Shown one piece after another: positions 1-64,000 of a DNA stretch of 64,000 nt. The position numbers were made by a program, and so were the translations under genes. The notes beneath the pieces are model-generated. The model saw only the letters and a list, made by a program, of their open reading frames with translations, was not told the origin of the DNA and ran no database searches. Numbering within the stretch: position 1 is the first letter of the stretch; each line of letters begins with the position of its first letter. The stretch covers positions 1 through 64,000 of the forward strand of contig NZ_JACMYO010000004.1 of assembly GCF_020889685.1 (NCBI RefSeq). Reading direction: 5' to 3'. This DNA comes from Bradyrhizobium oropedii (GTDB lineage Bacteria > Pseudomonadota > Alphaproteobacteria > Rhizobiales > Xanthobacteraceae).

Positions 1-1
1 C

Positions 2-826
2 GTGCCGAGCCAGATCCGGGTGTTTGCCGATTCCCAGATCGCCTCCGCCATGGATGCGCTCAAGCTGCCGTCGCTCCAGACGCCGCAGCTGCTGCCCTTC
101 GCGCTGTCGTTGATTGCGCAGCGGCTCGCCGCGCCCTGGCAGATCATTCGCCTCGCCATCAAGATGGCGGCCTCCGACGACGAGTTGCGGGTTGCGGCAA
201 CGCCCTACGGCATCGCCGTCACGATCGCGCTGCATGATTTGTCGTTCGTCGCGGCCTGTCTCCGCACCGACATCAGGCGCGGCCATTTCGATTATGTCGG
301 TGAGCAGCTCAAGACCCTGCATGACGGTGTCCGCGGCCTGCGCACCGAGCTCGACCTGCGCAACGACTCCACCTGGGGCCGTCAGCTGACGTCGGTGCGT
401 GCCGATACCTCCAACGCGCTGCAATCGGAGATCGACAGCGTGCCGGGCCGGGTCCGCCGCATCCTGCGCCAGCGCGCCGACAAGGACATCACGGCCGGCG
501 CCAAGATCGATCAGTCCGAGGTCGCGGATGCCGCCGCCCTGATCGATTTCGTCGCGGTGTGCCGCACCTATGCCAGCGAGCTCGCCATCAACGAGGTGAC
601 GCTGCGGACCTTCTCGGACCTGCAGCATTACGTCGAGCAGTCGACCGAGGGGCTGGTGCAGTCATTGCGCGGCGGCGACGCGCGGGTCCGGGCGTTCCGC
701 CAGCAGCAGGTGAAGGCCGCGATCCGCTTCTGCGAGGTGCTGTTCGGCCATGACTACGCCTCCCTGATGAACCGGGCGGCTGAGAACGCCGTCACCGGCG
801 AGCGCAAGTCGTCGCGCGCGGGGTAG
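2..826 (+). CDS. Hypothetical protein, probably 5'-truncated by the window edge
   Basis: The reading frame is open from the first bases and the apparent GTG start lies at the very edge, so this is most likely the C-terminal part (about 274 residues) of a longer protein. The sequence is mostly helical, rich in Ala, Arg and Leu, with no signal peptide, membrane segment or catalytic motif that I recognise. GC3 is high, as in its neighbours, so it looks like a genuine core gene. It ends with TAG inside a short tRNA-like stretch. The function is unknown, and there is no clear link to the cytochrome c maturation genes downstream, which are separated from it by 1.2 kb of patchy DNA. Confidence 0.7.
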   Translation: MPSQIRVFADSQIASAMDALKLPSLQTPQLLPFALSLIAQRLAAPWQIIRLAIKMAASDDELRVAATPYGIAVTIALHDLSFVAACLRTDIRRGHFDYVGEQLKTLHDGVRGLRTELDLRNDSTWGRQLTSVRADTSNALQSEIDSVPGRVRRILRQRADKDITAGAKIDQSEVADAAALIDFVAVCRTYASELAINEVTLRTFSDLQHYVEQSTEGLVQSLRGGDARVRAFRQQQVKAAIRFCEVLFGHDYASLMNRAAENAVTGERKSSRAG

Positions 827-1029
827 CGCAGCCTGGGTACGGTTCGAATCGTGTTCGAGCGCTCCAAAATCCCACTTACCAAGTGGCTTGCTCTCTTCCT
901 GATGACCGCTGAAATGGACCCCGTTTTTGGGACCGGAGGGTAAGTTGGAAAAGGGCCGCTCCGTTTGATAGACGGAGAGGGTCGTGCTCCGAGCGGAGCT
1001 TCAGAAGGAGCACGAATTGGTCGCTCCGG

Positions 1030-1209
1030 GAATCGTACCGTGCACTTGAGGTGCCCGGTGCGCACCCGTTAAAGAAGGCTCATGACGCGCTCGATGATGC
1101 TGTGCGCGAAGCTTATGGAATGACGAAGAAGGCGGGTGTTCTCGGTACGCTCTTGACCTTGAACAAAAAACCGTTGGCAGCAGAGGCAGCTAAGCAGCAT
1201 GCGCGATAA
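1030..1209 (+). pseudogene. 3' remnant of a DNA methyltransferase gene (type IIG/IIL, MmeI-like C-terminus)
   Basis: Read in the frame ending with TAA at 1207-1209, this stretch gives about 59 residues, with RALEVPG followed by HPLKKAHDALDDAVREAYGM and a final LLTLN. That resembles, from memory of the family, the C-terminal tail of large class I SAM-dependent DNA methyltransferases of the MmeI-like kind. The sequence upstream (about 905-1030) does not continue the homology, and no start or catalytic NPPY-type motif is present, so only the last part of the gene survives. It is probably the scar of a lost restriction-modification gene. Confidence 0.55.
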
Positions 1210-1687
1210 GCCGTACCCGCAAAATGGGTCGACATACTTCTCGCAGATTTTCGGCTTGGGGTGGTTACTTACGGGGTGCTTTGCACTCGGCTTTCTCTTG
1301 CTCGGCAGCCTATACAACAGGAATCAAATCAGTCTTGAGCATGCGGTCGTAATTCTGCAAGCCTACTGGGTCGCATCTATTTTGTACTTTGCAAAAAGCA
1401 TCTGCAATCATTTGCCGCGCTTCTACAGGGCGATACTCAAGAGAATGAGACTGTATACGTTCCTGAGGTGGTCCTTCCAATGGTACCTAGGATACACGCT
1501 GTTCTTCGGGTCATTTCTCATTTTTTTCTTTTCTTCGTTTAGGACCACCATCCCGCGCTTCATCGGGGATTACTCGATCAAGCTTCCTGCCGCCGCATAT
1601 GGCCTCACTCTCCTCACGGTAGTGTTCCTGTTCACGATCGCGTGCAACGTTCTGGCCGAGTCGAGAGGGACGCGATGCTCGAAATAA
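1199..1687 (+). CDS. Hypothetical four-helix membrane protein
   Basis: This 162-residue frame has four hydrophobic stretches, roughly residues 18-40, 47-70, 90-117 and 128-153, with basic loops between them, so an integral inner-membrane protein is likely. The ATG overlaps the last codons of the methyltransferase remnant and has only a weak ribosome-binding site. Base composition is clearly lower in GC than the flanking genes, with many TTT, TTC and AAT-type codons, which suggests recent acquisition together with the remnant. I recognise no family. It could be a cargo gene of a decayed island. Confidence 0.5.
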   Translation: MRDKPYPQNGSTYFSQIFGLGWLLTGCFALGFLLLGSLYNRNQISLEHAVVILQAYWVASILYFAKSICNHLPRFYRAILKRMRLYTFLRWSFQWYLGYTLFFGSFLIFFFSSFRTTIPRFIGDYSIKLPAAAYGLTLLTVVFLFTIACNVLAESRGTRCSK

Positions 1688-2050
1688 CGAGCAGTCGTCA
1701 TCCTGACCGGATCACTTCCTTCACTGCGACGTAGTGTTCATGGCATTCGACGGTGAATTGGCTTCAGGCGAAGCGCCTGCACGATTTCGGAATAATGGAA
1801 GTGTGGCGCTGAGTTGCCCGACGTGTCAAGTCGTCATTCGCCTGCCGGCGGGCCGCCGGCTCCTTTGCATGGGGTTGTTTTCGATATTTTGGTCGCGTGC
1901 CTTCGCGACCGCCGGAACGGCACCGGAAAACCACCCGATTCCGACCTTCGGTCGATCCAGCAATTGTCAATTGCCGGGCTCGCCGCCGGTAGTGTAAAGC
2001 GATTCTAAGGCGGCTTGCCGGAAGCCGCCGTTCCATCCGGGAACCGCTTG
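1688..2050. other. Intergenic region before ccmI, mostly dispersed repeat
   Basis: About 360 bases without a convincing gene. The middle part (1779-1897) is a copy of a repeat found again, inverted, at 53701-53822. Small frames here that read like proteins are the translated repeat. The last 50 bases before the ccmI ATG should contain its promoter, but no clear -35/-10 pair was recognised. Confidence 0.5.
1779..1897 (+). repeat. Dispersed intergenic repeat, copy 1
   Basis: This stretch matches the reverse complement of 53701-53822. A core of about 41 bases (1852-1892, ending GATATTTTGG) appears identical by eye. Flanking blocks, such as the segment around TTGCCCGACG and the one around ATTTCGGAATA, are recognisably the same with scattered differences. 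One frame reads APLHGVVFDIL, a peptide I have seen predicted repeatedly in Bradyrhizobium intergenic regions, which supports a family of dispersed repeats rather than a gene. Confidence 0.75.
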
Positions 2051-3172
2051 ATGACGCTGTGGTTTGTGTTCGCGCTGATGACGGTCGCGGCGATCTTTGC
2101 CGTGCTGTGGCCGCTCAGCCGCCGCGGGCGGGCGGATACCGGCGGCAGCGAGGTCGTGGTCTACCGGGATCAGCTCGCCGAAATCGACCGCGACATGGCC
2201 TCAGGGATCATCGGCGCCGCCGAGGCCGATGCGGCGCGGATCGAGATCAGCCGCCGGCTGCTGGCCGCCGCCGACGCGAGCGGACGTGAAGAACCGGTGC
2301 AGGGCAGTCTCAACCTGCGGCGCTCTGCCGCGATCGTGGCCCTGGTCGGATTGCCGGTCATTGCTTCGGGCTTCTATCTCGCGCTCGGCTCGCCGCGGCT
2401 CGGCGACTTTCCGCTCGCCGAGCGCAGCCGAGTGGCCGATGCCAACCAGCCGCTCGCCAATCTGGTCGCGCAGGTCGAGGCGCATCTGGAGAAGAACCCG
2501 ACCGACGGCCGCGGCTGGACGGTGCTGGCGCCGGTGCTGTCGCGGCTTGGCCGCTACGATGATGCGGTCCGCGCCTATCGCAACGCCATCAATTATGCCG
2601 GAGACAGCGCCGATCGCCGCGCCGATCTCGGTGAGGCAATGATGGGGACCGCCGGCGGCGTCGTCACTGCGGAGGCAAAGGCGGAATTCGAGCGCGCGGT
2701 CGCGCTGAATGGCGACGATGCCAAGGGCAATTACTTTCTAGGCCTTGCCGCAGAGCAGGACGGCCGCAAGGCCGACGCCGCGGCGCTCTGGCAGAAGATG
2801 CTTTCGAAGGGGCCGCCCGACGCGCCGTGGCGGCCGCTAGTCCAGGCCGCGCTGGTACGGGTCGGCGGCACGGTACCCGCCGGCGTGGGCGCTCCGGCGC
2901 TGCCGGACGGTGCAATGGCCGCGGCGAAAGACATGAGCGAGGCCGATCGCGGCACCATGATCCAAGGCATGGTCGATCGGCTGGCGACGCGGCTGAAGAC
3001 CAATGGCGACGATGTCGAGGGCTGGTTGCGGCTGGTCCGCGCCTATCTGGTGATGGGGGAGCGCGACAAGGCGATGAGCGCGCTCGCGGATGCCCGTCAG
3101 GCTGTCGCCAACGATGCGGACCGGTTGCGTCAGCTCAATGACGGGCTGAAGAATCTCGGGTTGGATGGATAG
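2051..3172 (+). CDS. ccmI: Cytochrome c maturation protein CcmI (CycH)
   Basis: A membrane-anchored TPR protein that binds apocytochrome c and delivers it to the CcmF/CcmH haem lyase on the periplasmic side. The chosen ATG at 2051 gives 373 residues beginning MTLWFVFALMTVAAIF, a first membrane helix at residues 2-21; a longer frame upstream adds a non-conserved tail. A second helix lies near residues 92-113, giving the usual two-helix N-terminal module, and TPR-like repeats follow from about residue 140 to 260. It is first in ccmI-ccmE-ccmF-ccmH, the classic rhizobial cycHJKL order. A 59-bp gap holding a palindrome separates it from ccmE. Confidence 0.92.
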   Translation: MTLWFVFALMTVAAIFAVLWPLSRRGRADTGGSEVVVYRDQLAEIDRDMASGIIGAAEADAARIEISRRLLAAADASGREEPVQGSLNLRRSAAIVALVGLPVIASGFYLALGSPRLGDFPLAERSRVADANQPLANLVAQVEAHLEKNPTDGRGWTVLAPVLSRLGRYDDAVRAYRNAINYAGDSADRRADLGEAMMGTAGGVVTAEAKAEFERAVALNGDDAKGNYFLGLAAEQDGRKADAAALWQKMLSKGPPDAPWRPLVQAALVRVGGTVPAGVGAPALPDGAMAAAKDMSEADRGTMIQGMVDRLATRLKTNGDDVEGWLRLVRAYLVMGERDKAMSALADARQAVANDADRLRQLNDGLKNLGLDG

Positions 3173-3231
3173 AGCATGACGCCGAAAAGTGCACCGCGGT
3201 TTTCGGATGATGCCATGCGCAAGGATAGGCC
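3173..3231. repeat. Short rhizobial intergenic palindrome between ccmI and ccmE
   Basis: The stretch AGCATGACGCCGAAAAGTG continues to a GGTTTTCGG and a CATGCGCAAGG half. It has the layout of the small AGCATGAT...GGTTTTCC...ATCATGC palindromes scattered between genes in Bradyrhizobium and relatives. It overlaps the end of ccmI and lies just upstream of ccmE, so it may affect mRNA folding inside the operon. Confidence 0.5.
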
Positions 3232-3729
3232 ATGACCAGGAAGCAACGGCGTTTGACATTGATCGGCTGCGCGCTCGCCGTGCTCGCGATCGCCGCGGGC
3301 CTGGTGCTGAGCGCGCTGCGCGATTCCATCGTGTTCTTCTCGACGCCGTCGATGGTCGCCGAAAAGCATCTCGGCCCGGGCAAGCGCTTCCGCTTGGGTG
3401 GCCTGGTGGAACAAGGCTCGCTCAAGCGCGGCGACAATCTCGCCGTGACCTTCACCGTCGGCGACGGCGGCGCGACGCTGCCGGTCGCCTACAAGGGCAT
3501 CCTGCCGGACCTGTTCCGCGAGGGGCAGGGCGTCATTGCGGAAGGCGCGCTCGATGGGTCAGGTGTGTTCCGCGCCGACACGGTGCTCGCCAAGCATGAC
3601 GAGACGTACATGCCGAAGGACGTCGCCGACGCGCTGAAGAAGCAGGGCCATTGGAAGGACGATTACGGCGCCAAACCGGGCAACATGCCGAGCGCCTCCG
3701 CGGCGCCGACCCAGGGAGCCATGCGGTGA
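3232..3729 (+). CDS. ccmE: Cytochrome c maturation haem chaperone CcmE (CycJ)
   Basis: A periplasmic haem chaperone, anchored by one N-terminal helix, that receives haem from CcmC and passes it to CcmF. The 165-residue protein starts MTRKQRR, has a membrane helix at about residues 8-26, then an OB-fold domain. The covalent haem-binding histidine is visible as H122 in the motif HDETY (Y126), matching the family's HxxxY. The length is normal. Its TGA overlaps the GTG start of ccmF within ATGCGGTGA, so translation is probably coupled. Confidence 0.95.
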
Positions 3730-5711
3730 TCGCCGAAAGCGGACATTATGCCTTGGTGCTGGCGCTCGCGCTTGCGCTGATCCAGTCCATCGTGCCGATC
3801 GTCGGCGCGCGCTGGCGCGATGCGGCGCTGATGAACGTCGCGCGCTCGACCGCGCTCGCCCAATTGCTGTTCGTCGCGGCGTCGTTCGCAGCGCTGGTGA
3901 CGCTGCACGTCACCTCGGATTTCTCGGTCGCCAATGTCTACGAGAATTCGCATTCGCTGAAGCCGCTGCTCTACAAGATCACCGGCGTGTGGGGAAACCA
4001 TGAAGGATCGATGCTGCTGTGGGTGTCGATCCTGGCGCTGTTCGGCGGCCTCGTCGCGGCCTTCGGCAACAATCTGCCGCTGTCGCTGCGCGCGCATGTG
4101 CTGGCGGTGCAGGCCTGGGTCGCCAGCGCGTTCTATCTGTTCATCCTGATCACCTCGAATCCGTTCCTGCGCATCGCCAACCCGCCGATCGAGGGACGCG
4201 ATCTCAATCCGGTGCTGCAGGACATCGGCCTCGCGGTGCATCCGCCGATGCTCTATCTCGGCTATGTCGGTTTCTCGATCTCGTTCTCGTTCGCGGTCGC
4301 GGCGCTGCTGGAAGGGCGGATCGACGCCGCCTGGGCGCGCTGGGTGCGGCCGTGGACGCTGATGGCGTGGATCTTCCTGACGCTCGGCATCGCGATGGGC
4401 TCCTACTGGGCCTATTACGAGCTCGGCTGGGGCGGCTGGTGGTTCTGGGATCCGGTCGAGAATGCCTCGCTGATGCCATGGCTTGCCGGCACCGCGCTAT
4501 TGCATTCGGCGCTGGTGATGGAGAAGCGCAACGCGCTGAAGGTCTGGACCGTGCTGCTGTCGATCCTGACCTTCTCGCTGTCGCTGCTCGGCACCTTCCT
4601 GGTGCGCTCCGGCGTGCTGACATCGGTTCACGCCTTCGCCACCGATCCGACGCGCGGCGTGTTCATCCTGCTGATCCTGTTCGTCTTCATCGGCGGCAGC
4701 CTGTCGCTCTATGCCTGGCGCGCGCCGGCGCTGAAGCAGGGCGGGCTGTTCGCGCCGATCTCGCGCGAAGGCGCGCTGGTGCTCAACAATCTGCTGCTGA
4801 CCACGGCGTGCGCGACGGTGTTCATCGGCACGCTGTATCCGCTGGCGCTCGAGGTGCTGACCGGCGAGAAGATCTCGGTCGGCGCGCCGTTCTTCAATTT
4901 CACTTTTGCGCCTTTGTTCGTGCCACTGCTGCTCGCAGTGCCGTTCGGGCCGCTGCTGGCCTGGAAGCGCGGCGATTTGCTCGGCGCGGCGCAGCGGCTG
5001 ATGGTCGCCGGCATCGCAGCGCTGGTTGCGATCGCGCTGGTGTTTGCGTGGACCTATGGCGGCGCGACCCTGGCGCCGCTCGCGATCGGGCTTGCGGCGT
5101 TCGTGATCATGGGTGCGCTGTGCGATCTCGCCGAACGCATCGCGCTGTTCCGGATTCCGCTGTCGCTCTCGCTGCGCCGCGCCCGCGGCCTGCCGCGCGC
5201 GACCTGGGGCACGGCCTTCGCGCATGCCGGCCTCGGCACAGCGCTGATCGGGATCGTCTGCGAGACCACCTGGAACAGCGAATATATCGGCTCCATGAAG
5301 CCGGACGACGTCGCCCGCGTCGCCGGCTACGAGCTGCGGCTCGACGGCCTGAACCCGCGGCAGGGGCCGAATTTCCGCGAGATGGTGGCGCAATTCACCG
5401 TGACCCGCGACGGCCAGACAGTCAGCGTGATGACCCCGTCGAAGCGCAACTTCACGACGCGTGGCGCCTCGACCACCGAGGCCGCGCTGCTGACCCGCGG
5501 CGCAAGCCAGCTTTACATATCGTTGGGTGATGCCTCGGCCGACGGCACGATCGCGGTGCGCATCTATCACAAGCCGCTGGTGCTGATGATTTGGTGGGGG
5601 CCGGTGCTGATGGCCTTCGGTGGCCTGTTGTCGTTGTCCGACCGCCGCTTGCGGGTCGGCGCGCCGAAGCCGGCCAAAGCCACCGCGCGCGCCTTGCAGG
5701 CGGCCGAGTGA
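3726..5711 (+). CDS. ccmF: Haem lyase subunit CcmF (CycK)
   Basis: A large integral membrane subunit of the haem lyase that attaches haem to CXXCH apocytochromes. I chose the GTG at 3726, overlapping the ccmE stop, because it gives the usual N-terminus ([18 protein letters not shown]) and 661 residues, a normal CcmF length; the longer upstream frame lies inside ccmE. Many hydrophobic helices are present, with the tryptophan-rich WWD signature [19 protein letters not shown] at about residues 233-251. The C-terminal part contains the expected soluble periplasmic segment followed by a last helix. Its TGA overlaps the ATG of ccmH. Confidence 0.95.
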
Positions 5712-6217
5712 TGCGGTCGCGCGCGCTTGCAGCCGCCGCGCTTGCGGCAATTCTAATGCTCGGTGCGATGCCGGCCCGCGCCGTGCTGCCTGACGAGATC
5801 ATGGCGGATCCGGCCAAGGAGGCGAGGGCGCGCGAGCTCTCCAAGGAGCTGCGCTGCATGGTCTGCCAGAACCAGTCGATCGACGATTCGGAGGCGCCGC
5901 TGGCGCGCGACCTCCGCCTGCTGGTGCGTGAACGCATCTCGGCCGGCGACAGCGACGCCCAGGTGATCGATTTCCTTGTGGCCAGATACGGCGAATTCGT
6001 GCTGCTGAAGCCGCGCCTCAACGAGCATACGCTGGTGCTGTGGCTGACCCCGCCGCTGGCGCTTTTGCTGGGCGGTTTTGCGCTCTGGCGCCTCGGCCGC
6101 CGCAAGGCAAATCCGGCCGCCGGCGGGGCTGATTCCGCGTCCGGATTGACGTCCGACGAGCAGGCGCGGCTGGAACGGCTGCTGGCGGCCGAATCCGCGC
6201 CGGACAAGCCGCTTTAG
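5711..6217 (+). CDS. ccmH: Cytochrome c maturation thiol oxidoreductase CcmH (CycL)
   Basis: Reduces the apocytochrome cysteines before haem attachment and forms part of the haem lyase. The ATG at 5711 overlaps the ccmF stop (TGATG) and gives 168 residues with a signal peptide ending AMPARA. The redox motif LRCMVCQNQSI places the two cysteines at C49 and C52 of the precursor. A C-terminal helix near residues 108-130 anchors the protein. It is a short CcmH of the alphaproteobacterial type, without the CcmI-like extension found in E. coli CcmH; that part is the separate ccmI gene here. Confidence 0.95.
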   Translation: MRSRALAAAALAAILMLGAMPARAVLPDEIMADPAKEARARELSKELRCMVCQNQSIDDSEAPLARDLRLLVRERISAGDSDAQVIDFLVARYGEFVLLKPRLNEHTLVLWLTPPLALLLGGFALWRLGRRKANPAAGGADSASGLTSDEQARLERLLAAESAPDKPL

Positions 6218-6387
6218 TTCCTTACTAAGTCATTTATTTGCCTGCGCTATTCTGCCGCAGCGCGGGTCGGCTCGATTACCAAAGTTTAATTCCGCAGCCA
6301 GCGCGCCGTAAGGCTGATGACCCCATGTTCAGACGCATCAGGTGCTTGCCCCGCACCGAATGATTCTGGCCCTGGAGATTTCAAGAC

Positions 6388-7974
6388 ATGACCGACCGTC
6401 CCGACCTCTCGACCCTGCCGTCCTACAAGGCGCCGAAGCGCTCGCTGTTCTCTGCCCGCAAACTCGCGCTGATGGCGTCGGTCGTGGCCGGCCTCGGAGC
6501 CGCCACCTACGGCCTCAGCCCCACGCACAATCCCGCCGACCTGTTCACGACGCCCGCACATGCGCAGGTCAACAACGAGGTCAAGAAGGTTCAGCAGCCG
6601 GTCGGGTTTGCCGACATTGTCGAGCGCGTGAAGCCGTCGGTGATCTCGGTCAAGGTCAACATTCGCGAGAAGGTCGCCAAGGACGACAGCGGCAATAACG
6701 AGGATTCGCCGTTCCAGCCGGGTTCGCCGATGGAGCGCTTCTTCCGCCGCTTTGGCGGTCCGGATGGCTTGCCCCCGGGTCTGCGCGGTGGACCGCGTGG
6801 CGGTGGCGTGGTGACGGGCCAGGGCTCCGGCTTCTTCATCTCGGCTGACGGCTTTGCCGTGACCAACAATCACGTCGTCGACGGCGCCGACAAGGTCGAA
6901 GTCACGACCGACGACGGCAAGACCTATTCCGCCAAGGTGATCGGCACCGATCCGCGCACCGACCTCGCGCTGATCAAGGTCGAGGGCGGCTCGAACTTCC
7001 AGTTCGCCAAGCTCTCCGACAGCAAGCCGCGCATCGGCGACTGGGTGCTGGCGGTCGGCAATCCCTTCGGACTCGGTGGCACCGTGACCGCGGGCATCGT
7101 CTCCGCCTCCGGCCGCGACATCGGCAACGGCCCGTATGACGACTTCATCCAGATCGATGCGCCCGTGAACAAGGGCAATTCGGGTGGTCCGGCGTTCGAC
7201 GTGTCCGGTGAGGTGATGGGCGTCAACACGGCGATCTACTCGCCGTCCGGCGGCAGCGTCGGCATCGCGTTCTCGATCCCGGCCCAGACCGTCAAGAGCG
7301 TGGTTGCCCAGCTGAAGGACAAGGGTTCGGTCAGCCGTGGCTGGATCGGCGTCCAGATCCAGCCGGTGACCTCTGATATTGCCGACAGCCTCGGCATGAA
7401 GAAGGCCGAAGGCGCGCTGGTCGCCGAACCGCAGGCCAATGGCCCCGCGGCCAAGGCCGGCATCGAGTCCGGTGACGTCATCACCGCCGTCAATGGCGAG
7501 CCGGTGAAGGATGCGCGCGAACTCGCCCGCACCATCGGCGGCCTCGCGCCCGGCAATGCCGTGAAGCTGAACGTGCTGCACAAGGGTCAGGACAAGACCG
7601 TCAGCATCACGCTCGGCCAGTTGCCGAACAGCCTGGAAGCCAAGGCTGACACCGACAACAGCGACAAGGGCAATTCGTCCCGTGGCACCGACGTGCCGAA
7701 GCTGGGCCTCACCGTGGCACCTGCCAACAGCGTGGCTGGCGCCGGCAAGGAAGGCGTTGTCGTGACCGAAGTCGATCCCAAGAGTGCTGCCGCTGAGCGG
7801 GGCTTCAAGGAAGGCGACGTGATTCTCGAGGTCGCCGGCAAGTCCGTCGGCACCGCCGGTGAGGTGCGCGATGCGATCACCGCGGCGCGCAATGACAACA
7901 AGAACAGTGTTCTCATGCGCGTGAAGAGCGGCGGTTCGTCGCGCTTTGTGGCAGTGCCGCTGGCCAAGGGATAA
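6388..7974 (+). CDS. DegP/HtrA-family periplasmic serine protease with two PDZ domains
   Basis: Envelope quality-control protease. The 528-residue protein has a basic N-terminus and one hydrophobic segment (about residues 25-47) ending near THNP...AHAQ, suggesting export or anchoring. The trypsin-like domain carries the triad H162 (TNNHVVDG), D192 (RTDLALI) and S265 (KGNSGGP). Two PDZ domains follow, near residues 315-410 and 430-525. A Gly/Arg/Pro-rich linker (about residues 115-145) precedes the protease core, as in rhizobial DegP. The gene stands alone, about 170 bp after ccmH and 265 bp before the response regulator; DegP genes next to such two-component pairs are often envelope-stress responsive. 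Confidence 0.93.
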   Translation: MTDRPDLSTLPSYKAPKRSLFSARKLALMASVVAGLGAATYGLSPTHNPADLFTTPAHAQVNNEVKKVQQPVGFADIVERVKPSVISVKVNIREKVAKDDSGNNEDSPFQPGSPMERFFRRFGGPDGLPPGLRGGPRGGGVVTGQGSGFFISADGFAVTNNHVVDGADKVEVTTDDGKTYSAKVIGTDPRTDLALIKVEGGSNFQFAKLSDSKPRIGDWVLAVGNPFGLGGTVTAGIVSASGRDIGNGPYDDFIQIDAPVNKGNSGGPAFDVSGEVMGVNTAIYSPSGGSVGIAFSIPAQTVKSVVAQLKDKGSVSRGWIGVQIQPVTSDIADSLGMKKAEGALVAEPQANGPAAKAGIESGDVITAVNGEPVKDARELARTIGGLAPGNAVKLNVLHKGQDKTVSITLGQLPNSLEAKADTDNSDKGNSSRGTDVPKLGLTVAPANSVAGAGKEGVVVTEVDPKSAAAERGFKEGDVILEVAGKSVGTAGEVRDAITAARNDNKNSVLMRVKSGGSSRFVAVPLAKG

Positions 7975-8239
7975 CTATCTATGAGTTGGAGAGCGTCGCC
8001 GGCATTAGTCGCCCCGCCGACGGCGCTTTCCGGGGGGCGGGCCCCTTGCTCGCTCCCTATGTTGCCTTTCGATGGAATATGCCCCCCTCCGTCGGAAGGT
8101 CTCAGGGCGGTGGAGTCCCCCAGCTTCACCGCCCACTTTTTCCCAACAATTCGAGAATACGCGCGGTCGTCTTGCATGTGCAGGCCGGCCGCGCCATGCT
8201 GACAGAGGGCCCATTCCCGTGACTGCAACCGCTCCGCAA

Positions 8240-8920
8240 ATGCGTATCCTGATCATCGAAGACGACCGCGAGTCAGCCGACTATCTGGTCAAGGCATTCC
8301 GTGAAGTCGGCTATATCGCGGATCTCGCCTCCGACGGCGAGGAAGGGCTGTCGATGGCCGAATCCGGCGATTACGACGTGCTGGTTGTGGATCGCATGCT
8401 GCCGAAGCGCGACGGGCTCTCGCTGATCGGCAATTTGCGCGACAAGGGCAACCGGACGCCGGTCCTGATCCTCTCGGCGCTCGGCCAGGTCGATGACCGC
8501 ATCAAGGGCCTGCGCGCCGGCGGCGACGACTATCTGCCGAAGCCTTATTCTTTCGCCGAACTGCTCGCGCGCGTCGAGGTGCTGTCGCGGCGCAATGTCG
8601 GGCCGGCCGAGGAGACCACCTACAAGGTCGGCGACCTCGAGCTCGACCGGCTGTCGCATCGCGTCGCCCGCGGCAAGGATGAGCTGACCCTGCAGCCGCG
8701 CGAATTCCGTCTGCTCGAGTATCTGATGAAGCATGCCGGGCAGGTGGTGACGCGCACGATGCTGCTCGAGAATGTCTGGGATTATCACTTCGATCCGCAG
8801 ACCAACGTCATCGACGTCCACATCTCGCGGCTTCGCTCCAAGATCGACAAGGGTTTCGAGCGGCCGCTGCTGCATACCATCCGCGGCGCGGGGTATATGA
8901 TCCGTGACGGCATTCGGTAA
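8240..8920 (+). CDS. OmpR-family response regulator
   Basis: A two-component regulator of 226 residues from the ATG at 8240 (MRILIIEDD); an in-frame GTG at 8219 would add seven residues. The receiver domain has the acidic pair at the N-terminus, the phospho-acceptor D51 (LVVDRMLPKRDG) and the conserved lysine in YLPKPYSF. The C-terminal half is a winged-helix DNA-binding domain with the typical TLQPREFRLLEYL and NVIDVHISRLRSKID motifs. The sensor kinase gene overlaps its 3' end by 17 bases, so the two form an operon and almost certainly a cognate pair. The signal is unknown; the position next to degP suggests envelope or stress sensing. Confidence 0.93.
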   Translation: MRILIIEDDRESADYLVKAFREVGYIADLASDGEEGLSMAESGDYDVLVVDRMLPKRDGLSLIGNLRDKGNRTPVLILSALGQVDDRIKGLRAGGDDYLPKPYSFAELLARVEVLSRRNVGPAEETTYKVGDLELDRLSHRVARGKDELTLQPREFRLLEYLMKHAGQVVTRTMLLENVWDYHFDPQTNVIDVHISRLRSKIDKGFERPLLHTIRGAGYMIRDGIR

Positions 8921-10358
8921 ACTGATCCGGACCACGGCGTTTCGGCTGACGCTGGTCTACCTGTTCCTGTTCGCGCTGTTCGCCGCCTCGCTGCTGGCCT
9001 ATTTCGCATGGAACACGCGGCGGCTGATCACCGAGCAGATCACGACGACCGTCAACGTCGAGATCGGCGAGATCACCGCCATCTATAATCGCCGCGGCCT
9101 GCACGGCCTGCTGACCACCATGGGCAATCGTGCGCTGCGGCCGGGCGCCAACCTCTATCTGTTGACGGCGCCGAACGGGCAGGCGCTGGCCGGCAATGTC
9201 GGCTCGCTGGCGCCTGGCGTGATGAGCGTCCAGGGCTGGAGCGAGACCGCCTATCGCCGGATCGACGACCAGGACAAGACCGATCACCGCGCGCTGGTGC
9301 GGGTCGCCGAGATGGACAACGGCTTCCGTCTGCTGGTCGGGCGCGACCTCGAGGAACGGCGGCGGCTGTTCGGCATCGTTGCCAAGGCCGCGCAGTGGTC
9401 GATCCTCGTCGTCGTCGTGCTCGGCATCGGCGGCGGTATCTTCGTCGCCCGCCGCGTGCTGCGCCGGATCGACGCCATGACCGGCACCACCAAGCGGATC
9501 ATGGCGGGCGATCTGTCCGGCCGGCTGCCGGTCGGCCGCAGCGGCGACGAGCTCGACCGCCTCGCGGAAAATCTCAATGCCATGCTGGAGCGCATCGAGG
9601 CGCTGATGACGGGGCTGAAGGAGGTCTCCGACAACATCGCCCACGACCTCAAGACCCCACTGACGCGGCTGCGTAACCGCGCGGAGGAGGCACTGGCGCG
9701 GTCGGGCTCCGAGACCGACTACCGCGCGGCGCTGGAGCGGACGATCGAGGAATCCGACGGCTTGATCCGCACCTTCAACGCGCTGTTGATGATCGCGCGC
9801 GCCGAGTCCGGCCAGGCGCGCGGCAACATGGACGATTTCGACGGCGCCGACGTCGCCAACGGCATCCACGAACTGTACGAACCGCTGGCCGAGGACGACG
9901 GTATGACGCTGCAGGTGAAGACCGCGCCGGCACCGATTCACGGCAACCGCGAATTGATCAGCCAGGCGGTCGCCAACCTGGTCGAGAATGCCATCAAATA
10001 TGGCAGGCCCGACGCGGGCGTCGAGCCGATGAAGGCCGATGCGCGCGAGATCCTGATCGAGGCGCGGCGCGAGGGCGATCAGGTCCTGCTCAGCGTCACC
10101 GACCATGGTCCCGGTATCCCCGAGGGCGACCGCAAGCATGCCGTGGAGCGCTTCGTCCGGCTCGAGGCGAGCCGGACCTTACCCGGTTCCGGCCTCGGCC
10201 TCAGCCTGGCCTCGGCGGTTGCCACGCTCCATGGTGGCGAGCTCAGGCTTGGCGATGCCCATCCGGGGCTGGTGGCGACCCTGGTGCTGCCGGCGCGGGC
10301 GGGCGGCAGTGACAGGCTTGCGGCTCAAACGCAGGATGTGCCACAGAAGGCGGCATGA
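8904..10358 (+). CDS. Membrane sensor histidine kinase
   Basis: Partner of the preceding OmpR-type regulator. The 484-residue protein has a first helix at about residues 12-33, a periplasmic sensor of roughly 125 residues, and a second helix near 165-185. Then come a HAMP domain (about 187-240), the phospho-acceptor H247 in IAHDLKTPLTRLR, and an ATPase domain with the N box (NLVENAIKYG) and G boxes (DHGPGIP, GSGLGLSLA). The ATPase part is of normal length. The GTG start lies inside the regulator gene, and its TGA overlaps the ATG of glnE, so all three genes may be co-transcribed. Confidence 0.92.
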   Translation: MTAFGKLIRTTAFRLTLVYLFLFALFAASLLAYFAWNTRRLITEQITTTVNVEIGEITAIYNRRGLHGLLTTMGNRALRPGANLYLLTAPNGQALAGNVGSLAPGVMSVQGWSETAYRRIDDQDKTDHRALVRVAEMDNGFRLLVGRDLEERRRLFGIVAKAAQWSILVVVVLGIGGGIFVARRVLRRIDAMTGTTKRIMAGDLSGRLPVGRSGDELDRLAENLNAMLERIEALMTGLKEVSDNIAHDLKTPLTRLRNRAEEALARSGSETDYRAALERTIEESDGLIRTFNALLMIARAESGQARGNMDDFDGADVANGIHELYEPLAEDDGMTLQVKTAPAPIHGNRELISQAVANLVENAIKYGRPDAGVEPMKADAREILIEARREGDQVLLSVTDHGPGIPEGDRKHAVERFVRLEASRTLPGSGLGLSLASAVATLHGGELRLGDAHPGLVATLVLPARAGGSDRLAAQTQDVPQKAA

Positions 10359-13318
10359 ATGCCGCCGCGCCGGGAAACGCGGACCGACATCGTCTGGCCG
10401 CGCGGTTCGCGGACGGGCCGCATGTCGCCGCTTCCTTATCCGCCGATCAGCGCCTGACCGACTGGTTCGCCGAGCTCGAGCCGGCGCAATCGGCCGCGCT
10501 CGCAGCGTTGCTGGAGCATCCGTTCGCGCGGGACATCCTGCGCGGCATCGCCGAGTTCTCGCCCTATCTGTTCGAGCTCGCACGCGCCGATGCCGCGCGG
10601 CTGATCCGGGTCCTGTCATGCGACCCGGAACAGCATCTTGCCGGCCTGATCGAGACGACCTCGCGCGAGGTGCTCGCCGCCGCCAGCGAAGCCGACGTAA
10701 TGGTTCTGCTTCGCCGCATGAAGGCGGAGGCCGCGCTGATGATCGCGCTGTGCGACATCGGCGGCGTCTGGCCGGTGATGCGGGTGACCGCGGCGCTGAC
10801 CGACATTGCAGTGAATTCGGTGCAATCGGCGCTGCGATATCTGTTCCGGCAGGAGGTCGCGCGCGGTCGCATGACCGCCGCCGACCCCGAACATCCCGAG
10901 ATCGGCTCCGGCCTGATCGTGCTCGCGATGGGCAAGATGGGCGCGGGCGAACTGAACTACTCCAGCGACATCGACCTGATCGTGTTCTTCGATCGCGCGG
11001 CCACCTCGCTCGCCGAGGATATCGAGCCGCAGCCGTTCTTCGTCCGCGTCACCCAGGCGATGGCGCGGATGCTGCAGCAACGCTCGGGCGAGGGCTATGT
11101 GTTCCGGGTCGATCTCAGGCTGCGCCCGGACCCGGCCTCGACCCAGGTCGCGATCTCGACAGACGCGGCCTTGCATTATTACGAGCGCGAAGGCCGCACC
11201 TGGGAACGCGCCGCGATGATCAAGGCGCGGCCCTGCGCCGGCGATCCCAAAGCCGGCGAGGCGCTGATCGGCGAGCTCGCGCCGTTCGTCTGGCGCAAGC
11301 ATCTGGACTTTGCCGCGCTGGCCGACGTCCACGACATGAAGCGGCAGATGCAGACCTATCGCGGCCAGAGCGAGATCTCGGTCGAGGGCCACAACGTCAA
11401 GGTCGGCCGTGGTGGCATCCGCGAGATCGAGTTCTTCGCCCAGACCCAGCAGCTGATCGCCGGCGGCCGCCATCCGGAGTTGCGGGTGCGGCCGACGCTG
11501 GAGGCGCTCAATGTGCTCGCCGACAGCAACTGGATCACCTTCGAGGCGCGCGACGAACTGACCACGGCCTACGAATTCCTGCGCCGCGTCGAGCATCGGC
11601 TGCAGATGATCGCCGACGAGCAGACCCATTCGCTGCCCGAAGCGCCTGAAGACGTCGAACGCTTTGCGCGTTTCTTCGGCTACGAGAATCGCGAGGCGTT
11701 CGCCAAGGACCTGCTTGGTCAGCTCAAGATCGTGCAGAACCATTACGGCAAGCTGTTCGAGGGCGACGATCCGACCGGAAGCGTGAAGCTGCCGGATGTC
11801 GACTACGGGGCGGGCCCCGAAGAGGGTCGCCTGATCGAGCATCTCGCCAGTCTCGGCTTCAAGAAGCCGGTCATGGTCGCCGGCACCGTGCAGCAATGGA
11901 TCGAAGGTGATTATCGCGCGCTGCGCGTGGAGGCGACGCGTGCGGCGTTCCTGGAGTTCATTCCGGGCCTGATCGACGGCCTCGCGGATGCCGAGGAGCC
12001 GGACGATGCTGTCGCGGCATTCGACCGTTTCCTGGGCGCGTTGCAGCGGGGCGGGCGGCTGATCTCGCTGCTCAGCCAGAATCGCGATTTCGTCGCGCTG
12101 GTGGCCTTGATCCTCGGTGCGGCCCCGCGGCTCGGCGACATGCTGGCGCGGCAGCCGCAGATGATGGACGGCCTGGTCGATCCACGCTTCTTCGGCGCGA
12201 TGCCGGACAAGAAGGAGCTGTCGGAGCGGCTTGCCGCCACGCTGCAGGACGCCTCGTCCTATGAGGACTTCCTCGATCGCCTGAGGCTGTTTGGCCAGGA
12301 GAGCCTGTTCCTGATCGGCACGCGGATCCTGTCCGGCACGGTGTCGGCGCAGCACGCCAGCACGGCCTTTGCCGATGTCGCCGAAGGCATCGTGCACACC
12401 GTGCATGGCCTCGTCACCGACCAGTTCGCCGCGCAATATGGCCGGATCAAGGGGCAGGAGACCGCGATCGTCGCGATGGGCCGGCTCGGCAGCCGCGAGA
12501 TGACGGCGTCCTCCGATCTCGATCTGATCACGCTCTACGATTTCGACAGCGAGGCACCGGACTCCGACGGCGAGCGCTCGCTGCATGGCGCGCAATATTT
12601 CGCCCGCTTCACCCAGCGACTGATCAGCGCCTTCACGACCCGCACCAATTACGGCGTGCTCTACGAGGTCGACATGCGGCTGCGTCCATCCGGCCGCGCC
12701 GGCCCGGTCGCCTCGCGGATCGACGCGTTCGCCGACTACCAGGAGCGCGAGGCGTGGACCTGGGAGCACATGGCGCTGACCCGCGCCCGCGTGATCTCGT
12801 CGTCGCCGGAGTTTCGTGAGAGGATCGAGGCGATCATCCGCAGCGTGCTGACGAGACCGCGCGATGCGGCGTCGACCGCGGCCGATGTTGCCGACATGCG
12901 GCGCGCGATTGCGCTGGAGAAGGGCGAGGACGACGTCTGGGACCTCAAGCTCGCCGCCGGCGGGCTCGTCGACATCGATTTCATCGCGCAATACCTCCAG
13001 CTCGCGCACGCGTCAGCGAAGCCGGAAATCCTCAGCGTCTCCACGTTGCAGGTGCTCGAGCATGCCGCCAAGCTCGGCCTGCTCGGCCAGTCCGAAGCCG
13101 AGATATTGCGCTCGGCGGCGCGGCTGTATCATGACCTGACGCAGATCCTGCGGCTGTGCGTCACCGGCAAGTTCAATCCGGAGACGGCGGGCGAAGATCT
13201 GCTGCGTGTGATGGCGCGGGCCGGCGACACGCCGGATTTCTCCGCACTCGAAGCCCGCCTGCGCGAGACCCAAAGCGAGGTGCGCCGCGTCTTCAACGCG
13301 ATCGTGGGCGGGGGGTAG
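10355..13318 (+). CDS. glnE: Bifunctional glutamine synthetase adenylyltransferase/deadenylyltransferase
   Basis: Controls glutamine synthetase by adding AMP (C-terminal domain) or removing it (N-terminal domain) in response to PII protein and glutamine. The 987 residues match the family length. Both nucleotidyltransferase domains are complete. The first has GMGAGELN-type residues leading into SSDIDL with the metal-binding D205 and D207; the second has MGRLGSREMTASSDLDL with D721 and D723. The start ATG overlaps the kinase stop (ATGA). The glnE gene downstream of this kinase is a familiar rhizobial arrangement. No reason to doubt function. Confidence 0.96.
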   Translation: MNAAAPGNADRHRLAARFADGPHVAASLSADQRLTDWFAELEPAQSAALAALLEHPFARDILRGIAEFSPYLFELARADAARLIRVLSCDPEQHLAGLIETTSREVLAAASEADVMVLLRRMKAEAALMIALCDIGGVWPVMRVTAALTDIAVNSVQSALRYLFRQEVARGRMTAADPEHPEIGSGLIVLAMGKMGAGELNYSSDIDLIVFFDRAATSLAEDIEPQPFFVRVTQAMARMLQQRSGEGYVFRVDLRLRPDPASTQVAISTDAALHYYEREGRTWERAAMIKARPCAGDPKAGEALIGELAPFVWRKHLDFAALADVHDMKRQMQTYRGQSEISVEGHNVKVGRGGIREIEFFAQTQQLIAGGRHPELRVRPTLEALNVLADSNWITFEARDELTTAYEFLRRVEHRLQMIADEQTHSLPEAPEDVERFARFFGYENREAFAKDLLGQLKIVQNHYGKLFEGDDPTGSVKLPDVDYGAGPEEGRLIEHLASLGFKKPVMVAGTVQQWIEGDYRALRVEATRAAFLEFIPGLIDGLADAEEPDDAVAAFDRFLGALQRGGRLISLLSQNRDFVALVALILGAAPRLGDMLARQPQMMDGLVDPRFFGAMPDKKELSERLAATLQDASSYEDFLDRLRLFGQESLFLIGTRILSGTVSAQHASTAFADVAEGIVHTVHGLVTDQFAAQYGRIKGQETAIVAMGRLGSREMTASSDLDLITLYDFDSEAPDSDGERSLHGAQYFARFTQRLISAFTTRTNYGVLYEVDMRLRPSGRAGPVASRIDAFADYQEREAWTWEHMALTRARVISSSPEFRERIEAIIRSVLTRPRDAASTAADVADMRRAIALEKGEDDVWDLKLAAGGLVDIDFIAQYLQLAHASAKPEILSVSTLQVLEHAAKLGLLGQSEAEILRSAARLYHDLTQILRLCVTGKFNPETAGEDLLRVMARAGDTPDFSALEARLRETQSEVRRVFNAIVGGG

Positions 13319-13333
13319 GGCACCCAACGAACT

Positions 13334-13475
13334 GAATCCCGTCATCCCCGCGCAAAGGCTTCGCCTTTGTCGCTGGAGGTGCGAGCTCTTGCGAGCCTCG
13401 AAGGATGCACGGCCACCAGCCGGGCCGTCGACCCTTCGAGACGCCGCTCCGCGGCTCCTCAGGGTGACGGTGAAA
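13334..13475. repeat. Rhizobial intergenic repeat between glnE and fdsD
   Basis: The segment begins GTCATCCCCGCGCAAAGG and ends near CCTCAGGGTGAC. It contains several palindromes (for example AAGGCTTCGCCTT and CGCCGCTCCGCGGC). This is the style of the composite repeats common between convergent Bradyrhizobium genes. A shorter relative with GTCATCCCCGCGCAAAGC lies at 28483. It sits between converging glnE and fdsD and may serve as a two-way terminator. Confidence 0.6.
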
Positions 13476-13496
13476 GAGGGTTGCGCGCGTTGCTCG

Positions 13497-13718
13497 CTAC
13501 GCCTGCTGCTTCAGCTTCTGCAGCGCGTCGAGCACATCAGGGTCGAGGCCGGCGCCGCCGGCGTCGAGATGGGCGAAGATCTGCTTGCGCATCCGCGGAT
13601 CCCAGAACTTCCAGATGTGCTCGGAAATGCCCTGCACGGCGCGGTCGCGGCCCTGGCTGTGGAAGAACTTTCCGATCTGGTTCGCCATATAGACCAGTTT
13701 GTCAGGCGACGACGACAT
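13497..13718 (-). CDS. fdsD: Formate dehydrogenase delta subunit FdsD
   Basis: A small accessory subunit of the soluble NAD-dependent, molybdenum-containing formate dehydrogenase, associated with assembly or stability of the complex. The start MSSSPDKLVYMANQIGKFF at 13718 gives 73 residues, the normal size; the longer upstream frame runs inside fdhD. The conserved core MANQIGKFF...HIWKFWDPRMRKQI is clear. It overlaps the end of fdhD by 17 bases and is the last gene of fdsG-fdsB-fdsA-fdhD-fdsD, so its position supports the call. Confidence 0.92.
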   Translation of the reverse strand: MSSSPDKLVYMANQIGKFFHSQGRDRAVQGISEHIWKFWDPRMRKQIFAHLDAGGAGLDPDVLDALQKLKQQA

Positions 13719-14538
13719 ACGGGGACTCCTTGCCGGGCACCGCGCCTGTGACGCGTTCCGGATGCGTAAAGATTTCAAATCCATCGGCGCGGGCGATCGC
13801 GGCCAGCGTGATGCCGGCGGCATCTGCCATCCGTACCGCAAGCGCGGTCGGCGCCGACACGGCAGCAATCAGCGGTGCACCGATCGCGGCAGTCTTCTGC
13901 ACCATTTCGACCGAGACGCGGCTGGTCAGCAGCACGATGCCGTCGCTCGCGTCGATCTTGTCGCGGGCCAGCGCACCGGCGAGCTTGTCGAGCGCATTGT
14001 GGCGACCGACGTCCTCGCGAAGCGCCACGATGCCGCGCGTGGCGGTCCAGAACGCGGCGGCATGTACGGCGCGGGTCTGGTGATTGATCTCCTGCAGCGG
14101 CGCGACCGCCGCCACCGCGGTCATCATCTCGCGCGGGGAGAAGACGCGGCCGGCAGGCACCACCGCGGCCGGCCGGACTGCTTCGCTGATCGAGTCCAAC
14201 CCACAGAGGCCGCAGCCGGTCGGGCCGGCAATGTTGCGCCGCCGCTCGGCGATCCGCTCGGCCTTGTCAGGCTTGAGCCACATCCGCAGCTCAATGCCGT
14301 CGTCGAGCTCGACGATGTCGAGGGTCTCGATCTCGTCGGCCGACTGCACGATGCCTTCGCTCAGGCTGAAGCCGACGGCGAAGTCGCCGAGGTCCTCGGG
14401 CGAGCCCATCATCACGGCGTAGGTGCCGCCGTTATAGGTCAGCGCCAGCGGCGTCTCTTCCGGGATCAGGCGCGCGCCGTCGCTGAAGACGCCGTCGCGC
14501 CAGACTTTTCGGTTCGCCTTGTGGACGGGCTCGCGCAT
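13702..14538 (-). CDS. fdhD: Formate dehydrogenase accessory sulfurtransferase FdhD (FdsC)
   Basis: Delivers sulfur to the molybdenum cofactor so that formate dehydrogenase becomes active; called FdsC within fds operons. The 278-residue protein contains the CGLCG-type cysteine pair around residues 107-112 (GPTGCGLCGLDS) used in sulfur transfer, and the EDVGRHNALDK motif in the C-terminal half. The start ATG lies only two bases after the fdsA stop. The length is normal. It is needed for FdsA maturation. Confidence 0.94.
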   Translation of the reverse strand: MREPVHKANRKVWRDGVFSDGARLIPEETPLALTYNGGTYAVMMGSPEDLGDFAVGFSLSEGIVQSADEIETLDIVELDDGIELRMWLKPDKAERIAERRRNIAGPTGCGLCGLDSISEAVRPAAVVPAGRVFSPREMMTAVAAVAPLQEINHQTRAVHAAAFWTATRGIVALREDVGRHNALDKLAGALARDKIDASDGIVLLTSRVSVEMVQKTAAIGAPLIAAVSAPTALAVRMADAAGITLAAIARADGFEIFTHPERVTGAVPGKESPYVVVA

Positions 14539-14540
14539 CG

Positions 14541-17417
14541 CTACTCCGCGGCTTCCACGACAGGCGCGATGCGGCGGGAGTGGCGTGCCTGCTCGTCATA
14601 AGCCTTCTGCCAGTCCGACGGACCGTTCGACGGCGAGATCTGCACGGCTGTGACCTTGTACTCGGGACAGTTGGTCGCCCAGTCCGAGAAGTCGGTCGTG
14701 ATGACGTTGGCCTGGGTGTCCGGGTGGTGGAACGTGGTGTAGACCACACCCGGCGCCACGCGGTCGGTGATCTCCGCGCGCAGCGTGGTCTCGCCGGCTC
14801 GGCTCGCCAGTCGCACCCAGTCGCCGTTGCGCACGCCACGCTGTTCGGCGTCGTGCGGATGGATCTCCAACCGGTCCTCGGCATGCCAGACCACGTTCTC
14901 GGTGCGGCGGGTCTGCGCGCCGACATTGTACTGGCTGAGGATGCGGCCGGTGGTGAGCAGCAGCGGATAGCGCGGGCCGGTGCGCTCGTCGGTCGCGATA
15001 TATTCGGTGATGATGAACTTGCCCTTGCCGCGCACGAAGCCGCCGATATGCATCACGGGCGTGCCTTCCGGCGCCTTCTCGTTGCAAGGCCACTGCACCG
15101 AGCCGAGTTCGTCGAGCCTCGCATAGGAGACGCCCGCGAAGGTCGGCGTCAGCGCAGCGATCTCGTCCATGATCTCGGACGGATGGCTGTAGTTCATCTC
15201 GAAGCCCATCGCCTTGCCAAGCATGATCGTCACTTCCCAGTCGGCATAGCCGTTGAGCGGCGTCATCACCTTGCGGACGCGCTGGATGCGGCGTTCGGCA
15301 TTGGTGAAGGTACCGTCTTTCTCGAGGAAGGTCGAGCCGGGCAGGAAGACGTGGGCGTAGTTCGCGGTCTCGTTCAGGAACAGGTCGTGGACGATGACAC
15401 ATTCCATCGCCGACAGCGCCGCCACCACGTGCTTGGTGTTGGGATCGGATTGCAGGATGTCTTCGCCCTGCACGTAGAGCCCCATGAAGGTGCCCTCTAT
15501 CGCGGCATCGAACATGTTGGGGATGCGCAGGCCCGGCTCATTGTTGAGCTTGACGTTCCACATCGCCTCGAACTGCTCGCGCACCGCGTCGCCGGCGATG
15601 TGGCGGTAGCCGGGCAGTTCGTGCGGGAACGAGCCCATGTCGCAGGAGCCCTGCACGTTGTTCTGGCCGCGCAGCGGGTTCACGCCGACGCCGGGCCGGC
15701 CGATATTGCCGGTCACCATCGCGAGGTTGGCGATCGCGATCACCGTGGTCGAGCCCTGGCTGTGCTCGGTGACGCCGAGCCCGTAATAGATCGCGCCGTT
15801 GCCACCGGTGGCATAGATCCGCGCCGCCTCACGCAGGGCCTTCGGATCGACGCCGGTCATGATCGCGGTCGCTTCCGGGCTGTGCTTCGGGTCCGCGACG
15901 AAGGCAGCCCAATCCTCGAACTCGCTCCAGTCGCAGCGCTCGCGGACGAAGGCCTCGTCGACGAGCCCTTCGGTGACGATGACATGGGCGAGCGCGGTGA
16001 GTACGGCGACGTTGGTGCCGGGCATCAGCGGCAGATGCAGCGCCTTAACGTGCGGCGATTCCACCATCTCGGTGCGGCGCGGATCGACCACGATCAGCTT
16101 GGCGCCCTGGCGCAACCGCTTCTTCAGCCGCGAGGCGAACACCGGATGGGCCGAGGCCGGATTGGCGCCGATGATCAGCACGACGTCGGTGTCCTCCACC
16201 GAATCGAAATCCTGCGTGCCGGCCGAGGTGCCGAAGGTCTGCGACAGGCCGTAGCCGGTCGGCGAGTGGCAGACGCGGGCGCAGGTGTCGACATTGTTGT
16301 TGCCGAAGCCGCCGCGGATCAGCTTCTGCACCAGATAGGTTTCTTCATTGGTGCAGCGTGACGAGGTGATGCCGCCGACCGCGTCGCGGCCATACTTCTG
16401 CTGGATGCCCTTGAACTTCGCCGCGGCGAAGTTGAATGCCTCGTTCCACGACACTTCCTGCCAGGGGTCCTCGATCCGTTCGCGGATCATCGGCTTCAGG
16501 ATGCGCTCCTTGTGGGTGGTGTAACCCCAGGCGAAACGGCCCTTGACGCAGGAATGGCCGCGGTTGGCCTTGCCGTCCTTCCACGGCACCATGCGCACCA
16601 CTTCCTCGCCGCGCATCTCGGCCTTGAAGGCGCAGCCGACGCCGCAATAGGCGCAGGTGGTGACCACCGAATGCTCGGGCTGGCCGATCTCGATCACCGA
16701 TTTCTCGGTCAGCGTCGCGGTGGGGCAGGCCTGCACGCAGGCGCCGCAGGACACGCATTCGGAGCCGAGGAAGCTCTCGTTCATGCCGGGCGAGACACGG
16801 CTGTCGAAGCCGCGGCCGGAGATCGTCAGCGCGAAGGTGCCTTGCACTTCCTCGCAGGCGCGGACGCAGCGCGAGCAGACGATGCACTTCGAGGGATCGT
16901 AGGTGAAGTACGGATTGGATTCGTCCTTCGGCATCCAGTTGTCGTTTTCGCAGCCGTGCGCTTTGGCGAAGACGTGGTTCTCGCCCTCATAACCGTAGCG
17001 CACGTCGCGCAGGCCGACGGCGCCCGCCATGTCCTGCAATTCGCAGTCGCCATTCGCGGCGCAGGTCAGGCAGTCCAGCGGATGGTCGGAGATGTAGAGC
17101 TCCATCACGCCCTTGCGCAGCTTCTTCAGCCGATCGCTCTGGGTGTGCACGACGAGGCCATTCATCGCTGGCGTGGTGCAGGACGCCGGCGTGCCGGCGC
17201 GGCCCTCGATCTCGACCAGGCAGAGCCGGCAGGAACCGAAGGCGTCGACCATGTCGGTCGCGCACAGTTTTGGAATCTGGGTGCCGGCTTCCATCGCCGC
17301 GCGCATGATCGAGGTGCCCTCGGGCACGGTGATCTGATTGCCGTCGATGGTCAGCGTGACCATCGTCTCGGATTTGGATTTGGGCGTGCCGAAATCGGTT
17401 TCCTGGATCAGCGACAT
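14541..17417 (-). CDS. fdsA: NAD-dependent formate dehydrogenase alpha subunit FdsA
   Basis: Catalytic subunit that oxidises formate to CO2 at a bis-MGD molybdenum centre and passes electrons through iron-sulfur clusters to FdsB. The 958 residues carry in order an N-terminal [2Fe-2S] ferredoxin-like domain (cysteines in CATDMVDAFGSCRLC), a His/Cys cluster region (HPLDCLTC), two [4Fe-4S] ferredoxin motifs (CIVCSRC, CVSCGAC) and the FdhF-type molybdopterin domain with a further cluster (CAYCGVGC). The molybdenum ligand is cysteine, C383 in CARVCHSPTG, not selenocysteine. It lies 12 bp after fdsB. Cytoplasmic, as no signal peptide is present. Confidence 0.95.
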   Translation of the reverse strand: MSLIQETDFGTPKSKSETMVTLTIDGNQITVPEGTSIMRAAMEAGTQIPKLCATDMVDAFGSCRLCLVEIEGRAGTPASCTTPAMNGLVVHTQSDRLKKLRKGVMELYISDHPLDCLTCAANGDCELQDMAGAVGLRDVRYGYEGENHVFAKAHGCENDNWMPKDESNPYFTYDPSKCIVCSRCVRACEEVQGTFALTISGRGFDSRVSPGMNESFLGSECVSCGACVQACPTATLTEKSVIEIGQPEHSVVTTCAYCGVGCAFKAEMRGEEVVRMVPWKDGKANRGHSCVKGRFAWGYTTHKERILKPMIRERIEDPWQEVSWNEAFNFAAAKFKGIQQKYGRDAVGGITSSRCTNEETYLVQKLIRGGFGNNNVDTCARVCHSPTGYGLSQTFGTSAGTQDFDSVEDTDVVLIIGANPASAHPVFASRLKKRLRQGAKLIVVDPRRTEMVESPHVKALHLPLMPGTNVAVLTALAHVIVTEGLVDEAFVRERCDWSEFEDWAAFVADPKHSPEATAIMTGVDPKALREAARIYATGGNGAIYYGLGVTEHSQGSTTVIAIANLAMVTGNIGRPGVGVNPLRGQNNVQGSCDMGSFPHELPGYRHIAGDAVREQFEAMWNVKLNNEPGLRIPNMFDAAIEGTFMGLYVQGEDILQSDPNTKHVVAALSAMECVIVHDLFLNETANYAHVFLPGSTFLEKDGTFTNAERRIQRVRKVMTPLNGYADWEVTIMLGKAMGFEMNYSHPSEIMDEIAALTPTFAGVSYARLDELGSVQWPCNEKAPEGTPVMHIGGFVRGKGKFIITEYIATDERTGPRYPLLLTTGRILSQYNVGAQTRRTENVVWHAEDRLEIHPHDAEQRGVRNGDWVRLASRAGETTLRAEITDRVAPGVVYTTFHHPDTQANVITTDFSDWATNCPEYKVTAVQISPSNGPSDWQKAYDEQARHSRRIAPVVEAAE

Positions 17418-17429
17418 CGTGATCTCCTG

Positions 17430-18998
17430 TTATTCCGCGGCCTGCAATGTGGCCGGTGCGGGACCTAAATCTCCGCCGAAATCTTCCCGGAAGTGTTTGA
17501 GGGCGCTCATCACGGGGTAGGGCGTGAAGCCGCCGAGTGCGCACAGCGAGCCGAACTTCATGGTGTTGCAGAGGTCCTCGACGACCGCGAGGTTCTCCGC
17601 CACGCGCTCGCCGTTGATGATCTTGTTGATGGTCTCGACGCCGCGGGTCGATCCGATCCGGCACGGCGTGCACTTGCCGCAGGATTCGACCGCGCAGAAC
17701 TCCATCGCGAAACGCGCCTGCTTGACCATGTCGACGGTGTCGTCGAACACCACGATGCCGCCATGGCCGATCAGGCCGTCGCGCGCGGCGAACGCCTCGT
17801 AGTCGAACGGCGTGTCGAACAGCGCGCGGGGGAAGTAGGCGCCGAGCGGCCCGCCGACCTGCACCGCGCGCACCTCGCGTCCGGTGATGGTGCCGCCGCC
17901 GATCTCGTCGACGAGCTCGCCGAGCGTGACGCCGAACGCGGTCTCGAACAGCCCGCCGTACTTGATATTACCGGCGAGCTGGATCGGCATCGTGCCGCGC
18001 GAGCGGCCCATGCCGAAATCGGCATAAGCCTTGGCGCCGTTGTCGAGGATGAAGGGGATCGCTGCGAACGACAGCACGTTGTTGATCACGCTCGGACGGC
18101 CGAACAGGCCCTTGTGCGCCGGCAGCGGCGGTTTTGCGCGGACGATGCCGCGGCGGCCCTCGAGGCTCTCCAGCAGCGAGGTCTCTTCGCCGCAGACATA
18201 GGCGCCGGCGCCGACACGTACTTCGAGATCGAACTCATGCGCGGAGCCACCGATCCACTTGCCGAGCAAGCCGGCGCTGCGGGCCGCGACAATGGCCGCG
18301 TTCATCGCCTCGACCGCGTGCGGATATTCCGAGCGGATGTAGATGTAGCCCTTGGTGGCGCCGACCGTGATACCCGCGATCGTCATGCCTTCGATCACGA
18401 CGAAGGGGTCGCCTTCCATGATCATGCGGTCGGCGAAGGTGCCGCTGTCGCCTTCGTCGGCGTTGCAGACGATGTATTTGCGGTCGGCATTCGCCTGCGC
18501 CACGGTCTTCCACTTGATTCCGGTCGGGAAGCCGGCGCCGCCGCGGCCGCGCAGGCCCGACGTGGTGACATCGGCAAGGATCTGGTCGGAGGTCAGCGTC
18601 AGCGCCCGTTCGAGGCCCTTGTAGCCGCCATGGGCGCGGTAGTCGTCGACCGAGCGCGGATCGACCACGCCGCAGCGAACGAAGGTCAGCCGGGTCTGGC
18701 GCTTCAGCCAGGGAATCTCGTCCGTGACACCAAGCCGCAGCGCGTGCTGGCCATTGCCGGCCATCGCATCGAGCAGGGCAGGGACGTCAGACGTGGTCAC
18801 CGGGCCGAACGCGATGCGGCCCTGCGCGGTCGAAAGCTCGACCATCGGCTCCAGCCAGCACAGTCCGCGCGACCCGTTCCTGACGATCTCGATGGCTGCG
18901 CCGCGCGCGGATGCGGCCTGCGCGAAGGCGAGGGCGACATCGTCGGCGCCGACGGCGACCGCCGCGGCATCGCGGGGAACGTAAATTCGCATCGTCAT
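17430..18998 (-). CDS. fdsB: NAD-dependent formate dehydrogenase beta subunit FdsB
   Basis: The NADH-forming diaphorase subunit, related to complex I NuoF. The 522 residues start with a thioredoxin-like domain of about 120 residues. The FMN/NAD-binding core follows, with the glycine-rich GRGGAGFPTGIKW and the motif YICNADEGDSGTF-like region, and then the [4Fe-4S] site ESCGKCTPCRIGS near residues 436-449. Its ATG overlaps the fdsG stop by four bases. Together with FdsG it moves electrons from FdsA to NAD. Confidence 0.95.
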   Translation of the reverse strand: MTMRIYVPRDAAAVAVGADDVALAFAQAASARGAAIEIVRNGSRGLCWLEPMVELSTAQGRIAFGPVTTSDVPALLDAMAGNGQHALRLGVTDEIPWLKRQTRLTFVRCGVVDPRSVDDYRAHGGYKGLERALTLTSDQILADVTTSGLRGRGGAGFPTGIKWKTVAQANADRKYIVCNADEGDSGTFADRMIMEGDPFVVIEGMTIAGITVGATKGYIYIRSEYPHAVEAMNAAIVAARSAGLLGKWIGGSAHEFDLEVRVGAGAYVCGEETSLLESLEGRRGIVRAKPPLPAHKGLFGRPSVINNVLSFAAIPFILDNGAKAYADFGMGRSRGTMPIQLAGNIKYGGLFETAFGVTLGELVDEIGGGTITGREVRAVQVGGPLGAYFPRALFDTPFDYEAFAARDGLIGHGGIVVFDDTVDMVKQARFAMEFCAVESCGKCTPCRIGSTRGVETINKIINGERVAENLAVVEDLCNTMKFGSLCALGGFTPYPVMSALKHFREDFGGDLGPAPATLQAAE

Positions 18999-19471
18999 CG
19001 CTGCGCCTCCGCGACCAGCGCGTCGATCCGCGCTTCATCGAGCCGGCCGACCACGCGGCCATCCAGCATCGCCGACGGCGCGGTGGCGCACAGCCCGAGG
19101 CAGTAGATCGGCTCCAGCGTCACGCGCTCGTCCGCCGTGGTATTGCCCAGGGCAACGCCGAGCTTGGCCTCCGCGCGCGCCGCAAGCCGATCGCCGCCGG
19201 CAGCCTGGCAGGCCTCGGCGCGGCAGAGCTTGAGGACGTGGCGTCCGGCGGGCGCCTTGCGGAAGTCGTGGTAGAAGGTGAACACGCCGTGCACCTCGGC
19301 GCGGGACAGGTTGAGCGCCTCCGCGACCATCGGGATCGCGGGCTCCGGCACATAACCGAACGCCTCCTGCAGCGCGTGCAGGATCACCAGCGTGGCGCCT
19401 TCAAGCCCGGCATGCTCGGCGATGATCTCAGCGCCGCGCGCCTTGTCCCAAGGTTCGTATCCCACCGTCAT
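18995..19471 (-). CDS. fdsG: NAD-dependent formate dehydrogenase gamma subunit FdsG
   Basis: A NuoE-like subunit with a thioredoxin fold that binds one [2Fe-2S] cluster. At 158 residues it has the normal size. The cluster cysteines are in LCRAEACQ and LGLCATAP, and the helical N-terminus contains the family motif LHALQEAFGYVPE. It is first in the fds operon, and a 250-bp divergent promoter region separates it from the LysR regulator gene. No signal peptide is present, so it is cytoplasmic. Confidence 0.94.
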   Translation of the reverse strand: MTVGYEPWDKARGAEIIAEHAGLEGATLVILHALQEAFGYVPEPAIPMVAEALNLSRAEVHGVFTFYHDFRKAPAGRHVLKLCRAEACQAAGGDRLAARAEAKLGVALGNTTADERVTLEPIYCLGLCATAPSAMLDGRVVGRLDEARIDALVAEAQR

Positions 19472-19561
19472 CAGCGCTTCTCACGATCAGTTTTTTGCTT
19501 CGCGCATGAGAATTGGAATCCTCCGAAACATCAATAAAGCTGTCTCATGCGGCGATTGCGA

Positions 19562-19579
19562 AACGCGATTAATAGCGTT
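19562..19579. promoter_or_regulatory. Candidate LysR operator in the fds promoter
   Basis: An inverted repeat AACGC-N8-GCGTT, with partial further symmetry outwards (TTGCGAA and TTGCCAA), lies about 90 bases before the fdsG start and 150 bases before the lysR start. Such spaced symmetry in a divergent lysR promoter is typical of a LysR-type binding site. This is an inference from position and symmetry only. Confidence 0.4.
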
Positions 19580-19727
19580 GCCAAATCGGTCGATCCGGGA
19601 TCGCAATAATGTTCTGAAATCACGCACTTCCGGGCTGCTTTGGATTTCGGGATCGCACCCTGATCGTGCTACCTATGGACACGCCGGGCTGCCATTTGGG
19701 GCACCGTTTTCCGAGGGGGTTTGAACC

Positions 19728-20624
19728 TTGATCGACAAGCTCGAACTTCTGCTGGCGCTGGCCAAGGAACGGCATTTCGGCCGGGCTGCGGAGGCCTGCG
19801 GCGTCACCCAGCCGACCATGTCGACCAGCCTCAAGCAGCTCGAGGAGATCCTCGGCGTCATGCTGGTGCAGCGCGGATCGCGCTTCCAGGGCTTCACACC
19901 GGAAGGCGAACGGACGCTGGACTGGGCGCGGCGCATCGTCGGCGATGCACGGGCGATGAAGCAGGAGATCAACAGCCTCAAGGACAAGCTGTCGGGCGAG
20001 ATCCGGATCGCCGCGATCCCGACCGCGCTCGGCATGGTGGCCTCGCTCACCACGCCATTCCGCGCGCGCCATCCCGACGTGCGCTTCCGCATCCAGTCGT
20101 GCACGTCGGCAGACGTGCTCGGCCTGCTCGAAAATCTCGAGGTCGATGCCGGACTGACCTACATCGAGAACGAGCCGATCGGCAAGGTCCGCACCATCCC
20201 GCTCTACAATGAGAGCTATCGTCTGCTGACCGCCCCCGATGCGATGTTCGGCGACCGCAAGCAGGTGACGTGGAAGGAAGTCGGCACCGTGCCGCTGTGC
20301 CTGCTGACGCCCGACATGCAGAACCGCCGCATCATCGATCGCGCGCTGACCTCGGTCGGCGCGGAAGCGACGCCGTCGCTGACGTCGAACTCATTGCTCG
20401 TGCTCTACACCCATGTGAAAACCGGACGCTGGGCCAGCGTGATGCCGGCCAAGCTCGCCGAGACGCTGGGCCTCGCCGATGCCGTGCGCAGCATTCCGAT
20501 CGTCGATCCGGTGGTGGACTACAGCATCGGCCTGGTGATCCCGCAGCGCGATCCGATGACGCCGCTGATCGCAGCCCTGGTGCAGGTCGCGCGCGAGGTC
20601 GCGCCGAAGCTGGAGAGCGCGTAG
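19728..20624 (+). CDS. LysR-family regulator, probable activator of the fds operon
   Basis: The 298-residue protein has an N-terminal winged HTH (residues 3-62, AEACGVTQPTMSTSLKQLEE) and a substrate-binding co-inducer domain. The start is TTG at 19728, about 7 bases after GAGGGGG; no ATG upstream fits. It is divergent from fdsG, and LysR genes in this position regulate formate dehydrogenase in several proteobacteria, so it likely senses formate or a related metabolite. The inducer is inferred, not seen. Confidence 0.88.
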   Translation: MIDKLELLLALAKERHFGRAAEACGVTQPTMSTSLKQLEEILGVMLVQRGSRFQGFTPEGERTLDWARRIVGDARAMKQEINSLKDKLSGEIRIAAIPTALGMVASLTTPFRARHPDVRFRIQSCTSADVLGLLENLEVDAGLTYIENEPIGKVRTIPLYNESYRLLTAPDAMFGDRKQVTWKEVGTVPLCLLTPDMQNRRIIDRALTSVGAEATPSLTSNSLLVLYTHVKTGRWASVMPAKLAETLGLADAVRSIPIVDPVVDYSIGLVIPQRDPMTPLIAALVQVAREVAPKLESA

Positions 20625-20631
20625 CGCGGGG

Positions 20632-22953
20632 CTAGGCCGCTTCGGGCAGCCTGGTTTGCAAGGAGCGGGGATCGCGGGGCAGGGTGATGCGGACGACGGT
20701 GCCGACGCCGAGCTTGGAGCGCAGCTTCATCGAGCCGCCATGCAGGTTGGTGAGCGAGCGCGCGATCGCAAGTCCGAGGCCCGAGCCCTGGTAGCTCTTG
20801 GTGAGCTGGCTCTCGACCTGCTCGAACGGCTTGCCGAGCCGCCGCAGCGATTCCGGCGCGATGCCGATGCCGCTGTCGGCGATCAGCAGCACGATCGAGT
20901 CGTCCAGCATCTGACCGCGCACCAGCACGCGGCCGTTGTCGGGCGTGAACTTCACGGCGTTGGAGAGCAGGTTGACGATGATCTGCTTGACCGCGCGACG
21001 GTCGGCGACGACCGAGATCGTGCTTTCGATATCCGATTCCAGCGACAGCCCCTTGTGCTCGGCGCGGCCGGAGACCACCCGCAGCGACTCCGCGAGGATG
21101 CCGGAAAGGTCGAGCGGCTCCATGTCGAACTTCATGCGGCCGGCCTCGATCTTCGACATGTCGAGAATGTCGTTGATGACCTCGAGCAGGTATTTCCCTG
21201 ATGTCAGGATGTCGTGGCAGTACTCCGCGTACTTGTCCGAGCCGAGCGTTCCGAACAGACCGCTGCCCATGATCTCGGAGAAGCCGATGATGGCGTTGAG
21301 CGGCGTGCGCAGCTCATGGCTCATATTGGCGAGGAATTTCGACTTCGCGGCGTTGGCGTCCTCGGCGCGGGTCTTTTCCTGCGAGTACTTCTCGGCGAGG
21401 TCGGCGAGCTCGACGGCCTGCCGCTCGAGCTCGGATTGCGAGCTCTGCAGGTCGATCACGGTGGCGCGCAGGCGCAGATCGTTGTCGACCAGCTTCTGCT
21501 CGTGCGCCTTGATGCGGGTGATGTCGGTGCCGACGGAGACGTAGCCGCCGTCCTTGGTGCGGCGCTCGCTGATATGCAGCCAGCTGCCGTCGTCGAGCTG
21601 GGCTTCGAAGGTGCGGGCGCCGGGCGCCGGCACGCCGCTTTCGTGCAGGCGGGTGCGCACCTCGGGCATGCTGCCGACCTCGATCACGGTCTCGTAGGAG
21701 GTGCCGGGGCTGACGGCGCTATCAGGCAGCTTGTGCAGCCGCTGGAAGTGCGAGTTGCAGAGCACAAGGCGGTCGTCGGAGTCCCAGAGCACGAAGGCTT
21801 CGGGAATAGTCTCGATCGCGTCGCGCAGCCTGAGGTCGGCTTCCACGGACTTTTCGGCGAGGCTCTTCTGCTCGGTGATGTCGACCGCGATGCCGATCAG
21901 ATGCAGGCCGCTGTCGGCGGCGGCGTGGCTGAGCTCGCAACGCACGCGCAGCCAGATCCAGTGGCCGCCGACATGCCGCATCCGGAAGCTCTGGTCGATG
22001 TGATCGATCCTGCCCGAGATCAGCTGGTCGGCGATGTCGAACAGGTTGATGTCGTCGGAATTCACCAGCGCGTTGACCTCGCCGAAGGTGAGGAGGTCGT
22101 TGCGGGTGTCGAGGCCGAGCAGGGTGAACATCGACTGCGACCAGAAGATCCGGCCGCGCGACAGGTCCCAGTCCCACAATCCGCAACGGCCGCGATTGAG
22201 CGCGGTGTCGATCCGGCCGCGCACGGCGTCGTTGATCAGGTCGCCCTCGCGGGCGCGGGTCGATTGCCAATGGAAGGCGAAGCCGAGGATCAGCACCACG
22301 AAGCTCGTGGTCGCCGACAGCGTCACCGAGAGCGCGGCGTCCGATCCCCAGATCGGCTCGTTCATCTCCTGGATCACGACGACCTGGCCGGGCAGCGACT
22401 TGACGAGCTGCGAGATCGCCAGCGCGCCGGTGCCGCCCGGCAGCGTCATGTCATTGACCGCACCCTGCTGGCCCGGTGCGATCAGGAGCTGCGCGGTGGA
22501 GACGATGTCGAGGACGCGGTCGTTCTCGCCGGCGCCGTCGATCGGCACACGCGCCAGCACGCGATGATCGGCGCTGGTGATGATGACGTGGCGGCCGTAG
22601 GCGATGCCCCAGGACGGAATGAGATCCGGCAGCAGTTCCTGCATTCGCTCGATGTTGGCGAGCCGGTCGCGACGCACCGAGGTCAGGCGATCGAGGCGTT
22701 CGGCGAGGATGTCGGAGAGCGCGGCAAGGTCGCGCTTCATCGCGCCGCGCTTCTGCCGGTTCTGATCGATCACCTGGACGAAGGCGCCGAGGCAGATCGT
22801 GATGAGGAAGGCGATGATGAGGGTCGGCACAGCGCGGCGCAGTGCAGGCTCGGCCGTCAAGAGCCTGTGATAGGCCGGTTTCGCGATCGACTGCGCCAAT
22901 CCTTTGATCGAATCGGATTGGACGCACGCGTTCGCTGCATGCGCGCGCGCCAT
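20632..22953 (-). CDS. Membrane PAS-domain histidine kinase, PleC/DivJ/PdhS type
   Basis: The 773-residue protein has membrane helices near residues 42-63 and 205-228 flanking a periplasmic region of about 140 residues. Two PAS domains follow (about 250-375 and 378-500), then a coiled coil, and the phospho-acceptor H546 in MSHELRTPLNAIIGFSE. The segment FGTLGSDKYAEYCHDI after the H box is typical of the PleC/DivJ/PdhS kinases that act on DivK in alphaproteobacteria. The ATPase domain is complete (NLLSNAVKFTP, DSGIGI, GSGLGLAIARS). It is a single gene converging on the LysR gene. The role in cell-cycle or developmental signalling is inferred from the family. Confidence 0.85.
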   Translation of the reverse strand: MARAHAANACVQSDSIKGLAQSIAKPAYHRLLTAEPALRRAVPTLIIAFLITICLGAFVQVIDQNRQKRGAMKRDLAALSDILAERLDRLTSVRRDRLANIERMQELLPDLIPSWGIAYGRHVIITSADHRVLARVPIDGAGENDRVLDIVSTAQLLIAPGQQGAVNDMTLPGGTGALAISQLVKSLPGQVVVIQEMNEPIWGSDAALSVTLSATTSFVVLILGFAFHWQSTRAREGDLINDAVRGRIDTALNRGRCGLWDWDLSRGRIFWSQSMFTLLGLDTRNDLLTFGEVNALVNSDDINLFDIADQLISGRIDHIDQSFRMRHVGGHWIWLRVRCELSHAAADSGLHLIGIAVDITEQKSLAEKSVEADLRLRDAIETIPEAFVLWDSDDRLVLCNSHFQRLHKLPDSAVSPGTSYETVIEVGSMPEVRTRLHESGVPAPGARTFEAQLDDGSWLHISERRTKDGGYVSVGTDITRIKAHEQKLVDNDLRLRATVIDLQSSQSELERQAVELADLAEKYSQEKTRAEDANAAKSKFLANMSHELRTPLNAIIGFSEIMGSGLFGTLGSDKYAEYCHDILTSGKYLLEVINDILDMSKIEAGRMKFDMEPLDLSGILAESLRVVSGRAEHKGLSLESDIESTISVVADRRAVKQIIVNLLSNAVKFTPDNGRVLVRGQMLDDSIVLLIADSGIGIAPESLRRLGKPFEQVESQLTKSYQGSGLGLAIARSLTNLHGGSMKLRSKLGVGTVVRITLPRDPRSLQTRLPEAA

Positions 22954-23145
22954 GCCTTAGACCCCCGCTCTAAGCTGATTTTTACCCGGTTCGGATGCTC
23001 CCCACGATGCATCCGAATCATGATGATTTGAATCCAGATTTCTCGGGCTGTCGAGAGTCAACGATTCGTTAATGCGAAATAATTCTTGTCAAAAATAGAA
23101 TCGGGATGCGCAAAGTGAGTCCGAAAGGGGAACGGCTCCGTAGAA

Positions 23146-24534
23146 TTACGCGCGCTCGGGCTCTGCGTGACTGATCACACGTTTCACGGTCGGAAATGCG
23201 CGGCGCATCTTGCGTTCGATCTCGTCGACGCCTTCGTGCACCTTGATCACACTCATCGTGGGCGCGGCGCGGCAATGGAAGTTGACGATCTCGCCGGCGT
23301 CGGTGTTGCGGACCCGCACATTGTGGATGTCATGGATCGCGCCGCCATCGGCAAATCCGGTCAGCGCGGTCTTGATGGCGTCGACGCGGTCGGGCGCGGC
23401 GTCGGTTCCCCACGGCAGTTCCGGCTCGAGCGGTTCGATATGGGTGTCGACCTCGACATCCTCGCCAAAGTCCTCGCGGATCGCGCGCTCGAGCTCGTGG
23501 GCGATGTCGTGCGCGGCGTCCAGCGCCATGTCGCTGTCGACCTCGAGGTCGATGCTGACGATCAGCTTGCCGCCGATATCGTGCACCGTGACGTGGTGGA
23601 TGGCGAGGCCGGAATTGCGCGCGATCACCATGATGCGCTCGCGCACGCTCTCATTGTCGCGCGCCACCGGCACCGCGGTGAAGGTGAGATCGGCGTCGCC
23701 GAACGCCTTGGTCACGGCCTCCTGCGCCCGGCGCTTGATGTCCTCGACACGGTCGATCGGATAGGTGCGCGGCACGGCGGCGATGGCGTCGATGAAATGC
23801 GTTGCGCCGACCATGCGGACCCGCAGGCGCTCGACGTCGACCACGCCAGGCACGGCCTTGATGGCGGCGGTGGCTTTCTCCAGCGCGCCTTCGGGCGCGC
23901 GGTCGAGCAGGGTCTCGACCGTCTCCCGCGCCATGCGCAGGCCGAGCAGCGCGATCATCACCGCGACCGCAATCGCCGCCGCGGCGTCGCCCCACCAGAA
24001 GCCGAGGCCCGCCAGCACCAGCCCGACGATGACGGCGGCCGAGCCCATCACGTCGGAGGCGAAATGCAGCGCGTCGGCGGCCAGCGCCTGGCTCTTGGTG
24101 TCGCGCGCGGCGCGATGCAGCGCGCGGGCGCGCCACAGATTGACGCCGATATCGATCACGAGAACGATGAAGGGAATGGCCGAAATCGATGGCGGCGGCG
24201 CGCCTTCCCGCAGATGGCTGTAGGCCTGCACCAGGACGCCGCCGGCAAGCACATAGAGCAGGGCGATGATGAAGAGCGCCGAGACGCTCTCGAACTTGCC
24301 GTGGCCGTAATGATGCTCGGCGTCGGCCGGCTGGTCCGATACCCGCACCACCGCCCAGGTGATGATGGTGGCGACCAGGTCGATCGTCGAGTGCAGCGCC
24401 TCTGATATCAGCGCCAGCGATCCGATCGCGATGCCGACGACGAATTTTGCCAACGCCATGGTGCCGCTGGCGAGGATCGAGATCGCGGCGACGGAGGTCT
24501 TGGAGGAGGGTGCGCGGGTCTTGGAAGAGCTCAT
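23146..24534 (-). CDS. Cation diffusion facilitator (CDF) transporter with extended C-terminus
   Basis: A metal-proton antiporter that exports divalent cations such as Zn, Fe or Mn. The start MSSSKTRAPSSK at 24534 gives 462 residues; the frame extends further upstream but without conserved sequence. Six helices occupy about residues 12-215. Metal-site motifs are visible in HSTIDL, the HYGHGKFES loop, and HFASD in helix V. Typical CDF proteins are about 300 residues. Here the cytoplasmic part is about 240 residues and looks like two or three tandem ZT-dimer-like segments (around 220-300, 300-375 and 390-455). The substrate metal cannot be decided from sequence. Confidence 0.88.
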   Translation of the reverse strand: MSSSKTRAPSSKTSVAAISILASGTMALAKFVVGIAIGSLALISEALHSTIDLVATIITWAVVRVSDQPADAEHHYGHGKFESVSALFIIALLYVLAGGVLVQAYSHLREGAPPPSISAIPFIVLVIDIGVNLWRARALHRAARDTKSQALAADALHFASDVMGSAAVIVGLVLAGLGFWWGDAAAAIAVAVMIALLGLRMARETVETLLDRAPEGALEKATAAIKAVPGVVDVERLRVRMVGATHFIDAIAAVPRTYPIDRVEDIKRRAQEAVTKAFGDADLTFTAVPVARDNESVRERIMVIARNSGLAIHHVTVHDIGGKLIVSIDLEVDSDMALDAAHDIAHELERAIREDFGEDVEVDTHIEPLEPELPWGTDAAPDRVDAIKTALTGFADGGAIHDIHNVRVRNTDAGEIVNFHCRAAPTMSVIKVHEGVDEIERKMRRAFPTVKRVISHAEPERA

Positions 24535-24734
24535 GGGCGGCGGTTTAGCAGGGAGTCCGTGAACATCAAGTGTCACGCGTCGTTCGCCTTGCGCAATCGC
24601 AACTCACTTGCAAGAGCGCGTCTCAGCCGCGGAGTTCTTGCGAATTATTCCGAGTCTCAAGACGTGCCGCGCAAGTCCATCAGTCGCATTCAAACATCGA
24701 TCCGCGTTCCTGCGGCGCATTTCGCCCGAGCTAT

Positions 24735-24870
24735 CCACCCGTCATTCCGGGACAGCCCGCAGGACTGAGCCCGGAAACCACTGAGCTGCGTAACGAGTGG
24801 CGGAATAACGGAAGGCGAGGTGGTCCGCCCAGAACACGCGCTTCGCTTGACCCGTCACCGGCTACGGGCC
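24735..24870. repeat. Rhizobial intergenic palindromic repeat
   Basis: The segment starting CGTCATTCCGGGACAGCCC contains the hairpin TTCCGGG ... CCCGGAA, followed by GTAACGAGTGGCGGAATAACGG and GTCACCGGCTACGGGC. This is typical of repeated elements between rhizobial genes. It accounts for much of the 390-base gap between the CDF gene and the TetR gene; the rest holds only the promoter of the TetR gene. Confidence 0.5.
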
Positions 24871-24896
24871 GCCCGCCCGACGGGGACTTGCAATTT

Positions 24897-24921
24897 CAAG
24901 ACCGATTGGTCTATATATCGG
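24897..24921 (+). promoter_or_regulatory. TetR operator 1, upstream of the tetR gene
   Basis: AGACCGATTGGTCT (24899-24912) is a near-perfect palindrome, followed directly by ATATATCG. The whole 25-base arrangement recurs in inverted orientation at the start of the neighbouring transporter gene (25588-25609). It sits 12 bases before the TetR start codon, which predicts autorepression. Confidence 0.75.
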
Positions 24922-24923
24922 TA

Positions 24924-25538
24924 ATGAGCCGCCAGATGCCCGTGCAGCCTTCCCGTGGCCGTCCTCGAAGCTTCGACATGGAAGCCGCAGTCGAGCGCGC
25001 GATGAATGTGTTCTGGTCGCGCGGATATCACGCCACGGCGCTCCCGGACCTGCTTCGTGCGACGAAGCTCTCGCGCGGCAGCCTTTATGCCGCTTTCGGC
25101 GACAAGCATTCGCTGTTCCTGCGCGCGCTCGATTGCTACATTGCCGATGCCCTGGCCCGGATCGACGTCGAGCTCGATCCCCGGCGAGCGCCCGTTGACG
25201 GCCTGCGAGCTTACCTCGCTGGCTACGTGGAGCGGACGCGCGGTGCCAATGGCCGGCGCGGATGCCTATTGGTGGCGACAGCGATGGAGCTGGCCGGCCA
25301 GGATGCTGAAGTCAATCGTCGCGCCGCGGGCTTTTTCAGAGCCATGGAGGCCAGGATGGCAGACGCACTGTCCCGGGCGGAGGCCGCGGGAAAATTGGCC
25401 GATGGCGTCGAGCCTGCAAGCGCCGCTCGAATTCTGGTCTGTTTCGTCGAAGGGCTGCGCGTGGTCGCCAAAACCGCGTCGACACAGACCACGTCGCAAG
25501 CCACCGCTGACGCGCTGCTCGACCGCTTCATCAGATAA
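24924..25538 (+). CDS. TetR-family repressor of the adjacent EamA transporter
   Basis: The start MSRQMPVQPSRGRPRSFD at 24924 gives 204 residues. The long upstream frame is rejected because it would cross the repeat and the operator. The HTH is at about residues 22-66 (AMNVFWSRGYHATALPDLL...SRGSLYAAFGDKHSLF), the AcrR-like type with a divergent C-terminal ligand domain. Palindromic operators flank the gene on both sides, one at its own promoter and one before the EamA gene, so it probably represses both. The ligand is presumably the substrate of the exporter; unknown. Confidence 0.88.
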   Translation: MSRQMPVQPSRGRPRSFDMEAAVERAMNVFWSRGYHATALPDLLRATKLSRGSLYAAFGDKHSLFLRALDCYIADALARIDVELDPRRAPVDGLRAYLAGYVERTRGANGRRGCLLVATAMELAGQDAEVNRRAAGFFRAMEARMADALSRAEAAGKLADGVEPASAARILVCFVEGLRVVAKTASTQTTSQATADALLDRFIR

Positions 25539-25587
25539 GTGAGGTTAGAACGTCCTTGTTTGGACGGTTCTACGGTTGGCGTCTCGA

Positions 25588-25609
25588 TATATGGACCGAT
25601 CGGTCTTGA
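25588..25609 (-). promoter_or_regulatory. TetR operator 2, upstream of the EamA transporter
   Basis: GACCGATCGGTC (25594-25605) is a perfect 12-base palindrome flanked by ATATAT. On the minus strand it reads CAAGACCGATCGGTCCATAT, nearly the same as operator 1. It lies about 18 bases before the transporter ATG and overlaps the likely promoter or leader. Confidence 0.75.
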
Positions 25610-25622
25610 AAGGAAGGATACC

Positions 25623-26474
25623 ATGTCTGCCATCCAGATCGTCTGCGCGTTGGCCGTTCCCTTGCTCTGGGGTTATCAGTTCGTGGTCATTAAAGTGGGC
25701 GTGACGGAATTTCCGCCGCTGTTCTTCCTCGCGCTGCGTTTTTTGGCGATGGCGCTGCTGCTTGTCCCGTTCGTCAAAACGCCGACGCGCCAACAACTCG
25801 GCCCGATCGCGGTCATCTCGCTCTTTCTCGGCGGGCTGAACTTCGGGTTGTTTTATGTCGGCCTCCGGCTCGGCTCGGGAAGCATGTCGGCCATCGCCTA
25901 TCAACTCGCGCCGCCCTTCACCGTGCTGCTGGCCTGGCCGCTGCTCGCGGAGCGGCCGTCGCTCGTCACATCTGCCGGTGTGGTGCTTGCGTTCGCCGGC
26001 GTGGTGCTGACAGCGGAGCCCGGCCCGTCCGCGAACGCCTTGCCGCTGCTGCTTGTGGTAGGAGCCGCCTTCGCATTCGCGGTGTCCAACGTCCTGACCA
26101 AACGCTACGGCCCGTTTGATCCGCTGATGTTGATGGGGTGGTCGTCGTTGCTCACCGTGCCGCAGGTGATGCTGATGTCACTGCTGCTTGAGTATGGACA
26201 AGCGGCGAGCCTTGTCACGGCGGATGGACGCGGCTGGCTGGCGCTCGCCTACACCATCTTCATCGGCGGGATTGTCGGGTTCGGCCTCTGGTTCTGGTTG
26301 ATCGCGCGATGCTCGATGGACCGCATCGCCCCCTTCGGCTTGCTGATTCCTGTGTTCGCCTTGATCTCGAGCGTGTTGTTTCTTGGTGACCGCGTGACGC
26401 CGAAGCTGGTCGTCGGTGGGCTGCTCGCGATCTCTGGCGTCGCCATTACACAGGTAAGACCGAGTCGAGCGTGA
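25623..26474 (+). CDS. EamA/DMT-family transporter
   Basis: A ten-helix drug/metabolite exporter of 283 residues. The ATG at 25623 follows GAAAGGAAGG; the frame extends upstream, but that part lies across the operator and is not hydrophobic. Two EamA repeats are visible, residues about 5-135 and 145-280, each with five helices. It lies 84 bp after the TetR gene with a shared operator, so regulated export of a small metabolite or toxic compound is likely. The substrate is not predictable. Confidence 0.9.
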   Translation: MSAIQIVCALAVPLLWGYQFVVIKVGVTEFPPLFFLALRFLAMALLLVPFVKTPTRQQLGPIAVISLFLGGLNFGLFYVGLRLGSGSMSAIAYQLAPPFTVLLAWPLLAERPSLVTSAGVVLAFAGVVLTAEPGPSANALPLLLVVGAAFAFAVSNVLTKRYGPFDPLMLMGWSSLLTVPQVMLMSLLLEYGQAASLVTADGRGWLALAYTIFIGGIVGFGLWFWLIARCSMDRIAPFGLLIPVFALISSVLFLGDRVTPKLVVGGLLAISGVAITQVRPSRA

Positions 26475-26533
26475 GGCGGGTTGGCCAACCGCGTCCGCGC
26501 GACGCGCGGCCCGATGACAGCTCCGGCGTAATC

Positions 26534-26667
26534 GTCGGCGAATTTGTAGATCAGGTCGATCAGCGGCTGCAGCTTGCGCGCTTCGACCGCGGGCCAGATG
26601 TCATTGCGCACCTCGTCGAAGATCGTGCGGATCTCCTCGATCGAGCGGGTGCGGAAAGTGACGCCGA
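26534..26667 (-). pseudogene. Duplicated 3' fragment of the quinone oxidoreductase gene
   Basis: These 134 bases align without gaps to 27531-27664, inside the intact quinone oxidoreductase gene on the same strand, with about eight mismatches by eye. No start, cofactor domain or proper stop context is present, so it is a broken partial copy. It begins 60 bases after the EamA gene. The rest of the 26475-26909 gap shows a GGTTGGCCAACC-like palindrome near 26480 and no gene. Confidence 0.85.
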
Positions 26668-26909
26668 GTCACTGTAGACGCGCTGTCGAAGACCTTCTGT
26701 TCAGTCATGTTGCTGACGCATTCTCTGTCTTAGTCGGGCGAGAACTAAAAACACTGTGTGGGACCGCTGCGGTTCCCACAATGGTTCCGTCGCCGGAATT
26801 GGCACGAATCCGCAAAGAACTAGCCCGAGTTAACGCCTCCACGTTCACTCGACCATGTTTTGCGGAATCGGGAACCGAACGATCGAGAAAAATCAGTCAA
26901 GGAGTTGTG

Positions 26910-27401
26910 ATGCTGTTCGGCTCGAGCGCCGTAGTTTGCGGCGCCGTAGTTGCGCTCGCCATTTTTGGCCCGGCTGCTGGAAGTGAAATTGGTGCGGTTC
27001 ATTCAAGCGAGGTCGTCAATGCCGCTTGTGGGGATGCGATCGTTGGCGCGGCATCCATGTACAATCCGTTCGAGCCCGGCAAGGAAGAGGGCGGTCCGAG
27101 CACAGCCTCCGGCGAGCGCTATGATCGCTCGGTCTGGTCGGCAGCCATCAAGACAAGCCTGCGTCGGAAATTTGGTGGGGTCCAATTCGGCGCGAGGCCG
27201 AAATATGCCCTGGTCGAGGCTGTCGGCAAGAAGGTCATCGTGAAGATAAATGATGTGGGGCCGCTCAGGCCAGGCCGCATCATTGACCTCAATGAGCGGA
27301 CGATGCGCTATTTCGATCCAAGCCTGGAGCTCGGAGTCATTAGCGATGTAAAAGTCAGTCCGCTTGCGGGGGATTATTGGGTTCCCGGACCGGTCGGCTG
27401 A
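26910..27401 (+). CDS. RlpA-like double-psi beta-barrel protein
   Basis: A secreted or anchored RlpA-type protein, a family that includes septal lytic transglycosylases. The ATG at 26910 follows AAGGAG at good spacing and gives 163 residues with an N-terminal hydrophobic segment (residues 1-24). The double-psi barrel motifs are visible: GAASMYN, TASGERYD, VIVKINDVGP and GRIIDLNERTMRYF. No SPOR domain is present, so it is shorter than classical RlpA. An insertion of about 20 residues between the TASGERYD motif and the next strand is seen. The catalytic activity is uncertain. Confidence 0.75.
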   Translation: MLFGSSAVVCGAVVALAIFGPAAGSEIGAVHSSEVVNAACGDAIVGAASMYNPFEPGKEEGGPSTASGERYDRSVWSAAIKTSLRRKFGGVQFGARPKYALVEAVGKKVIVKINDVGPLRPGRIIDLNERTMRYFDPSLELGVISDVKVSPLAGDYWVPGPVG

Positions 27402-27464
27402 AGATCGCACGCGGAAGAGGCGGGCGGATGAACGCTGCGCTAATCCGCCCTCCGCACCGCCCGG

Positions 27465-28433
27465 CTACAGCGTTACCACGATCTTGCCGAGGTGCTTGTT
27501 GGCTTCCATGTGTTCGAATGCCTTGCCGATGTCGGCGAATTTGTAGACCTGGTCGATCGGCAGCTGCAGCTTGCGCGCTTCGACCGCAGGCCAGATGTCC
27601 TTGCGCACCTCGTCGAAGATCGCGCGGATCTCCTCGATCGAGCGGGTGCGGAAGGTGACGCCGATATACTGGATGCGGCGCGCCGCGTGCAGGTCGAAAT
27701 TGAAATCGCCATGGGTGCCGCCGAGCCGGCCGACATTGACGATGCGGCCCTTGACCCTGGTCGCCTTCAGATTCTGGTTCGCGACTGGCCCTGAGACCTG
27801 ATCGACGATCAGATCGACGCCTTCACCATTGGTCGCCTGCAGCACCTGATCGACCCAGCCGGGATCCTTGGAATCAACAGCGAGATCGGCGCCGAATTCC
27901 TTCAGCCGGCCGCGGCGCATCGCGTCCGTCGATGATCCCACCAAGAGCTTGGCGCCCTTCAGTTTTGCGATCTGCATTGCCATCAGGCCGACGCCGGAGC
28001 TCGCGCCCTGGATCAGCACGGTCTGGCCCGGCTGCAACGCGCCATTGGTGACGACGGCGTTGTGCATGGTGGCAAGCGCGACGGGAAGCGTAGCGGCTTC
28101 GTCGAAATTCATGTTCGATGGGCTGCGAAACAGCCGGCCGTGATCGGCGAGCGTGTATTCAGCGAACGCCGCGCCGCCGGAGCCCATGATCTTGTCGCCG
28201 ACCTTGACGCCCTTGGCATCGGGACCGAGCTCGGCGACCTCGCCGGCCCATTCCATGCCGAGCACAGTGCCGACGCCGCCGGCCGCGCCGTGGGCGTGGC
28301 CCTTGGTCATGCCGAGATCGGCGCGGTTCAGGCCGCAGGCGTGAACCTTGACCAGCACCTGGGTGCCCTTCGGTGTGGGCTTCGCGACGTCGGCGATCTC
28401 AGGTCCGTTGGCGCCGTATACGTAGGCTTTCAT
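27465..28433 (-). CDS. Zinc-type alcohol dehydrogenase-like quinone oxidoreductase
   Basis: An MDR-superfamily, NADPH-dependent oxidoreductase of 322 residues. The start MKAYVYGANGPEIADVAKP at 28433 is the conserved N-terminus; the upstream frame crosses an intergenic repeat. A GroES-like domain (about 1-110) is followed by a Rossmann fold with the motif QGASSGVGLMAMQIAKLKGAKL. The structural zinc cysteines are missing, as in quinone oxidoreductase types. A 134-bp part of its 3' region is duplicated upstream of the RlpA-like gene. The substrate is not predictable. Confidence 0.88.
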   Translation of the reverse strand: MKAYVYGANGPEIADVAKPTPKGTQVLVKVHACGLNRADLGMTKGHAHGAAGGVGTVLGMEWAGEVAELGPDAKGVKVGDKIMGSGGAAFAEYTLADHGRLFRSPSNMNFDEAATLPVALATMHNAVVTNGALQPGQTVLIQGASSGVGLMAMQIAKLKGAKLLVGSSTDAMRRGRLKEFGADLAVDSKDPGWVDQVLQATNGEGVDLIVDQVSGPVANQNLKATRVKGRIVNVGRLGGTHGDFNFDLHAARRIQYIGVTFRTRSIEEIRAIFDEVRKDIWPAVEARKLQLPIDQVYKFADIGKAFEHMEANKHLGKIVVTL

Positions 28434-28479
28434 GGGCTTCTTCTCGTTTGTGTCGTCTGACGCGAGATCACTCTCAGTT

Positions 28480-28527
28480 CCGTCATCCCCGCGCAAAGCC
28501 CAAGCCTTGGCGGGGATGACGGATAAC
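28480..28527. repeat. Short intergenic palindrome before the quinone oxidoreductase
   Basis: CCGTCATCCCCGCGCAAAGC is followed by CAAGCCTTGGCGGGGATGACGG. The outer arms CGTCATCCCCGC and GCGGGGATGACG form a long hairpin. The left arm is the same as the start of the repeat at 13334, so both belong to one family. Confidence 0.7.
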
Positions 28528-28545
28528 ATTCGTTCTCCGGGCCGC

Positions 28546-29691
<1,146 letters not shown>

Positions 29692-29791
29692 TCAGGCGAG
29701 GGCGGCGCAGACAGTTTCGGTCAATTGCTCAGGCGCTGCTGATCGAGCACGCAGCGCCTGGCTGAGAGCGTAACGGATATCGAGCTGCGTG

Positions 29792-30226
29792 TTACGCCGG
29801 CACGGCTTGCCTGTTCAACGCGGAGGTCTCCTCGTCGAACGCGGCCGCGATGTCGCGCATGCTGACGACGCCGATCAGGCTGTAGTCGTCGATCACGGGC
29901 ACATGCCGAATGTGGTGCTTGGTCATGAGATGGCGGATGTGCTCGAGTGTGTCGCTCGATGTGCACGACACCAGCTGCTGTACCGAGACGAACTGCGACA
30001 CCTTCATGCTGGCGCCGGCTGCACCGTGTTCGGCGATCGCGCGCACCACGTCGCGCTCGGTGAACATGCCGGCGCAGGTGTTGCCCTCGGTGCGAACGAC
30101 GTCCTTGACCACGAGCGCGCTGATATTGCTGGCACGCATCAGTTGCGCGGCGATCGCGACCGTCTCGTTCATGCGAACCGTGGCGACGCGAGGGGTCTTC
30201 TTGCGCAGGATATCTCCGACTTGCAT
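29792..30226 (-). CDS. Tandem CBS-domain protein, proposed member of the oxalate regulon
   Basis: A 144-residue cytoplasmic protein made of two CBS motifs (about residues 8-65 and 75-130), a module that binds adenine nucleotides or S-adenosylmethionine and works as an energy sensor. It starts MQVGDILRKKTPRVATVRM after a strong AAGGAGG. No enzyme domain is attached. Its promoter contains the TGGTAT-N5-ATGCCA operator (30261-30277) beside TTGACA, the same as the oxalate genes, so it may tune oxalate use according to energy charge. That role is an inference. Confidence 0.88.
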   Translation of the reverse strand: MQVGDILRKKTPRVATVRMNETVAIAAQLMRASNISALVVKDVVRTEGNTCAGMFTERDVVRAIAEHGAAGASMKVSQFVSVQQLVSCTSSDTLEHIRHLMTKHHIRHVPVIDDYSLIGVVSMRDIAAAFDEETSALNRQAVPA

Positions 30227-30260
30227 GGCAACCTCCTTGGGGTCATCGATGAAGCGAGTC

Positions 30261-30277
30261 TGGTATACAAAATGCCA
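30261..30277 (-). promoter_or_regulatory. GntR-type operator, CBS gene promoter
   Basis: TGGTATACAAAATGCCA on the plus strand, 35 bases before the CBS start. On the minus strand it is preceded by TTGACA (30280-30285), with CAGACT 17 bases further, so the motif fills the spacer between a -35 and a possible -10. Confidence 0.75.
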
Positions 30278-30401
30278 ATTGTCAACGGGCTGTCATGGAA
30301 ATCTACCACCGGGGAACAGCTTAAATAGGCAGGTTTGCTGACGTTTCGGACGATTGTGAGCGGATTTGAGCGGTCGGCTGGACCGACCATCTGTTGCGAA
30401 T

Positions 30402-30418
30402 TGGTATCTGGTATGCCT
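30402..30418. promoter_or_regulatory. GntR-type operator, weaker copy
   Basis: TGGTATCTGGTATGCCT has one good half (TGGTAT) and an ATGCC half. It lies 175 bases upstream of the CBS gene start and just before the terminator of the MFS gene. It could be an auxiliary operator for DNA looping; no gene start is adjacent. Confidence 0.5.
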
Positions 30419-30435
30419 GCGTGCGACAAAAAGAA

Positions 30436-30459
30436 AGAGGCGCACCGAAGTGCGCCTCT
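30436..30459 (-). terminator. Rho-independent terminator after the first MFS gene
   Basis: Stem AGAGGCGCA/TGCGCCTCT with a short loop; on the minus strand it is followed by TTTCTTTTTG. It lies 53 bases after the MFS stop. Confidence 0.8.
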
Positions 30460-30511
30460 TTGGATTCAGCATGAAGATATCGGGATCAGGCGGTCTTATC
30501 AGGCTGTCTTA

Positions 30512-31825
30512 TCAGGCTGTCTTGGCGCCCGGCGCGGTCTCGGCGGCGGCAGCCTCGTTGCCGTGGATGAAGGCGCGGCGCATCGGCTTGATCACGAATA
30601 GCGCCATCAGCGCCGCGGTGGCATTGAGGGCGACCGCGATCACGAACACCGCCTGCCAGCCATAGCTGGCGGCGACGATGCTGGCGGCCGGCACCAAGAG
30701 CGCAGCGGTGCCCTTCGCCGTGTAGAGCATGCCGTTGTTGGTGGTCGCGAACTTCGAGCCGAAGGTATCGCCGCAGGTCGCCGGGAACAGCGAGTAGATC
30801 TCGCCGAACACGCCGAAATAGACCGCAGTCGCCAGCACGAACACCAGCGGATTGTGGCCCCAGGTCGACAGCGTCAGCAGCATCAGCGCGCCGGTGCCGA
30901 ACGCGATGAACATGGTGTGCTCGCGGCCGATATTGTCGGAGACCCAGCCGAAGAACGGCCGTCCGAACCCGTCGAAGATGCGGTCGAGCGAGATCGCGAA
31001 GGTCAGCGCGGCCATCTGGAAGCCGGCGAGCGAGACCGGCGTCGTCGCGATCTTGTAGTCGTGCGCGATCGGCGCGATCTGCGCCGCCGCCATCAGGCCA
31101 CCGGAGGCGACCATCACGAACACCAGATACATCACCCAGAAGATCGGGCTGCGCAGCACCTGCGGCGGGGTGAAGTCGATCTTGGTCTGCGGGAGATTGA
31201 GCTGCTTCTTCTTCGGCGGGAGCGTCACCGCGGGCTTCTGGATGAAGAAGGCGAGCAGGAACACGATCAGGCCTTGCCCGATGCCGAAATCGAAGAACGC
31301 GGTCTGATAGCCGCTCGAGGCGATCATGTTGGCGATCGGCACCACGGTCAGCGCAGCACCCGCGCCGAAGCCGGCAGCAGTTGCGCCGGCGGCGAGGCCG
31401 CGGCGATCGGGAAACCATTTCAGCGCATTGCCGACGCAGGTGCCGTATACCGAGCCGGCGCCGATGCCGCCGACGACAGCCGCGGCATAGAGCACGGTGA
31501 GTGAAGAGGCGTAGGAGTTCAGCACCCAGGCGAGCGCGATCATGACGCCGCCGAACATGATGACGATCCGCGGACCGTATTTGTCGACGAACCAGGCCTC
31601 CACCGGCACCAGCCAGGTCTCGGTCACGACGAAGATCGTGAAGGCGAACTGGATTGACGCGCGGCCCCAGTGATGCGCGCCGTCGATCGGATCGACGAAC
31701 AGCGTCCAGCCGTACTGCAGGTTCGCGATCATCGCCATGCAGACGATGCCCATGACGAGCTGCAGCCAGCGGAAGCCACTGGACGAAGGTTGAGCTTGTG
31801 TGACGGCAGTATTGCTGGAAACCAT
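30512..31825 (-). CDS. OxlT-like MFS transporter 1 (probable oxalate/formate antiporter)
   Basis: A twelve-helix major facilitator of 437 residues. The start MVSSNTAVTQAQ at 31825 follows GGGAGG; the longer frame would cover the promoter. It resembles the oxalate:formate antiporter group, with the segment QYGWTLFVDPIDGAHHWGRASIQFAFTIF-like first helices, PVEAWFVDKYGPR and GTCVGNALKWFPDRRGLAAG. Exchange of oxalate for formate generates proton-motive force when coupled to decarboxylation. Its promoter carries the shared operator. It is about half identical by eye to the next MFS gene, so the pair is a tandem duplication. Confidence 0.88.
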   Translation of the reverse strand: MVSSNTAVTQAQPSSSGFRWLQLVMGIVCMAMIANLQYGWTLFVDPIDGAHHWGRASIQFAFTIFVVTETWLVPVEAWFVDKYGPRIVIMFGGVMIALAWVLNSYASSLTVLYAAAVVGGIGAGSVYGTCVGNALKWFPDRRGLAAGATAAGFGAGAALTVVPIANMIASSGYQTAFFDFGIGQGLIVFLLAFFIQKPAVTLPPKKKQLNLPQTKIDFTPPQVLRSPIFWVMYLVFVMVASGGLMAAAQIAPIAHDYKIATTPVSLAGFQMAALTFAISLDRIFDGFGRPFFGWVSDNIGREHTMFIAFGTGALMLLTLSTWGHNPLVFVLATAVYFGVFGEIYSLFPATCGDTFGSKFATTNNGMLYTAKGTAALLVPAASIVAASYGWQAVFVIAVALNATAALMALFVIKPMRRAFIHGNEAAAAETAPGAKTA

Positions 31826-31910
31826 CAAATCCTCCCGAGCGCGCCTGGTCTTCGTGAGACCCAGTGTCGCAATTATTGTGGCGTATCGTCGCAAGCGCTT
31901 CGGCGGAGCT

Positions 31911-31927
31911 TGGTATACTATATTCCA
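31911..31927 (-). promoter_or_regulatory. GntR-type operator, MFS 1 promoter
   Basis: TGGTATACTATATTCCA, 86 bases before the MFS 1 start. On the minus strand it follows TTGCTT (31930-31935), with CAAGCT 17 bases after that hexamer. Confidence 0.75.
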
Positions 31928-32013
31928 GAAAGCAAGCCGATCTTTCTGTTGCGTCGCAACAAATCTGGCATGCTTTGGGTCGATCCGGGTTCGTGGTGGA
32001 TGCCGAAAAATGA

Positions 32014-32042
32014 AAAACGCCCGGCGTTTGGCCGGGCGTTTT
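32014..32042 (-). terminator. Terminator after the second MFS gene
   Basis: Stem AAAACGCCCGGC/GCCGGGCGTTTT with a five-base loop, 26 bases after the MFS 2 stop. The minus-strand tail is T-rich. It could also work on the plus strand. Confidence 0.85.
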
Positions 32043-32067
32043 CGTCAGCGAGAGAAAGGCGACTTGC

Positions 32068-33360
32068 TTACGCCGGCGCCGATTTCGCGACCACGATCTT
32101 GCGCCACGGTTTGAGCACGGCGATCGCGAGTAGCGAGGCGAGGATGTTGGCGCCGGCTGCGATGATGAACACGTTGTCCCAATTGCCCGACGACTGCTGC
32201 ATGTAGTTGGCGATCGGCACCAGGAGCGCGGCGGTGCCCTTCGCGGTGTAGAGCAGGCCCGCATTCGTCGTTGCGAACTTGGCGCCGAACGTGTCGGTGC
32301 AGGTCGAGGGGAACAGCGAATAGATCTCGCCCCAGGCGAAGAACACGAAGCCCGAGAGCAGCACGAACCACACCGGGTCGTGGCCCCAGAGGTAGAGCAT
32401 CCAGATGCCGAAGCCTTCCATGCCGAAGGCGATGAACATCGTGTTCTCGCGGCCGATCATGTCGGAGATCCAGCCGAAGAACGGACGCGTCAGACCGTTG
32501 AGGACGCGGTCGATGGTGGCCGCGAAGGTCACGGCCGTCATCGTCACCGCCATCAGCGTGACCGGCACGCTGTCGACCTTCCAGTCGACCGCGATCGGCT
32601 TCAGGTTTGCCGTCACCATCAGTCCGCCGGCGCCGACGATCACGAACATGAAGTACATCAGCCAAAAGATCGGCTGCCGCAGCACTTCGGTCGGCTGATA
32701 GTTGCGTCGGGTCTGGATGATGTTGGCGTTCTGCACGACGGCCGGGACCTGCCCGGCCTTCGGTGAGAGCAGGAAGAAGGCGAGCAGCACGATGATGATG
32801 CCCTGGCCGAGACCGAAATAGAGGAAGGTGGTCTGGAAACCGGAGTCCTTGATCATCGCCTGGATCGGCGCAACCGTGAGTGCCGAACCCGCGCCGAAGC
32901 CGGCCGCGGTGATGCCCGCGGCAAGGCCGCGCTTGTCGGGAAACCATTTCAGCGCATTGCCGACGCAGGTGCCGTAGACGCCGCCGGCGCCGATGCCGGC
33001 GATGATCATGCCGAGATAGTAGCCGTTGAGCGAGGTCGCGTGCGCGTTGATCGTCCACCCGATCGCGCAGAGGATGCCGCCGATCAGCACGACGAGGCGC
33101 GGACCGTATTTGTCGACGAACCAGCCTTCGACCGGCACCAGCCAGGTCTCGAACAATACAAAGAGCGTAAAGGCCCACTGGATCGACGCGCGATCCCATC
33201 CAAACTTCTTCTGGATGTCGGGGACGAAGAACGTCCATCCGTATTGATAATTTGCGATCATCACCATCGCGGCGACGCCGATCGCGAGTTGCGTCCAGCG
33301 ATAGGTGTCGCTGACCCGTGCGGCCGCGGGGGCCGCAGTTGCCTGAACCATGTCCGACAT
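32068..33360 (-). CDS. OxlT-like MFS transporter 2 (probable oxalate/formate antiporter)
   Basis: A second twelve-helix MFS protein of 430 residues, MSDMVQATAAPAAAR from ATG 33360 after GGGAGGATTA. It has the same family landmarks as transporter 1: YGWTFFVPDIQKKFGWDRA, PVEGWFVDKYGPR and GTCVGNALKWFPDKRGLAAG. Each MFS gene has its own operator-bearing promoter and its own terminator, so they are regulated together but are not an operon. They may differ in affinity or direction of exchange; this is not visible in the sequence. Confidence 0.88.
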   Translation of the reverse strand: MSDMVQATAAPAAARVSDTYRWTQLAIGVAAMVMIANYQYGWTFFVPDIQKKFGWDRASIQWAFTLFVLFETWLVPVEGWFVDKYGPRLVVLIGGILCAIGWTINAHATSLNGYYLGMIIAGIGAGGVYGTCVGNALKWFPDKRGLAAGITAAGFGAGSALTVAPIQAMIKDSGFQTTFLYFGLGQGIIIVLLAFFLLSPKAGQVPAVVQNANIIQTRRNYQPTEVLRQPIFWLMYFMFVIVGAGGLMVTANLKPIAVDWKVDSVPVTLMAVTMTAVTFAATIDRVLNGLTRPFFGWISDMIGRENTMFIAFGMEGFGIWMLYLWGHDPVWFVLLSGFVFFAWGEIYSLFPSTCTDTFGAKFATTNAGLLYTAKGTAALLVPIANYMQQSSGNWDNVFIIAAGANILASLLAIAVLKPWRKIVVAKSAPA

Positions 33361-33420
33361 TAATCCTCCCAGTGCGCGCTTTGTCGTCATTCTGGTTTTG
33401 GCGCGCGCGCGCGATCATCT

Positions 33421-33437
33421 TGGTATCCGATATGCCA
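33421..33437 (-). promoter_or_regulatory. GntR-type operator, MFS 2 promoter
   Basis: TGGTATCCGATATGCCA, 61 bases before the MFS 2 start. The minus strand has TTGAAC (33440-33445) before it and CAAGAT 17 bases after that hexamer. Confidence 0.8.
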
Positions 33438-33520
33438 ACGTTCAAGCTGTCGCAGGGTCTGCGTGCGCTTATGCCGCAGAAGTCTCGCATGTGTGCGCAC
33501 GCTGGTTCAGCGCGCAAAAA

Positions 33521-33546
33521 AATGGCCCCGAAAAATCGGGGCCATT
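33521..33546 (-). terminator. Terminator after the 45-residue gene
   Basis: Stem AATGGCCCCG/CGGGGCCATT with a six-base loop. On the minus strand it is followed by a run of seven T. It lies 75 bases after the small gene's stop and upstream of the MFS 2 promoter, so it insulates the two. Confidence 0.85.
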
Positions 33547-33620
33547 GGTCGAAGGTTTAGTGTCAGGTCGCATCTTGCGCCGGAACAGTCTCGGCGGAGT
33601 GCGTCTGGAATCCTTGTGCC

Positions 33621-33758
33621 TTAGAGGCCGACGCGCGGCAGGTCGCCATTGCGGTTGGAGATCTCCGCGCTCTTCATCAGCAGGCGGTCGATCGAGGCCA
33701 GCAGGCGGCCGAGCAGGGTGGAGGAGGGCGCGAGCGCGAATGCGGTGGTCTTGGACAT
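33621..33758 (-). CDS. 45-residue conserved-type small protein of the oxalate region
   Basis: The frame reads MSKTTAFALAPSSTLLGRLL, then ASIDRLLMKSAEISNRNGDL, ending PRVGL. A ribosome-binding site AAAGGGG lies 8 bases upstream, an operator-bearing promoter sits further up, and a strong terminator lies downstream, so it is a complete transcription unit. The amphipathic Arg/Leu middle and the NRNGDLPR tail recall the small DUF1127-like proteins of alphaproteobacteria, some of which act in phosphate or carbon regulation or RNA turnover. No signal peptide is evident. Its function is unknown. Confidence 0.7.
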   Translation of the reverse strand: MSKTTAFALAPSSTLLGRLLASIDRLLMKSAEISNRNGDLPRVGL

Positions 33759-33817
33759 TGGTGTCCCCTTTCACTGGAGGGCCAGCAATGGGCCGGCTCA
33801 TCATCTGCAGCCAAACT

Positions 33818-33834
33818 ATGTATACCAGATGCCA
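33818..33834 (-). promoter_or_regulatory. GntR-type operator, small-protein promoter
   Basis: ATGTATACCAGATGCCA, 60 bases before the small gene's start. The minus strand has TTGTAT (33836-33841) before it and TAGTTT 17 bases after that hexamer. Confidence 0.7.
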
Positions 33835-33897
33835 GATACAATGAGTTTGTTTGCATGGCAGCATAGGCGACTGTGCAATGCAGCAAAATGGGCGGAT

Positions 33898-33914
33898 TGG
33901 TATCCCAGATCACG
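33898..33914. promoter_or_regulatory. GntR-type operator, half copy
   Basis: TGGTATCCCAGATCACG keeps the left half of the consensus, 80 bases from the operator at 33818. This may be an auxiliary site. Confidence 0.4.
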
Positions 33915-34042
33915 GGTAAGGCCCTGAATCCGGGTCCCGGACCGGTCGCGGGCCTCCGGTCGATCGGCGCGTTCACCAGCCCGGGAATCCCTGTGCTCAG
34001 ACGGGAGGGCGGCCGGGTCGGCAGGGCACGGCCGTCATAAAG

Positions 34043-34067
34043 AAGGCCGCCCAAATGGGGCGGCCTT
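34043..34067 (-). terminator. Terminator after the DUF2147 gene
   Basis: Stem AAGGCCGCCC/GGGCGGCCTT with a short AT-rich loop, 56 bases after the stop. The minus-strand tail CTTTATG is only moderately T-rich. Confidence 0.6.
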
Positions 34068-34122
34068 GAGTTAACGGGTTTGCTTTTCTTCTTGGCCGGA
34101 GAAGGGTCGGGGCCAGATCCCT

Positions 34123-34629
34123 TCACCGCGTCCAGTCTTCCCCCGCGCACAGCGTTCCCATGCAGCCGCGCACGTTCAGCGTGCCGGCTGAAACCAGCGT
34201 TACCGAGCTCTCATAGGTCTTGCCGTCATCGGCGTTGTATATCCGGCCGGCCCATTTGTTCGGGCCCGCGGGCTGCATGTTGATGAAGAGCGAGATGCCC
34301 ATCACCGGCCGCGTCCGCTGCGCGGGATCGGCGTTCTTGTCGTCGGGCTGCGGCTTGCCGGTGGTCTTGTCGGTCGGCTCCTTCAGCCAGACGACGCGGC
34401 CGCACAGCGCGCTGCCGCAGCGGTTGACCTTGATCCTGGCGTCGCCGGATTGGGTCAGCCAGACGCCGGCCGGATCGCTGGCCTTGTCGGTGGCTTTGGC
34501 GGCATCGGCGGCACTGCCGAGCAGCGGGATGTGGAATGCTGCCACGATCAGGCGGCGCGTCAGGTGAGCGCGGATCAACTGCTTCAGGGCCTTACGAAGG
34601 CCGTCTTGGTCTGGGAGTGCCGTCATCAT
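34123..34629 (-). CDS. DUF2147 family exported protein
   Basis: A 168-residue protein with a basic N-terminus and a hydrophobic stretch around residues 26-42, ending near GSAADAAKA, consistent with export. The DUF2147 core starts at PAGVWLTQSGDARIKV and has the family features CGSALCGRVVWL and RIYNADDGKTYESSVTL. Four cysteines (two CxxxxC-like pairs) suggest disulfides. Members are uncharacterised periplasmic beta-barrel-like proteins. It stands alone; a link to oxalate use is not supported because no operator was seen in its promoter. Confidence 0.82.
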   Translation of the reverse strand: MMTALPDQDGLRKALKQLIRAHLTRRLIVAAFHIPLLGSAADAAKATDKASDPAGVWLTQSGDARIKVNRCGSALCGRVVWLKEPTDKTTGKPQPDDKNADPAQRTRPVMGISLFINMQPAGPNKWAGRIYNADDGKTYESSVTLVSAGTLNVRGCMGTLCAGEDWTR

Positions 34630-34753
34630 CCACCTTCTTCATGAAAAATTTCATGATAAACAGGAAATAAATCACGTTTTAGGTTGAGTCAACAACATTA
34701 CCGCAGCATGATGCAGCGCGGCCGTAACGGCCTTGTTCGGCAAAAATTTTTGG

Positions 34754-35320
34754 ATGGATGTGATGGTGAGATCGGTTCGTGAGCAGCGCCAGCTTTGGTT
34801 TCGCCGGCTCGATCGGGCGTTCTGGATGATCTGGGCCGCATTGCCGGTCGTGCTGTGGCTGGCCTATTACCGCACCACCACCGCCTCGGCCGCGATCGCT
34901 GAAAGTCTGATCGGCGAGCAGGCCAAGTGCGCCAGCATCGTCGCCAACCCGCTCACGATGTCGACCTTGGGCAAGATGCTGTTCTGGTCGCTGTTCGCGC
35001 CTGGGGTATCGTTTTACGCCGTGCTGATCGGCATCCTTCATCGCATGGTCAACCGATTCGCCAACGGGCGGATCTTCGTGTCCGAGACGTTACAGGGTGT
35101 CTGGTGGATGGGGATCTTTCTGGTGGTCTGGCCGTTCGTCGATACGATCACGACCAATGCGGTGCTCTATGTCTTGTATCGAACCGGCGACATCAAATTC
35201 TTTCTGCCGAGCTACAATGTCGACGTCGGCACCATCGCAGGCGGCGTTTTCCTGATGGCACTGAAATTCGCGCTCGATCACGCCATCCTGTTGCAGTCCG
35301 AAAACGACCTGACGATCTGA
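34754..35320 (+). CDS. DUF2975 membrane protein
   Basis: An inner-membrane protein with about four helices (near residues 20-40, 75-100, 115-140 and 160-180). I chose ATG 34754 (MDVMVRSVREQRQLW), giving 188 residues; a TTG at 34733 would add seven. It is followed after 5 bp by a small Xre-type regulator, the usual partner of DUF2975 proteins in many bacteria. The pair is uncharacterised. Confidence 0.75.
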   Translation: MDVMVRSVREQRQLWFRRLDRAFWMIWAALPVVLWLAYYRTTTASAAIAESLIGEQAKCASIVANPLTMSTLGKMLFWSLFAPGVSFYAVLIGILHRMVNRFANGRIFVSETLQGVWWMGIFLVVWPFVDTITTNAVLYVLYRTGDIKFFLPSYNVDVGTIAGGVFLMALKFALDHAILLQSENDLTI

Positions 35321-35325
35321 GGGTG

Positions 35326-35574
35326 ATGCTCGTGCCCATCGTGGTGAACCTCGATGTCATGCTCGCAAAGCGCAAGCGCCGCCTCGGAGATCTTGCGGAC
35401 GCGATCGGCATCTCGATCCAGAACCTGTCGATCCTGAAGACCGGCAAGGCGAAGGCGATGCGCTTCTCGACGCTGTCGGCGATCTGCCGCGAGCTGGACT
35501 GCCGGCCGGGAGACATTCTGGAGTACGTGCCGGGCGATGAGGGCGGCGAAACCGAGAGCGGCGAGGGCGGTTGA
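35326..35574 (+). CDS. Small Xre-family regulator paired with DUF2975 protein
   Basis: An 82-residue HTH protein of the YozG/Cro type, MLVPIVVNLDVMLAKRKRRL, with the helix-turn-helix around residues 18-60 (LGDLADAIGISIQNLSILKTGKA) and the family ending CRELDCRPGDILEYVP. It starts five bases after the DUF2975 stop, so the two are translated from one mRNA. It probably regulates this operon; the signal is unknown. Confidence 0.87.
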   Translation: MLVPIVVNLDVMLAKRKRRLGDLADAIGISIQNLSILKTGKAKAMRFSTLSAICRELDCRPGDILEYVPGDEGGETESGEGG

Positions 35575-35609
35575 TCAGAGGCGCGATCCAGTAACGCGGA
35601 CCGCCCGGC

Positions 35610-36593
35610 TCAATTCATCCAGCGCGGCAGCGGCAGATTTTTCTTGCGCAGGAAATCCGCATTGAAGAGCTTGGACTGGTAGCGTTGGCCGCCGTCGGCG
35701 AGGATGGTGACGATGGTTTTGCCGGGACCGAGGTCGCGTGCAAGCCGCATGGCTCCCACGATGTTGATCGCGCTCGAGCCGCCGAGCACCAATCCCTCAT
35801 GTTCGATCAGGTCGAACAGGACGGGGAGCGCCTCCTGATCCGTGATCCGGTAGGCGATGTCGATCGGCGCGCCCTCGAGGTTCTTCGTGATGCGGACCTG
35901 ACCGATGCCCTCGGTGATCGATTCGCCTTCTGTCGTCAGCTCACCCTTCGTGAACCAGTTGTAGAGGGCGGCGCCCATGGGATCGCTGAGCGCGATCTTC
36001 ACATCGGGATTGCGTTCTTTTAGGGCGCGCGCAACGCCACCCAAAGTCCCGCCGCTGCCGACGGCGCAGGTGAAGCCGTCGATCTTTCCGTCGGTCTGCT
36101 GCCAGATCTCGGGGCCGGTCGTGCGATAATGGCCATCGCTGTTCGCGATATTGTCGAACTGGTTGGCCCAGAATGCTCCCAGTTCCCCAGCGAGGCGGCC
36201 GGAATAGCGCGCATAGTGGCGAGGATCGGAATAGGGCACGGCGGGGACCAGGCGCAGATCGGCGCCGTAGAGCCGCAGCATGTCCTGTTTCTCCTGACTT
36301 TGCGTGTCGGCCATCACGATCACGGAACGATATCCGCGCGCATTTGCCACGAGCGCAATGCCGATGCCGACGTTGCCGGCGGTGCCTTCCACGATGATGC
36401 CGCCCGGCTTCAGTTCGCCACGCTGCTCGGCGTCGTTGATGATCGCCAGGGCCGCGCGATCCTTGATCGAGCCGCCCGGATTGAGAAATTCGGCCTTGCC
36501 GTAGATGTTGCAGCCGGTGGCTTCCGACGGTCCGCGGAGCTTGATCAGCGGCGTATTGCCGATCGCTTCCAGAAGACCCGAGCGAACGTTCAT
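35610..36593 (-). CDS. Cysteine synthase family PLP enzyme (CysK-like)
   Basis: An O-acetylserine sulfhydrylase-type enzyme of 327 residues. The PLP lysine lies in NPGGSIKDRAAL at about residue 44. The phosphate-binding loop is GSGGTLGG, and the substrate loop reads EGTAGNVGIG instead of the common TSGNTGI. The N-terminus GLLEAIGNTPLIKL is typical. It makes cysteine from O-acetylserine and sulfide, but the altered substrate loop and length could also fit related beta-replacement enzymes. Single gene on the minus strand. Confidence 0.85.
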   Translation of the reverse strand: MNVRSGLLEAIGNTPLIKLRGPSEATGCNIYGKAEFLNPGGSIKDRAALAIINDAEQRGELKPGGIIVEGTAGNVGIGIALVANARGYRSVIVMADTQSQEKQDMLRLYGADLRLVPAVPYSDPRHYARYSGRLAGELGAFWANQFDNIANSDGHYRTTGPEIWQQTDGKIDGFTCAVGSGGTLGGVARALKERNPDVKIALSDPMGAALYNWFTKGELTTEGESITEGIGQVRITKNLEGAPIDIAYRITDQEALPVLFDLIEHEGLVLGGSSAINIVGAMRLARDLGPGKTIVTILADGGQRYQSKLFNADFLRKKNLPLPRWMN

Positions 36594-36773
36594 GGTGCCC
36601 CACCCTTTGTTTTCACGACGATCTTACGCCGGGCCGGTCAGCATGTTGGTGCTGTTATTGTGGTGATTTGGGAAGCGTCCCTATCGTTTGCGTGGCGACG
36701 CCGGCGATTTCGTTCTTTTTGAAGGGGCGGGAGTCACGCGAGCAGAGGGCAAGCCAGGCGCCATAGCTCCAGA

Positions 36774-36805
36774 CGGAATGCCGCCGTTCAAGCGGCGGCA
36801 TTCCG
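36774..36805 (-). terminator. Hairpin after the 160-residue secreted protein gene
   Basis: Perfect stem CGGAATGCCGCC/GGCGGCATTCCG with an eight-base loop, 11 bases after the stop on the minus strand. No T run follows, so termination is likely but not certain. Confidence 0.55.
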
Positions 36806-36816
36806 CTGCTCGCGTG

Positions 36817-37299
36817 CTATTTCAGCTTATAGGTGCCGGCCTGGTGATTGCAGTCCTGAAATGTTCCGGCCTTGATGAGCGGAAAGGGCCCGAGCGGCTG
36901 GACCGTGCCGCTTGCAACCATGCCTTCGTATTTTCCGGTGCCGACGACATTCTCGCGGGTGACCTTGCCGTCGCTCCCGAGAGCAAAGGTTGACAGGCGC
37001 TTGTCACCATCTGCATCAATGGCCTCGCACACCGTGGATCCGGTGTTCTTGCCGTCGAGCGAAGCATTCATCCCAACGCAGCGGAACGTATGCTTGTCAA
37101 ACATGCCGCCGGGCGTCGTGCTTCGGATAGCACCCGTCATTTCGTAGCTTGCTGCGGTGTGGGTCTTGGAGAAGGTGATCATATTGTTCGTGCCGGACCA
37201 GCACGCGGTGTAGTCGTAGTTACCTTCCTTCGGCACTTCGGCCGCAAACGCAGACGAGACCGAGGTGACGATCAATAGGGGTAATACGTAAGTTCGCAT
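36817..37299 (-). CDS. Hypothetical secreted protein
   Basis: A 160-residue protein with a clear signal peptide (MRTYVLPLLIVTSVSSAFAA, cleavage after AFA). The mature part starts EVPKEGNYDYTACWSG and contains four cysteines that could form two disulfides. It is rich in Gly, Thr and Ser, beta-strand-like. I do not recognise a family. The gene is isolated, with a hairpin directly downstream and an AT-richer 5' region, so it looks like a single transcription unit. Confidence 0.72.
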   Translation of the reverse strand: MRTYVLPLLIVTSVSSAFAAEVPKEGNYDYTACWSGTNNMITFSKTHTAASYEMTGAIRSTTPGGMFDKHTFRCVGMNASLDGKNTGSTVCEAIDADGDKRLSTFALGSDGKVTRENVVGTGKYEGMVASGTVQPLGPFPLIKAGTFQDCNHQAGTYKLK

Positions 37300-37506
37300 G
37301 GCATTCCCCTCCTGAAAATGGATTCAAAATATCTGTCCCACGAAAACGGGACAGTGAAGGGTAGCACAGTGATCGGGGGTTTATGAGGGGGCAATTGTTG
37401 CAACGCGCCAGCGCCGTCCATCGGCCGGCTGCCGCGTCGGTTGATTGTGCCCCCTTAAAGGCAGCTCTCCGAGCGTGCACGTGCCATCGTACGAGCGTTG
37501 AAATGC

Positions 37507-38022
37507 CTAACAACGAGATCGATTTATCGCCTTCATCGCGCGACCTGGCCCGTACCATCCGAGAAACTCAAGCTCCTTCTTTTTGAGTGCATCCGTCGCG
37601 GTGAAGAACTTCTCCAGTTCGTCAATGGCTCTCGCTGGAAGGCTGCGGATGTCCGGCAAGTTACCAACAAACGGCGAGCGTCCCGGGACTGCGAAAATCC
37701 GATCGTTTCTCTTCCTCTTGCGCCCGGTGACCTGAACGACTTCGAGAATACCGATGGGCTTACAGCGAAGCACCGTGCCGGGATACGTTGCTGCATCGTG
37801 GATCATCAGCACATCCAGGGGGTCTCCGTCATCGGCCTTCGTCGAAGGAATGAACCCCCAGTCGTAGGGATAGGCCAGTCCGGTCATCAAGGGCTTTGAG
37901 AGTATGAATGCGCGCAGCTTGCCATCGAACTCTAATTTGCAGCAACTCCCGCGAGGGGTCTCGACGACGGCGTGGATGTGCCTTTTGTCGGCCCAGGTCG
38001 GCAGCTTGAAAAGATTGGTCAT
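37507..38022 (-). CDS. Inorganic pyrophosphatase, divergent family I type
   Basis: Hydrolyses pyrophosphate to phosphate with Mg ions. The start MTNLFKLPTWADKRHIH at 38022 gives 171 residues, a usual size; six residues upstream in frame are unlikely. The metal-binding signature DDGDPLDVLM is present, as are KLEFDGKL and YPYDWGFIPST, the latter matching the YPxxYGxIPxT region. The N-terminal region differs from the housekeeping alphaproteobacterial enzyme, so this may be a second, accessory pyrophosphatase. It is transcribed towards the hypothetical secreted gene. The 264 bases between it and frc hold only the frc terminator. Confidence 0.82.
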   Translation of the reverse strand: MTNLFKLPTWADKRHIHAVVETPRGSCCKLEFDGKLRAFILSKPLMTGLAYPYDWGFIPSTKADDGDPLDVLMIHDAATYPGTVLRCKPIGILEVVQVTGRKRKRNDRIFAVPGRSPFVGNLPDIRSLPARAIDELEKFFTATDALKKKELEFLGWYGPGRAMKAINRSRC

Positions 38023-38234
38023 CGCCCTTTGCACTCGCAACGGTTTCTTCGCTCGACGTCTTTAGAACCCGGACGCTGTTGCGAATGTTCCAACTCGAAG
38101 TGGGACGATAGATCGCAGAGTCTCCGATCGCTGCTTCTGGCCGTTGGCCGATGTGGGCGTCGATTTCATTGATGTCCGTCGCCAACGGCGAAATCGGGTG
38201 TCAGGCCCCCGCGGCGTTTCCGTCAAGCAAACAA

Positions 38235-38262
38235 AAATGGCCGCGGTCGCCCGCGGCCATTT
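38235..38262 (-). terminator. Terminator after frc
   Basis: Stem AAATGGCCGCGG/CCGCGGCCATTT with a four-base loop, 25 bases after the frc stop. On the minus strand TTTTTG follows. Strong rho-independent terminator for the oxc-frc unit. Confidence 0.88.
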
Positions 38263-38286
38263 TGTCGTGTTGCTTGAGCGCTGCCC

Positions 38287-39564
38287 TTACTCGGCCGCCT
38301 GTTTGCGCGGCGGGTCGAGGGCGCCGGAATCGTGGATCTCGGCGACCTGGTGATCTGAGAAGCCGAGCACCTCGCGCAGGATCTCGTCGGTGTGCTCGCC
38401 GAGCAGCGGCGAGCGGGCGACCTCGCTCGGCGAGTCTGACAGCTTGATCGGGTTGCCGACCGAGATGTACTTGCCGCGAGTCGGGTGATCGACCTCGACC
38501 ACGGTGCCGGTCGCGCGCAGCGACTGGTCTTCGGCGATCTCCTTCATCGACAGGATTGGGCCGCAGGGGATGTCGTCCTTGTTGAGGATCTCCATCGCCT
38601 CGAACTTGGTCTTGGTCATCGTCCACTGCTCGATGCGGGCGAAGATCTCGTTGAGGCGCGGCAGGCGGGCCGGCGGCTTGGCGTAGTTCGGATCGGTCTT
38701 CCAGGTCGGCTCGCCGATCACGTCGCAGATCTTCTCCCAGACCGGGGCCTGGGTGATGAAGTAGATGTAGGCGTTCGGGTCGGTCTCCCAGCCCTTGCAC
38801 TTCAGGATGCGGCCGGGCTGGCCGCCGCCGGAATCGTTGCCGGCGCGCGGCACGGCATCGCCGAACGGAATGCCTTCGCCGAACTGGCTGTATTCCTTCA
38901 GCGGGCCGTGGGCGAGGCGCTGCTGGTCGCGTAGCTTGACGCGGGCGAGGTTGAGCACGCCGTCCTGCATCGCCGCGGTGACGCGCTGGCCCTTGCCGGA
39001 ATGGGTGCGGTGATAGAGCGCGGTGACGATGCCGAGCGCGAGATGCAACCCGGTGCCGCTGTCGCCGATCTGCGCGCCGGTGACCAGCGGCAGGCCGTCG
39101 CGGAAGCCGGTGGTCGAGGCGGCGCCCCCGGTGCACTGCGCGACGTTCTCGTAGACCTTGCAATCCTCATACGGACCGGGGCCGAAACCCTTGATCGAGG
39201 CGACGATCATCTTCGGGTTGATGGCCTGGATCTTCTCCCAGGGGAAACCCATGCGGTCGAGCACGCCGGGGCCGAAATTCTCGACCAGCACGTCGCACTG
39301 CTTGATCAGCGCCGTGAGCACTTCCTTGCCCTTCGGGTTCTTGGTGTCGAGCGTGATCGAGCGCTTGTTGTGGTTCAGCATGGTGAAATACAGGCTGTCC
39401 ACGTTCGGGATGTCCTGCAGCTGGCCACGCGTGATGTCGCCAACGCCGGGGCGCTCGACCTTGATCACGTCGGCGCCGAACCAGGCCAGCAATTGCGTGC
39501 AGGTCGGACCCGACTGGACGTGGGTGAAATCGAGAATGCGAACGCCCTTGAGCGCCTTGGTCAT
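38287..39564 (-). CDS. frc: Formyl-CoA:oxalate CoA-transferase
   Basis: A class III CoA-transferase that moves CoA from formyl-CoA to oxalate, making oxalyl-CoA and formate. The start [20 protein letters not shown] gives 425 residues, the family length. The catalytic aspartate appears as D168 in [13 protein letters not shown], corresponding to D169 of the Oxalobacter enzyme. The glycine loop GGGQPG is near residue 245. It lies 60 bp after oxc and is followed by a strong terminator, so oxc-frc form one unit. Confidence 0.95.
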
Positions 39565-39624
39565 ATCTTTTGCTCCGTACTCTGTCTGCCCCTGCACCCG
39601 CAGGGAGTGATGGGGTTTAAGGGG

Positions 39625-41364
39625 TTACTTCTTCTTCTGCAGAACGCTCTGCGGATTGAGGTTGCCGATGCGGCCGCTCTCCGAGCCCGCCGCCGGATCG
39701 ATCACGGCGTTGATCAGCGTCGGCTTGCCGGAATCCAGCGCCGCATTGACCGCACGCTTCAGCTCGTCCGGCGAGGTGGCGTTGACGCCGATGCCGCCGA
39801 ACGCTTCCATCATCTTGTCGTAGCGCGAGCCCTTGACGAACACGGTGGTCGCCGGATCGTCGCCCGCGCTGTTGACGTCGGTGCCGCGATAGATGCCGTC
39901 ATTGTTGAAGATCACGACGCAGATCGGCAGCTTGTAGCGGCAGATGGTCTCGACCTCCATGCCGGAGAAGCCAAAGGCGCTGTCGCCTTCGACCGCAAGC
40001 ACGGGGAGGCCGGTCTCGACCGCAGCCGCGATCGAATAGCCCATGCCGATGCCCATCACGCCCCAGGTGCCGACGTCGAGCCGCTTGCGCGGCTTGTGCA
40101 TGTCGACGACGCCGCGGGCGAGATCGAGCGTGTTGGCGCCCTCGTTGACGAAGATGGTGTCCGGACGCTCCGCGATGATCGTGCGCAGCGCGCCGAGCGC
40201 GCCGTGATAATCCATCGGCGAGGCGTTGCTCATCAGCTTCGGCGCCATCTTGGCGACGTTGTCGTCGCGCTTCTTGGCCACGGTGGCGAGCCAGTCGCTC
40301 GGTGCGGCAGACCAGTTCGCGCCCATCGCGTCGAGGAACGCGGAGACGCAGGAGCCGATATCGCCGACCACGGGGGCGACGATCTCGACATTGGAATCCA
40401 TTTCCTTCGGCTCGATGTCGACCTGGATGAACTTCTTCGGGGCCTCGCCCCAGGTCTTGCCCTTGCCATGCGAGAGCAGCCAGTTGAGCCGGGCGCCGAT
40501 CAGCATCACGACGTCGGCTTCCTTCAGCACGGTCGAGCGCGCCGCGCCTGCGCATTGCGGATGCAGATCGGGCAGCAGGCCCTTGGCCATGCTCATCGGC
40601 AGGAACGGCACGCCGCTCTTCTCGACGAAAGTCTTGATCGCCTCGTCGGCCTGCGCATAGGCGGCGCCCTTGCCGAGGATGATCAGCGGGCGCTTTGCGC
40701 TCTTCAGCACATCCAGCGCGCGCTTGACGGATGACGGGGAGGGGATCTGCTCGGGTGCTGCGTCGATCACCTTGACCAGCGACTTCGCCCCGGCGTCGGC
40801 GTTCATCACCTGCGAGAACAGCTTTGCGGGCAGGTCGAGATAGACGCCGCCCGGACGGCCGGACACTGCGGCGCGGATCGCGCGCGCCAGGCCGATGCCG
40901 ATGTCCTGGGCGTGCAGCACGCGGAACGCCGCCTTGCACAGCGGCTTGGCGATCGCGAGCTGGTCCATCTCCTCATAGTCGCCCTGCTGCAGGTCGACGA
41001 TCTCGCGCTCGGACGAGCCCGAAACCAGGATCATCGGGAAGCAGTTGGTGGTGGCGTGGGCGAGCGCCGTGAGGCCGTTCAGGAAGCCGGGTGCCGACAC
41101 CGTGAGGCAGACGCCGGGCTTCTTGGTGAGGAAGCCGGCGATCGATGCCGCATAGCCGGCATTCTGCTCGTGGCGGAACGAGAGCACGCGAATGCCCGCC
41201 GCCTGGGCCATGCGGCCCAGGTCCGTGATCGGGATGCCCGGCACACCGTAGACGGTGTCGATGCCGTTGAGCTTGAGCGCATCGATGACGAGATGGAAGC
41301 CATCGGTCAGTTCCTGCTCGGTGCCCGGTGCCTCGGACTTCGTAGCGGTATTCAGCATCGGCAT
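39625..41364 (-). CDS. oxc: Oxalyl-CoA decarboxylase
   Basis: A thiamine-pyrophosphate enzyme that converts oxalyl-CoA to formyl-CoA and CO2. The 579 residues show the three-domain TPP fold. The conserved catalytic glutamate is E66 in [11 protein letters not shown], and the TPP/Mg site is [11 protein letters not shown]...FNNDGIYRG (about residues 465-500). It ends with the basic tail QSVLQKKK. The start [13 protein letters not shown] is the only good one. It lies 66 bp after the GntR gene on the same strand, so gntR-oxc-frc may be one transcript. Confidence 0.95.
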
Positions 41365-41430
41365 CGTCTCCCTGATCGTTCTTGTTCGGACGATCTGATC
41401 GTCGTCTGAAGCGTGAGTGGACTCTAAATC

Positions 41431-42162
41431 CTAAGTAAACAGTTCTTGACCGTGCGCCTCGACATAGGCGGCAAGGCCAAGCGTGTGATCGCGCGCGCGC
41501 TTTTCGGCGAGCTCGGTGTCGCGCGCCTCCAATGCCTCGATGATTCCAAGATGCTCGGGCAGGGAGGTCGCGGTGCGGTCCTTGCGGCCGATCGTGAGCT
41601 GGCGATAGCCGCGCACATGCAGCAGCAGGTCGTTGGTGAGATCGACCAGCACAGGCGATTCCGACAGCGAGATCAGCGCCTGGTGGAAGGCGATGTTGGC
41701 CTTGGAATACTCCTCGACGTGATCCTGCGGCAGGCGATCGTCGCTGAAGTCCTTGAAGAAGTCGCGCAGCGCCGAGATGTCCTTCTTGCGCGCGGTGGTC
41801 GTGATCAGTCGCGCGGCCATGCTCTCGAGCGCGGCCCAGGCGCGAATCATGTCGACGATCTCCGACTTGGTGCGGCGGACCACGATGATGCCGCGGCGCG
41901 GCACGGTCTTCACGAAGCCGTCCTGCTCAAGCATCGCGATGGCTTCGCGGATCGGCGTGCGGCTGACGCCGAGGCGCTCGGACAGTGCGCGTTCGTCGAG
42001 CATCACGGGCTCGGGCGTCGCGTAGATGTCCATCTTCAGGATGGCTTCCTTCAAGGCCTCATAGGCCTTGTTCTTGAAGCTTGTCTCCGGCGCGATCCGG
42101 ACGATGGCGATATCTGTGTCAGCCATGGTGGGCGACGCCTTGGTCTGTTTCGGGTCAGGCAC
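41431..42162 (-). CDS. GntR/FCD-family regulator of the oxalate genes
   Basis: A 243-residue regulator with an N-terminal winged HTH (about residues 28-95, ALSERLGVSRTPIREAIAMLEQDG) and a C-terminal FCD ligand domain (about 100-230, with conserved metal-binding histidines). The start is GTG at 42162 after GAGGAG; ATG 42126 (MADTDIAIV) is an alternative. The TGGYAT-N5-ATGCCA sites in the divergent promoter and in five others are of the palindromic kind bound by FadR-type regulators. It probably represses until oxalate or an oxalyl/formyl compound binds. Confidence 0.88.
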   Translation of the reverse strand: MPDPKQTKASPTMADTDIAIVRIAPETSFKNKAYEALKEAILKMDIYATPEPVMLDERALSERLGVSRTPIREAIAMLEQDGFVKTVPRRGIIVVRRTKSEIVDMIRAWAALESMAARLITTTARKKDISALRDFFKDFSDDRLPQDHVEEYSKANIAFHQALISLSESPVLVDLTNDLLLHVRGYRQLTIGRKDRTATSLPEHLGIIEALEARDTELAEKRARDHTLGLAAYVEAHGQELFT

Positions 42163-42219
42163 GACTCGTCTCCTCCTCTTGGAGACGTCTTCTTAGCAGA
42201 AGAAATTACCTTAGATTTT

Positions 42220-42236
42220 TGGCATGCCAAATACCA
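42220..42236 (-). promoter_or_regulatory. GntR-type operator, gntR promoter
   Basis: TGGCATGCCAAATACCA, 58 bases before the GTG of the regulator. The minus strand has TTGACA (42240-42245) three bases upstream, so binding would block RNA polymerase (autoregulation). Confidence 0.8.
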
Positions 42237-42309
42237 GAATGTCAAGCGACCTATATTTTTCGGTATTTTTGAGCACCCGGTGAGCCTGCGAGCTTGACAA
42301 TTGCGTTTC

Positions 42310-42326
42310 TGGCATACCAAATGCCA
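42310..42326 (+). promoter_or_regulatory. GntR-type operator, CoA-ligase promoter
   Basis: TGGCATACCAAATGCCA, the best symmetric copy (TGGCAT-N5-ATGCCA), 26 bases before the ligase ATG. TTGACA lies at 42294-42299, so the operator covers the -10 region. Confidence 0.85.
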
Positions 42327-42351
42327 TAAAATTTGTCCCAGGAGGAAGCCG

Positions 42352-44481
42352 ATGTCAAATTCAAAGGATGCGGTCCGCAAAGTTCTCGATGCGGTCAAGG
42401 CCGACAAGCGCACGAGCCTCACCGCGCCCGAAGGCAAGGTGGTTTGCGACGCCTATGGCATCCCGGTGCCGAAGGAAGGCGTTGCCAAGTCGGCCGCCGA
42501 GGCCGCCCGGATCGCCTCCGACATGGGCTTCCCGGTCGTGATGAAGATCGTCTCGCCCGATATTCTCCACAAGACCGAGGCGGGCGGCGTGGTGGTCGGC
42601 GTCAAGAGCGCAGCCGACGCCGAGAAGAGCTACGAGGCCATTCTCGCCAACGCCAGGAAGTACAAGGCCGATGCCAAGATCGACGGCATCCAGGTCCAGC
42701 AGATGCTGGGCGGCGGCACCGAGGTGATCGTCGGCTCGATCACCGACGGCTCGTTCGGCAAGCTGGTCGCTTTCGGCCTTGGCGGCGTGCTGGTCGAGAT
42801 CCTCAAGGACATCACCTTCCGCCTCGCGCCCGCGACCAGGGACGATGCGCTGTCGATGCTCGACGGCATCCAGGCCCATGAGATGCTGAAGGGCGTGCGC
42901 GGCGGTGAGCCCGTCAATCGCGAGGCGCTCGCCGACGTCATCGTCAAGGTGTCGCAGCTGGTCAGCGATTTCCCCGAGATCGTCGAGCTCGACCTCAATC
43001 CGGTGTTCGCCACCAGCAAGAACGCGATCGCGGCCGACGTCCGCATCGTCGTCGACTTCGACTACAAGCCGCGCCCGGCGCCGCGTCCGACCGAGGAGAT
43101 CGTCGCGGCGATGAGCCGCATCATGCAGCCGAAGGGCGTTGCCGTGATCGGCGCCTCCGCCGAGGACGGCAAGATCGGCAACTCGGTGATGAAGAACCTC
43201 ATCAACGGCGGCTACAAGGGCGAGATCTATCCGATCCACCCGAAGGCCGAGGAGATCCTCGGCTACAAGGCCTACAAGAGCGTCAAGGACGTGCCCGGCG
43301 TGATCGACACCGCGGTGTTCGCGATCCCCGCGAAGTTCGTGGCCGGCGCGCTCGCCGAATGCGGCGAGAAGAAAATCCCCGGCGCGGTGCTGATTCCCTC
43401 GGGCTTTGCTGAAGCCGGCGCGCCCGAATTGCAGGCCGAGATCGTCGAGGTCGGCAAGAAGTACAACATCCGCCTGATGGGGCCGAACATCTACGGCTTC
43501 TACTATACGCCGGCCAATCTCTGCGCCACGTTCTGCACCGCCTACGACGTCAAGGGTCACGCCGCGCTGTCGTCGCAGTCGGGCGGCATCGGCATGGCGA
43601 TCATCGGCTTCTCGCGCTCGGCCAAGATGGGCGTGTCGGCGATTGTCGGCCTCGGCAACAAGTCCGACATCGACGAGGACGATCTGCTCGCCTTCTTCGA
43701 GCAGGATCCCAACACCAACCTGATCGCGCAGCACTGCGAGGATCTGAAGGACGGCCGCGCCTTCGCGGAAGCCGCCAAGCGCGTCTCCAAGAAGAAGCCG
43801 GTGGTCGTGCTCAAGGCCGGCCGCACGTCTGCCGGTGCGAAAGCCGCGTCGTCGCACACCGGTGCGCTCGCCGGCAATGACAAGATCTACGAGGACGTGT
43901 TCAAGCAGTCCGGCGTGATCCGCGCGCGCTCGCTCCGGCAATTGCTGGAATTCGCCCGCGGCGTGCCGGTGCTGCCGACGCCGAAGGGCGAGAACGTCCT
44001 GATCATCACCGGTGCCGGCGGCTCCGGCGTGCTGCTGTCGGACTCCGTGGTCGACAACGGCCTGTCGCTGATGCAGATGCCGCCGGATCTCGATGCCGCG
44101 TTCCGCAAGTTCATCCCGCCGTTCGGCGCGGCCGGAAATCCTGTGGATATCACCGGCGGCGAGCCGCCGATCACTTACGTCAACACCGTGAAGCTCGGCC
44201 TGTCGGATGAGCGCATCCACGCGCTGATCCTCGGCTACTGGCACACCATCGTGACGCCGCCGATGGTGTTCGCGCGCAACATGGTCGAGGTGAAGAAGGA
44301 GATGGAGGCCAAGGGCTTCGTGAAGCCGATCGTCGCCTCGCTCGCCGGCGACGTCGAGGTCGAGGAGGCCGCCGAATATCTCTACCAGAACGGCATTCCG
44401 GCCTACGCCTATTCGACCGAACTGCCGGTCGAGGTGCTGGGCGCCAAGTACAAATGGGCGCGCGGCGCGGGCCTGTTGTGA
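42352..44481 (+). CDS. ADP-forming acyl-CoA ligase (acetate-CoA ligase type), proposed oxalate or formate activation
   Basis: A 709-residue NDP-forming acyl-CoA synthetase with fused subunits. An N-terminal ATP-grasp domain (about residues 15-225, GFPVVMKIVSPDILHKTEAGG) precedes the CoA-binding Rossmann domain (about 250-380, GVAVIGASAEDGKIGNSVM). Two succinyl-CoA-ligase-like domains follow (SQSGGIGMA; SSHTGALAGND with the likely phosphohistidine loop). The start MSNSKDAVRKV follows AGGAGG, 26 bases after an operator. Divergent from gntR-oxc-frc, it probably provides oxalyl-CoA or formyl-CoA to prime the transferase cycle, or acts on another acid; this substrate is inferred. Confidence 0.88.
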   Translation: MSNSKDAVRKVLDAVKADKRTSLTAPEGKVVCDAYGIPVPKEGVAKSAAEAARIASDMGFPVVMKIVSPDILHKTEAGGVVVGVKSAADAEKSYEAILANARKYKADAKIDGIQVQQMLGGGTEVIVGSITDGSFGKLVAFGLGGVLVEILKDITFRLAPATRDDALSMLDGIQAHEMLKGVRGGEPVNREALADVIVKVSQLVSDFPEIVELDLNPVFATSKNAIAADVRIVVDFDYKPRPAPRPTEEIVAAMSRIMQPKGVAVIGASAEDGKIGNSVMKNLINGGYKGEIYPIHPKAEEILGYKAYKSVKDVPGVIDTAVFAIPAKFVAGALAECGEKKIPGAVLIPSGFAEAGAPELQAEIVEVGKKYNIRLMGPNIYGFYYTPANLCATFCTAYDVKGHAALSSQSGGIGMAIIGFSRSAKMGVSAIVGLGNKSDIDEDDLLAFFEQDPNTNLIAQHCEDLKDGRAFAEAAKRVSKKKPVVVLKAGRTSAGAKAASSHTGALAGNDKIYEDVFKQSGVIRARSLRQLLEFARGVPVLPTPKGENVLIITGAGGSGVLLSDSVVDNGLSLMQMPPDLDAAFRKFIPPFGAAGNPVDITGGEPPITYVNTVKLGLSDERIHALILGYWHTIVTPPMVFARNMVEVKKEMEAKGFVKPIVASLAGDVEVEEAAEYLYQNGIPAYAYSTELPVEVLGAKYKWARGAGLL

Positions 44482-44512
44482 CCTGATCCAGCCGTAATCT
44501 GAGCCAACAAAC

Positions 44513-44545
44513 GATGCCGCTTCGGATGCCTCCCGAAGCGGCATC
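44513..44545 (+). terminator. Terminator-like hairpin after the CoA ligase
   Basis: Perfect 13-base stem GATGCCGCTTCGG/CCGAAGCGGCATC with a seven-base loop, about 32 bases after the stop. The same stem sequence recurs at 46067-46099 and in part at 49158. No T run follows here. Confidence 0.6.
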
Positions 44546-44649
44546 AAGACCCGGTTAACGGCATCCGAGAAATCGGGGCCTAACGGATAATCCGGCTTTA
44601 ACGGGGGCCGATTAAACGTCTCGTGGCTGCACGGAGGCGTTTTCCCCAT

Positions 44650-45057
44650 ATGTCAATTCAGGTCGATTCGGATTTTGCGAGCGACGATCGCGCCAGGGCG
44701 CAGATCGGCGCGGCGGTGAGCTTTTTGCTCAGGAACACGAGCGGCGTCGGCCGCGAACATGCCGTCGAGCTGATTGTCGAGATGGTGCGCGATGTGGCAA
44801 GCCGGCCGGCCGGTCCGGAAGCGCCATCGATCCAGCCGCTGATGAGCGGCGTCACCTATCGGGACTTCGTCATCGATGCCTATCGGCGCGATGTCGATCG
44901 TTGGCGCGCGACCATCCGCCGATCGAACGGCAAGAAGATCCGGATCGCGTCTCCGCCATCGGTGCGCGATGAGGCGACAACGACAGCGGACGCGATCAAC
45001 GCCGAGAAGGCCATCGAGTTCGCAAGGCGGGCGATCGACCTCGGCGAGGTGATCTGA
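44650..45057 (+). CDS. Hypothetical protein
   Basis: A 135-residue protein from ATG 44650 (MSIQVDSDFASDDRARAQIG). It is mostly helical, with no signal peptide or membrane segment. I recognise no domain. Codon use fits the genome. The central part RDFVIDAYRRDVDRWRATIRRS is charged and could pack as a helical bundle. It lies 160 bp after the CoA ligase with a hairpin between, so it is probably separate from the oxalate unit. It is 157 bp before the NYN gene on the same strand. Confidence 0.55.
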   Translation: MSIQVDSDFASDDRARAQIGAAVSFLLRNTSGVGREHAVELIVEMVRDVASRPAGPEAPSIQPLMSGVTYRDFVIDAYRRDVDRWRATIRRSNGKKIRIASPPSVRDEATTTADAINAEKAIEFARRAIDLGEVI

Positions 45058-45214
45058 CCCCGCGCAGCCGGAGGGCTGCCGCAGCGGCGAACGTCCGTCC
45101 GACCGCTGCCGAGTCTATGCCTGGGACGCGCGATGTGCTCCGATGCGGCGGCCGTGCCGGTTCCGGAGCCGTCTGCCGGAATCTTGTTCCATCGTGTCCC
45201 AGCCGAGAAATGCC

Positions 45215-46012
45215 ATGCCATCCGAACTCCGTTCGCCCCGTCTCGCCGTCCTGATCGACGCCGACAACGCATCCGCAAAGATCGCCGACGGGCTGTTCGA
45301 GGAGATCGCCAAGATCGGCGAAGCCAGCGTACGCCGCATCTATGGCGACTTCTCCAACCCGCGATCCAGGGCATGGGCCGACATCCTGTCGAAGCATGCC
45401 ATCATCCCGCAGCAGCAATTTGCCTACACGACCGGAAAGAACGCATCGGACATCACGCTGGTGATCGACGCCATGGACCTGCTGCACAGCGGCCGGTTCG
45501 ACGGCTTCTGCCTGGTGTCGTCGGACAGCGATTTCACCAGGCTTGCCGCCCGCATTCGTGAGCATGGCATCGACGTGTTCGGGTTTGGCGAACAGAAGAC
45601 GCCGGAGAGTTTTCGGCAGGCCTGCCGCAGGTTCGTCTATACCGAGAATTTGCGCGGCGGCGTGACGAACAATCAGGGCACGACCGCGCGCCCCCAGCCG
45701 TTGCAGCCGCCCGAGGCGGCCGCGCCCATCATCAAGAAGGTGACCAGCCAGATCGCAAGCGAGGATGGCTGGGTCACTCTTGGTGAGGTCGGACGGCAGC
45801 TTGCCAATGTTGCGTCGGATTTCGATCAGAGGACCTACGGCTTCCGCACGCTGGGCGAACTGGTACGCAGGACAAACGCCTTCGAGATCGATAACCCGAA
45901 GGGCGGTGCGATGCGGATCCGCATCAAGCCGGAGGCTGCATCGCCACCGAGCCGGCCAGCTTCACGACGGCGCGCACCGAGACCGCGAACCGATCAAAAG
46001 GCGCCGGATTGA
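45215..46012 (+). CDS. NYN-domain protein with OST-HTH/LOTUS-like C-terminus
   Basis: The start MPSELRSPRLAVLIDADNAS gives 265 residues; in-frame codons upstream lack conserved sequence. The NYN/PIN-like nuclease domain (residues 8-140) has the acidic motifs LIDADNAS, TGKNASDITLVIDAMD and VSSDSDFTRLA. A C-terminal OST-HTH domain (about 165-235, EDGWVTLGEVGRQL) often binds RNA. Such LabA/DUF88 proteins are predicted RNases. A terminator hairpin follows at 46067. Confidence 0.85.
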   Translation: MPSELRSPRLAVLIDADNASAKIADGLFEEIAKIGEASVRRIYGDFSNPRSRAWADILSKHAIIPQQQFAYTTGKNASDITLVIDAMDLLHSGRFDGFCLVSSDSDFTRLAARIREHGIDVFGFGEQKTPESFRQACRRFVYTENLRGGVTNNQGTTARPQPLQPPEAAAPIIKKVTSQIASEDGWVTLGEVGRQLANVASDFDQRTYGFRTLGELVRRTNAFEIDNPKGGAMRIRIKPEAASPPSRPASRRRAPRPRTDQKAPD

Positions 46013-46066
46013 GCGGCGCGCGGCGCGGGCCTGCTCTGAGCCAACCCTGAATCTGAACCAGCCGTG

Positions 46067-46099
46067 AATGCCGCTTCGGGCATCATCCGAAGCGGCATT
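46067..46099 (+). terminator. Terminator after the NYN-domain gene
   Basis: Stem AATGCCGCTTCGG/CCGAAGCGGCATT with a short loop, followed by TTCATTTT. The stem is nearly identical to that at 44513. Confidence 0.8.
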
Positions 46100-46227
46100 T
46101 TCATTTTGTGCGGGAACTCAGGCGAGTTGCGGCGGAACTGGAATTTGCGCGCAAGTTGCCGCGCTGGAACTGGAACGTCTCGTTTCCAGCGATGTTGAAG
46201 GGGCGTCTTGCAACTCGGAGGAGGACA

Positions 46228-46620
46228 ATGATGAACAAGCGTTTTGCCGTTTCCCTTGTCGCTGCTGCGTCGCTGCTCGTATCCGGTTCGGCCTTCGCGC
46301 AGTCCACGACTGCAGCGGGCGCCGCCAACGGTGCGCGGACCGGTGGCGAGATTGCGGGCCCGGTTGGCGAGATCGTCGGCGGCACGGTTGGTGCTGCGGT
46401 CGGCGCCGGCCTCGAGATTCCGAATGCGGTGATCACGTCGATCCCGCGCGGCGAGCCGTCGGTGGTGGTGCGCGAGCGTGTCGTGGTCGGCGAGCCACTG
46501 CCTGACACCGTCGTGCTGCGCCCGGTGCCGCGCTACACCGAATATCGCTATGCCGTCGTCAATGACCGCCGCGTGATCGTGGACGCGCGCACCCACCGGA
46601 TCGTCAGGATCGTCGACTGA
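46228..46620 (+). CDS. DUF1236-family exported protein
   Basis: A 130-residue secreted protein starting MMNKRFAVSLVAAASLLVSG with signal cleavage near AFAQ. A Gly/Ala-rich stretch (about residues 28-65) precedes the DUF1236 domain (LPDTVVLRPVPRYTEYRYAVVNDRRV and the ending DARTHRIVRIVD), a short module common in Bradyrhizobium. GGAGGAGGA lies before the start. The function of the family is unknown. Confidence 0.82.
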   Translation: MMNKRFAVSLVAAASLLVSGSAFAQSTTAAGAANGARTGGEIAGPVGEIVGGTVGAAVGAGLEIPNAVITSIPRGEPSVVVRERVVVGEPLPDTVVLRPVPRYTEYRYAVVNDRRVIVDARTHRIVRIVD

Positions 46621-46813
46621 TCGCGTCGAGATTCCTGACTGCGGACATCCTCGCGGGTCTGTTGCCCGCGGGGATTTTCGTGGGTCCCATGAATACCGGC
46701 ATGGCATGGGCGCGCTTTTTTCATGCGGTGGCCGGTTGGCCTGACGGTCCGATCCCCTAGACTGGCCGGCAACGGACGCAGCAAGCGTCTGCCTTAACGA
46801 CAGGGGTTGGAAG

Positions 46814-47875
46814 ATGGGTCGGAAGATCGCGATCGTCGGGGCGGGTGCGGTCGGCGGCTACGCCGGCGCGCACATGGCGCAGGCGGGTGAGGACGTCACC
46901 TTCATCGATCCCTGGCCGGAGCATGTCGCGCACATGCGCAAGCACGGTCTGCGAGTCACCCACGCGATGGACGTTGCGGAATTCTCGGTGCCGGTGCGCG
47001 CGCTGCATGTCACCGACGCGCAGCAACTGGCGAAAGAGAAGCCGGTCGATATCGCCTTCGTCTGCATGAAGTCCTACGACACGGCCTGGGCCACGATGCT
47101 GATCCGGCAATATCTGGCGGCCGACGGCTATGTCGTCTCGTTGCAGAACTGTATGAACGAAGAGACCATCGCCGGCATCGTCGGCTGGGGCAAGACGCTC
47201 GGCTGCATCGCGAGCAGCATCACCGTCAATCTGCCGGAGCCTGGCCATATCCATCGTGGCACCGGCAAGGGCGGGGCGGCGCACACCGTGTTTCGCGCAG
47301 GCGAGGTGCACGGCCGCATCACCGCACGGGCGGAGGAAGTTTGCCGGTTGGTTGGCTTCTCCGACAGCGCCAAGGTGACGTCCAACCTCTGGGGCGAGCG
47401 TTGGTCCAAGCTCGTCGCCAACGTGATGGGCAACGGGCTCTCGGCCTGCACGGGTCTAGCGGGCGGCGAGGTGCTGCAAAGCGAGCCGCTGCGCCGCTTC
47501 TCGACCCGGCTCGGCAGCGAGGCGATCCGTGTCGGCCAGGCGCAGGGCTATCAGCTGGAAGAGATCCTGCATCTGCCGCCGGAGACGATCGCCCGGGCCG
47601 GCGAGGGCGACGAGGCCGCGACCCGCGCCTGCGACGAGCAACGCTTTAACGACAGCAAGCGTACCTCATCGGCACAGCGCCCGTCGATGGGCCAGGACAT
47701 CCAGAAGGGCCGGCGCACCGAGATCGAGTTCCTCAACGGTTTCGTGGTGCGCGAGGGCGAGAAGGTCGGCCTCGCCTGCAATGCCAACGCCGCGCTGACC
47801 GACATCGTCAAGCGCGTCGAACGCGGCGAGCTAAAGCCGGATCCCCGGCACATCACCGAGTTGCGGGTGAATTGA
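46814..47875 (+). CDS. Ketopantoate reductase family protein (PanE/ApbA-like)
   Basis: A 353-residue NADPH-dependent oxidoreductase. The N-terminal Rossmann domain starts MGRKIAIVGAGAVGGYAGAH (GxGxxG). The C-terminal helical domain has the catalytic-type lysine and glutamate region (GERWSKLVANVMGNGLSACTG, and NGFVVREGEKVG). It is longer than E. coli PanE (303). Many such paralogs act on substrates other than ketopantoate, so the exact reaction is uncertain. It is a single gene converging on the M50 protease. Confidence 0.85.
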   Translation: MGRKIAIVGAGAVGGYAGAHMAQAGEDVTFIDPWPEHVAHMRKHGLRVTHAMDVAEFSVPVRALHVTDAQQLAKEKPVDIAFVCMKSYDTAWATMLIRQYLAADGYVVSLQNCMNEETIAGIVGWGKTLGCIASSITVNLPEPGHIHRGTGKGGAAHTVFRAGEVHGRITARAEEVCRLVGFSDSAKVTSNLWGERWSKLVANVMGNGLSACTGLAGGEVLQSEPLRRFSTRLGSEAIRVGQAQGYQLEEILHLPPETIARAGEGDEAATRACDEQRFNDSKRTSSAQRPSMGQDIQKGRRTEIEFLNGFVVREGEKVGLACNANAALTDIVKRVERGELKPDPRHITELRVN

Positions 47876-47904
47876 GCGGCGTATGTGGTGCGACTGTTCG
47901 CGCA

Positions 47905-49134
47905 TCAAAGGCGGATGGCTGGAAGCGGCCAGGTCGTCTTCAGGACGAGAATGTACAGGGCGAAGGTCGCGATCGTGCCAATTGCCAGCATGATCCCGTC
48001 GTGAAGGGTCAGCCGCTCGAGCTCCATGGTGCGACCCCCGCTGAGGTAGCGCTGCAGAGCGAACAGCATGAAGGGAATCCCGATCAGGAAGGATTGCAGG
48101 TAGACGGCCAGGGCGAGGCCGATCAGGATTCCGATCCAGCCCACGATCAGCGCGGACCTCCGGTTCACCGAGCCGACGAGGGCGTTGAGGATCAGCCCGC
48201 CATCCAGAGGATAGAGCGGAAGCAGGTTGCTCGCGTTGACGATCGCGAACAGCTCGGCCAGCTTCGCAAGATAGAGTTGGCCGGTGGCCTGGTAGGCGGC
48301 GAACAGGCCGAGTGTCGGAATGATGCTCAGGCCCGGACCCATCAGCGCGATGAAGCCGAGCCGGCCTTCGGTCCGATAGGCCGTCCTGGGAACGGCCGCC
48401 CCGCCGAAGAAGGGCACGAGGTAGATACCGCGCACGCCGACACCGGCCATCAGCATCGCCACGGCGTGACCGGCCTCGTGCAGGACGATGACCACGGTCA
48501 GGAGCAGCGCCGCCTTCCAGCCTACGAGATACCAGAAGCTCAGGAGGGCCACGACCGACAACAGCCATCCGTTGTTGCCGATGGCGGCGAGCCGGTCGCG
48601 GCTTCCGGCCTCCTTCTCGCACTGCCGCTTGATCAGGTTCGCCATCCGACGCTGGCCGAGCCGATAGATGATGCGATCACGCAGCGAGCGCGGGGTCAGT
48701 TCGCCGAAACTCGTGAGCCTGGTGCCGCTGTCTGTCGCCTCGACCGTGATGCCCGACTCGATACTGCGGCCGTCATCCGGCGGCATCGACAGGCGGTGCT
48801 CTACGGTCTGGCTCCGGAGGATGCCCCTTGTCTCGTCGCGTTCGAGCTCGCGCGAGACGATCTGCATTCGGAGCTGGCCGTTGATGGATACGCACGTCAG
48901 CCACAACCCGATATCATCGGGCACCGGCTCGTGCGATATCTCCATCACTGGCGGCCCATCGAAGACCATGCGACTGGCGGAATTGAAGCGCCAAACGACC
49001 TCGGGTGGCGCATTGATCTGCACCGCGTATTCAAAGCGAAGCCGTTTGTGCCCGCGTAGCGCATCGGCGATGCCCTGCACCGCGTAGCAGGCGATGCGCA
49101 AGAGCTCGATAGGGAGTGTCAGCAGTGCGAGCAT
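47905..49134 (-). CDS. Membrane site-2-protease-like M50 peptidase fused to an SRPBCC domain
   Basis: The 409-residue protein has an N-terminal domain (about residues 28-165) that looks like a START/SRPBCC fold (FEYAVQINAPPEVVWRF). The C-terminal half is an M50 intramembrane metalloprotease with the zinc motif HEAGH in a helix (about residue 217) and NLLPLYPLDGG near residue 305. Six or so helices follow the usual S2P order. Coupling a lipid-binding-like domain to a protease is unusual. It is preceded by a DNA stretch with no gene, and no anti-sigma partner is nearby. Confidence 0.82.
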   Translation of the reverse strand: MLALLTLPIELLRIACYAVQGIADALRGHKRLRFEYAVQINAPPEVVWRFNSASRMVFDGPPVMEISHEPVPDDIGLWLTCVSINGQLRMQIVSRELERDETRGILRSQTVEHRLSMPPDDGRSIESGITVEATDSGTRLTSFGELTPRSLRDRIIYRLGQRRMANLIKRQCEKEAGSRDRLAAIGNNGWLLSVVALLSFWYLVGWKAALLLTVVIVLHEAGHAVAMLMAGVGVRGIYLVPFFGGAAVPRTAYRTEGRLGFIALMGPGLSIIPTLGLFAAYQATGQLYLAKLAELFAIVNASNLLPLYPLDGGLILNALVGSVNRRSALIVGWIGILIGLALAVYLQSFLIGIPFMLFALQRYLSGGRTMELERLTLHDGIMLAIGTIATFALYILVLKTTWPLPAIRL

Positions 49135-49338
49135 GGTAAGGCAAACCTACGCTGACTGATGCCGCTTCGGCAGGTCAGAACGATCGACGAATTCCGGTGG
49201 ATATCTTTCGCCGGTGTCGATACAATACCATCATAGGTTGTCACAAGGTAAATCGCCGGTCAGCAACCCGATCCGTCACTTTACCGCGTGGCGGAGCATG
49301 CGGTCCGGTCTCTTTGATTTTGGCATTGCGCCGTGTCG

Positions 49339-49941
49339 CTACAGCAGCTGCCGCACGCCCATGCCATGCATGAAGCGCTCGCGGATCTGCACGGGATCGC
49401 GCCTTGTGGTGCCGGTGCCGGGCTTGTCGTCGATGCGAACGCCGATCAGCGTGGGGCCGGCCGCCCGTTTCGACTGCGCGATCAGCCGCTCGAAATCGTC
49501 CTCGTCGGAGGCCCACGAGCTGTTGGCGAGGCCGCAGGCGATCGCGACCGCGACGATGTCGGTGTGGCCGGCGGCCGGGGTCGGCTGGCTGCCGGTGATC
49601 TGGTAGATGCCGTTGTCCATCACCATCATGGTGAGGTTCTTCGGCGCCAGCGTCGCGATGGTCGAGAGGCAGCCGAGCTGCATCAAGAGCGAGCCGTCAC
49701 CTTCGAGCGCGAACACCCGCCGCTTCGGCTGCGCCAGCGCGACGCCGAGCGCGATCGGAAACGCAAGTCCCATGCTGCCCAGCATATAGAAATTCTGCGG
49801 GCGGTGGCCGGCGGCCCACAGATCGAAGTTGGTGTTGCCGATGCCGCCGATCACGGCCTCGTCCTTCAGCCCGGCGACGAGGCGCTGGGTGAGATCGAAA
49901 CGGTTCATCACCTTGGTGTTGCGCGCGGGAGTGTTGGTCAT
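49339..49941 (-). CDS. TPP-dependent decarboxylase beta subunit (sulfopyruvate/phosphonopyruvate decarboxylase type)
   Basis: The pyrophosphate-binding half of a thiamine enzyme, 200 residues from MTNTPARNTKVMNRF. The TPP motif GDGSLLMQLG...DNGIYQITG is clear. Split two-subunit enzymes of this kind decarboxylate 3-sulfopyruvate or phosphonopyruvate, but the substrate is not determined here. It starts eight bases after the alpha subunit, so the two are one unit. The companion genes (Bug-type binding protein, amidohydrolase, hydroxyacid dehydrogenase) are divergent. Confidence 0.82.
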   Translation of the reverse strand: MTNTPARNTKVMNRFDLTQRLVAGLKDEAVIGGIGNTNFDLWAAGHRPQNFYMLGSMGLAFPIALGVALAQPKRRVFALEGDGSLLMQLGCLSTIATLAPKNLTMMVMDNGIYQITGSQPTPAAGHTDIVAVAIACGLANSSWASDEDDFERLIAQSKRAAGPTLIGVRIDDKPGTGTTRRDPVQIRERFMHGMGVRQLL

Positions 49942-49949
49942 GGCTGATC

Positions 49950-50525
49950 TCACTTGTCGAAGGTCTTGCCGCCGGTCAGCAGCGGCGAGAGGATCAGCGC
50001 CACCGGCGCCTGGGTGGTGACGGCCTGCTTGATCGAGCGGTCGGCGATGAATTCGAGCTCGTCGAGTCTTGTGATGGTGTGATGCTCCATCGCAAGCGAA
50101 TCCAGCACCGGGCGCATGGTGCGGCAGACCAGCGCCTGGCCGTAATTGAACTCACCGAGCGTGCCGCGCTCGGAGACGAACATGATCAGCGGGATCTGGT
50201 AGGGCACCGCGAGCGAGGCCAGCACGTTGGCGAGCGTGGCGAAGCCCGAGGTCTGCATCAGCACCGCGCCGCGCATGCCGGCCATCCAGGCGCCGGAGAC
50301 GATGCCGACGGCCTCTTCCTCGCGCGCAGTCGGAAATGTCGTGAAATACGGATCGGCGTGCAGGTCCTTGATCAGCGTGGTCAGCACCCGGTCGGGCACA
50401 TAGGGCACCAGCTTGATCTCGTTCCGCTTCAGCGTCTGCAGCACGATGCCGTGCCAGGTGGTCGCCGCATCCTGGGACTTATCCTTGGCTTTATCTTTGG
50501 ACGAGGCTTGTTCCGCGGCCGCCAT
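49950..50525 (-). CDS. TPP-dependent decarboxylase alpha subunit
   Basis: The pyrimidine-binding half, 191 residues from MAAAEQASSKDKAKDKSQD; an upstream in-frame Met is in non-conserved sequence. The catalytic glutamate lies in REEEAVGIVSGAWMAG, and the ending LLTGGKTFDK is followed by the beta gene. A basic, lysine-rich N-terminal tail of about 20 residues is unusual. Together with the beta subunit it forms a ComD/ComE-like enzyme. Confidence 0.82.
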   Translation of the reverse strand: MAAAEQASSKDKAKDKSQDAATTWHGIVLQTLKRNEIKLVPYVPDRVLTTLIKDLHADPYFTTFPTAREEEAVGIVSGAWMAGMRGAVLMQTSGFATLANVLASLAVPYQIPLIMFVSERGTLGEFNYGQALVCRTMRPVLDSLAMEHHTITRLDELEFIADRSIKQAVTTQAPVALILSPLLTGGKTFDK

Positions 50526-50704
50526 CCTGCTCTCCCTGCTCGCGCGACGCTGACGGTCGCTTGCCGGTCGAAGCTTGACGCTGACCATGTGATTGTCAAC
50601 ATGTCGCGTCCGCAACGCGACCTGCGGAATTCGGCCATCGCAGCGCCGAACCGCCGTGCGATACAGGCGGTAACGATAGAACGATCAAGGGACGGGAGGC
50701 GTCA

Positions 50705-51670
50705 ATGGCCGGATGGGTCTGGCGGACCGCCATTGCGGCAGCGGCCACGCTTGTGGCCGGCCTCGCGTCCGCGCAGCCGTACCCGGCAAAGGCCGTTCAC
50801 ATTCTCGTTCCATATCCGCCCGGTGGCGGCGTCGACGTGCTGACGCGGACGCTCGCCGAAGCGGTGTCGAAGACCTGGACACAATCGATCGTGGTCGAGA
50901 ACCGGCCCGGCGCCGGCGGCGTGATCGCCTCGCAGGCGATCGCGAGCTCCGCGCCCGATGGCTACAACCTGATCATGGTGGCGAGCGGCCATGCCACCAA
51001 TCCGTTCCTCTATCCAAAGCTGCCCTACGACACCTTCAAGGATTTTTCACCGATCTCGCTGCTGGCGTCGTCGCCCAACGTACTGCTGGTGCGCGCGGAC
51101 TCGCCGTTCAAGTCGGTCGGCGACGTCATTGCGGCGGCGAAGGCAAGGCCTGGCACTCTCTCGTTTGCCCATGCCGGCAACGGCACCTCGACCCATCTGG
51201 CCGGTGAGCTGCTCAACAATCTTGCCAAGATCGATCTCAACGCGATTCCGTACAAGGGCGGCGCGCCGGCGATCAACGATCTGCTCGGTGGACAGATTCC
51301 GATGTCGTTCAACAACGGGCCGGAATCGGTCGGGCAGTTGCAGGCCGGCACGGTCCGCGCGCTGGCGGTGACCACGGCGTCACGCGCGCCGTTCCTGCCT
51401 GATGTGCCCAGCATGTCGGAGAGCGTGCCGGGCTACGACACCGAGGTGTGGTGGGGGCTGCTCGGTCCCGGCAACGTGCCCCCCGATCTCGTCGCGAAGA
51501 TCTCGCATGATTTCGTCGCGGCGGTGAACACGGATGCGGTGAAGGAGCGTCTCGGCAAGCTCGGCGCTGTCTCGATCGGGAGCACGCCGGAAACATTCGC
51601 CGCCAAGATCAAGGCCGACTACGACAAATGGGGGCCGATCACCAAGGCCGCCGGCATGAAGGCGGAGTAG
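50705..51670 (+). CDS. Bug-type tripartite tricarboxylate transporter binding protein
   Basis: A periplasmic substrate-binding protein of 321 residues with a signal peptide (MAGWVWRTAIAAAATLVAGL, cleavage near SAQP). The Bug/TctC family motifs are present: PYPAKAVHILVPYPPGGGVDV and VENRPGAGGVIASQAIA. No membrane subunits (TctA/TctB) are in the window, so it must use partners elsewhere or serve as a sensor. It starts the plus-strand operon with the amidohydrolase four bases after its stop. Confidence 0.88.
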   Translation: MAGWVWRTAIAAAATLVAGLASAQPYPAKAVHILVPYPPGGGVDVLTRTLAEAVSKTWTQSIVVENRPGAGGVIASQAIASSAPDGYNLIMVASGHATNPFLYPKLPYDTFKDFSPISLLASSPNVLLVRADSPFKSVGDVIAAAKARPGTLSFAHAGNGTSTHLAGELLNNLAKIDLNAIPYKGGAPAINDLLGGQIPMSFNNGPESVGQLQAGTVRALAVTTASRAPFLPDVPSMSESVPGYDTEVWWGLLGPGNVPPDLVAKISHDFVAAVNTDAVKERLGKLGAVSIGSTPETFAAKIKADYDKWGPITKAAGMKAE

Positions 51671-51674
51671 GAAG

Positions 51675-52571
51675 ATGGCTACGTCAGAAATTCCTGCTTG
51701 CCTGCCGCCGCGCCCGGTGACGCCGCCGCGGGAGAAGCTGCCGCCGAAGGCCTGCGATACCCATGCGCATGTGTTCGGACCGGCGGATCGCTTTCCCTAT
51801 GCCGGCGATCGCAGCTACACGCCGCCTGACGCACCGCTTGCGAGCTATCTCGGCATGCTCGATGCGCTCGGGTTCACCCGCGGCGTGCTGGTGCAGGGCA
51901 GCGCGCATGGCCACGACAATTCGGCGATGCTGGATGCGTTGCAGCGCGAGCCGGCGCGGCTGCGCGGCGTTGCGGTGGCCGATGCCGAAGTCGCGGCGGG
52001 CACGCTGCGGCAATGGCATGTGCTCGGCGTTCGCGCGTTGCGCTTCAACCATTTTTTCCGCGGCGGCCAGCTGCACTATCGCGGCGGCATTCCCTTGGGT
52101 GTCGCCGAGATGCATGCGCCTGTCATGGCCGAGCTCGGCTGGCACCTGCAGCTCTGGATCGACGTGAAGGATCTGCCCGACACGGTCCCGACGCTGAAGG
52201 CGCTCGGTCTTCCGGTGGTGGTCGATCACATGGGCCGCACCGATGCCGGCGCCGGGATCAACACCGCGGGTTTCCAGAGCCTGCTGCGCGCGGTCGGCGA
52301 GGGCTGGTGCTGGGCCAAGCTGTCAGGCGCGCATCGCCTGAGCCGGCGCGCACCGGATTATCCGGATGCGCGGCCGTTCCACGAGGCGCTGGTCGCGGCC
52401 AACCCTGAGCGGCTGGTGTGGGGCGGCGACTGGCCGCATCCGCGCGTCGAAGGCGAAATGCCCAACGCCGGCCATCTGCTGACGCTGTTCCAGGAGTGGA
52501 CGCCGGATGCCGCGACCCGGCACCGCATCCTGGTCGACAATCCCGCACGACTCTATGGCTTCCCAAACTGA
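51675..52571 (+). CDS. Amidohydrolase-family TIM-barrel hydrolase
   Basis: A 298-residue metal-dependent hydrolase related to 2-pyrone-4,6-dicarboxylate hydrolase (LigI). The start ATG follows the Bug gene by four bases. The first metal motif is CDTHAHVFGPADRFPY and the last is VWGGDWPHPR; a central VVDHMGRTDAG carries a conserved histidine. The family hydrolyses lactones and related cyclic compounds, so this gene may open a ring or lactone in the cluster's pathway. Confidence 0.85.
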   Translation: MATSEIPACLPPRPVTPPREKLPPKACDTHAHVFGPADRFPYAGDRSYTPPDAPLASYLGMLDALGFTRGVLVQGSAHGHDNSAMLDALQREPARLRGVAVADAEVAAGTLRQWHVLGVRALRFNHFFRGGQLHYRGGIPLGVAEMHAPVMAELGWHLQLWIDVKDLPDTVPTLKALGLPVVVDHMGRTDAGAGINTAGFQSLLRAVGEGWCWAKLSGAHRLSRRAPDYPDARPFHEALVAANPERLVWGGDWPHPRVEGEMPNAGHLLTLFQEWTPDAATRHRILVDNPARLYGFPN

Positions 52572-52586
52572 AGGCTGCTCGAAGAC

Positions 52587-53636
52587 ATGACCGTCAACAA
52601 CAAGCGCGTGTTCTACGTCAAATACCTCGCCCACGAGATCTACGTCGACATCCTGAAGAAGCGGCCGGATGTCCGGCTCGATCGATTGGAGAACGAGACG
52701 CCGGAGACGACGTTCGCGCCCGTGCTCGCCGACGCGCATGCCTATCAGATCGGTGCCGCGCGCGATGAACTGGCGCCGCACTTCCACGCCCATGCCGAGC
52801 TGTTGAAGCGCGCGCCGAACCTTCTGATCGTGTCCTCGAACGGCGCCGGCTTCGATCCCGTCGATGTCGATGCCTGCACCGCGGCGGGCGTGCTGGTGGT
52901 CAACCAGTCCGGCGGCAACGCCAACTCGGTCGCCGAGCACGCGCTCGGCATGATGCTGACGCTGTCGAAGCGCATCATCCAGTCCGACCGCCGGCTGCGG
53001 CGCGAGGCCAACGTCAACCGCAACGATCTGATCGGCAACGAGCTGAAAGAGAAGACCGTCGGCATTGTCGGCCTCGGCAATGTCGGCCGCCGCATTGCCG
53101 AGCTGTGCAAGGGCCTCTTGCACATGAAGGTGATCGCCTACGATCCCTATCTCACCGCCGAGGAGATGGCGAAGCGAGGCGGGGAGAAGGTCGAGCTCGA
53201 CGATCTCCTGCGCCGCGCGGATTTCGTCTCGATCTCTTGTCCGCTGGACAGCAAGAGCCGGGGCATGATCGGCGCGCGCGAATTCGCGCTGATGCAGCCG
53301 CACGCCTACTTCGTCACCACCGCACGCGGCTTCATCCATGACGAGAAGGCGCTGGAGGATGCGCTGCGTGACAAGCGCATTGCCGGTGCCGGCCTCGACG
53401 TCTGGGCCAAGGAGCCGCCGCCGCCGGACCATCCGCTGCTGCAGTTCGACAATGTGCTGGCGAGCCCGCATACCGCGGGCGTCACCCGCGAGGCGCGCAT
53501 CAACATGGGCCGGATCGCCGCCGAACAGATCCTCGATGCCCTCGACGGCAAGCGCCCGCCGCGCATCATCAATCCCGAGGTCTGGCCGGTGTATGCGAAG
53601 CGGTTCGAGAAGGCGTTCGGGTTCATGCCGGGGTAG
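52587..53636 (+). CDS. D-isomer-specific 2-hydroxyacid dehydrogenase
   Basis: A 349-residue NAD-dependent enzyme starting MTVNNKRVFYVKYLAHEIYV. The nucleotide-binding motif is GIVGLGNVGRRIAELCKG. The substrate-binding arginine lies in TTARGFIHDEKAL, with the acid and histidine partners in KEPPPPDHPLL and SPHTAGVTREAR. It begins 15 bp after the amidohydrolase. The pathway is likely the oxidation or reduction of a 2-oxo or 2-hydroxy acid linked to the divergent TPP decarboxylase. Confidence 0.88.
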   Translation: MTVNNKRVFYVKYLAHEIYVDILKKRPDVRLDRLENETPETTFAPVLADAHAYQIGAARDELAPHFHAHAELLKRAPNLLIVSSNGAGFDPVDVDACTAAGVLVVNQSGGNANSVAEHALGMMLTLSKRIIQSDRRLRREANVNRNDLIGNELKEKTVGIVGLGNVGRRIAELCKGLLHMKVIAYDPYLTAEEMAKRGGEKVELDDLLRRADFVSISCPLDSKSRGMIGAREFALMQPHAYFVTTARGFIHDEKALEDALRDKRIAGAGLDVWAKEPPPPDHPLLQFDNVLASPHTAGVTREARINMGRIAAEQILDALDGKRPPRIINPEVWPVYAKRFEKAFGFMPG

Positions 53637-53700
53637 GTGGCGCTGAAGCCAGCCGAGATCAACGCGTTGGTCAGGCCTCCCCTTGCGGCGGCTGCGGCTG

Positions 53701-53822
53701 CGCGCGGCCAAAATATCGAAAACAACCCCATGCAAAGGAGCCGGCGGCTGCCGGCGTTCCGACCAGGCGACTTGACGCGTCGGGCAACTCAGGCGTACAT
53801 TTCCAATATTCCGAAATTGTGC
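53701..53822 (-). repeat. Dispersed intergenic repeat, copy 2 (inverted relative to copy 1)
   Basis: On the minus strand this reads as copy 1 at 1779-1897: the ATTTCGGAATA block, the TTGCCCGACG block, then a core of about 41 identical bases with TTTGCATGGGGTTG. It lies in the gap after the 2-hydroxyacid dehydrogenase, and like copy 1 is outside genes. Confidence 0.75.
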
Positions 53823-54099
53823 AAGTGCCCGCCTTGCGGGGAGAGATACCGCAAGGGTGGAGGGAACCCGTCCGCCGGTGCGTCCCTTACGCAGATGGCG
53901 TGCGTACGAGTGTTGTGCGCTCGAAAACACCGGAGAAAATCTGCTTCGCCAACACCTCAATCCGGGCAACAAACCCACTGCCGAACCGCAGCCCGGCAAC
54001 ACGTCCGTTGTTATTTTCCCTGAGATATCGACGGCTTAGCCCGAAGTCGCCATTTTCGCGATGTGCCCGACCATTCCGGGCACCGAAGGAAAACGTACC

Positions 54100-54207
54100 A
54101 TGCGACGAGTCCAGTTATTGCTCCGCAACGCGCCCGCGAAAATCGGCCGCCGTCTTGCGCAGATCGTCGCGATCGCTGCCGCCAGCCTGCCGCAGGCCGG
54201 CGCGTAG
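54100..54207 (+). CDS. Possible 35-residue small protein
   Basis: ATG is preceded by AAGGA at 11 bases. The frame gives MRRVQLLLRNAPAKIGRRLA then QIVAIAAASLPQAGA, with a basic start and a hydrophobic end. There is no known family. The coding sense rests only on length, ribosome-binding site and codon use, so it may be chance. Confidence 0.25.
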   Translation: MRRVQLLLRNAPAKIGRRLAQIVAIAAASLPQAGA

Positions 54208-54316
54208 TTTTCCCGCTGCGAACAATCGCACGCGCCCTTCCGAATTAACTCACCCCTATTTCGCGTTAGTGCTAGCGTGGTACCCCCGGCTCTTCCGGTC
54301 CAGCGGGGAGGGTTCC

Positions 54317-54532
54317 ATGTCACGCTTCGTCGTTCATTTCATGAAGGACGTGCTTGGCGGCAATGGCCGCCAGCGCGAGGTCTGTCAGGGCGCGCTCGAG
54401 ATCGACGCCTTGAGCGAAGGCCAGGCCAGCGAGATGGCCAAGGCCAAATTCTGCCAGGAGCAATCGCTGTGCGACTGGTCACTGCATGCCGACCGCATCC
54501 GGATCGAGGCGGCCGACTTGCACGTGAGCTGA
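54317..54532 (+). CDS. Conserved-type hypothetical small protein
   Basis: A 71-residue protein, MSRFVVHFMKDVLGGNGRQR, after GGGGAGGG at a good distance. The frame extends upstream, but that part falls in repeat and non-coding DNA. It has a compact alpha/beta look (FVVHF strand, then EGQASEMAKAKFCQ helix and a final IRIEAADL strand). Two cysteines are present. I do not know the family. It converges on ilvD with 22 bases between them. Confidence 0.65.
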   Translation: MSRFVVHFMKDVLGGNGRQREVCQGALEIDALSEGQASEMAKAKFCQEQSLCDWSLHADRIRIEAADLHVS

Positions 54533-54554
54533 CGCCTCCGCGCGCCGCGCGGTT

Positions 54555-56399
54555 CTACTCCGGCAGGATGCGCACCGCACCCTTCGCCGCGCTGCTCGCG
54601 AACGCCGCATAGGCCTTCAGCGCAGTCGAGACGGCGCGCTTGCGCGGCGCCGCCGGCTTCCACGCCGCATTGCCCTTGGCTTCCATCGCAGCGCGACGGC
54701 GCGTGAGTTCTGCATCGTCGACCCTAAGGTTGACCTTGCGGTTCGGAATGTCGAACTCGATGATGTCGCCTTCCTCGACCAGGCCGATCAGGCCGCCTTC
54801 GGCGGCTTCCGGCGAGACGTGGCCGATCGACAGGCCGGACGATCCGCCGGAGAAGCGGCCGTCGGTGATCAGCGCGCAGGCCTTTCCGAGCCCCTTCGAC
54901 TTCAGATAGCTGGTCGGATAGAGCATCTCCTGCATGCCCGGGCCGCCGCGCGGACCTTCGTAGCGGATCAGCACGACATCGCCGGCCTTGACCTTGTTGC
55001 CGAGAATGGCATCGACCGAGGCGTCCTGGCTCTCGAAGATGCGGGCGGGACCTGAGAACTTCAAAATGCTCTGATCGACGCCGGCGGTCTTCACGATGCA
55101 GCCGTCTTCCGCAAGATTGCCGAACAGCACGGCGAGACCGCCATCCTTGGAATAGGCATGCTCGGCGTTGCGGATCACGCCCGTTTCGCGGTCGAGATCG
55201 ACCTCGTCGAAGCGGCGGTCCTGGCTGAAGGCTTCCTGGGTCGGCACGTTGCCCGGCGCGGCGCAGTAGAAGTTGCGCACCTTGTCGCTCGTGGTCCGCA
55301 CCACGTCCCAGCGGTTCAGCGCGTCGTTCAATGTCGCGGCGTGTACGGTCGGGCCGTCGGTCGTGAGCAGCTTGGCGCGGTCGAGCTCGCCGAGGATCGC
55401 CATGATGCCGCCGGCATGATGCACGTCCTCCATGTGGACGTCCGGCACCGAGGGCGCGACCTTGCAGAGCACCGGCACCTTGCGGGAGAGACGGTCGATG
55501 TCGGTCATCGTGAACGGCACCTCGCCCTCGCGCGCGGCGGCGAGCAGATGCAGCACGGTGTTGGTCGAGCCGCCCATCGCGATGTCGAGCGTCATCGCGT
55601 TCTCGAACGACTTGAAGTTCGCGATGTTGCGCGGCAGCACCTTGGCGTCGTCCTGCTCGTAATAGCGGCGGGCGAGGTCGACGATCAGATGGCCGGCCTC
55701 GACGAACAGGCTCTTGCGGTCGGCATGGGTCGCCAGCACCGAGCCGTTGCCGGGCAGCGCGAGGCCGAGCGCCTCGGTCAGGCAGTTCATCGAATTCGCG
55801 GTGAACATGCCGGAGCAGGAACCGCAGGTCGGGCAGGCCGAGCGCTCGATCACCTCGACCTCTTCGTCCGAGACGTTGGAATCGGCTGCCGCAACCATCG
55901 CGTCGATCAGGTCGACGGCGCGCTTCTTGCCCTTGAGCAGGACCTTGCCCGATTCCATCGGGCCGCCCGAGACGAACACGGTCGGGATGTTGAGGCGCAG
56001 CGTCGCCATCAGCATGCCGGGCGTGATCTTGTCGCAGTTGGAGATGCAGACCATCGCGTCGGCGCAATGCGCATTGACCATGTATTCGACGCTGTCGGCG
56101 ATCAGCTCGCGCGAGGGCAGGCTGTAGAGCATGCCGTCATGGCCCATCGCGATGCCGTCATCGACCGCTATGGTGTTGAACTCTTTTGCCACCCCGCCGG
56201 CCTTCTCGATTTCCCGCGCCACCAGCTGGCCGAGGTTTTGGAGATGCACATGCCCGGGCACGAACTGGGTGAAGGAATTGACCACCGCGATGATCGGCTT
56301 GCCGAAATCCTCGTTCTTCATGCCGGTGGCGCGCCAGAGGCCGCGTGCACCCGCCATGTTGCGGCCGTGGGTGGTGGTGCGGGAGCGATAGGCGGGCAT
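54555..56399 (-). CDS. ilvD: Dihydroxy-acid dehydratase
   Basis: Catalyses the third step of valine and isoleucine synthesis, dehydrating 2,3-dihydroxy acids to 2-oxo acids. The start [20 protein letters not shown] at 56399 is the conserved N-terminus; eight extra upstream residues are unlikely. The 614 residues include the Fe-S cysteines in [10 protein letters not shown] and [18 protein letters not shown]. The length matches the E. coli type (about 616). It ends with a short Ala/Arg-rich tail. It is transcribed on the same strand as the MBL and ABC genes upstream, about 200 bp apart, with a repeat-like segment between. Confidence 0.95.
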
Positions 56400-56534
56400 C
56401 GTAAATCCTTGGGCTATGGCCATTTTTTAGGGGAGATGGCAGCCCTTATGCCCGCCCGCAGCAGCCGATTCAAGCGCGGAACCGCATGGCTGAACCCCGC
56501 TACGCGATCCCGATCTCGGGAGTTTCCGGAGGGC

Positions 56535-56601
56535 CTGTCCGCGTGCTCCCTTTACCTCTCCCGCTTGCGGAGGAGGGAGCTCAGCTTGCTCGTGGCGGAT
56601 G
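56535..56601. repeat. Short palindromic repeat after the MBL gene
   Basis: CGTGCTCCCTTTACCTCTCC is followed by CGCTTGCGGAGGAGGGAGC. The arms GCTCCC and GGGAGC, with an inner CTCTCCCGCTTGCGGAGGAG, form a hairpin right after the MBL stop, in the style of rhizobial repeats. It could end transcription. Confidence 0.55.
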
Positions 56602-57495
56602 CTATGCCTCGAACCTGAACCTGAAGGCCTCGCCATGCCTGACCACGCGGCCTGCGGTCGGGGCGGGGAAGTGCCCGGTCAGCAGATAGCTCGGCGTATC
56701 CGCCAATTCCTCCAGCAGCGTCACGCGGGTGGCGAGCGCCGCCGCGGGATCGGCGTCGGCGGCATTCGACAGCCACGGCTCCGCGCACTGGATCGGATGA
56801 TGGATCACGTCGCCTGACATCACGGCATGGTCGCCACGGCCGTTGAGGTGGATCTGCATGTTGCCGGCGGTGTGGCCCGGCGCCGGCGCAAAGCGCAGGC
56901 CCGCGTCGCGGTCGTCGAACAGCAGGTGATCGGTCTCGACGAATTCGGCCTGGCCGGCCGCGACGACCGGCAGCACCGAATCCTCGAACGAGCCGTGATT
57001 GACCGGCGTCGGCGGGTTCGCCCGGTGCGCGGCCTCCCAGTGCCGGAACTCGGCGCGTCCCATCAGATAGCGCGCCTTCGGAAAGGTCGGCACCCAGCGC
57101 CCGTTGATCAGCCGCGTGTTCCAGCCGACATGGTCGACATGCAGATGCGTGCACATCACGAAGTCGACCTGTTCGGGCCGCACACCGAGCGCGGCCATGT
57201 TTTCCAGATAGGGCTGGTTGAGATTGTTCCAGGCCGGCACGCGCGGACGTGGCTTGTGATTGCCGCAGCAGGTGTCGACGACGGCGGTCCAGCGCGGCGT
57301 CCGCACCAGATAGGAATGGTGGCTCAGGATGAAGCGGTCGGTCTCCGGCTCGATATAGCGGTGATCGAGCCAGCTTCGGTTCGCGGCGATCACCTCGTCG
57401 GTGACATTGGCGAACAGCCATGTCTTGTCGAAGGCAAGCGAGGGGATCTCGACCAGCCGGTCGATCCGCATGCTGCCGATCGTGATCTGGCGCAT
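56602..57495 (-). CDS. Metallo-beta-lactamase-fold hydrolase
   Basis: A 297-residue hydrolase with the two-zinc motif THLHVDHVG (about residues 116-124), a later histidine in PGHTAGNMQIH, the aspartate in SGDVIHHP, and a final histidine in LLTGHFPAP. No signal peptide is present. The family includes lactonases and other esterases. It lies seven bases after the ABC binding protein gene, so the two are co-transcribed and the substrate may be the imported compound. Confidence 0.87.
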   Translation of the reverse strand: MRQITIGSMRIDRLVEIPSLAFDKTWLFANVTDEVIAANRSWLDHRYIEPETDRFILSHHSYLVRTPRWTAVVDTCCGNHKPRPRVPAWNNLNQPYLENMAALGVRPEQVDFVMCTHLHVDHVGWNTRLINGRWVPTFPKARYLMGRAEFRHWEAAHRANPPTPVNHGSFEDSVLPVVAAGQAEFVETDHLLFDDRDAGLRFAPAPGHTAGNMQIHLNGRGDHAVMSGDVIHHPIQCAEPWLSNAADADPAAALATRVTLLEELADTPSYLLTGHFPAPTAGRVVRHGEAFRFRFEA

Positions 57496-57502
57496 GCGGT
57501 GC

Positions 57503-58714
57503 TCAGTTCTTGATGAGGTCGCCGAACGGTACCCAGCGCGTGCCGTCGTAGCGGATCAGTTGCAGGCTGGTCATCGGCGTATACCGCTCCGGCGAATTGC
57601 TGACCGCGGTGCCGTTGATCAGCATCGGCAGATGCAGATCCCTGATGCTGGTCGCCTGCTTCATCACATTGGCGCGGGTAAGGTCGTTGCCGGCGGCCTT
57701 CAGCACCGCGACCAGCGTCTGCGCGATGGTGTAGCCGTAGACATTCAGCCAGTCGCTCTTGTTGGCGTCGGGCAGATACTTGTCCATGAAGGCGACCCAT
57801 TCCTTGTAGCCGGCGTCGTCCTTCAGCGCCGGATCGGTCGAGTCCTTCAGGTACTGGCTCGAGATCACGCCAGTGGAATTGTCCTTTCCGGCGGGTTCGA
57901 GCACGCCGCTGATCGAGGCCGAGACATTGGAGATGATGGTAGTCGGCTTCCACCCGATCTCGCCGATCTTGCGGATCGCCTGCGCCGCGAATTTCGGCGT
58001 CGCCGCGACCAGCACCACGTCGGCGCCGCTGCTCTTGAGCAGCAGGATCTGCGTATCGACGGTGGGAGCGGTGGTCTCGTAGGCCGCCCGCGCCACGATG
58101 GCCTCGGTGCTGCCGAGGCCTTCGTCCAGCGCTTTTAGATAATCCTTGCCGAGGTCATCGTTCTGATAGAGCACACCGACCTTGGCGTTCGGGTGGCTCG
58201 CCTTGATGTATTTGGCGTAGGCGATTGCCTCGTCGCGATAGGTCGGTTGCCAGCCCACGGTCCACGGAAAATTCTTCGGGTCGTCCCACTTCGCCGCGCC
58301 CGAGCCGAGGAAGAGCTGCGGCACCTTCCTGTCGTTGAGATATTTGTGCACGGCGCTGTTGGTCGGCGTGCCGACGCCGCCGAAGATCAACAGCACCTCG
58401 TCGCTCTCGACCAGGCGGCGCGTCTGCTCCACCGTTTTGGGCGGGCTGTAGGCGTCGTCGGCGATCATCATCTGGATACGCCGGCCGTTGATGCCGCCCT
58501 CGTCATTCACCTTGCGGAAATAGGCCTCCGCCGATTTCGCGATTTGCGCGAAGGCCGAGACGGGGCCGGACAGCGGCGCGGTGGTTCCGATCTTGATCGT
58601 CTTGTCGTCGGCGCCTGAGTCATATTTCGGGCTTTCGGCTTGTACGGCGCCGGCGGCGATCAGCGGCAGCAGCAAGAGGGCCGCGCGCAAATGAGAGCGG
58701 ACGAAGCACGCCAT
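57503..58714 (-). CDS. ABC transporter substrate-binding protein, branched-chain amino acid type
   Basis: A periplasmic LivK-like binding protein of 403 residues, starting MACFVRSHLRAALLLLPLIA with signal cleavage near VQAES. The mature domain begins with KIGTTAPLSGPVSAFAQIAKS and shows the usual two-lobe type I fold (MIADDAYSPPKTVEQTRRLVE). Many rhizobial members bind aromatic or carboxylic acids rather than amino acids. No permease or ATPase genes are next to it in this window. Its promoter shares the double palindrome with the divergent TetR gene. Confidence 0.88.
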   Translation of the reverse strand: MACFVRSHLRAALLLLPLIAAGAVQAESPKYDSGADDKTIKIGTTAPLSGPVSAFAQIAKSAEAYFRKVNDEGGINGRRIQMMIADDAYSPPKTVEQTRRLVESDEVLLIFGGVGTPTNSAVHKYLNDRKVPQLFLGSGAAKWDDPKNFPWTVGWQPTYRDEAIAYAKYIKASHPNAKVGVLYQNDDLGKDYLKALDEGLGSTEAIVARAAYETTAPTVDTQILLLKSSGADVVLVAATPKFAAQAIRKIGEIGWKPTTIISNVSASISGVLEPAGKDNSTGVISSQYLKDSTDPALKDDAGYKEWVAFMDKYLPDANKSDWLNVYGYTIAQTLVAVLKAAGNDLTRANVMKQATSIRDLHLPMLINGTAVSNSPERYTPMTSLQLIRYDGTRWVPFGDLIKN

Positions 58715-58809
58715 GACGGAATCTCCCCAGATTGCTCCCCGCCTCTTCGGGCGGAGTTGAAACGCGAATACTTCGCCCGCCGCTTGCGGGCCGGACCGCC
58801 GCCGTGCAG

Positions 58810-58825
58810 ACGAACGATCGTTCGT
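58810..58825. promoter_or_regulatory. TetR operator A in the divergent promoter
   Basis: ACGAACGATCGTTCGT is a perfect 16-base palindrome located 96 bases before the ABC gene start. The centre is 27 bases from that of the second palindrome, within the range where two TetR dimers can bind side by side. Confidence 0.85.
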
Positions 58826-58830
58826 ACGGT

Positions 58831-58858
58831 TGACTAGCGAACGATCGTTCGTTAGTCA
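58831..58858. promoter_or_regulatory. TetR operator B in the divergent promoter
   Basis: The core CGAACGATCGTTCG lies inside a 28-base near-perfect palindrome with outer arms TGACTA and TAGTCA; the only asymmetry is one base pair either side of the core. It ends eight bases before the TetR ATG, so it would block transcription of tetR and perhaps of the ABC gene. Confidence 0.88.
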
Positions 58859-58865
58859 AGGCGCC

Positions 58866-59567
58866 ATGGCGGCTTCCACATCCAGCGCGGCCGACGCGGT
58901 CGTGACCTCTACCCGCGAGCGCATCCTCAGCGAGGCGCTCAGTCTGTTCGCGCAAAGCGGCTATGGTGGCGCGTCGATGCGCGAGCTTGCGCGCCGCGTC
59001 GGCATCCGCGAGAGCAGCCTCTACAATCATTTTCCGGGCAAGGCCGCGATCCTCGAAGCGATCGTCAGCGAGCACGGTCCGGCGAGTTCGGCCGACCGGC
59101 TTGAGGCGCCGCGCTACCGGCAGCTCGCGCAGCAGCCGGCGGCGTTCTGCCGCCAGTTCGCGCTTGACCTCGTCGAACAATGGTCGGATCCGCGCGAGCA
59201 TCAGTTCCAGAAGGTCATCACCGCCGAACGCAACCGTGTGCCCGGCATCCGCGCCAAGTTCGCCGACCACTTCTATGCGCGCGAACAGAATCTGATGACG
59301 GACTACTTCCGCGGCTTTGCGCTCGCCGGACTGATCACGACTACAGACCCGCGCGAGGCGGCGCGGCTGTTCGCCGCCGGCCTGATCTATGTCAGGCTCG
59401 AACATTATGTGATGGGCGCACAGGCCTCGCCGCGACCGAAGGTGATCGAGGCGATCGACCGCTATCTCGCATTCTTCCTGTCGCTGATTGCGGCAAAGGA
59501 CGCAGACATCTCGGACAAGAAGCAACGAAAAAAGGGAGAGACGCGTGGCAAGGCTGCCTCTGATTGA
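58866..59567 (+). CDS. TetR-family regulator
   Basis: A regulator of 233 residues. I chose ATG 58866 (MAASTSSAADAVVTSTRERI) because the frame's earlier start at 58830 lies inside operator B. The HTH is near residues 22-65 (SLFAQSGYGGASMRELARRVGIRESSLYNHF), followed by a large C-terminal domain. It overlaps the next gene by 23 bases. Two palindromes in its promoter predict autorepression plus control of the divergent ABC gene. Confidence 0.88.
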   Translation: MAASTSSAADAVVTSTRERILSEALSLFAQSGYGGASMRELARRVGIRESSLYNHFPGKAAILEAIVSEHGPASSADRLEAPRYRQLAQQPAAFCRQFALDLVEQWSDPREHQFQKVITAERNRVPGIRAKFADHFYAREQNLMTDYFRGFALAGLITTTDPREAARLFAAGLIYVRLEHYVMGAQASPRPKVIEAIDRYLAFFLSLIAAKDADISDKKQRKKGETRGKAASD

Positions 59568-60102
59568 TCCGGACACCACGAGCGGCGATATCCGCGCCGC
59601 GTTCGACCGCATGCCGGTCAAGCTCAACATCTTCCGCATGATGGCCCATGCCGAGGCCAATGCGATGCCGCTGATGCGGCTCGGCAACTCGATCCTGCAC
59701 ATGCAGAAGCTGTCGGCGGTCAACCGCGAGCTTCTGATTCTGCAGGCCGCGCAGCTCGAGGGCGGCGCCTATGAATGGCGGCAGCACGTGCCGATCGCGC
59801 TCGGCGTCGGCGTTGCGCAAGCGCAGATCGATGCCGTCGAGCGCGGCAATTACGATGATCCCTCGCTCAACGCCGCCGAGCGCGCACTGCTCGGATTCGG
59901 CCGCGAGGTGGTCGAGAAGGTCCGCGTCGGCGATGCCGTCTTCGCAGGGGTGCGCGAGCATTTCAGCGATCAGGAGATCGTCGAGGCGATCGTCACGCTC
60001 GGCTTCTACATGATGATGGCGCGGCTGACGGAAGCGACCGAGACCGATCTCGATCCGGCCGCCGGCATGGTCGTGTACGAGGCCAGCAAGAAGCGGGGTT
60101 GA
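59545..60102 (+). CDS. Carboxymuconolactone decarboxylase family (AhpD-like) protein
   Basis: A 185-residue helical protein starting at GTG 59545 (VARLPLIDPDTTSG) after AAGGGAGAG, overlapping the TetR 3' end. It has the CMD core (LNIFRMMAHAEAN...LSAVNRELLILQAAQ) and conserved EWRQHVPIALGVGV; the AhpD CxxC redox pair is missing. Members that lack it may act as lactone decarboxylases or structural helpers. It sits between TetR and an SDR gene, four bases before the latter. Confidence 0.85.
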   Translation: MARLPLIDPDTTSGDIRAAFDRMPVKLNIFRMMAHAEANAMPLMRLGNSILHMQKLSAVNRELLILQAAQLEGGAYEWRQHVPIALGVGVAQAQIDAVERGNYDDPSLNAAERALLGFGREVVEKVRVGDAVFAGVREHFSDQEIVEAIVTLGFYMMMARLTEATETDLDPAAGMVVYEASKKRG

Positions 60103-60106
60103 TGGG

Positions 60107-60970
60107 ATGTCGGAGACTCCGCAAGGGACCTCGCAAGACACGAAGCCTGACCGCCATGTCCGTCCGCTGAGCGCGGAGTCCTCAGGCACCGCGCCGGGCA
60201 GGGGCCGTCTCAACGGCCGCCGCATCCTTGTGGTCGGCGGCGGCCAGCGCGTGTTCGATGCCGCGACCGATCCGGTCGGCAACGGCCGCGCGATGAGCCT
60301 GCTGTTCGCCCGCGAGGGGGCGCATGTCGCGGTTGCCGACCTCAACCGCGGCTCCGCCGAGGACACGGTCGCGCGCATCGCGGCTGACGGCGGCCGCGGT
60401 TTCGCGATTGCCGCCGACGTCACCCGAGAGGCCGATGTCATCAGAATGATTGATGAAGCTCATCACGCCATGGGCGGGCTCGACGGCATGGTGCTGAACA
60501 TCGGCACCTTCGGCAAGACCGGGCTCGACAATGTCAGCGCCGAGGAGTGGAACAGGATCTACGACGTCAACGTCCGCGGGCCGATGCTGTGCTGCCGCGC
60601 GGCGTTGCCGAAATTCGAAGACGGCGGCTCGATCGTCTTCATCTCCTCGATCGCGGCGCTGAAGGCGGGATCGCAGATGGCGGTCTATGATTCATCCAAG
60701 GCGGCGCTCGGCGGCCTGATGCGCAACATCGCGCATACCGGCGCGCGGCGCGGCATTCGCGCCAACCTGGTCTATCCCGGGCTGGTCGACACCCCGAACG
60801 GCCGCGAGGCCGGTGCGGGCCGGCCGTCGCGCGGCAAAAGCCATGTTCCGTTCGGCCGCCAGGCGACGGCGTGGGAGATCGCCTATGCGGTGCTGTTCTT
60901 CATGTCGGATGAGAGCGTCTACGTCACCGCGCAGACGCTGGCGGTAGATAGCGGCCTGAGCGGGATGTGA
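60107..60970 (+). CDS. Short-chain dehydrogenase/reductase with an extended cofactor loop
   Basis: A 287-residue SDR of the FabG-like type. The active-site pair appears as YDSSK (about residue 195) with the serine in FISSIAAL, and the NIG motif is LNIGTFG. The cofactor loop is unusual: GGGQRVFDAATDPVGNGRA with about eight extra residues between the glycines, compared with TGxxxGIG. About 35 residues precede the Rossmann domain. It is the third gene of the TetR operon, so an oxidation or reduction step of an imported substrate is likely. Confidence 0.87.
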   Translation: MSETPQGTSQDTKPDRHVRPLSAESSGTAPGRGRLNGRRILVVGGGQRVFDAATDPVGNGRAMSLLFAREGAHVAVADLNRGSAEDTVARIAADGGRGFAIAADVTREADVIRMIDEAHHAMGGLDGMVLNIGTFGKTGLDNVSAEEWNRIYDVNVRGPMLCCRAALPKFEDGGSIVFISSIAALKAGSQMAVYDSSKAALGGLMRNIAHTGARRGIRANLVYPGLVDTPNGREAGAGRPSRGKSHVPFGRQATAWEIAYAVLFFMSDESVYVTAQTLAVDSGLSGM

Positions 60971-60989
60971 GCGGCGCGGCGCAAGCAGG

Positions 60990-61210
60990 TCGAATAGCGA
61001 CGGTGCGCTCCCTCGCCCCGTTCTTACGGGGTCGAGACAAGCGAAGCTTGCTCTTAGAGGGTTGGGGTGAGGGGCTGTTTCCCCGCATACGGTGACAGCT
61101 GGAATCGCGGAAGCTCCCCCTCACCCGAAACGCATCTGACGATGCGTTTCGACCTCTCCCCGCAGGCGGGGCGAGGTGAAGTGGAGTCCGCTGCTCGCAT
61201 CGGAGCAAAA
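60990..61210. repeat. Composite rhizobial intergenic repeat
   Basis: It contains CGCCCCGTTCTTACGGGG, a GGGTTGGGGTGAGGGG block and its inverse CCCCCTCACCC, ACGCATCTGACGATGCGT, and CTCTCCCCGCAGGCGGGGCG, each able to fold. The arrangement is typical of Bradyrhizobium intergenic repeats between converging genes, here SDR and LysR. It fills the 256-base gap; no gene is seen. Confidence 0.7.
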
Positions 61211-61226
61211 TTGACTGGTCGCTCCG

Positions 61227-62222
61227 CTATTCCGCAGCGAGGCTGGTCGGGACGGGGATGCCAACCTTGGGGCGCGTCTTCGCGGCGCGGCGGTTCTTCT
61301 TGCTGAAGCGGCTGCCCGCCAGCAACGCTGCGGCGGCGCGCAACTGCTCGCGCAGCCATTGATTGGTGGTGTCGCCCTCGGCGGTGGCGTGCCAGTAGAG
61401 ATAATTGACGTGCGGGCTGATCGGGAACGGGCAGGGGAAGCACTGCAACAACCCGGGGTCCTCCAGCACCGAGGCGGCGCTCTCCGACGCCGTCAGCAGC
61501 ATGTTGCTGCGGCTCACCACATGGCAGGCGGTCGCGAAATTCTGGCAGGTCAGGCGCACGGTGCGGGTCAGGCCGAGGCGCTGGAGCTGGAAGTCCTCGA
61601 ATGACACGCCGCTGCGCCGCGATGTCACGCAGACATGCTCCATGCGCAGATAGGCCTTCTTGTCGAGCCGGGTGCCGAGCTCGGGATGACCGCGCCGGGC
61701 GAACACCGCGATATGCTCGGTCAGGATCTGCTCGCGCCGCACCTCGGTCGAGAGCGGCAGCAGCGTATCGATCGCGACATCCAGCGTGCCGGCGGCAAGC
61801 TCACGCTCCAGATTGTTGCGCTCGCTGCGCACGGTGGCGATCTCGACCAGCGGCGCGACGGCGCTGATCCGGTTGATCAGCGCGCTCAGCATCGGCGCCT
61901 CGAGATTGTTGCGCAGGCCGATCACGAACCGCTTCGGCGTTCTGGCCGGATCGAAGCGGTTGGTATGGGTCAGCGTCGTCTCGAGGCCATTGAGGGCCTG
62001 GCGCACGGTCGTGATGATCTGGCGCGCCAGCGGGGTCGGCGTCATCACGTGATGGCGGCGCACGAACAGCGGATCGTCGAACATCGCGCGCAGCCGGCCC
62101 AGCGCATGGCTCACCGCGGGCTGTGTCAGATTGAGGCGGAAACAGGCGCGGCTGACGCCGCCCTCGGTGTAGATCGCGTCGAACACCACGAACAGGTTCA
62201 GATCGACGTCGCGTACATGCAT
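61227..62222 (-). CDS. LysR-family regulator, NodD-like N-terminus
   Basis: A 331-residue LysR regulator starting MHVRDVDLNLFVVFDAIYTE. The HTH (about residues 7-66) has the motif RLNLTQPAVSHALGRLRAMFDDPLF. The rest is a co-inducer domain, followed by an Arg/Lys-rich tail of about 25 residues. It is divergent from the ABC permease gene with a palindrome in the promoter, so it probably controls the ABC system. The inducer is unknown. Confidence 0.88.
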   Translation of the reverse strand: MHVRDVDLNLFVVFDAIYTEGGVSRACFRLNLTQPAVSHALGRLRAMFDDPLFVRRHHVMTPTPLARQIITTVRQALNGLETTLTHTNRFDPARTPKRFVIGLRNNLEAPMLSALINRISAVAPLVEIATVRSERNNLERELAAGTLDVAIDTLLPLSTEVRREQILTEHIAVFARRGHPELGTRLDKKAYLRMEHVCVTSRRSGVSFEDFQLQRLGLTRTVRLTCQNFATACHVVSRSNMLLTASESAASVLEDPGLLQCFPCPFPISPHVNYLYWHATAEGDTTNQWLREQLRAAAALLAGSRFSKKNRRAAKTRPKVGIPVPTSLAAE

Positions 62223-62242
62223 GGAAATAATCCATCCCTATC

Positions 62243-62260
62243 CGTCGAATGCATTTGACG
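62243..62260. promoter_or_regulatory. Candidate LysR operator before the ABC permease
   Basis: CGTCGAATGCATTTGACG is an inverted repeat with one mismatch pair, centred on ATGCAT, 20 bases from the LysR start and 54 from the permease start. Position and symmetry suggest the LysR binding site. Confidence 0.6.
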
Positions 62261-62313
62261 AATATGAGTTGGCACTCTTAAAGTCTCAAGCAAAATAATA
62301 CCTGGAGGAAACG

Positions 62314-63339
62314 ATGAGCGTGCAATCGCCATCGCGCGGCGTTGCTGTCCCTGCGGCATCATCTCGCTCGGGCGCAATGTTTGCAAAACCGAGCCAGGAG
62401 CAGATCGTGCTCCTGATCACGATCGCGCTTCTGGTCGTGTTCGGCCTGACGTTGAACGGCTTTGCCACCGTCTCCAATCTCCTCAACCTGTTGCGGAGTA
62501 TCTCGATCCTCGGCGTGCTCGGCCTCGGCATGGGGCTGATCGTGATCAGCCGCGGCATCGACCTCTCCGAGGTCGCGATCATGGCGGGTTCCTGGGCGAT
62601 CGCGCTGATCTACATGCAGAACGGCATGCCTGTTTTCACGGCAGTGCTGCTGGCGCTGGCAATTGCGGTGCTGATCGGCGTCGTCAACGGCGTGATGGTC
62701 GCCTTTGTCGAGGCGCCGGCGCTGTTCGTGACGCTGGCCGCCGGCTTCGTGATCTATGGCCTCGCGTTCTGGATCGCGCCGGCCTGGGTGGTCTATGCGC
62801 CGAAGGATGCGCCGGGCCTGATGTATCTCGGCGCCGGACGGTTGTTCGGCATTCCGGTTCCGATCCTGGTGTTCGCAGTCGCAGCGATCGCGATGCATTT
62901 GTTCCTGTCGCGCACCTCGATCGGCCGCTTCATCTACGCGCAGGGCGACAATCCGGAGGCCGCGCGGCTGACCGGCATCCCGCTGCGACCGCTGATCGTG
63001 CTGGAGCACGTGCTGGTTGCGTTGCTCGCCTGGATTGCAGGCCTGGTCTGGGTCGGCACCACAGGCAGCATGCAGATGGCGATCACGCAGGGCACCATGA
63101 TCTTCGACGTCGTGCTGGTCGTCGTGATCGGCGGCATCAGCCTGATCGGCGGCCGCGGCAGCGTGTTCAGCGTCGTGGTCGGCTGTATCCTGATCGGTAC
63201 GCTGCTCAACGCCTTCACCATCATGGACGTCAACAGCGAGGTGCAGAACATCGTCAAGGGCGTGGTGCTGCTGGCCGCGATCGTGCTCGACAACTGGCTG
63301 CATCCCCGCGACGAGGAGACCGCGCGGCAAGGCGACTGA
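62314..63339 (+). CDS. ABC transporter permease, ribose/sugar (RbsC-like) type
   Basis: A 341-residue integral membrane permease with about eight to ten helices starting near residue 28 (ITIALLVVFGLTL). Typical RbsC motifs are seen: GLGMGLIVISRGIDLSEVAIMAGS and the EAA-like loop (NPEAARLTGIPLRPLIVLEH). AGGAGGAAACG precedes the ATG. It is followed by a binding protein; the ATPase subunit should lie outside the window. The substrate could be a sugar, polyol or similar compound. Confidence 0.9.
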   Translation: MSVQSPSRGVAVPAASSRSGAMFAKPSQEQIVLLITIALLVVFGLTLNGFATVSNLLNLLRSISILGVLGLGMGLIVISRGIDLSEVAIMAGSWAIALIYMQNGMPVFTAVLLALAIAVLIGVVNGVMVAFVEAPALFVTLAAGFVIYGLAFWIAPAWVVYAPKDAPGLMYLGAGRLFGIPVPILVFAVAAIAMHLFLSRTSIGRFIYAQGDNPEAARLTGIPLRPLIVLEHVLVALLAWIAGLVWVGTTGSMQMAITQGTMIFDVVLVVVIGGISLIGGRGSVFSVVVGCILIGTLLNAFTIMDVNSEVQNIVKGVVLLAAIVLDNWLHPRDEETARQGD

Positions 63340-63414
63340 AAAAGGCGACTGAGCGCGTACCCTTCGCGCCAATCAATTCCAAATCAATCAAAAGAATTTC
63401 TTGTGGAGGAGACG

Positions 63415-64000
63415 ATGAAGACGACCAAGTTCTGGACGATCCTGCTCGCCGGTGTAGCGGTTGCCGCGATGCCCTTCGCGGCGTCGGCGCAGGAGGAAGG
63501 TACCAAGGCCGGGCGCGAATTGCGCGCCGCCTACGACAAGTCGCTGCAAGGCAAGACCGTCGCCTATCTGCCGATCGCGCTCGGCGTTCCGCTGTCCGAC
63601 GAATGGGGCCGCGTGGTGCAGGAAGAGGCCGAGTGGCGCGGCATGAAATACGTCGTGCGCGACCCCAACAACAATCCGTCGGCGATGCAGCAGGCGCTGA
63701 CCGCGCTGGTCGACCAGAAGCCCGACGTCCTGATCGTGCAGAATCCGAGCGTGACGCTGCTGATGAAGGACCTCAAGCGCGCCGAGGCCCAGGGCACGCA
63801 TGTGATCCAGGTCAACATGGCCTCGAATTACAAGTCCGGCGCCTTTGTCGGCGTCGACTGGCGCGAGATCGGCCGGATGCTTGCGAACGAAACCGTCAAG
63901 GCCTGCGGCACCGGTTCGGGCAAGTCCGGCAAGGTGCAGATCGTGCAGGGCGAATTGACCGCAGCCGCCAGCGTCGACCAGGTCGGTGCCATCATGGATG
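63415..64000 (+). CDS. Sugar-type ABC substrate-binding protein, cut by the window end
   Basis: The open frame runs from ATG 63415, after GGAGGA, to the last base without a stop, giving about 195 residues of a longer protein. A signal peptide is clear (MKTTKFWTILLAGVAVAAMP, cleavage near ASAQE). The mature part has the periplasmic binding fold of the RbsB type (KTVAYLPIALGVPLSDEWGRV and QALTALVDQKPDVLIVQNPS). Together with the permease it forms an import system, probably regulated by the divergent LysR. The remainder lies outside the window. Confidence 0.88.
   Translation, partial: MKTTKFWTILLAGVAVAAMPFAASAQEEGTKAGRELRAAYDKSLQGKTVAYLPIALGVPLSDEWGRVVQEEAEWRGMKYVVRDPNNNPSAMQQALTALVDQKPDVLIVQNPSVTLLMKDLKRAEAQGTHVIQVNMASNYKSGAFVGVDWREIGRMLANETVKACGTGSGKSGKVQIVQGELTAAASVDQVGAIMD

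Follow-up and report, generated by a model that had tools for sequence, protein, structure and literature searches.

Beside the oxalate catabolism genes of Bradyrhizobium oropedii lies a gene, here named acd, whose product we propose with moderate confidence to be an ADP-forming formate:CoA ligase that would act inside the oxalate regulon and refill the formyl-CoA pool, or drain it with a gain of ATP. The membership of acd in this regulon is supported by its operator and its position. A sequence-only reading of the window (the whole stretch of 64,000 nucleotides analysed here) had suggested the gene as a new entry to oxalate catabolism that might activate oxalate or formate. Its place in the pathway was upheld by operator, position and linkage, whereas direct activation of oxalate became less likely in view of the exchange of gene modules beside oxc.

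acd encodes a fused ADP-forming acyl-CoA ligase

The acd gene is an intact open reading frame of 709 amino acids from ATG to stop codon (Table 1). Its product carries, in this order, the Pfam domains ATP-grasp_5 (residues 15-234), CoA_binding_2 (263-383), Succ_CoA_lig (401-536) and Ligase_CoA_2 (549-709), each above its cut-off; at E ≤ 0.001, Pfam gave no match to a GNAT family or to an AMP-binding (ANL) domain. A fused GNAT domain is the mark of the Pat protein acetyltransferase. In a sequence alignment, H502 coincided with H254 of the alpha subunit of ACD1, which we take to be the phosphorylatable catalytic histidine, and H73 is presumably the histidine of the beta side. Both residues were kept in 99 of 99 aligned acd orthologues; a tight motif for the beta-side histidine matched 97 of these, and the remaining two read IQHKTE. 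Judged by its sequence, acd surely encodes a beta-alpha fused ADP/NDP-forming acyl-CoA ligase. The superfamily is certain and any substrate assignment tentative, because acd stays below the cut-offs of its four best models of characterised ligases for acetate, 3-hydroxypropionate and 4-hydroxybutyrate: TIGR02717 (472.7 bits, cut-off 567.15), NF045494 (487.2, cut-off 1200), NF045492 (462.8, cut-off 1300) and NF045493 (548, cut-off 1300).

Among proteins of solved structure, the highest summed bit score (alpha 382 + beta 184) was that of ACD1 (PDB 4xyl), an NDP-forming acetyl-CoA synthetase, presumably of Ca. Korarchaeum cryptofilum, that contains all the domains of acd and the aligned alpha histidine. 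ACD1 differs from the fused acd in having separate subunits and in using acetate, and we know of no oxalate context for it. The ADP-forming 3-hydroxypropionate and 4-hydroxybutyrate CoA ligases (9y43, 8wzu) are fused single chains with the domains of acd, 9y43 also in beta-alpha order, but they serve another pathway, and acd, at 463 and 548 bits, stays below their cut-offs of 1300. Three further members of the superfamily, 30-39% identical to acd, are encoded in the same genome. An AlphaFold2 model of acd, built on a 12-row alignment, was poor (mean pLDDT 60.2, pTM 0.56). In each of four annotated records read that list the gene, its product is named only 'acetate--CoA ligase family protein'.

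Table 1. Features of the acd region in the window.
Feature	Position	Strand	Basis
acd, fused acyl-CoA ligase	42352..44481	+	open reading frame, Pfam
Shine-Dalgarno-like AGGAGGA of acd	42340..42346	+	sequence
Operator nearest acd, TGGCATACCAAATGCCA	42310..42326	.	gntR-acd intergenic
Operator nearest gntR, TGGCATGCCAAATACCA	42220..42236	.	gntR-acd intergenic
gntR, GntR/FCD-family regulator	41431..42162	-	Pfam
oxc, oxalyl-CoA decarboxylase	39625..41364	-	TIGR03254, 1027.8 bits, cut-off 739.4
frc, CoA-transferase III	38287..39597	-	TIGR03253, 754.7 bits, cut-off 504.2
Operator 5' of oxlT	33421..33437	.	window pattern search
oxlT, oxalate/formate MFS antiporter	32068..33390	-	TIGR04259, 649.6 bits, cut-off 335
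Second oxalate/formate MFS antiporter	30512..31894	-	TIGR04259, 646.9 bits, cut-off 335
Operator 5' of CBS-like gene	30261..30277	.	window pattern search
CBS-like protein, 144 aa	29792..30226	-	sequence looks like CBS-domain protein

acd shares an operator with neighbouring oxalate genes

The acd gene is divergent from gntR-oxc-frc, and the reading frame, the Pfam order and the TIGR03254 and TIGR03253 scores confirmed the earlier description of a fused-subunit ADP-forming ligase in this arrangement. With oxc, frc and oxlT equivalogs all above cut-off, the window holds a type II oxalate catabolism locus; the nearest solved structure to the oxc product is 7ayg (1055 bits), and the 144-aa CBS-like protein had no NCBIfam match. 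Compared with the known pathway of formyl-CoA:oxalate CoA-transferase and Oxc, both above cut-off here, the locus has an ADP-forming ligase added, and its Frc, which carries the glycine-rich loop NDSGGGQPG, falls in a clade separate from E. coli YfdW.

Four copies of a palindrome, TGGYATNNNNNATRCCA, are present in the window (Table 1), where 100 shuffles gave a mean of 0.00; the 9.0-Mb genome has it in seven places, and a reversed control pattern in two. Both sites between gntR and acd were kept in all 30 family acd loci examined (20 on one strand, 10 on the other), which bears out the earlier claim of an operator at acd. The GntR protein is presumed to bind these operators. Elsewhere in the genome, a further site separates a CBS-like/PanE-family gene pair from iclR-gcl, a setting that fits a reduction of oxalyl-CoA to glyoxylate; an excerpt of PMC8411744 refers to PanE2 of M. 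extorquens as a putative oxalyl-CoA reductase characterised there. The two other genomic sites, one 5' of sucC in mdh-sucC-sucD and one beside an apparently unrelated gene, may be due to chance, since the reversed control pattern also occurs twice.

acd is linked to oxc and frc within and beyond the family

The sequence-only reading had proposed to seek the same gene pairing in other Bradyrhizobium genomes. We searched 198 genomes of the family for acd (E ≤ 1e-100). Orthologues with 82-100% identity were present in 42 genomes, the next and only other match being 37% identical (44 places from 46 rows, leaving out this match, in G052, and the second half of a split gene in G189). oxc was found in 145 of the 198, a count that omits a 38% match in G068 and second pieces in G122 and G137. 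It accompanied acd in 41 of the 42 acd-bearing genomes, with a spacing of 2259-4594 bp between the lower coordinates of the two matches in 41 of 41. The exception, G040, has acd with the same gntR (84%) and frc (86%), and a ThDP enzyme 25% identical to Oxc in the oxc slot.

Outside the family, species genomes were scanned and the best 80 of at least 582 confirmed stretches, in order of similarity to the G203 acd, were read. These 80 loci came from Proteobacteria, Actinobacteria and MAGs labelled Acidobacteria, Deltaproteobacteria and Rokubacteria. frc was present in 71 of the best 80 (of at least 582; the count excludes an incomplete Frc where L111 ends), in 51 directly upstream of acd, less than 1 kb away and on the same strand; of the nine loci in this set that had no frc, five are on contigs that end no more than 400 bases from acd and four are not. 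A ThDP gene was found in 66 of the same best 80 of at least 582, oxc in 34 and a lyase-like gene in 32. Thus, the acd-oxc-frc linkage is no accident of Bradyrhizobium. That the neighbourhood is accidental, and acd has no role in oxalate metabolism, is hardly credible: this analysis found no point in its favour, the linkage recurs in Proteobacteria, Actinobacteria and Acidobacteria MAGs, and the operators are common to 30 of 30 family loci.

Five of 16 plasmid matches were read as named records, and that of C. metallidurans had no usable annotation. The gene order was gntR-oxc-frc-acd-sucCD-fdhF in Skermanella rosea, ThDP-frc-acd-OFA transporter in Streptomyces fungicidicus and ThDP-frc / oxlT-acd-sucCD in Phyllobacterium zundukense, and Methylobacterium nodulans had frc-acd with no ThDP gene within view. 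Succinate-CoA-ligase-like genes follow acd on its 3' side in several loci. They would fit the oxalate cycle, and malate activation for assimilation fits equally, as PEP carboxylase comes after them in P. zundukense. These genes, and the acetate, 4-hydroxybutyrate and 3-hydroxypropionate ligases that are its best solved relatives, could mean that acd acts on acetate, glycolate, glyoxylate or succinate, with a part in side reactions or in a general acyl-CoA donor pool for Frc. We regard this as improbable, because acd lies under the cut-offs of its four best characterised CoA-ligase models, its clade is isolated (82-100% identity, then 37% in the family) and the neighbours shared among acd loci are oxalate-type genes.

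Three modules replace one another beside oxc

In the family, 27 oxc loci without acd were read; they held either a formyltransferase-like gene with a formate-THF ligase (16 loci, the ligase following in 16 of 16) or a second frc (11 loci), families that were assigned from one representative each. The formyltransferase-like gene and the second frc were then searched in all 198 family genomes, the latter counted from rows at 76-100% identity only (32 places), as rows at 64-67% were ordinary Frc and were dropped. Among the 145 oxc-bearing genomes, the formyltransferase-like gene occurred in 68, acd in 41 and the second frc in 32, within 12 kb of oxc in 62, 41 and 31, respectively. Exactly one module was present in 141 of the 145, two in none, and no module in four, which are assemblies of 66-89% completeness. 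Related genomes in these counts are not independent. A tree of 37 Oxc rows, 36 of them from the family, requires at least 8 changes of module against a possible minimum of 2; when its starred branches alone are counted, the forced changes come down to 3 (acd), 3 (formyltransferase module) and 1 (second frc).

The second frc fell into one clade with E. coli YfdW, which is established as a formyl-CoA:oxalate transferase, and no other Frc row joined them (FastTree, local support 100); the tree was rooted on the distant YfdE, and bit scores were compared as well. Its glycine loop reads NAGGGGQPG. The closest PDB relative of the formyltransferase-like protein is the 10-formyl-THF hydrolase domain of 10-formyl-THF dehydrogenase, and we infer from its family that it may act on formyl-CoA. 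The families of the three modules suggest that they are functionally equivalent and that what they share is formyl-CoA/formate and not oxalate, and for this reason we prefer formate over oxalate as the substrate of acd.

An ADP-forming oxalate:CoA ligase, which would make oxalyl-CoA directly, is an alternative that we consider unlikely. It would agree with the linkage of acd to Frc and a ThDP enzyme and with the place of acd within the oxalate regulon, and priming by another route to oxalyl-CoA, an acetyl-CoA:oxalate transferase, has already been proposed (PMC3720670, in excerpt). However, one of the two modules that replace acd, a formyltransferase-like protein and a formate-THF ligase, should not, by its families, make oxalyl-CoA. 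This pair could merely assimilate formate, in which case its exclusion with acd says little about the substrate of acd. Oxc was missing in 12 of the 80 family genomes with the formyltransferase-like gene (the lyase-like enzyme is present in 3 of the 12, and the other 9 are without both), which counts against a tight tie of that gene to oxalate.

Neither the formyltransferase-like gene nor the formate-THF ligase was found at E ≤ 1e-40 in 98 acd loci (the best 80 of at least 582, plus 18). Module exclusion is weaker outside the family: two Cupriavidus loci (L110, L133) have acd together with a YfdW-type frc, and G456 has acd and, elsewhere, a formyltransferase-like gene (58%). In 337 sampled genomes outside the family, 28 had the formyltransferase-like gene, which adjoined frc in 15; a formate-THF ligase was also present in 10 of these 15 loci, viewed over about 1.5 kb on each side.

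A lyase-like ThDP enzyme occupies the oxc position at many acd loci

The ThDP enzyme found in place of Oxc was closest in the PDB to a 2-hydroxyacyl-CoA lyase (255 bits), followed by 8vzk, deposited as an oxalyl-CoA decarboxylase (231 bits), and by the Oxc structures 7ayg (178) and 2c31 (160). Its best NCBIfam models were 'acetolactate synthase' (431-478 bits, cut-off 587) and 2-hydroxyacyl-CoA lyase (334-352 bits, cut-off 600), neither of which was passed. In alignments compared by eye, it has L-Q at the Y120-E121 pair of Oxc, taken from the list of Oxc residues in an excerpt of PMC10192776.

The two enzymes were nearly exclusive. From the best 80 of at least 582 loci, none of the 34 genomes whose acd locus includes oxc contained the lyase-like gene, and canonical Oxc was found in 2 of 31 searched genomes whose acd locus includes the lyase-like gene (31 of 32, L087 being left out). 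Oxc was absent from the lyase-type genomes G040, G246 and G456. Fourteen genomes of the same best 80 of at least 582 had neither gene at the acd locus; at the thresholds used, eight had Oxc elsewhere and six had neither enzyme. One of these six has a 41% relative, and the acd loci of all six lie on contigs shorter than 21 kb. Within the family, four of the 198 genomes encode the lyase-like enzyme, and none of the four has Oxc; one carries acd and three carry the formyltransferase-like gene on the same contig. An acd tree of 99 rows, made by a quick method and weak at 28 of its 96 inner branches, requires at least 13 changes between Oxc and the lyase-like enzyme.

The simplest reading is that the lyase-like enzyme may be a functional substitute for Oxc, with caution because the Y120-E121 pair is missing; it could also serve a different cleavage that yields formyl-CoA. 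A further alternative is that the lyase-type operons degrade a 2-hydroxy acid which acd activates, the oxalate loci being a side branch. The kinship with 2-hydroxyacyl-CoA lyase and the L-Q at the Oxc pair would agree with this, but the repeated swaps with Oxc on the acd tree, the near exclusion of the two enzymes, the glycine-rich loop SGGGQPG kept in the Frc of 3 of 3 lyase-type loci compared, and the OFA or oxlT antiporter neighbours at some of these loci make it very improbable.

Discussion

The formate:CoA ligase that we favour would catalyse formyl-CoA + ADP + Pi <-> formate + CoA + ATP. Oxalate would take CoA via Frc, Oxc would turn the oxalyl-CoA into formyl-CoA, and acd would couple the formyl-CoA pool to ATP, the formate then being oxidised or exported. 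Some oxalyl-CoA is probably withdrawn for assimilation by a reductase to glyoxylate and then by glyoxylate carboligase, as suggested by a further copy of the operator next to PanE-family and gcl genes. As each oxalyl-CoA assimilated is a CoA ester lost from the Frc cycle, an ATP-linked supply would be needed, and whenever oxalyl-CoA is withdrawn or formyl-CoA is hydrolysed, acd may spend ATP to restore the pool from formate. Formyl-CoA is also the less stable ester: in quenched reaction mixtures, its half-life was 1.9 h and that of oxalyl-CoA 29 h (PMC3720670, legend of a supplementary figure). We rejected a surplus of ATP from the plain Frc-Oxc cycle on stoichiometric grounds, because one formyl-CoA is both formed and consumed per turn; a gain of ATP therefore needs oxalyl-CoA from another CoA donor, and if the divergent Frc uses one, for example succinyl-CoA, acd would run towards ATP. 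By inference, the exchange of acd with two other modules supports an ATP-linked role around formyl-CoA/formate, and it suggests that acd may prime the oxalate cycle by making oxalyl-CoA or formyl-CoA outside the Frc cycle.

A more far-reaching scheme, which we regard as doubtful, would give bacterial oxalate operons one formyl-CoA slot that any of three unrelated modules can fill: the YfdW-type transferase, the formyltransferase paired with formate-THF ligase, or a new ADP-forming formyl-CoA ligase. The latter two would run towards ATP since the divergent Frc would draw on another CoA donor (the gene-less EC 2.8.3.2), the thioester being conserved by substrate-level phosphorylation, and the lyase-like ThDP enzyme would be a second class of oxalyl-CoA decarboxylase.

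AMP-forming oxalyl-CoA synthetase (EC 6.2.1.8), an enzyme with an AMP-binding (ANL) domain, is likewise an ATP-dependent activation in oxalate degradation; acd is without that domain. The sequence-only reading had limited the known entries to Frc and this synthetase, which is too narrow, as acetyl-CoA:oxalate CoA-transferase (YfdE/UctC), whose activity has been shown in vitro, is also a proposed primer (PMC3720670, in excerpt). Like acd, YfdE/UctC is an accessory gene near oxc and a proposed primer of oxalate catabolism according to the same excerpt; unlike acd, it is a CoA-transferase that works without ATP and belongs to an unrelated family. A priming role is therefore already known from that work (PMC3720670), and the novelty is the type of enzyme. 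No ADP-forming formyl-CoA ligase was described in the titles and abstract starts of mostly open-licence literature, which is weak evidence of absence. If true, a natural ligase of this kind would be a useful formate-activating enzyme.

Oxalate CoA-transferase (EC 2.8.3.2) and formyl-CoA hydrolase (EC 3.1.2.10) are needed in pathway schemes and have no known genes, according to an excerpt of PMC10192776. Along with its two replacement modules, acd is a concrete candidate for this missing handling of formyl-CoA in many soil bacteria, and the repeated exchange of oxc for the lyase-like gene offers a second lead. The occurrence of the same gene in oxalate-type clusters of many unrelated bacteria points to a putative, unrecognised part of bacterial life on oxalate.

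Reductases, operator matches and split genes

A few kb from acd, the window encodes a PanE/ApbA-family reductase (46814-47875), which scored 183.7 bits against TIGR00745 (cut-off 141.35) and is kept near acd in locus L072 (91%); no operator match was found beside it. Elsewhere in the B. oropedii genome, the operator is adjoined by genes for a CBS-like and a PanE-family protein (L172:2966-4484, on G000:C5), with iclR-gcl divergent, and this PanE-family protein is a candidate oxalyl-CoA reductase. A good match to the operator also lies just 5' of sucC in an mdh-sucC-sucD stretch (L173:4551; G000:C115:6350-6366) and may be due to chance. In two family assemblies a gene is in two pieces: oxc in G122 (C1:2663428-2665159) and acd in G189 (C1:4472027-4474146).

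Probable and possible enzymes of oxalyl- and formyl-CoA

The clade of E. coli YfdW excludes the window Frc (38287-39597); this protein and the product of the compared frc, L061:11532-12785, both scored above one and the same NCBIfam cut-off. Thus one Frc name may cover two CoA-donor specificities.

Window positions 49339-50615 encode two short ThDP subunits, relatives of sulfopyruvate decarboxylase beta and alpha, divergent from a gene judged TctC-like by eye. Both fell under the respective cut-offs, and the first passed the unnamed model PRK06163.

In otherwise similar operons, a ThDP-dependent relative of 2-hydroxyacyl-CoA lyase occupies the place of oxc (Table), including 32 of 80 acd loci outside the family (the best 80 of 582 confirmed stretches, L080-L159). 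It is possibly a second class of oxalyl-CoA decarboxylase.

Table. Lyase-like genes and folate modules
Feature	Position
Lyase-like ThDP gene	L043:11445-13199
Lyase-like ThDP gene	L040:12306-14057
Lyase-like ThDP gene	L041:11458-13197
Formyltransferase-like/formate-THF ligase module	L052:11386-12312
Formyltransferase-like/formate-THF ligase module	L056:12425-14119

The end of a lyase-like gene, frc and a formyltransferase-like gene occur together in L199, L200 and L202, whose hosts have very small alphaproteobacterial genomes (1.4 Mb). Directly 3' of frc, 16 family oxc loci lacking acd (L052, L056 and 14 more within L044-L068) carry a formyltransferase-like gene and a formate-THF ligase gene, whose products could possibly provide a folate-based route for formyl-CoA.
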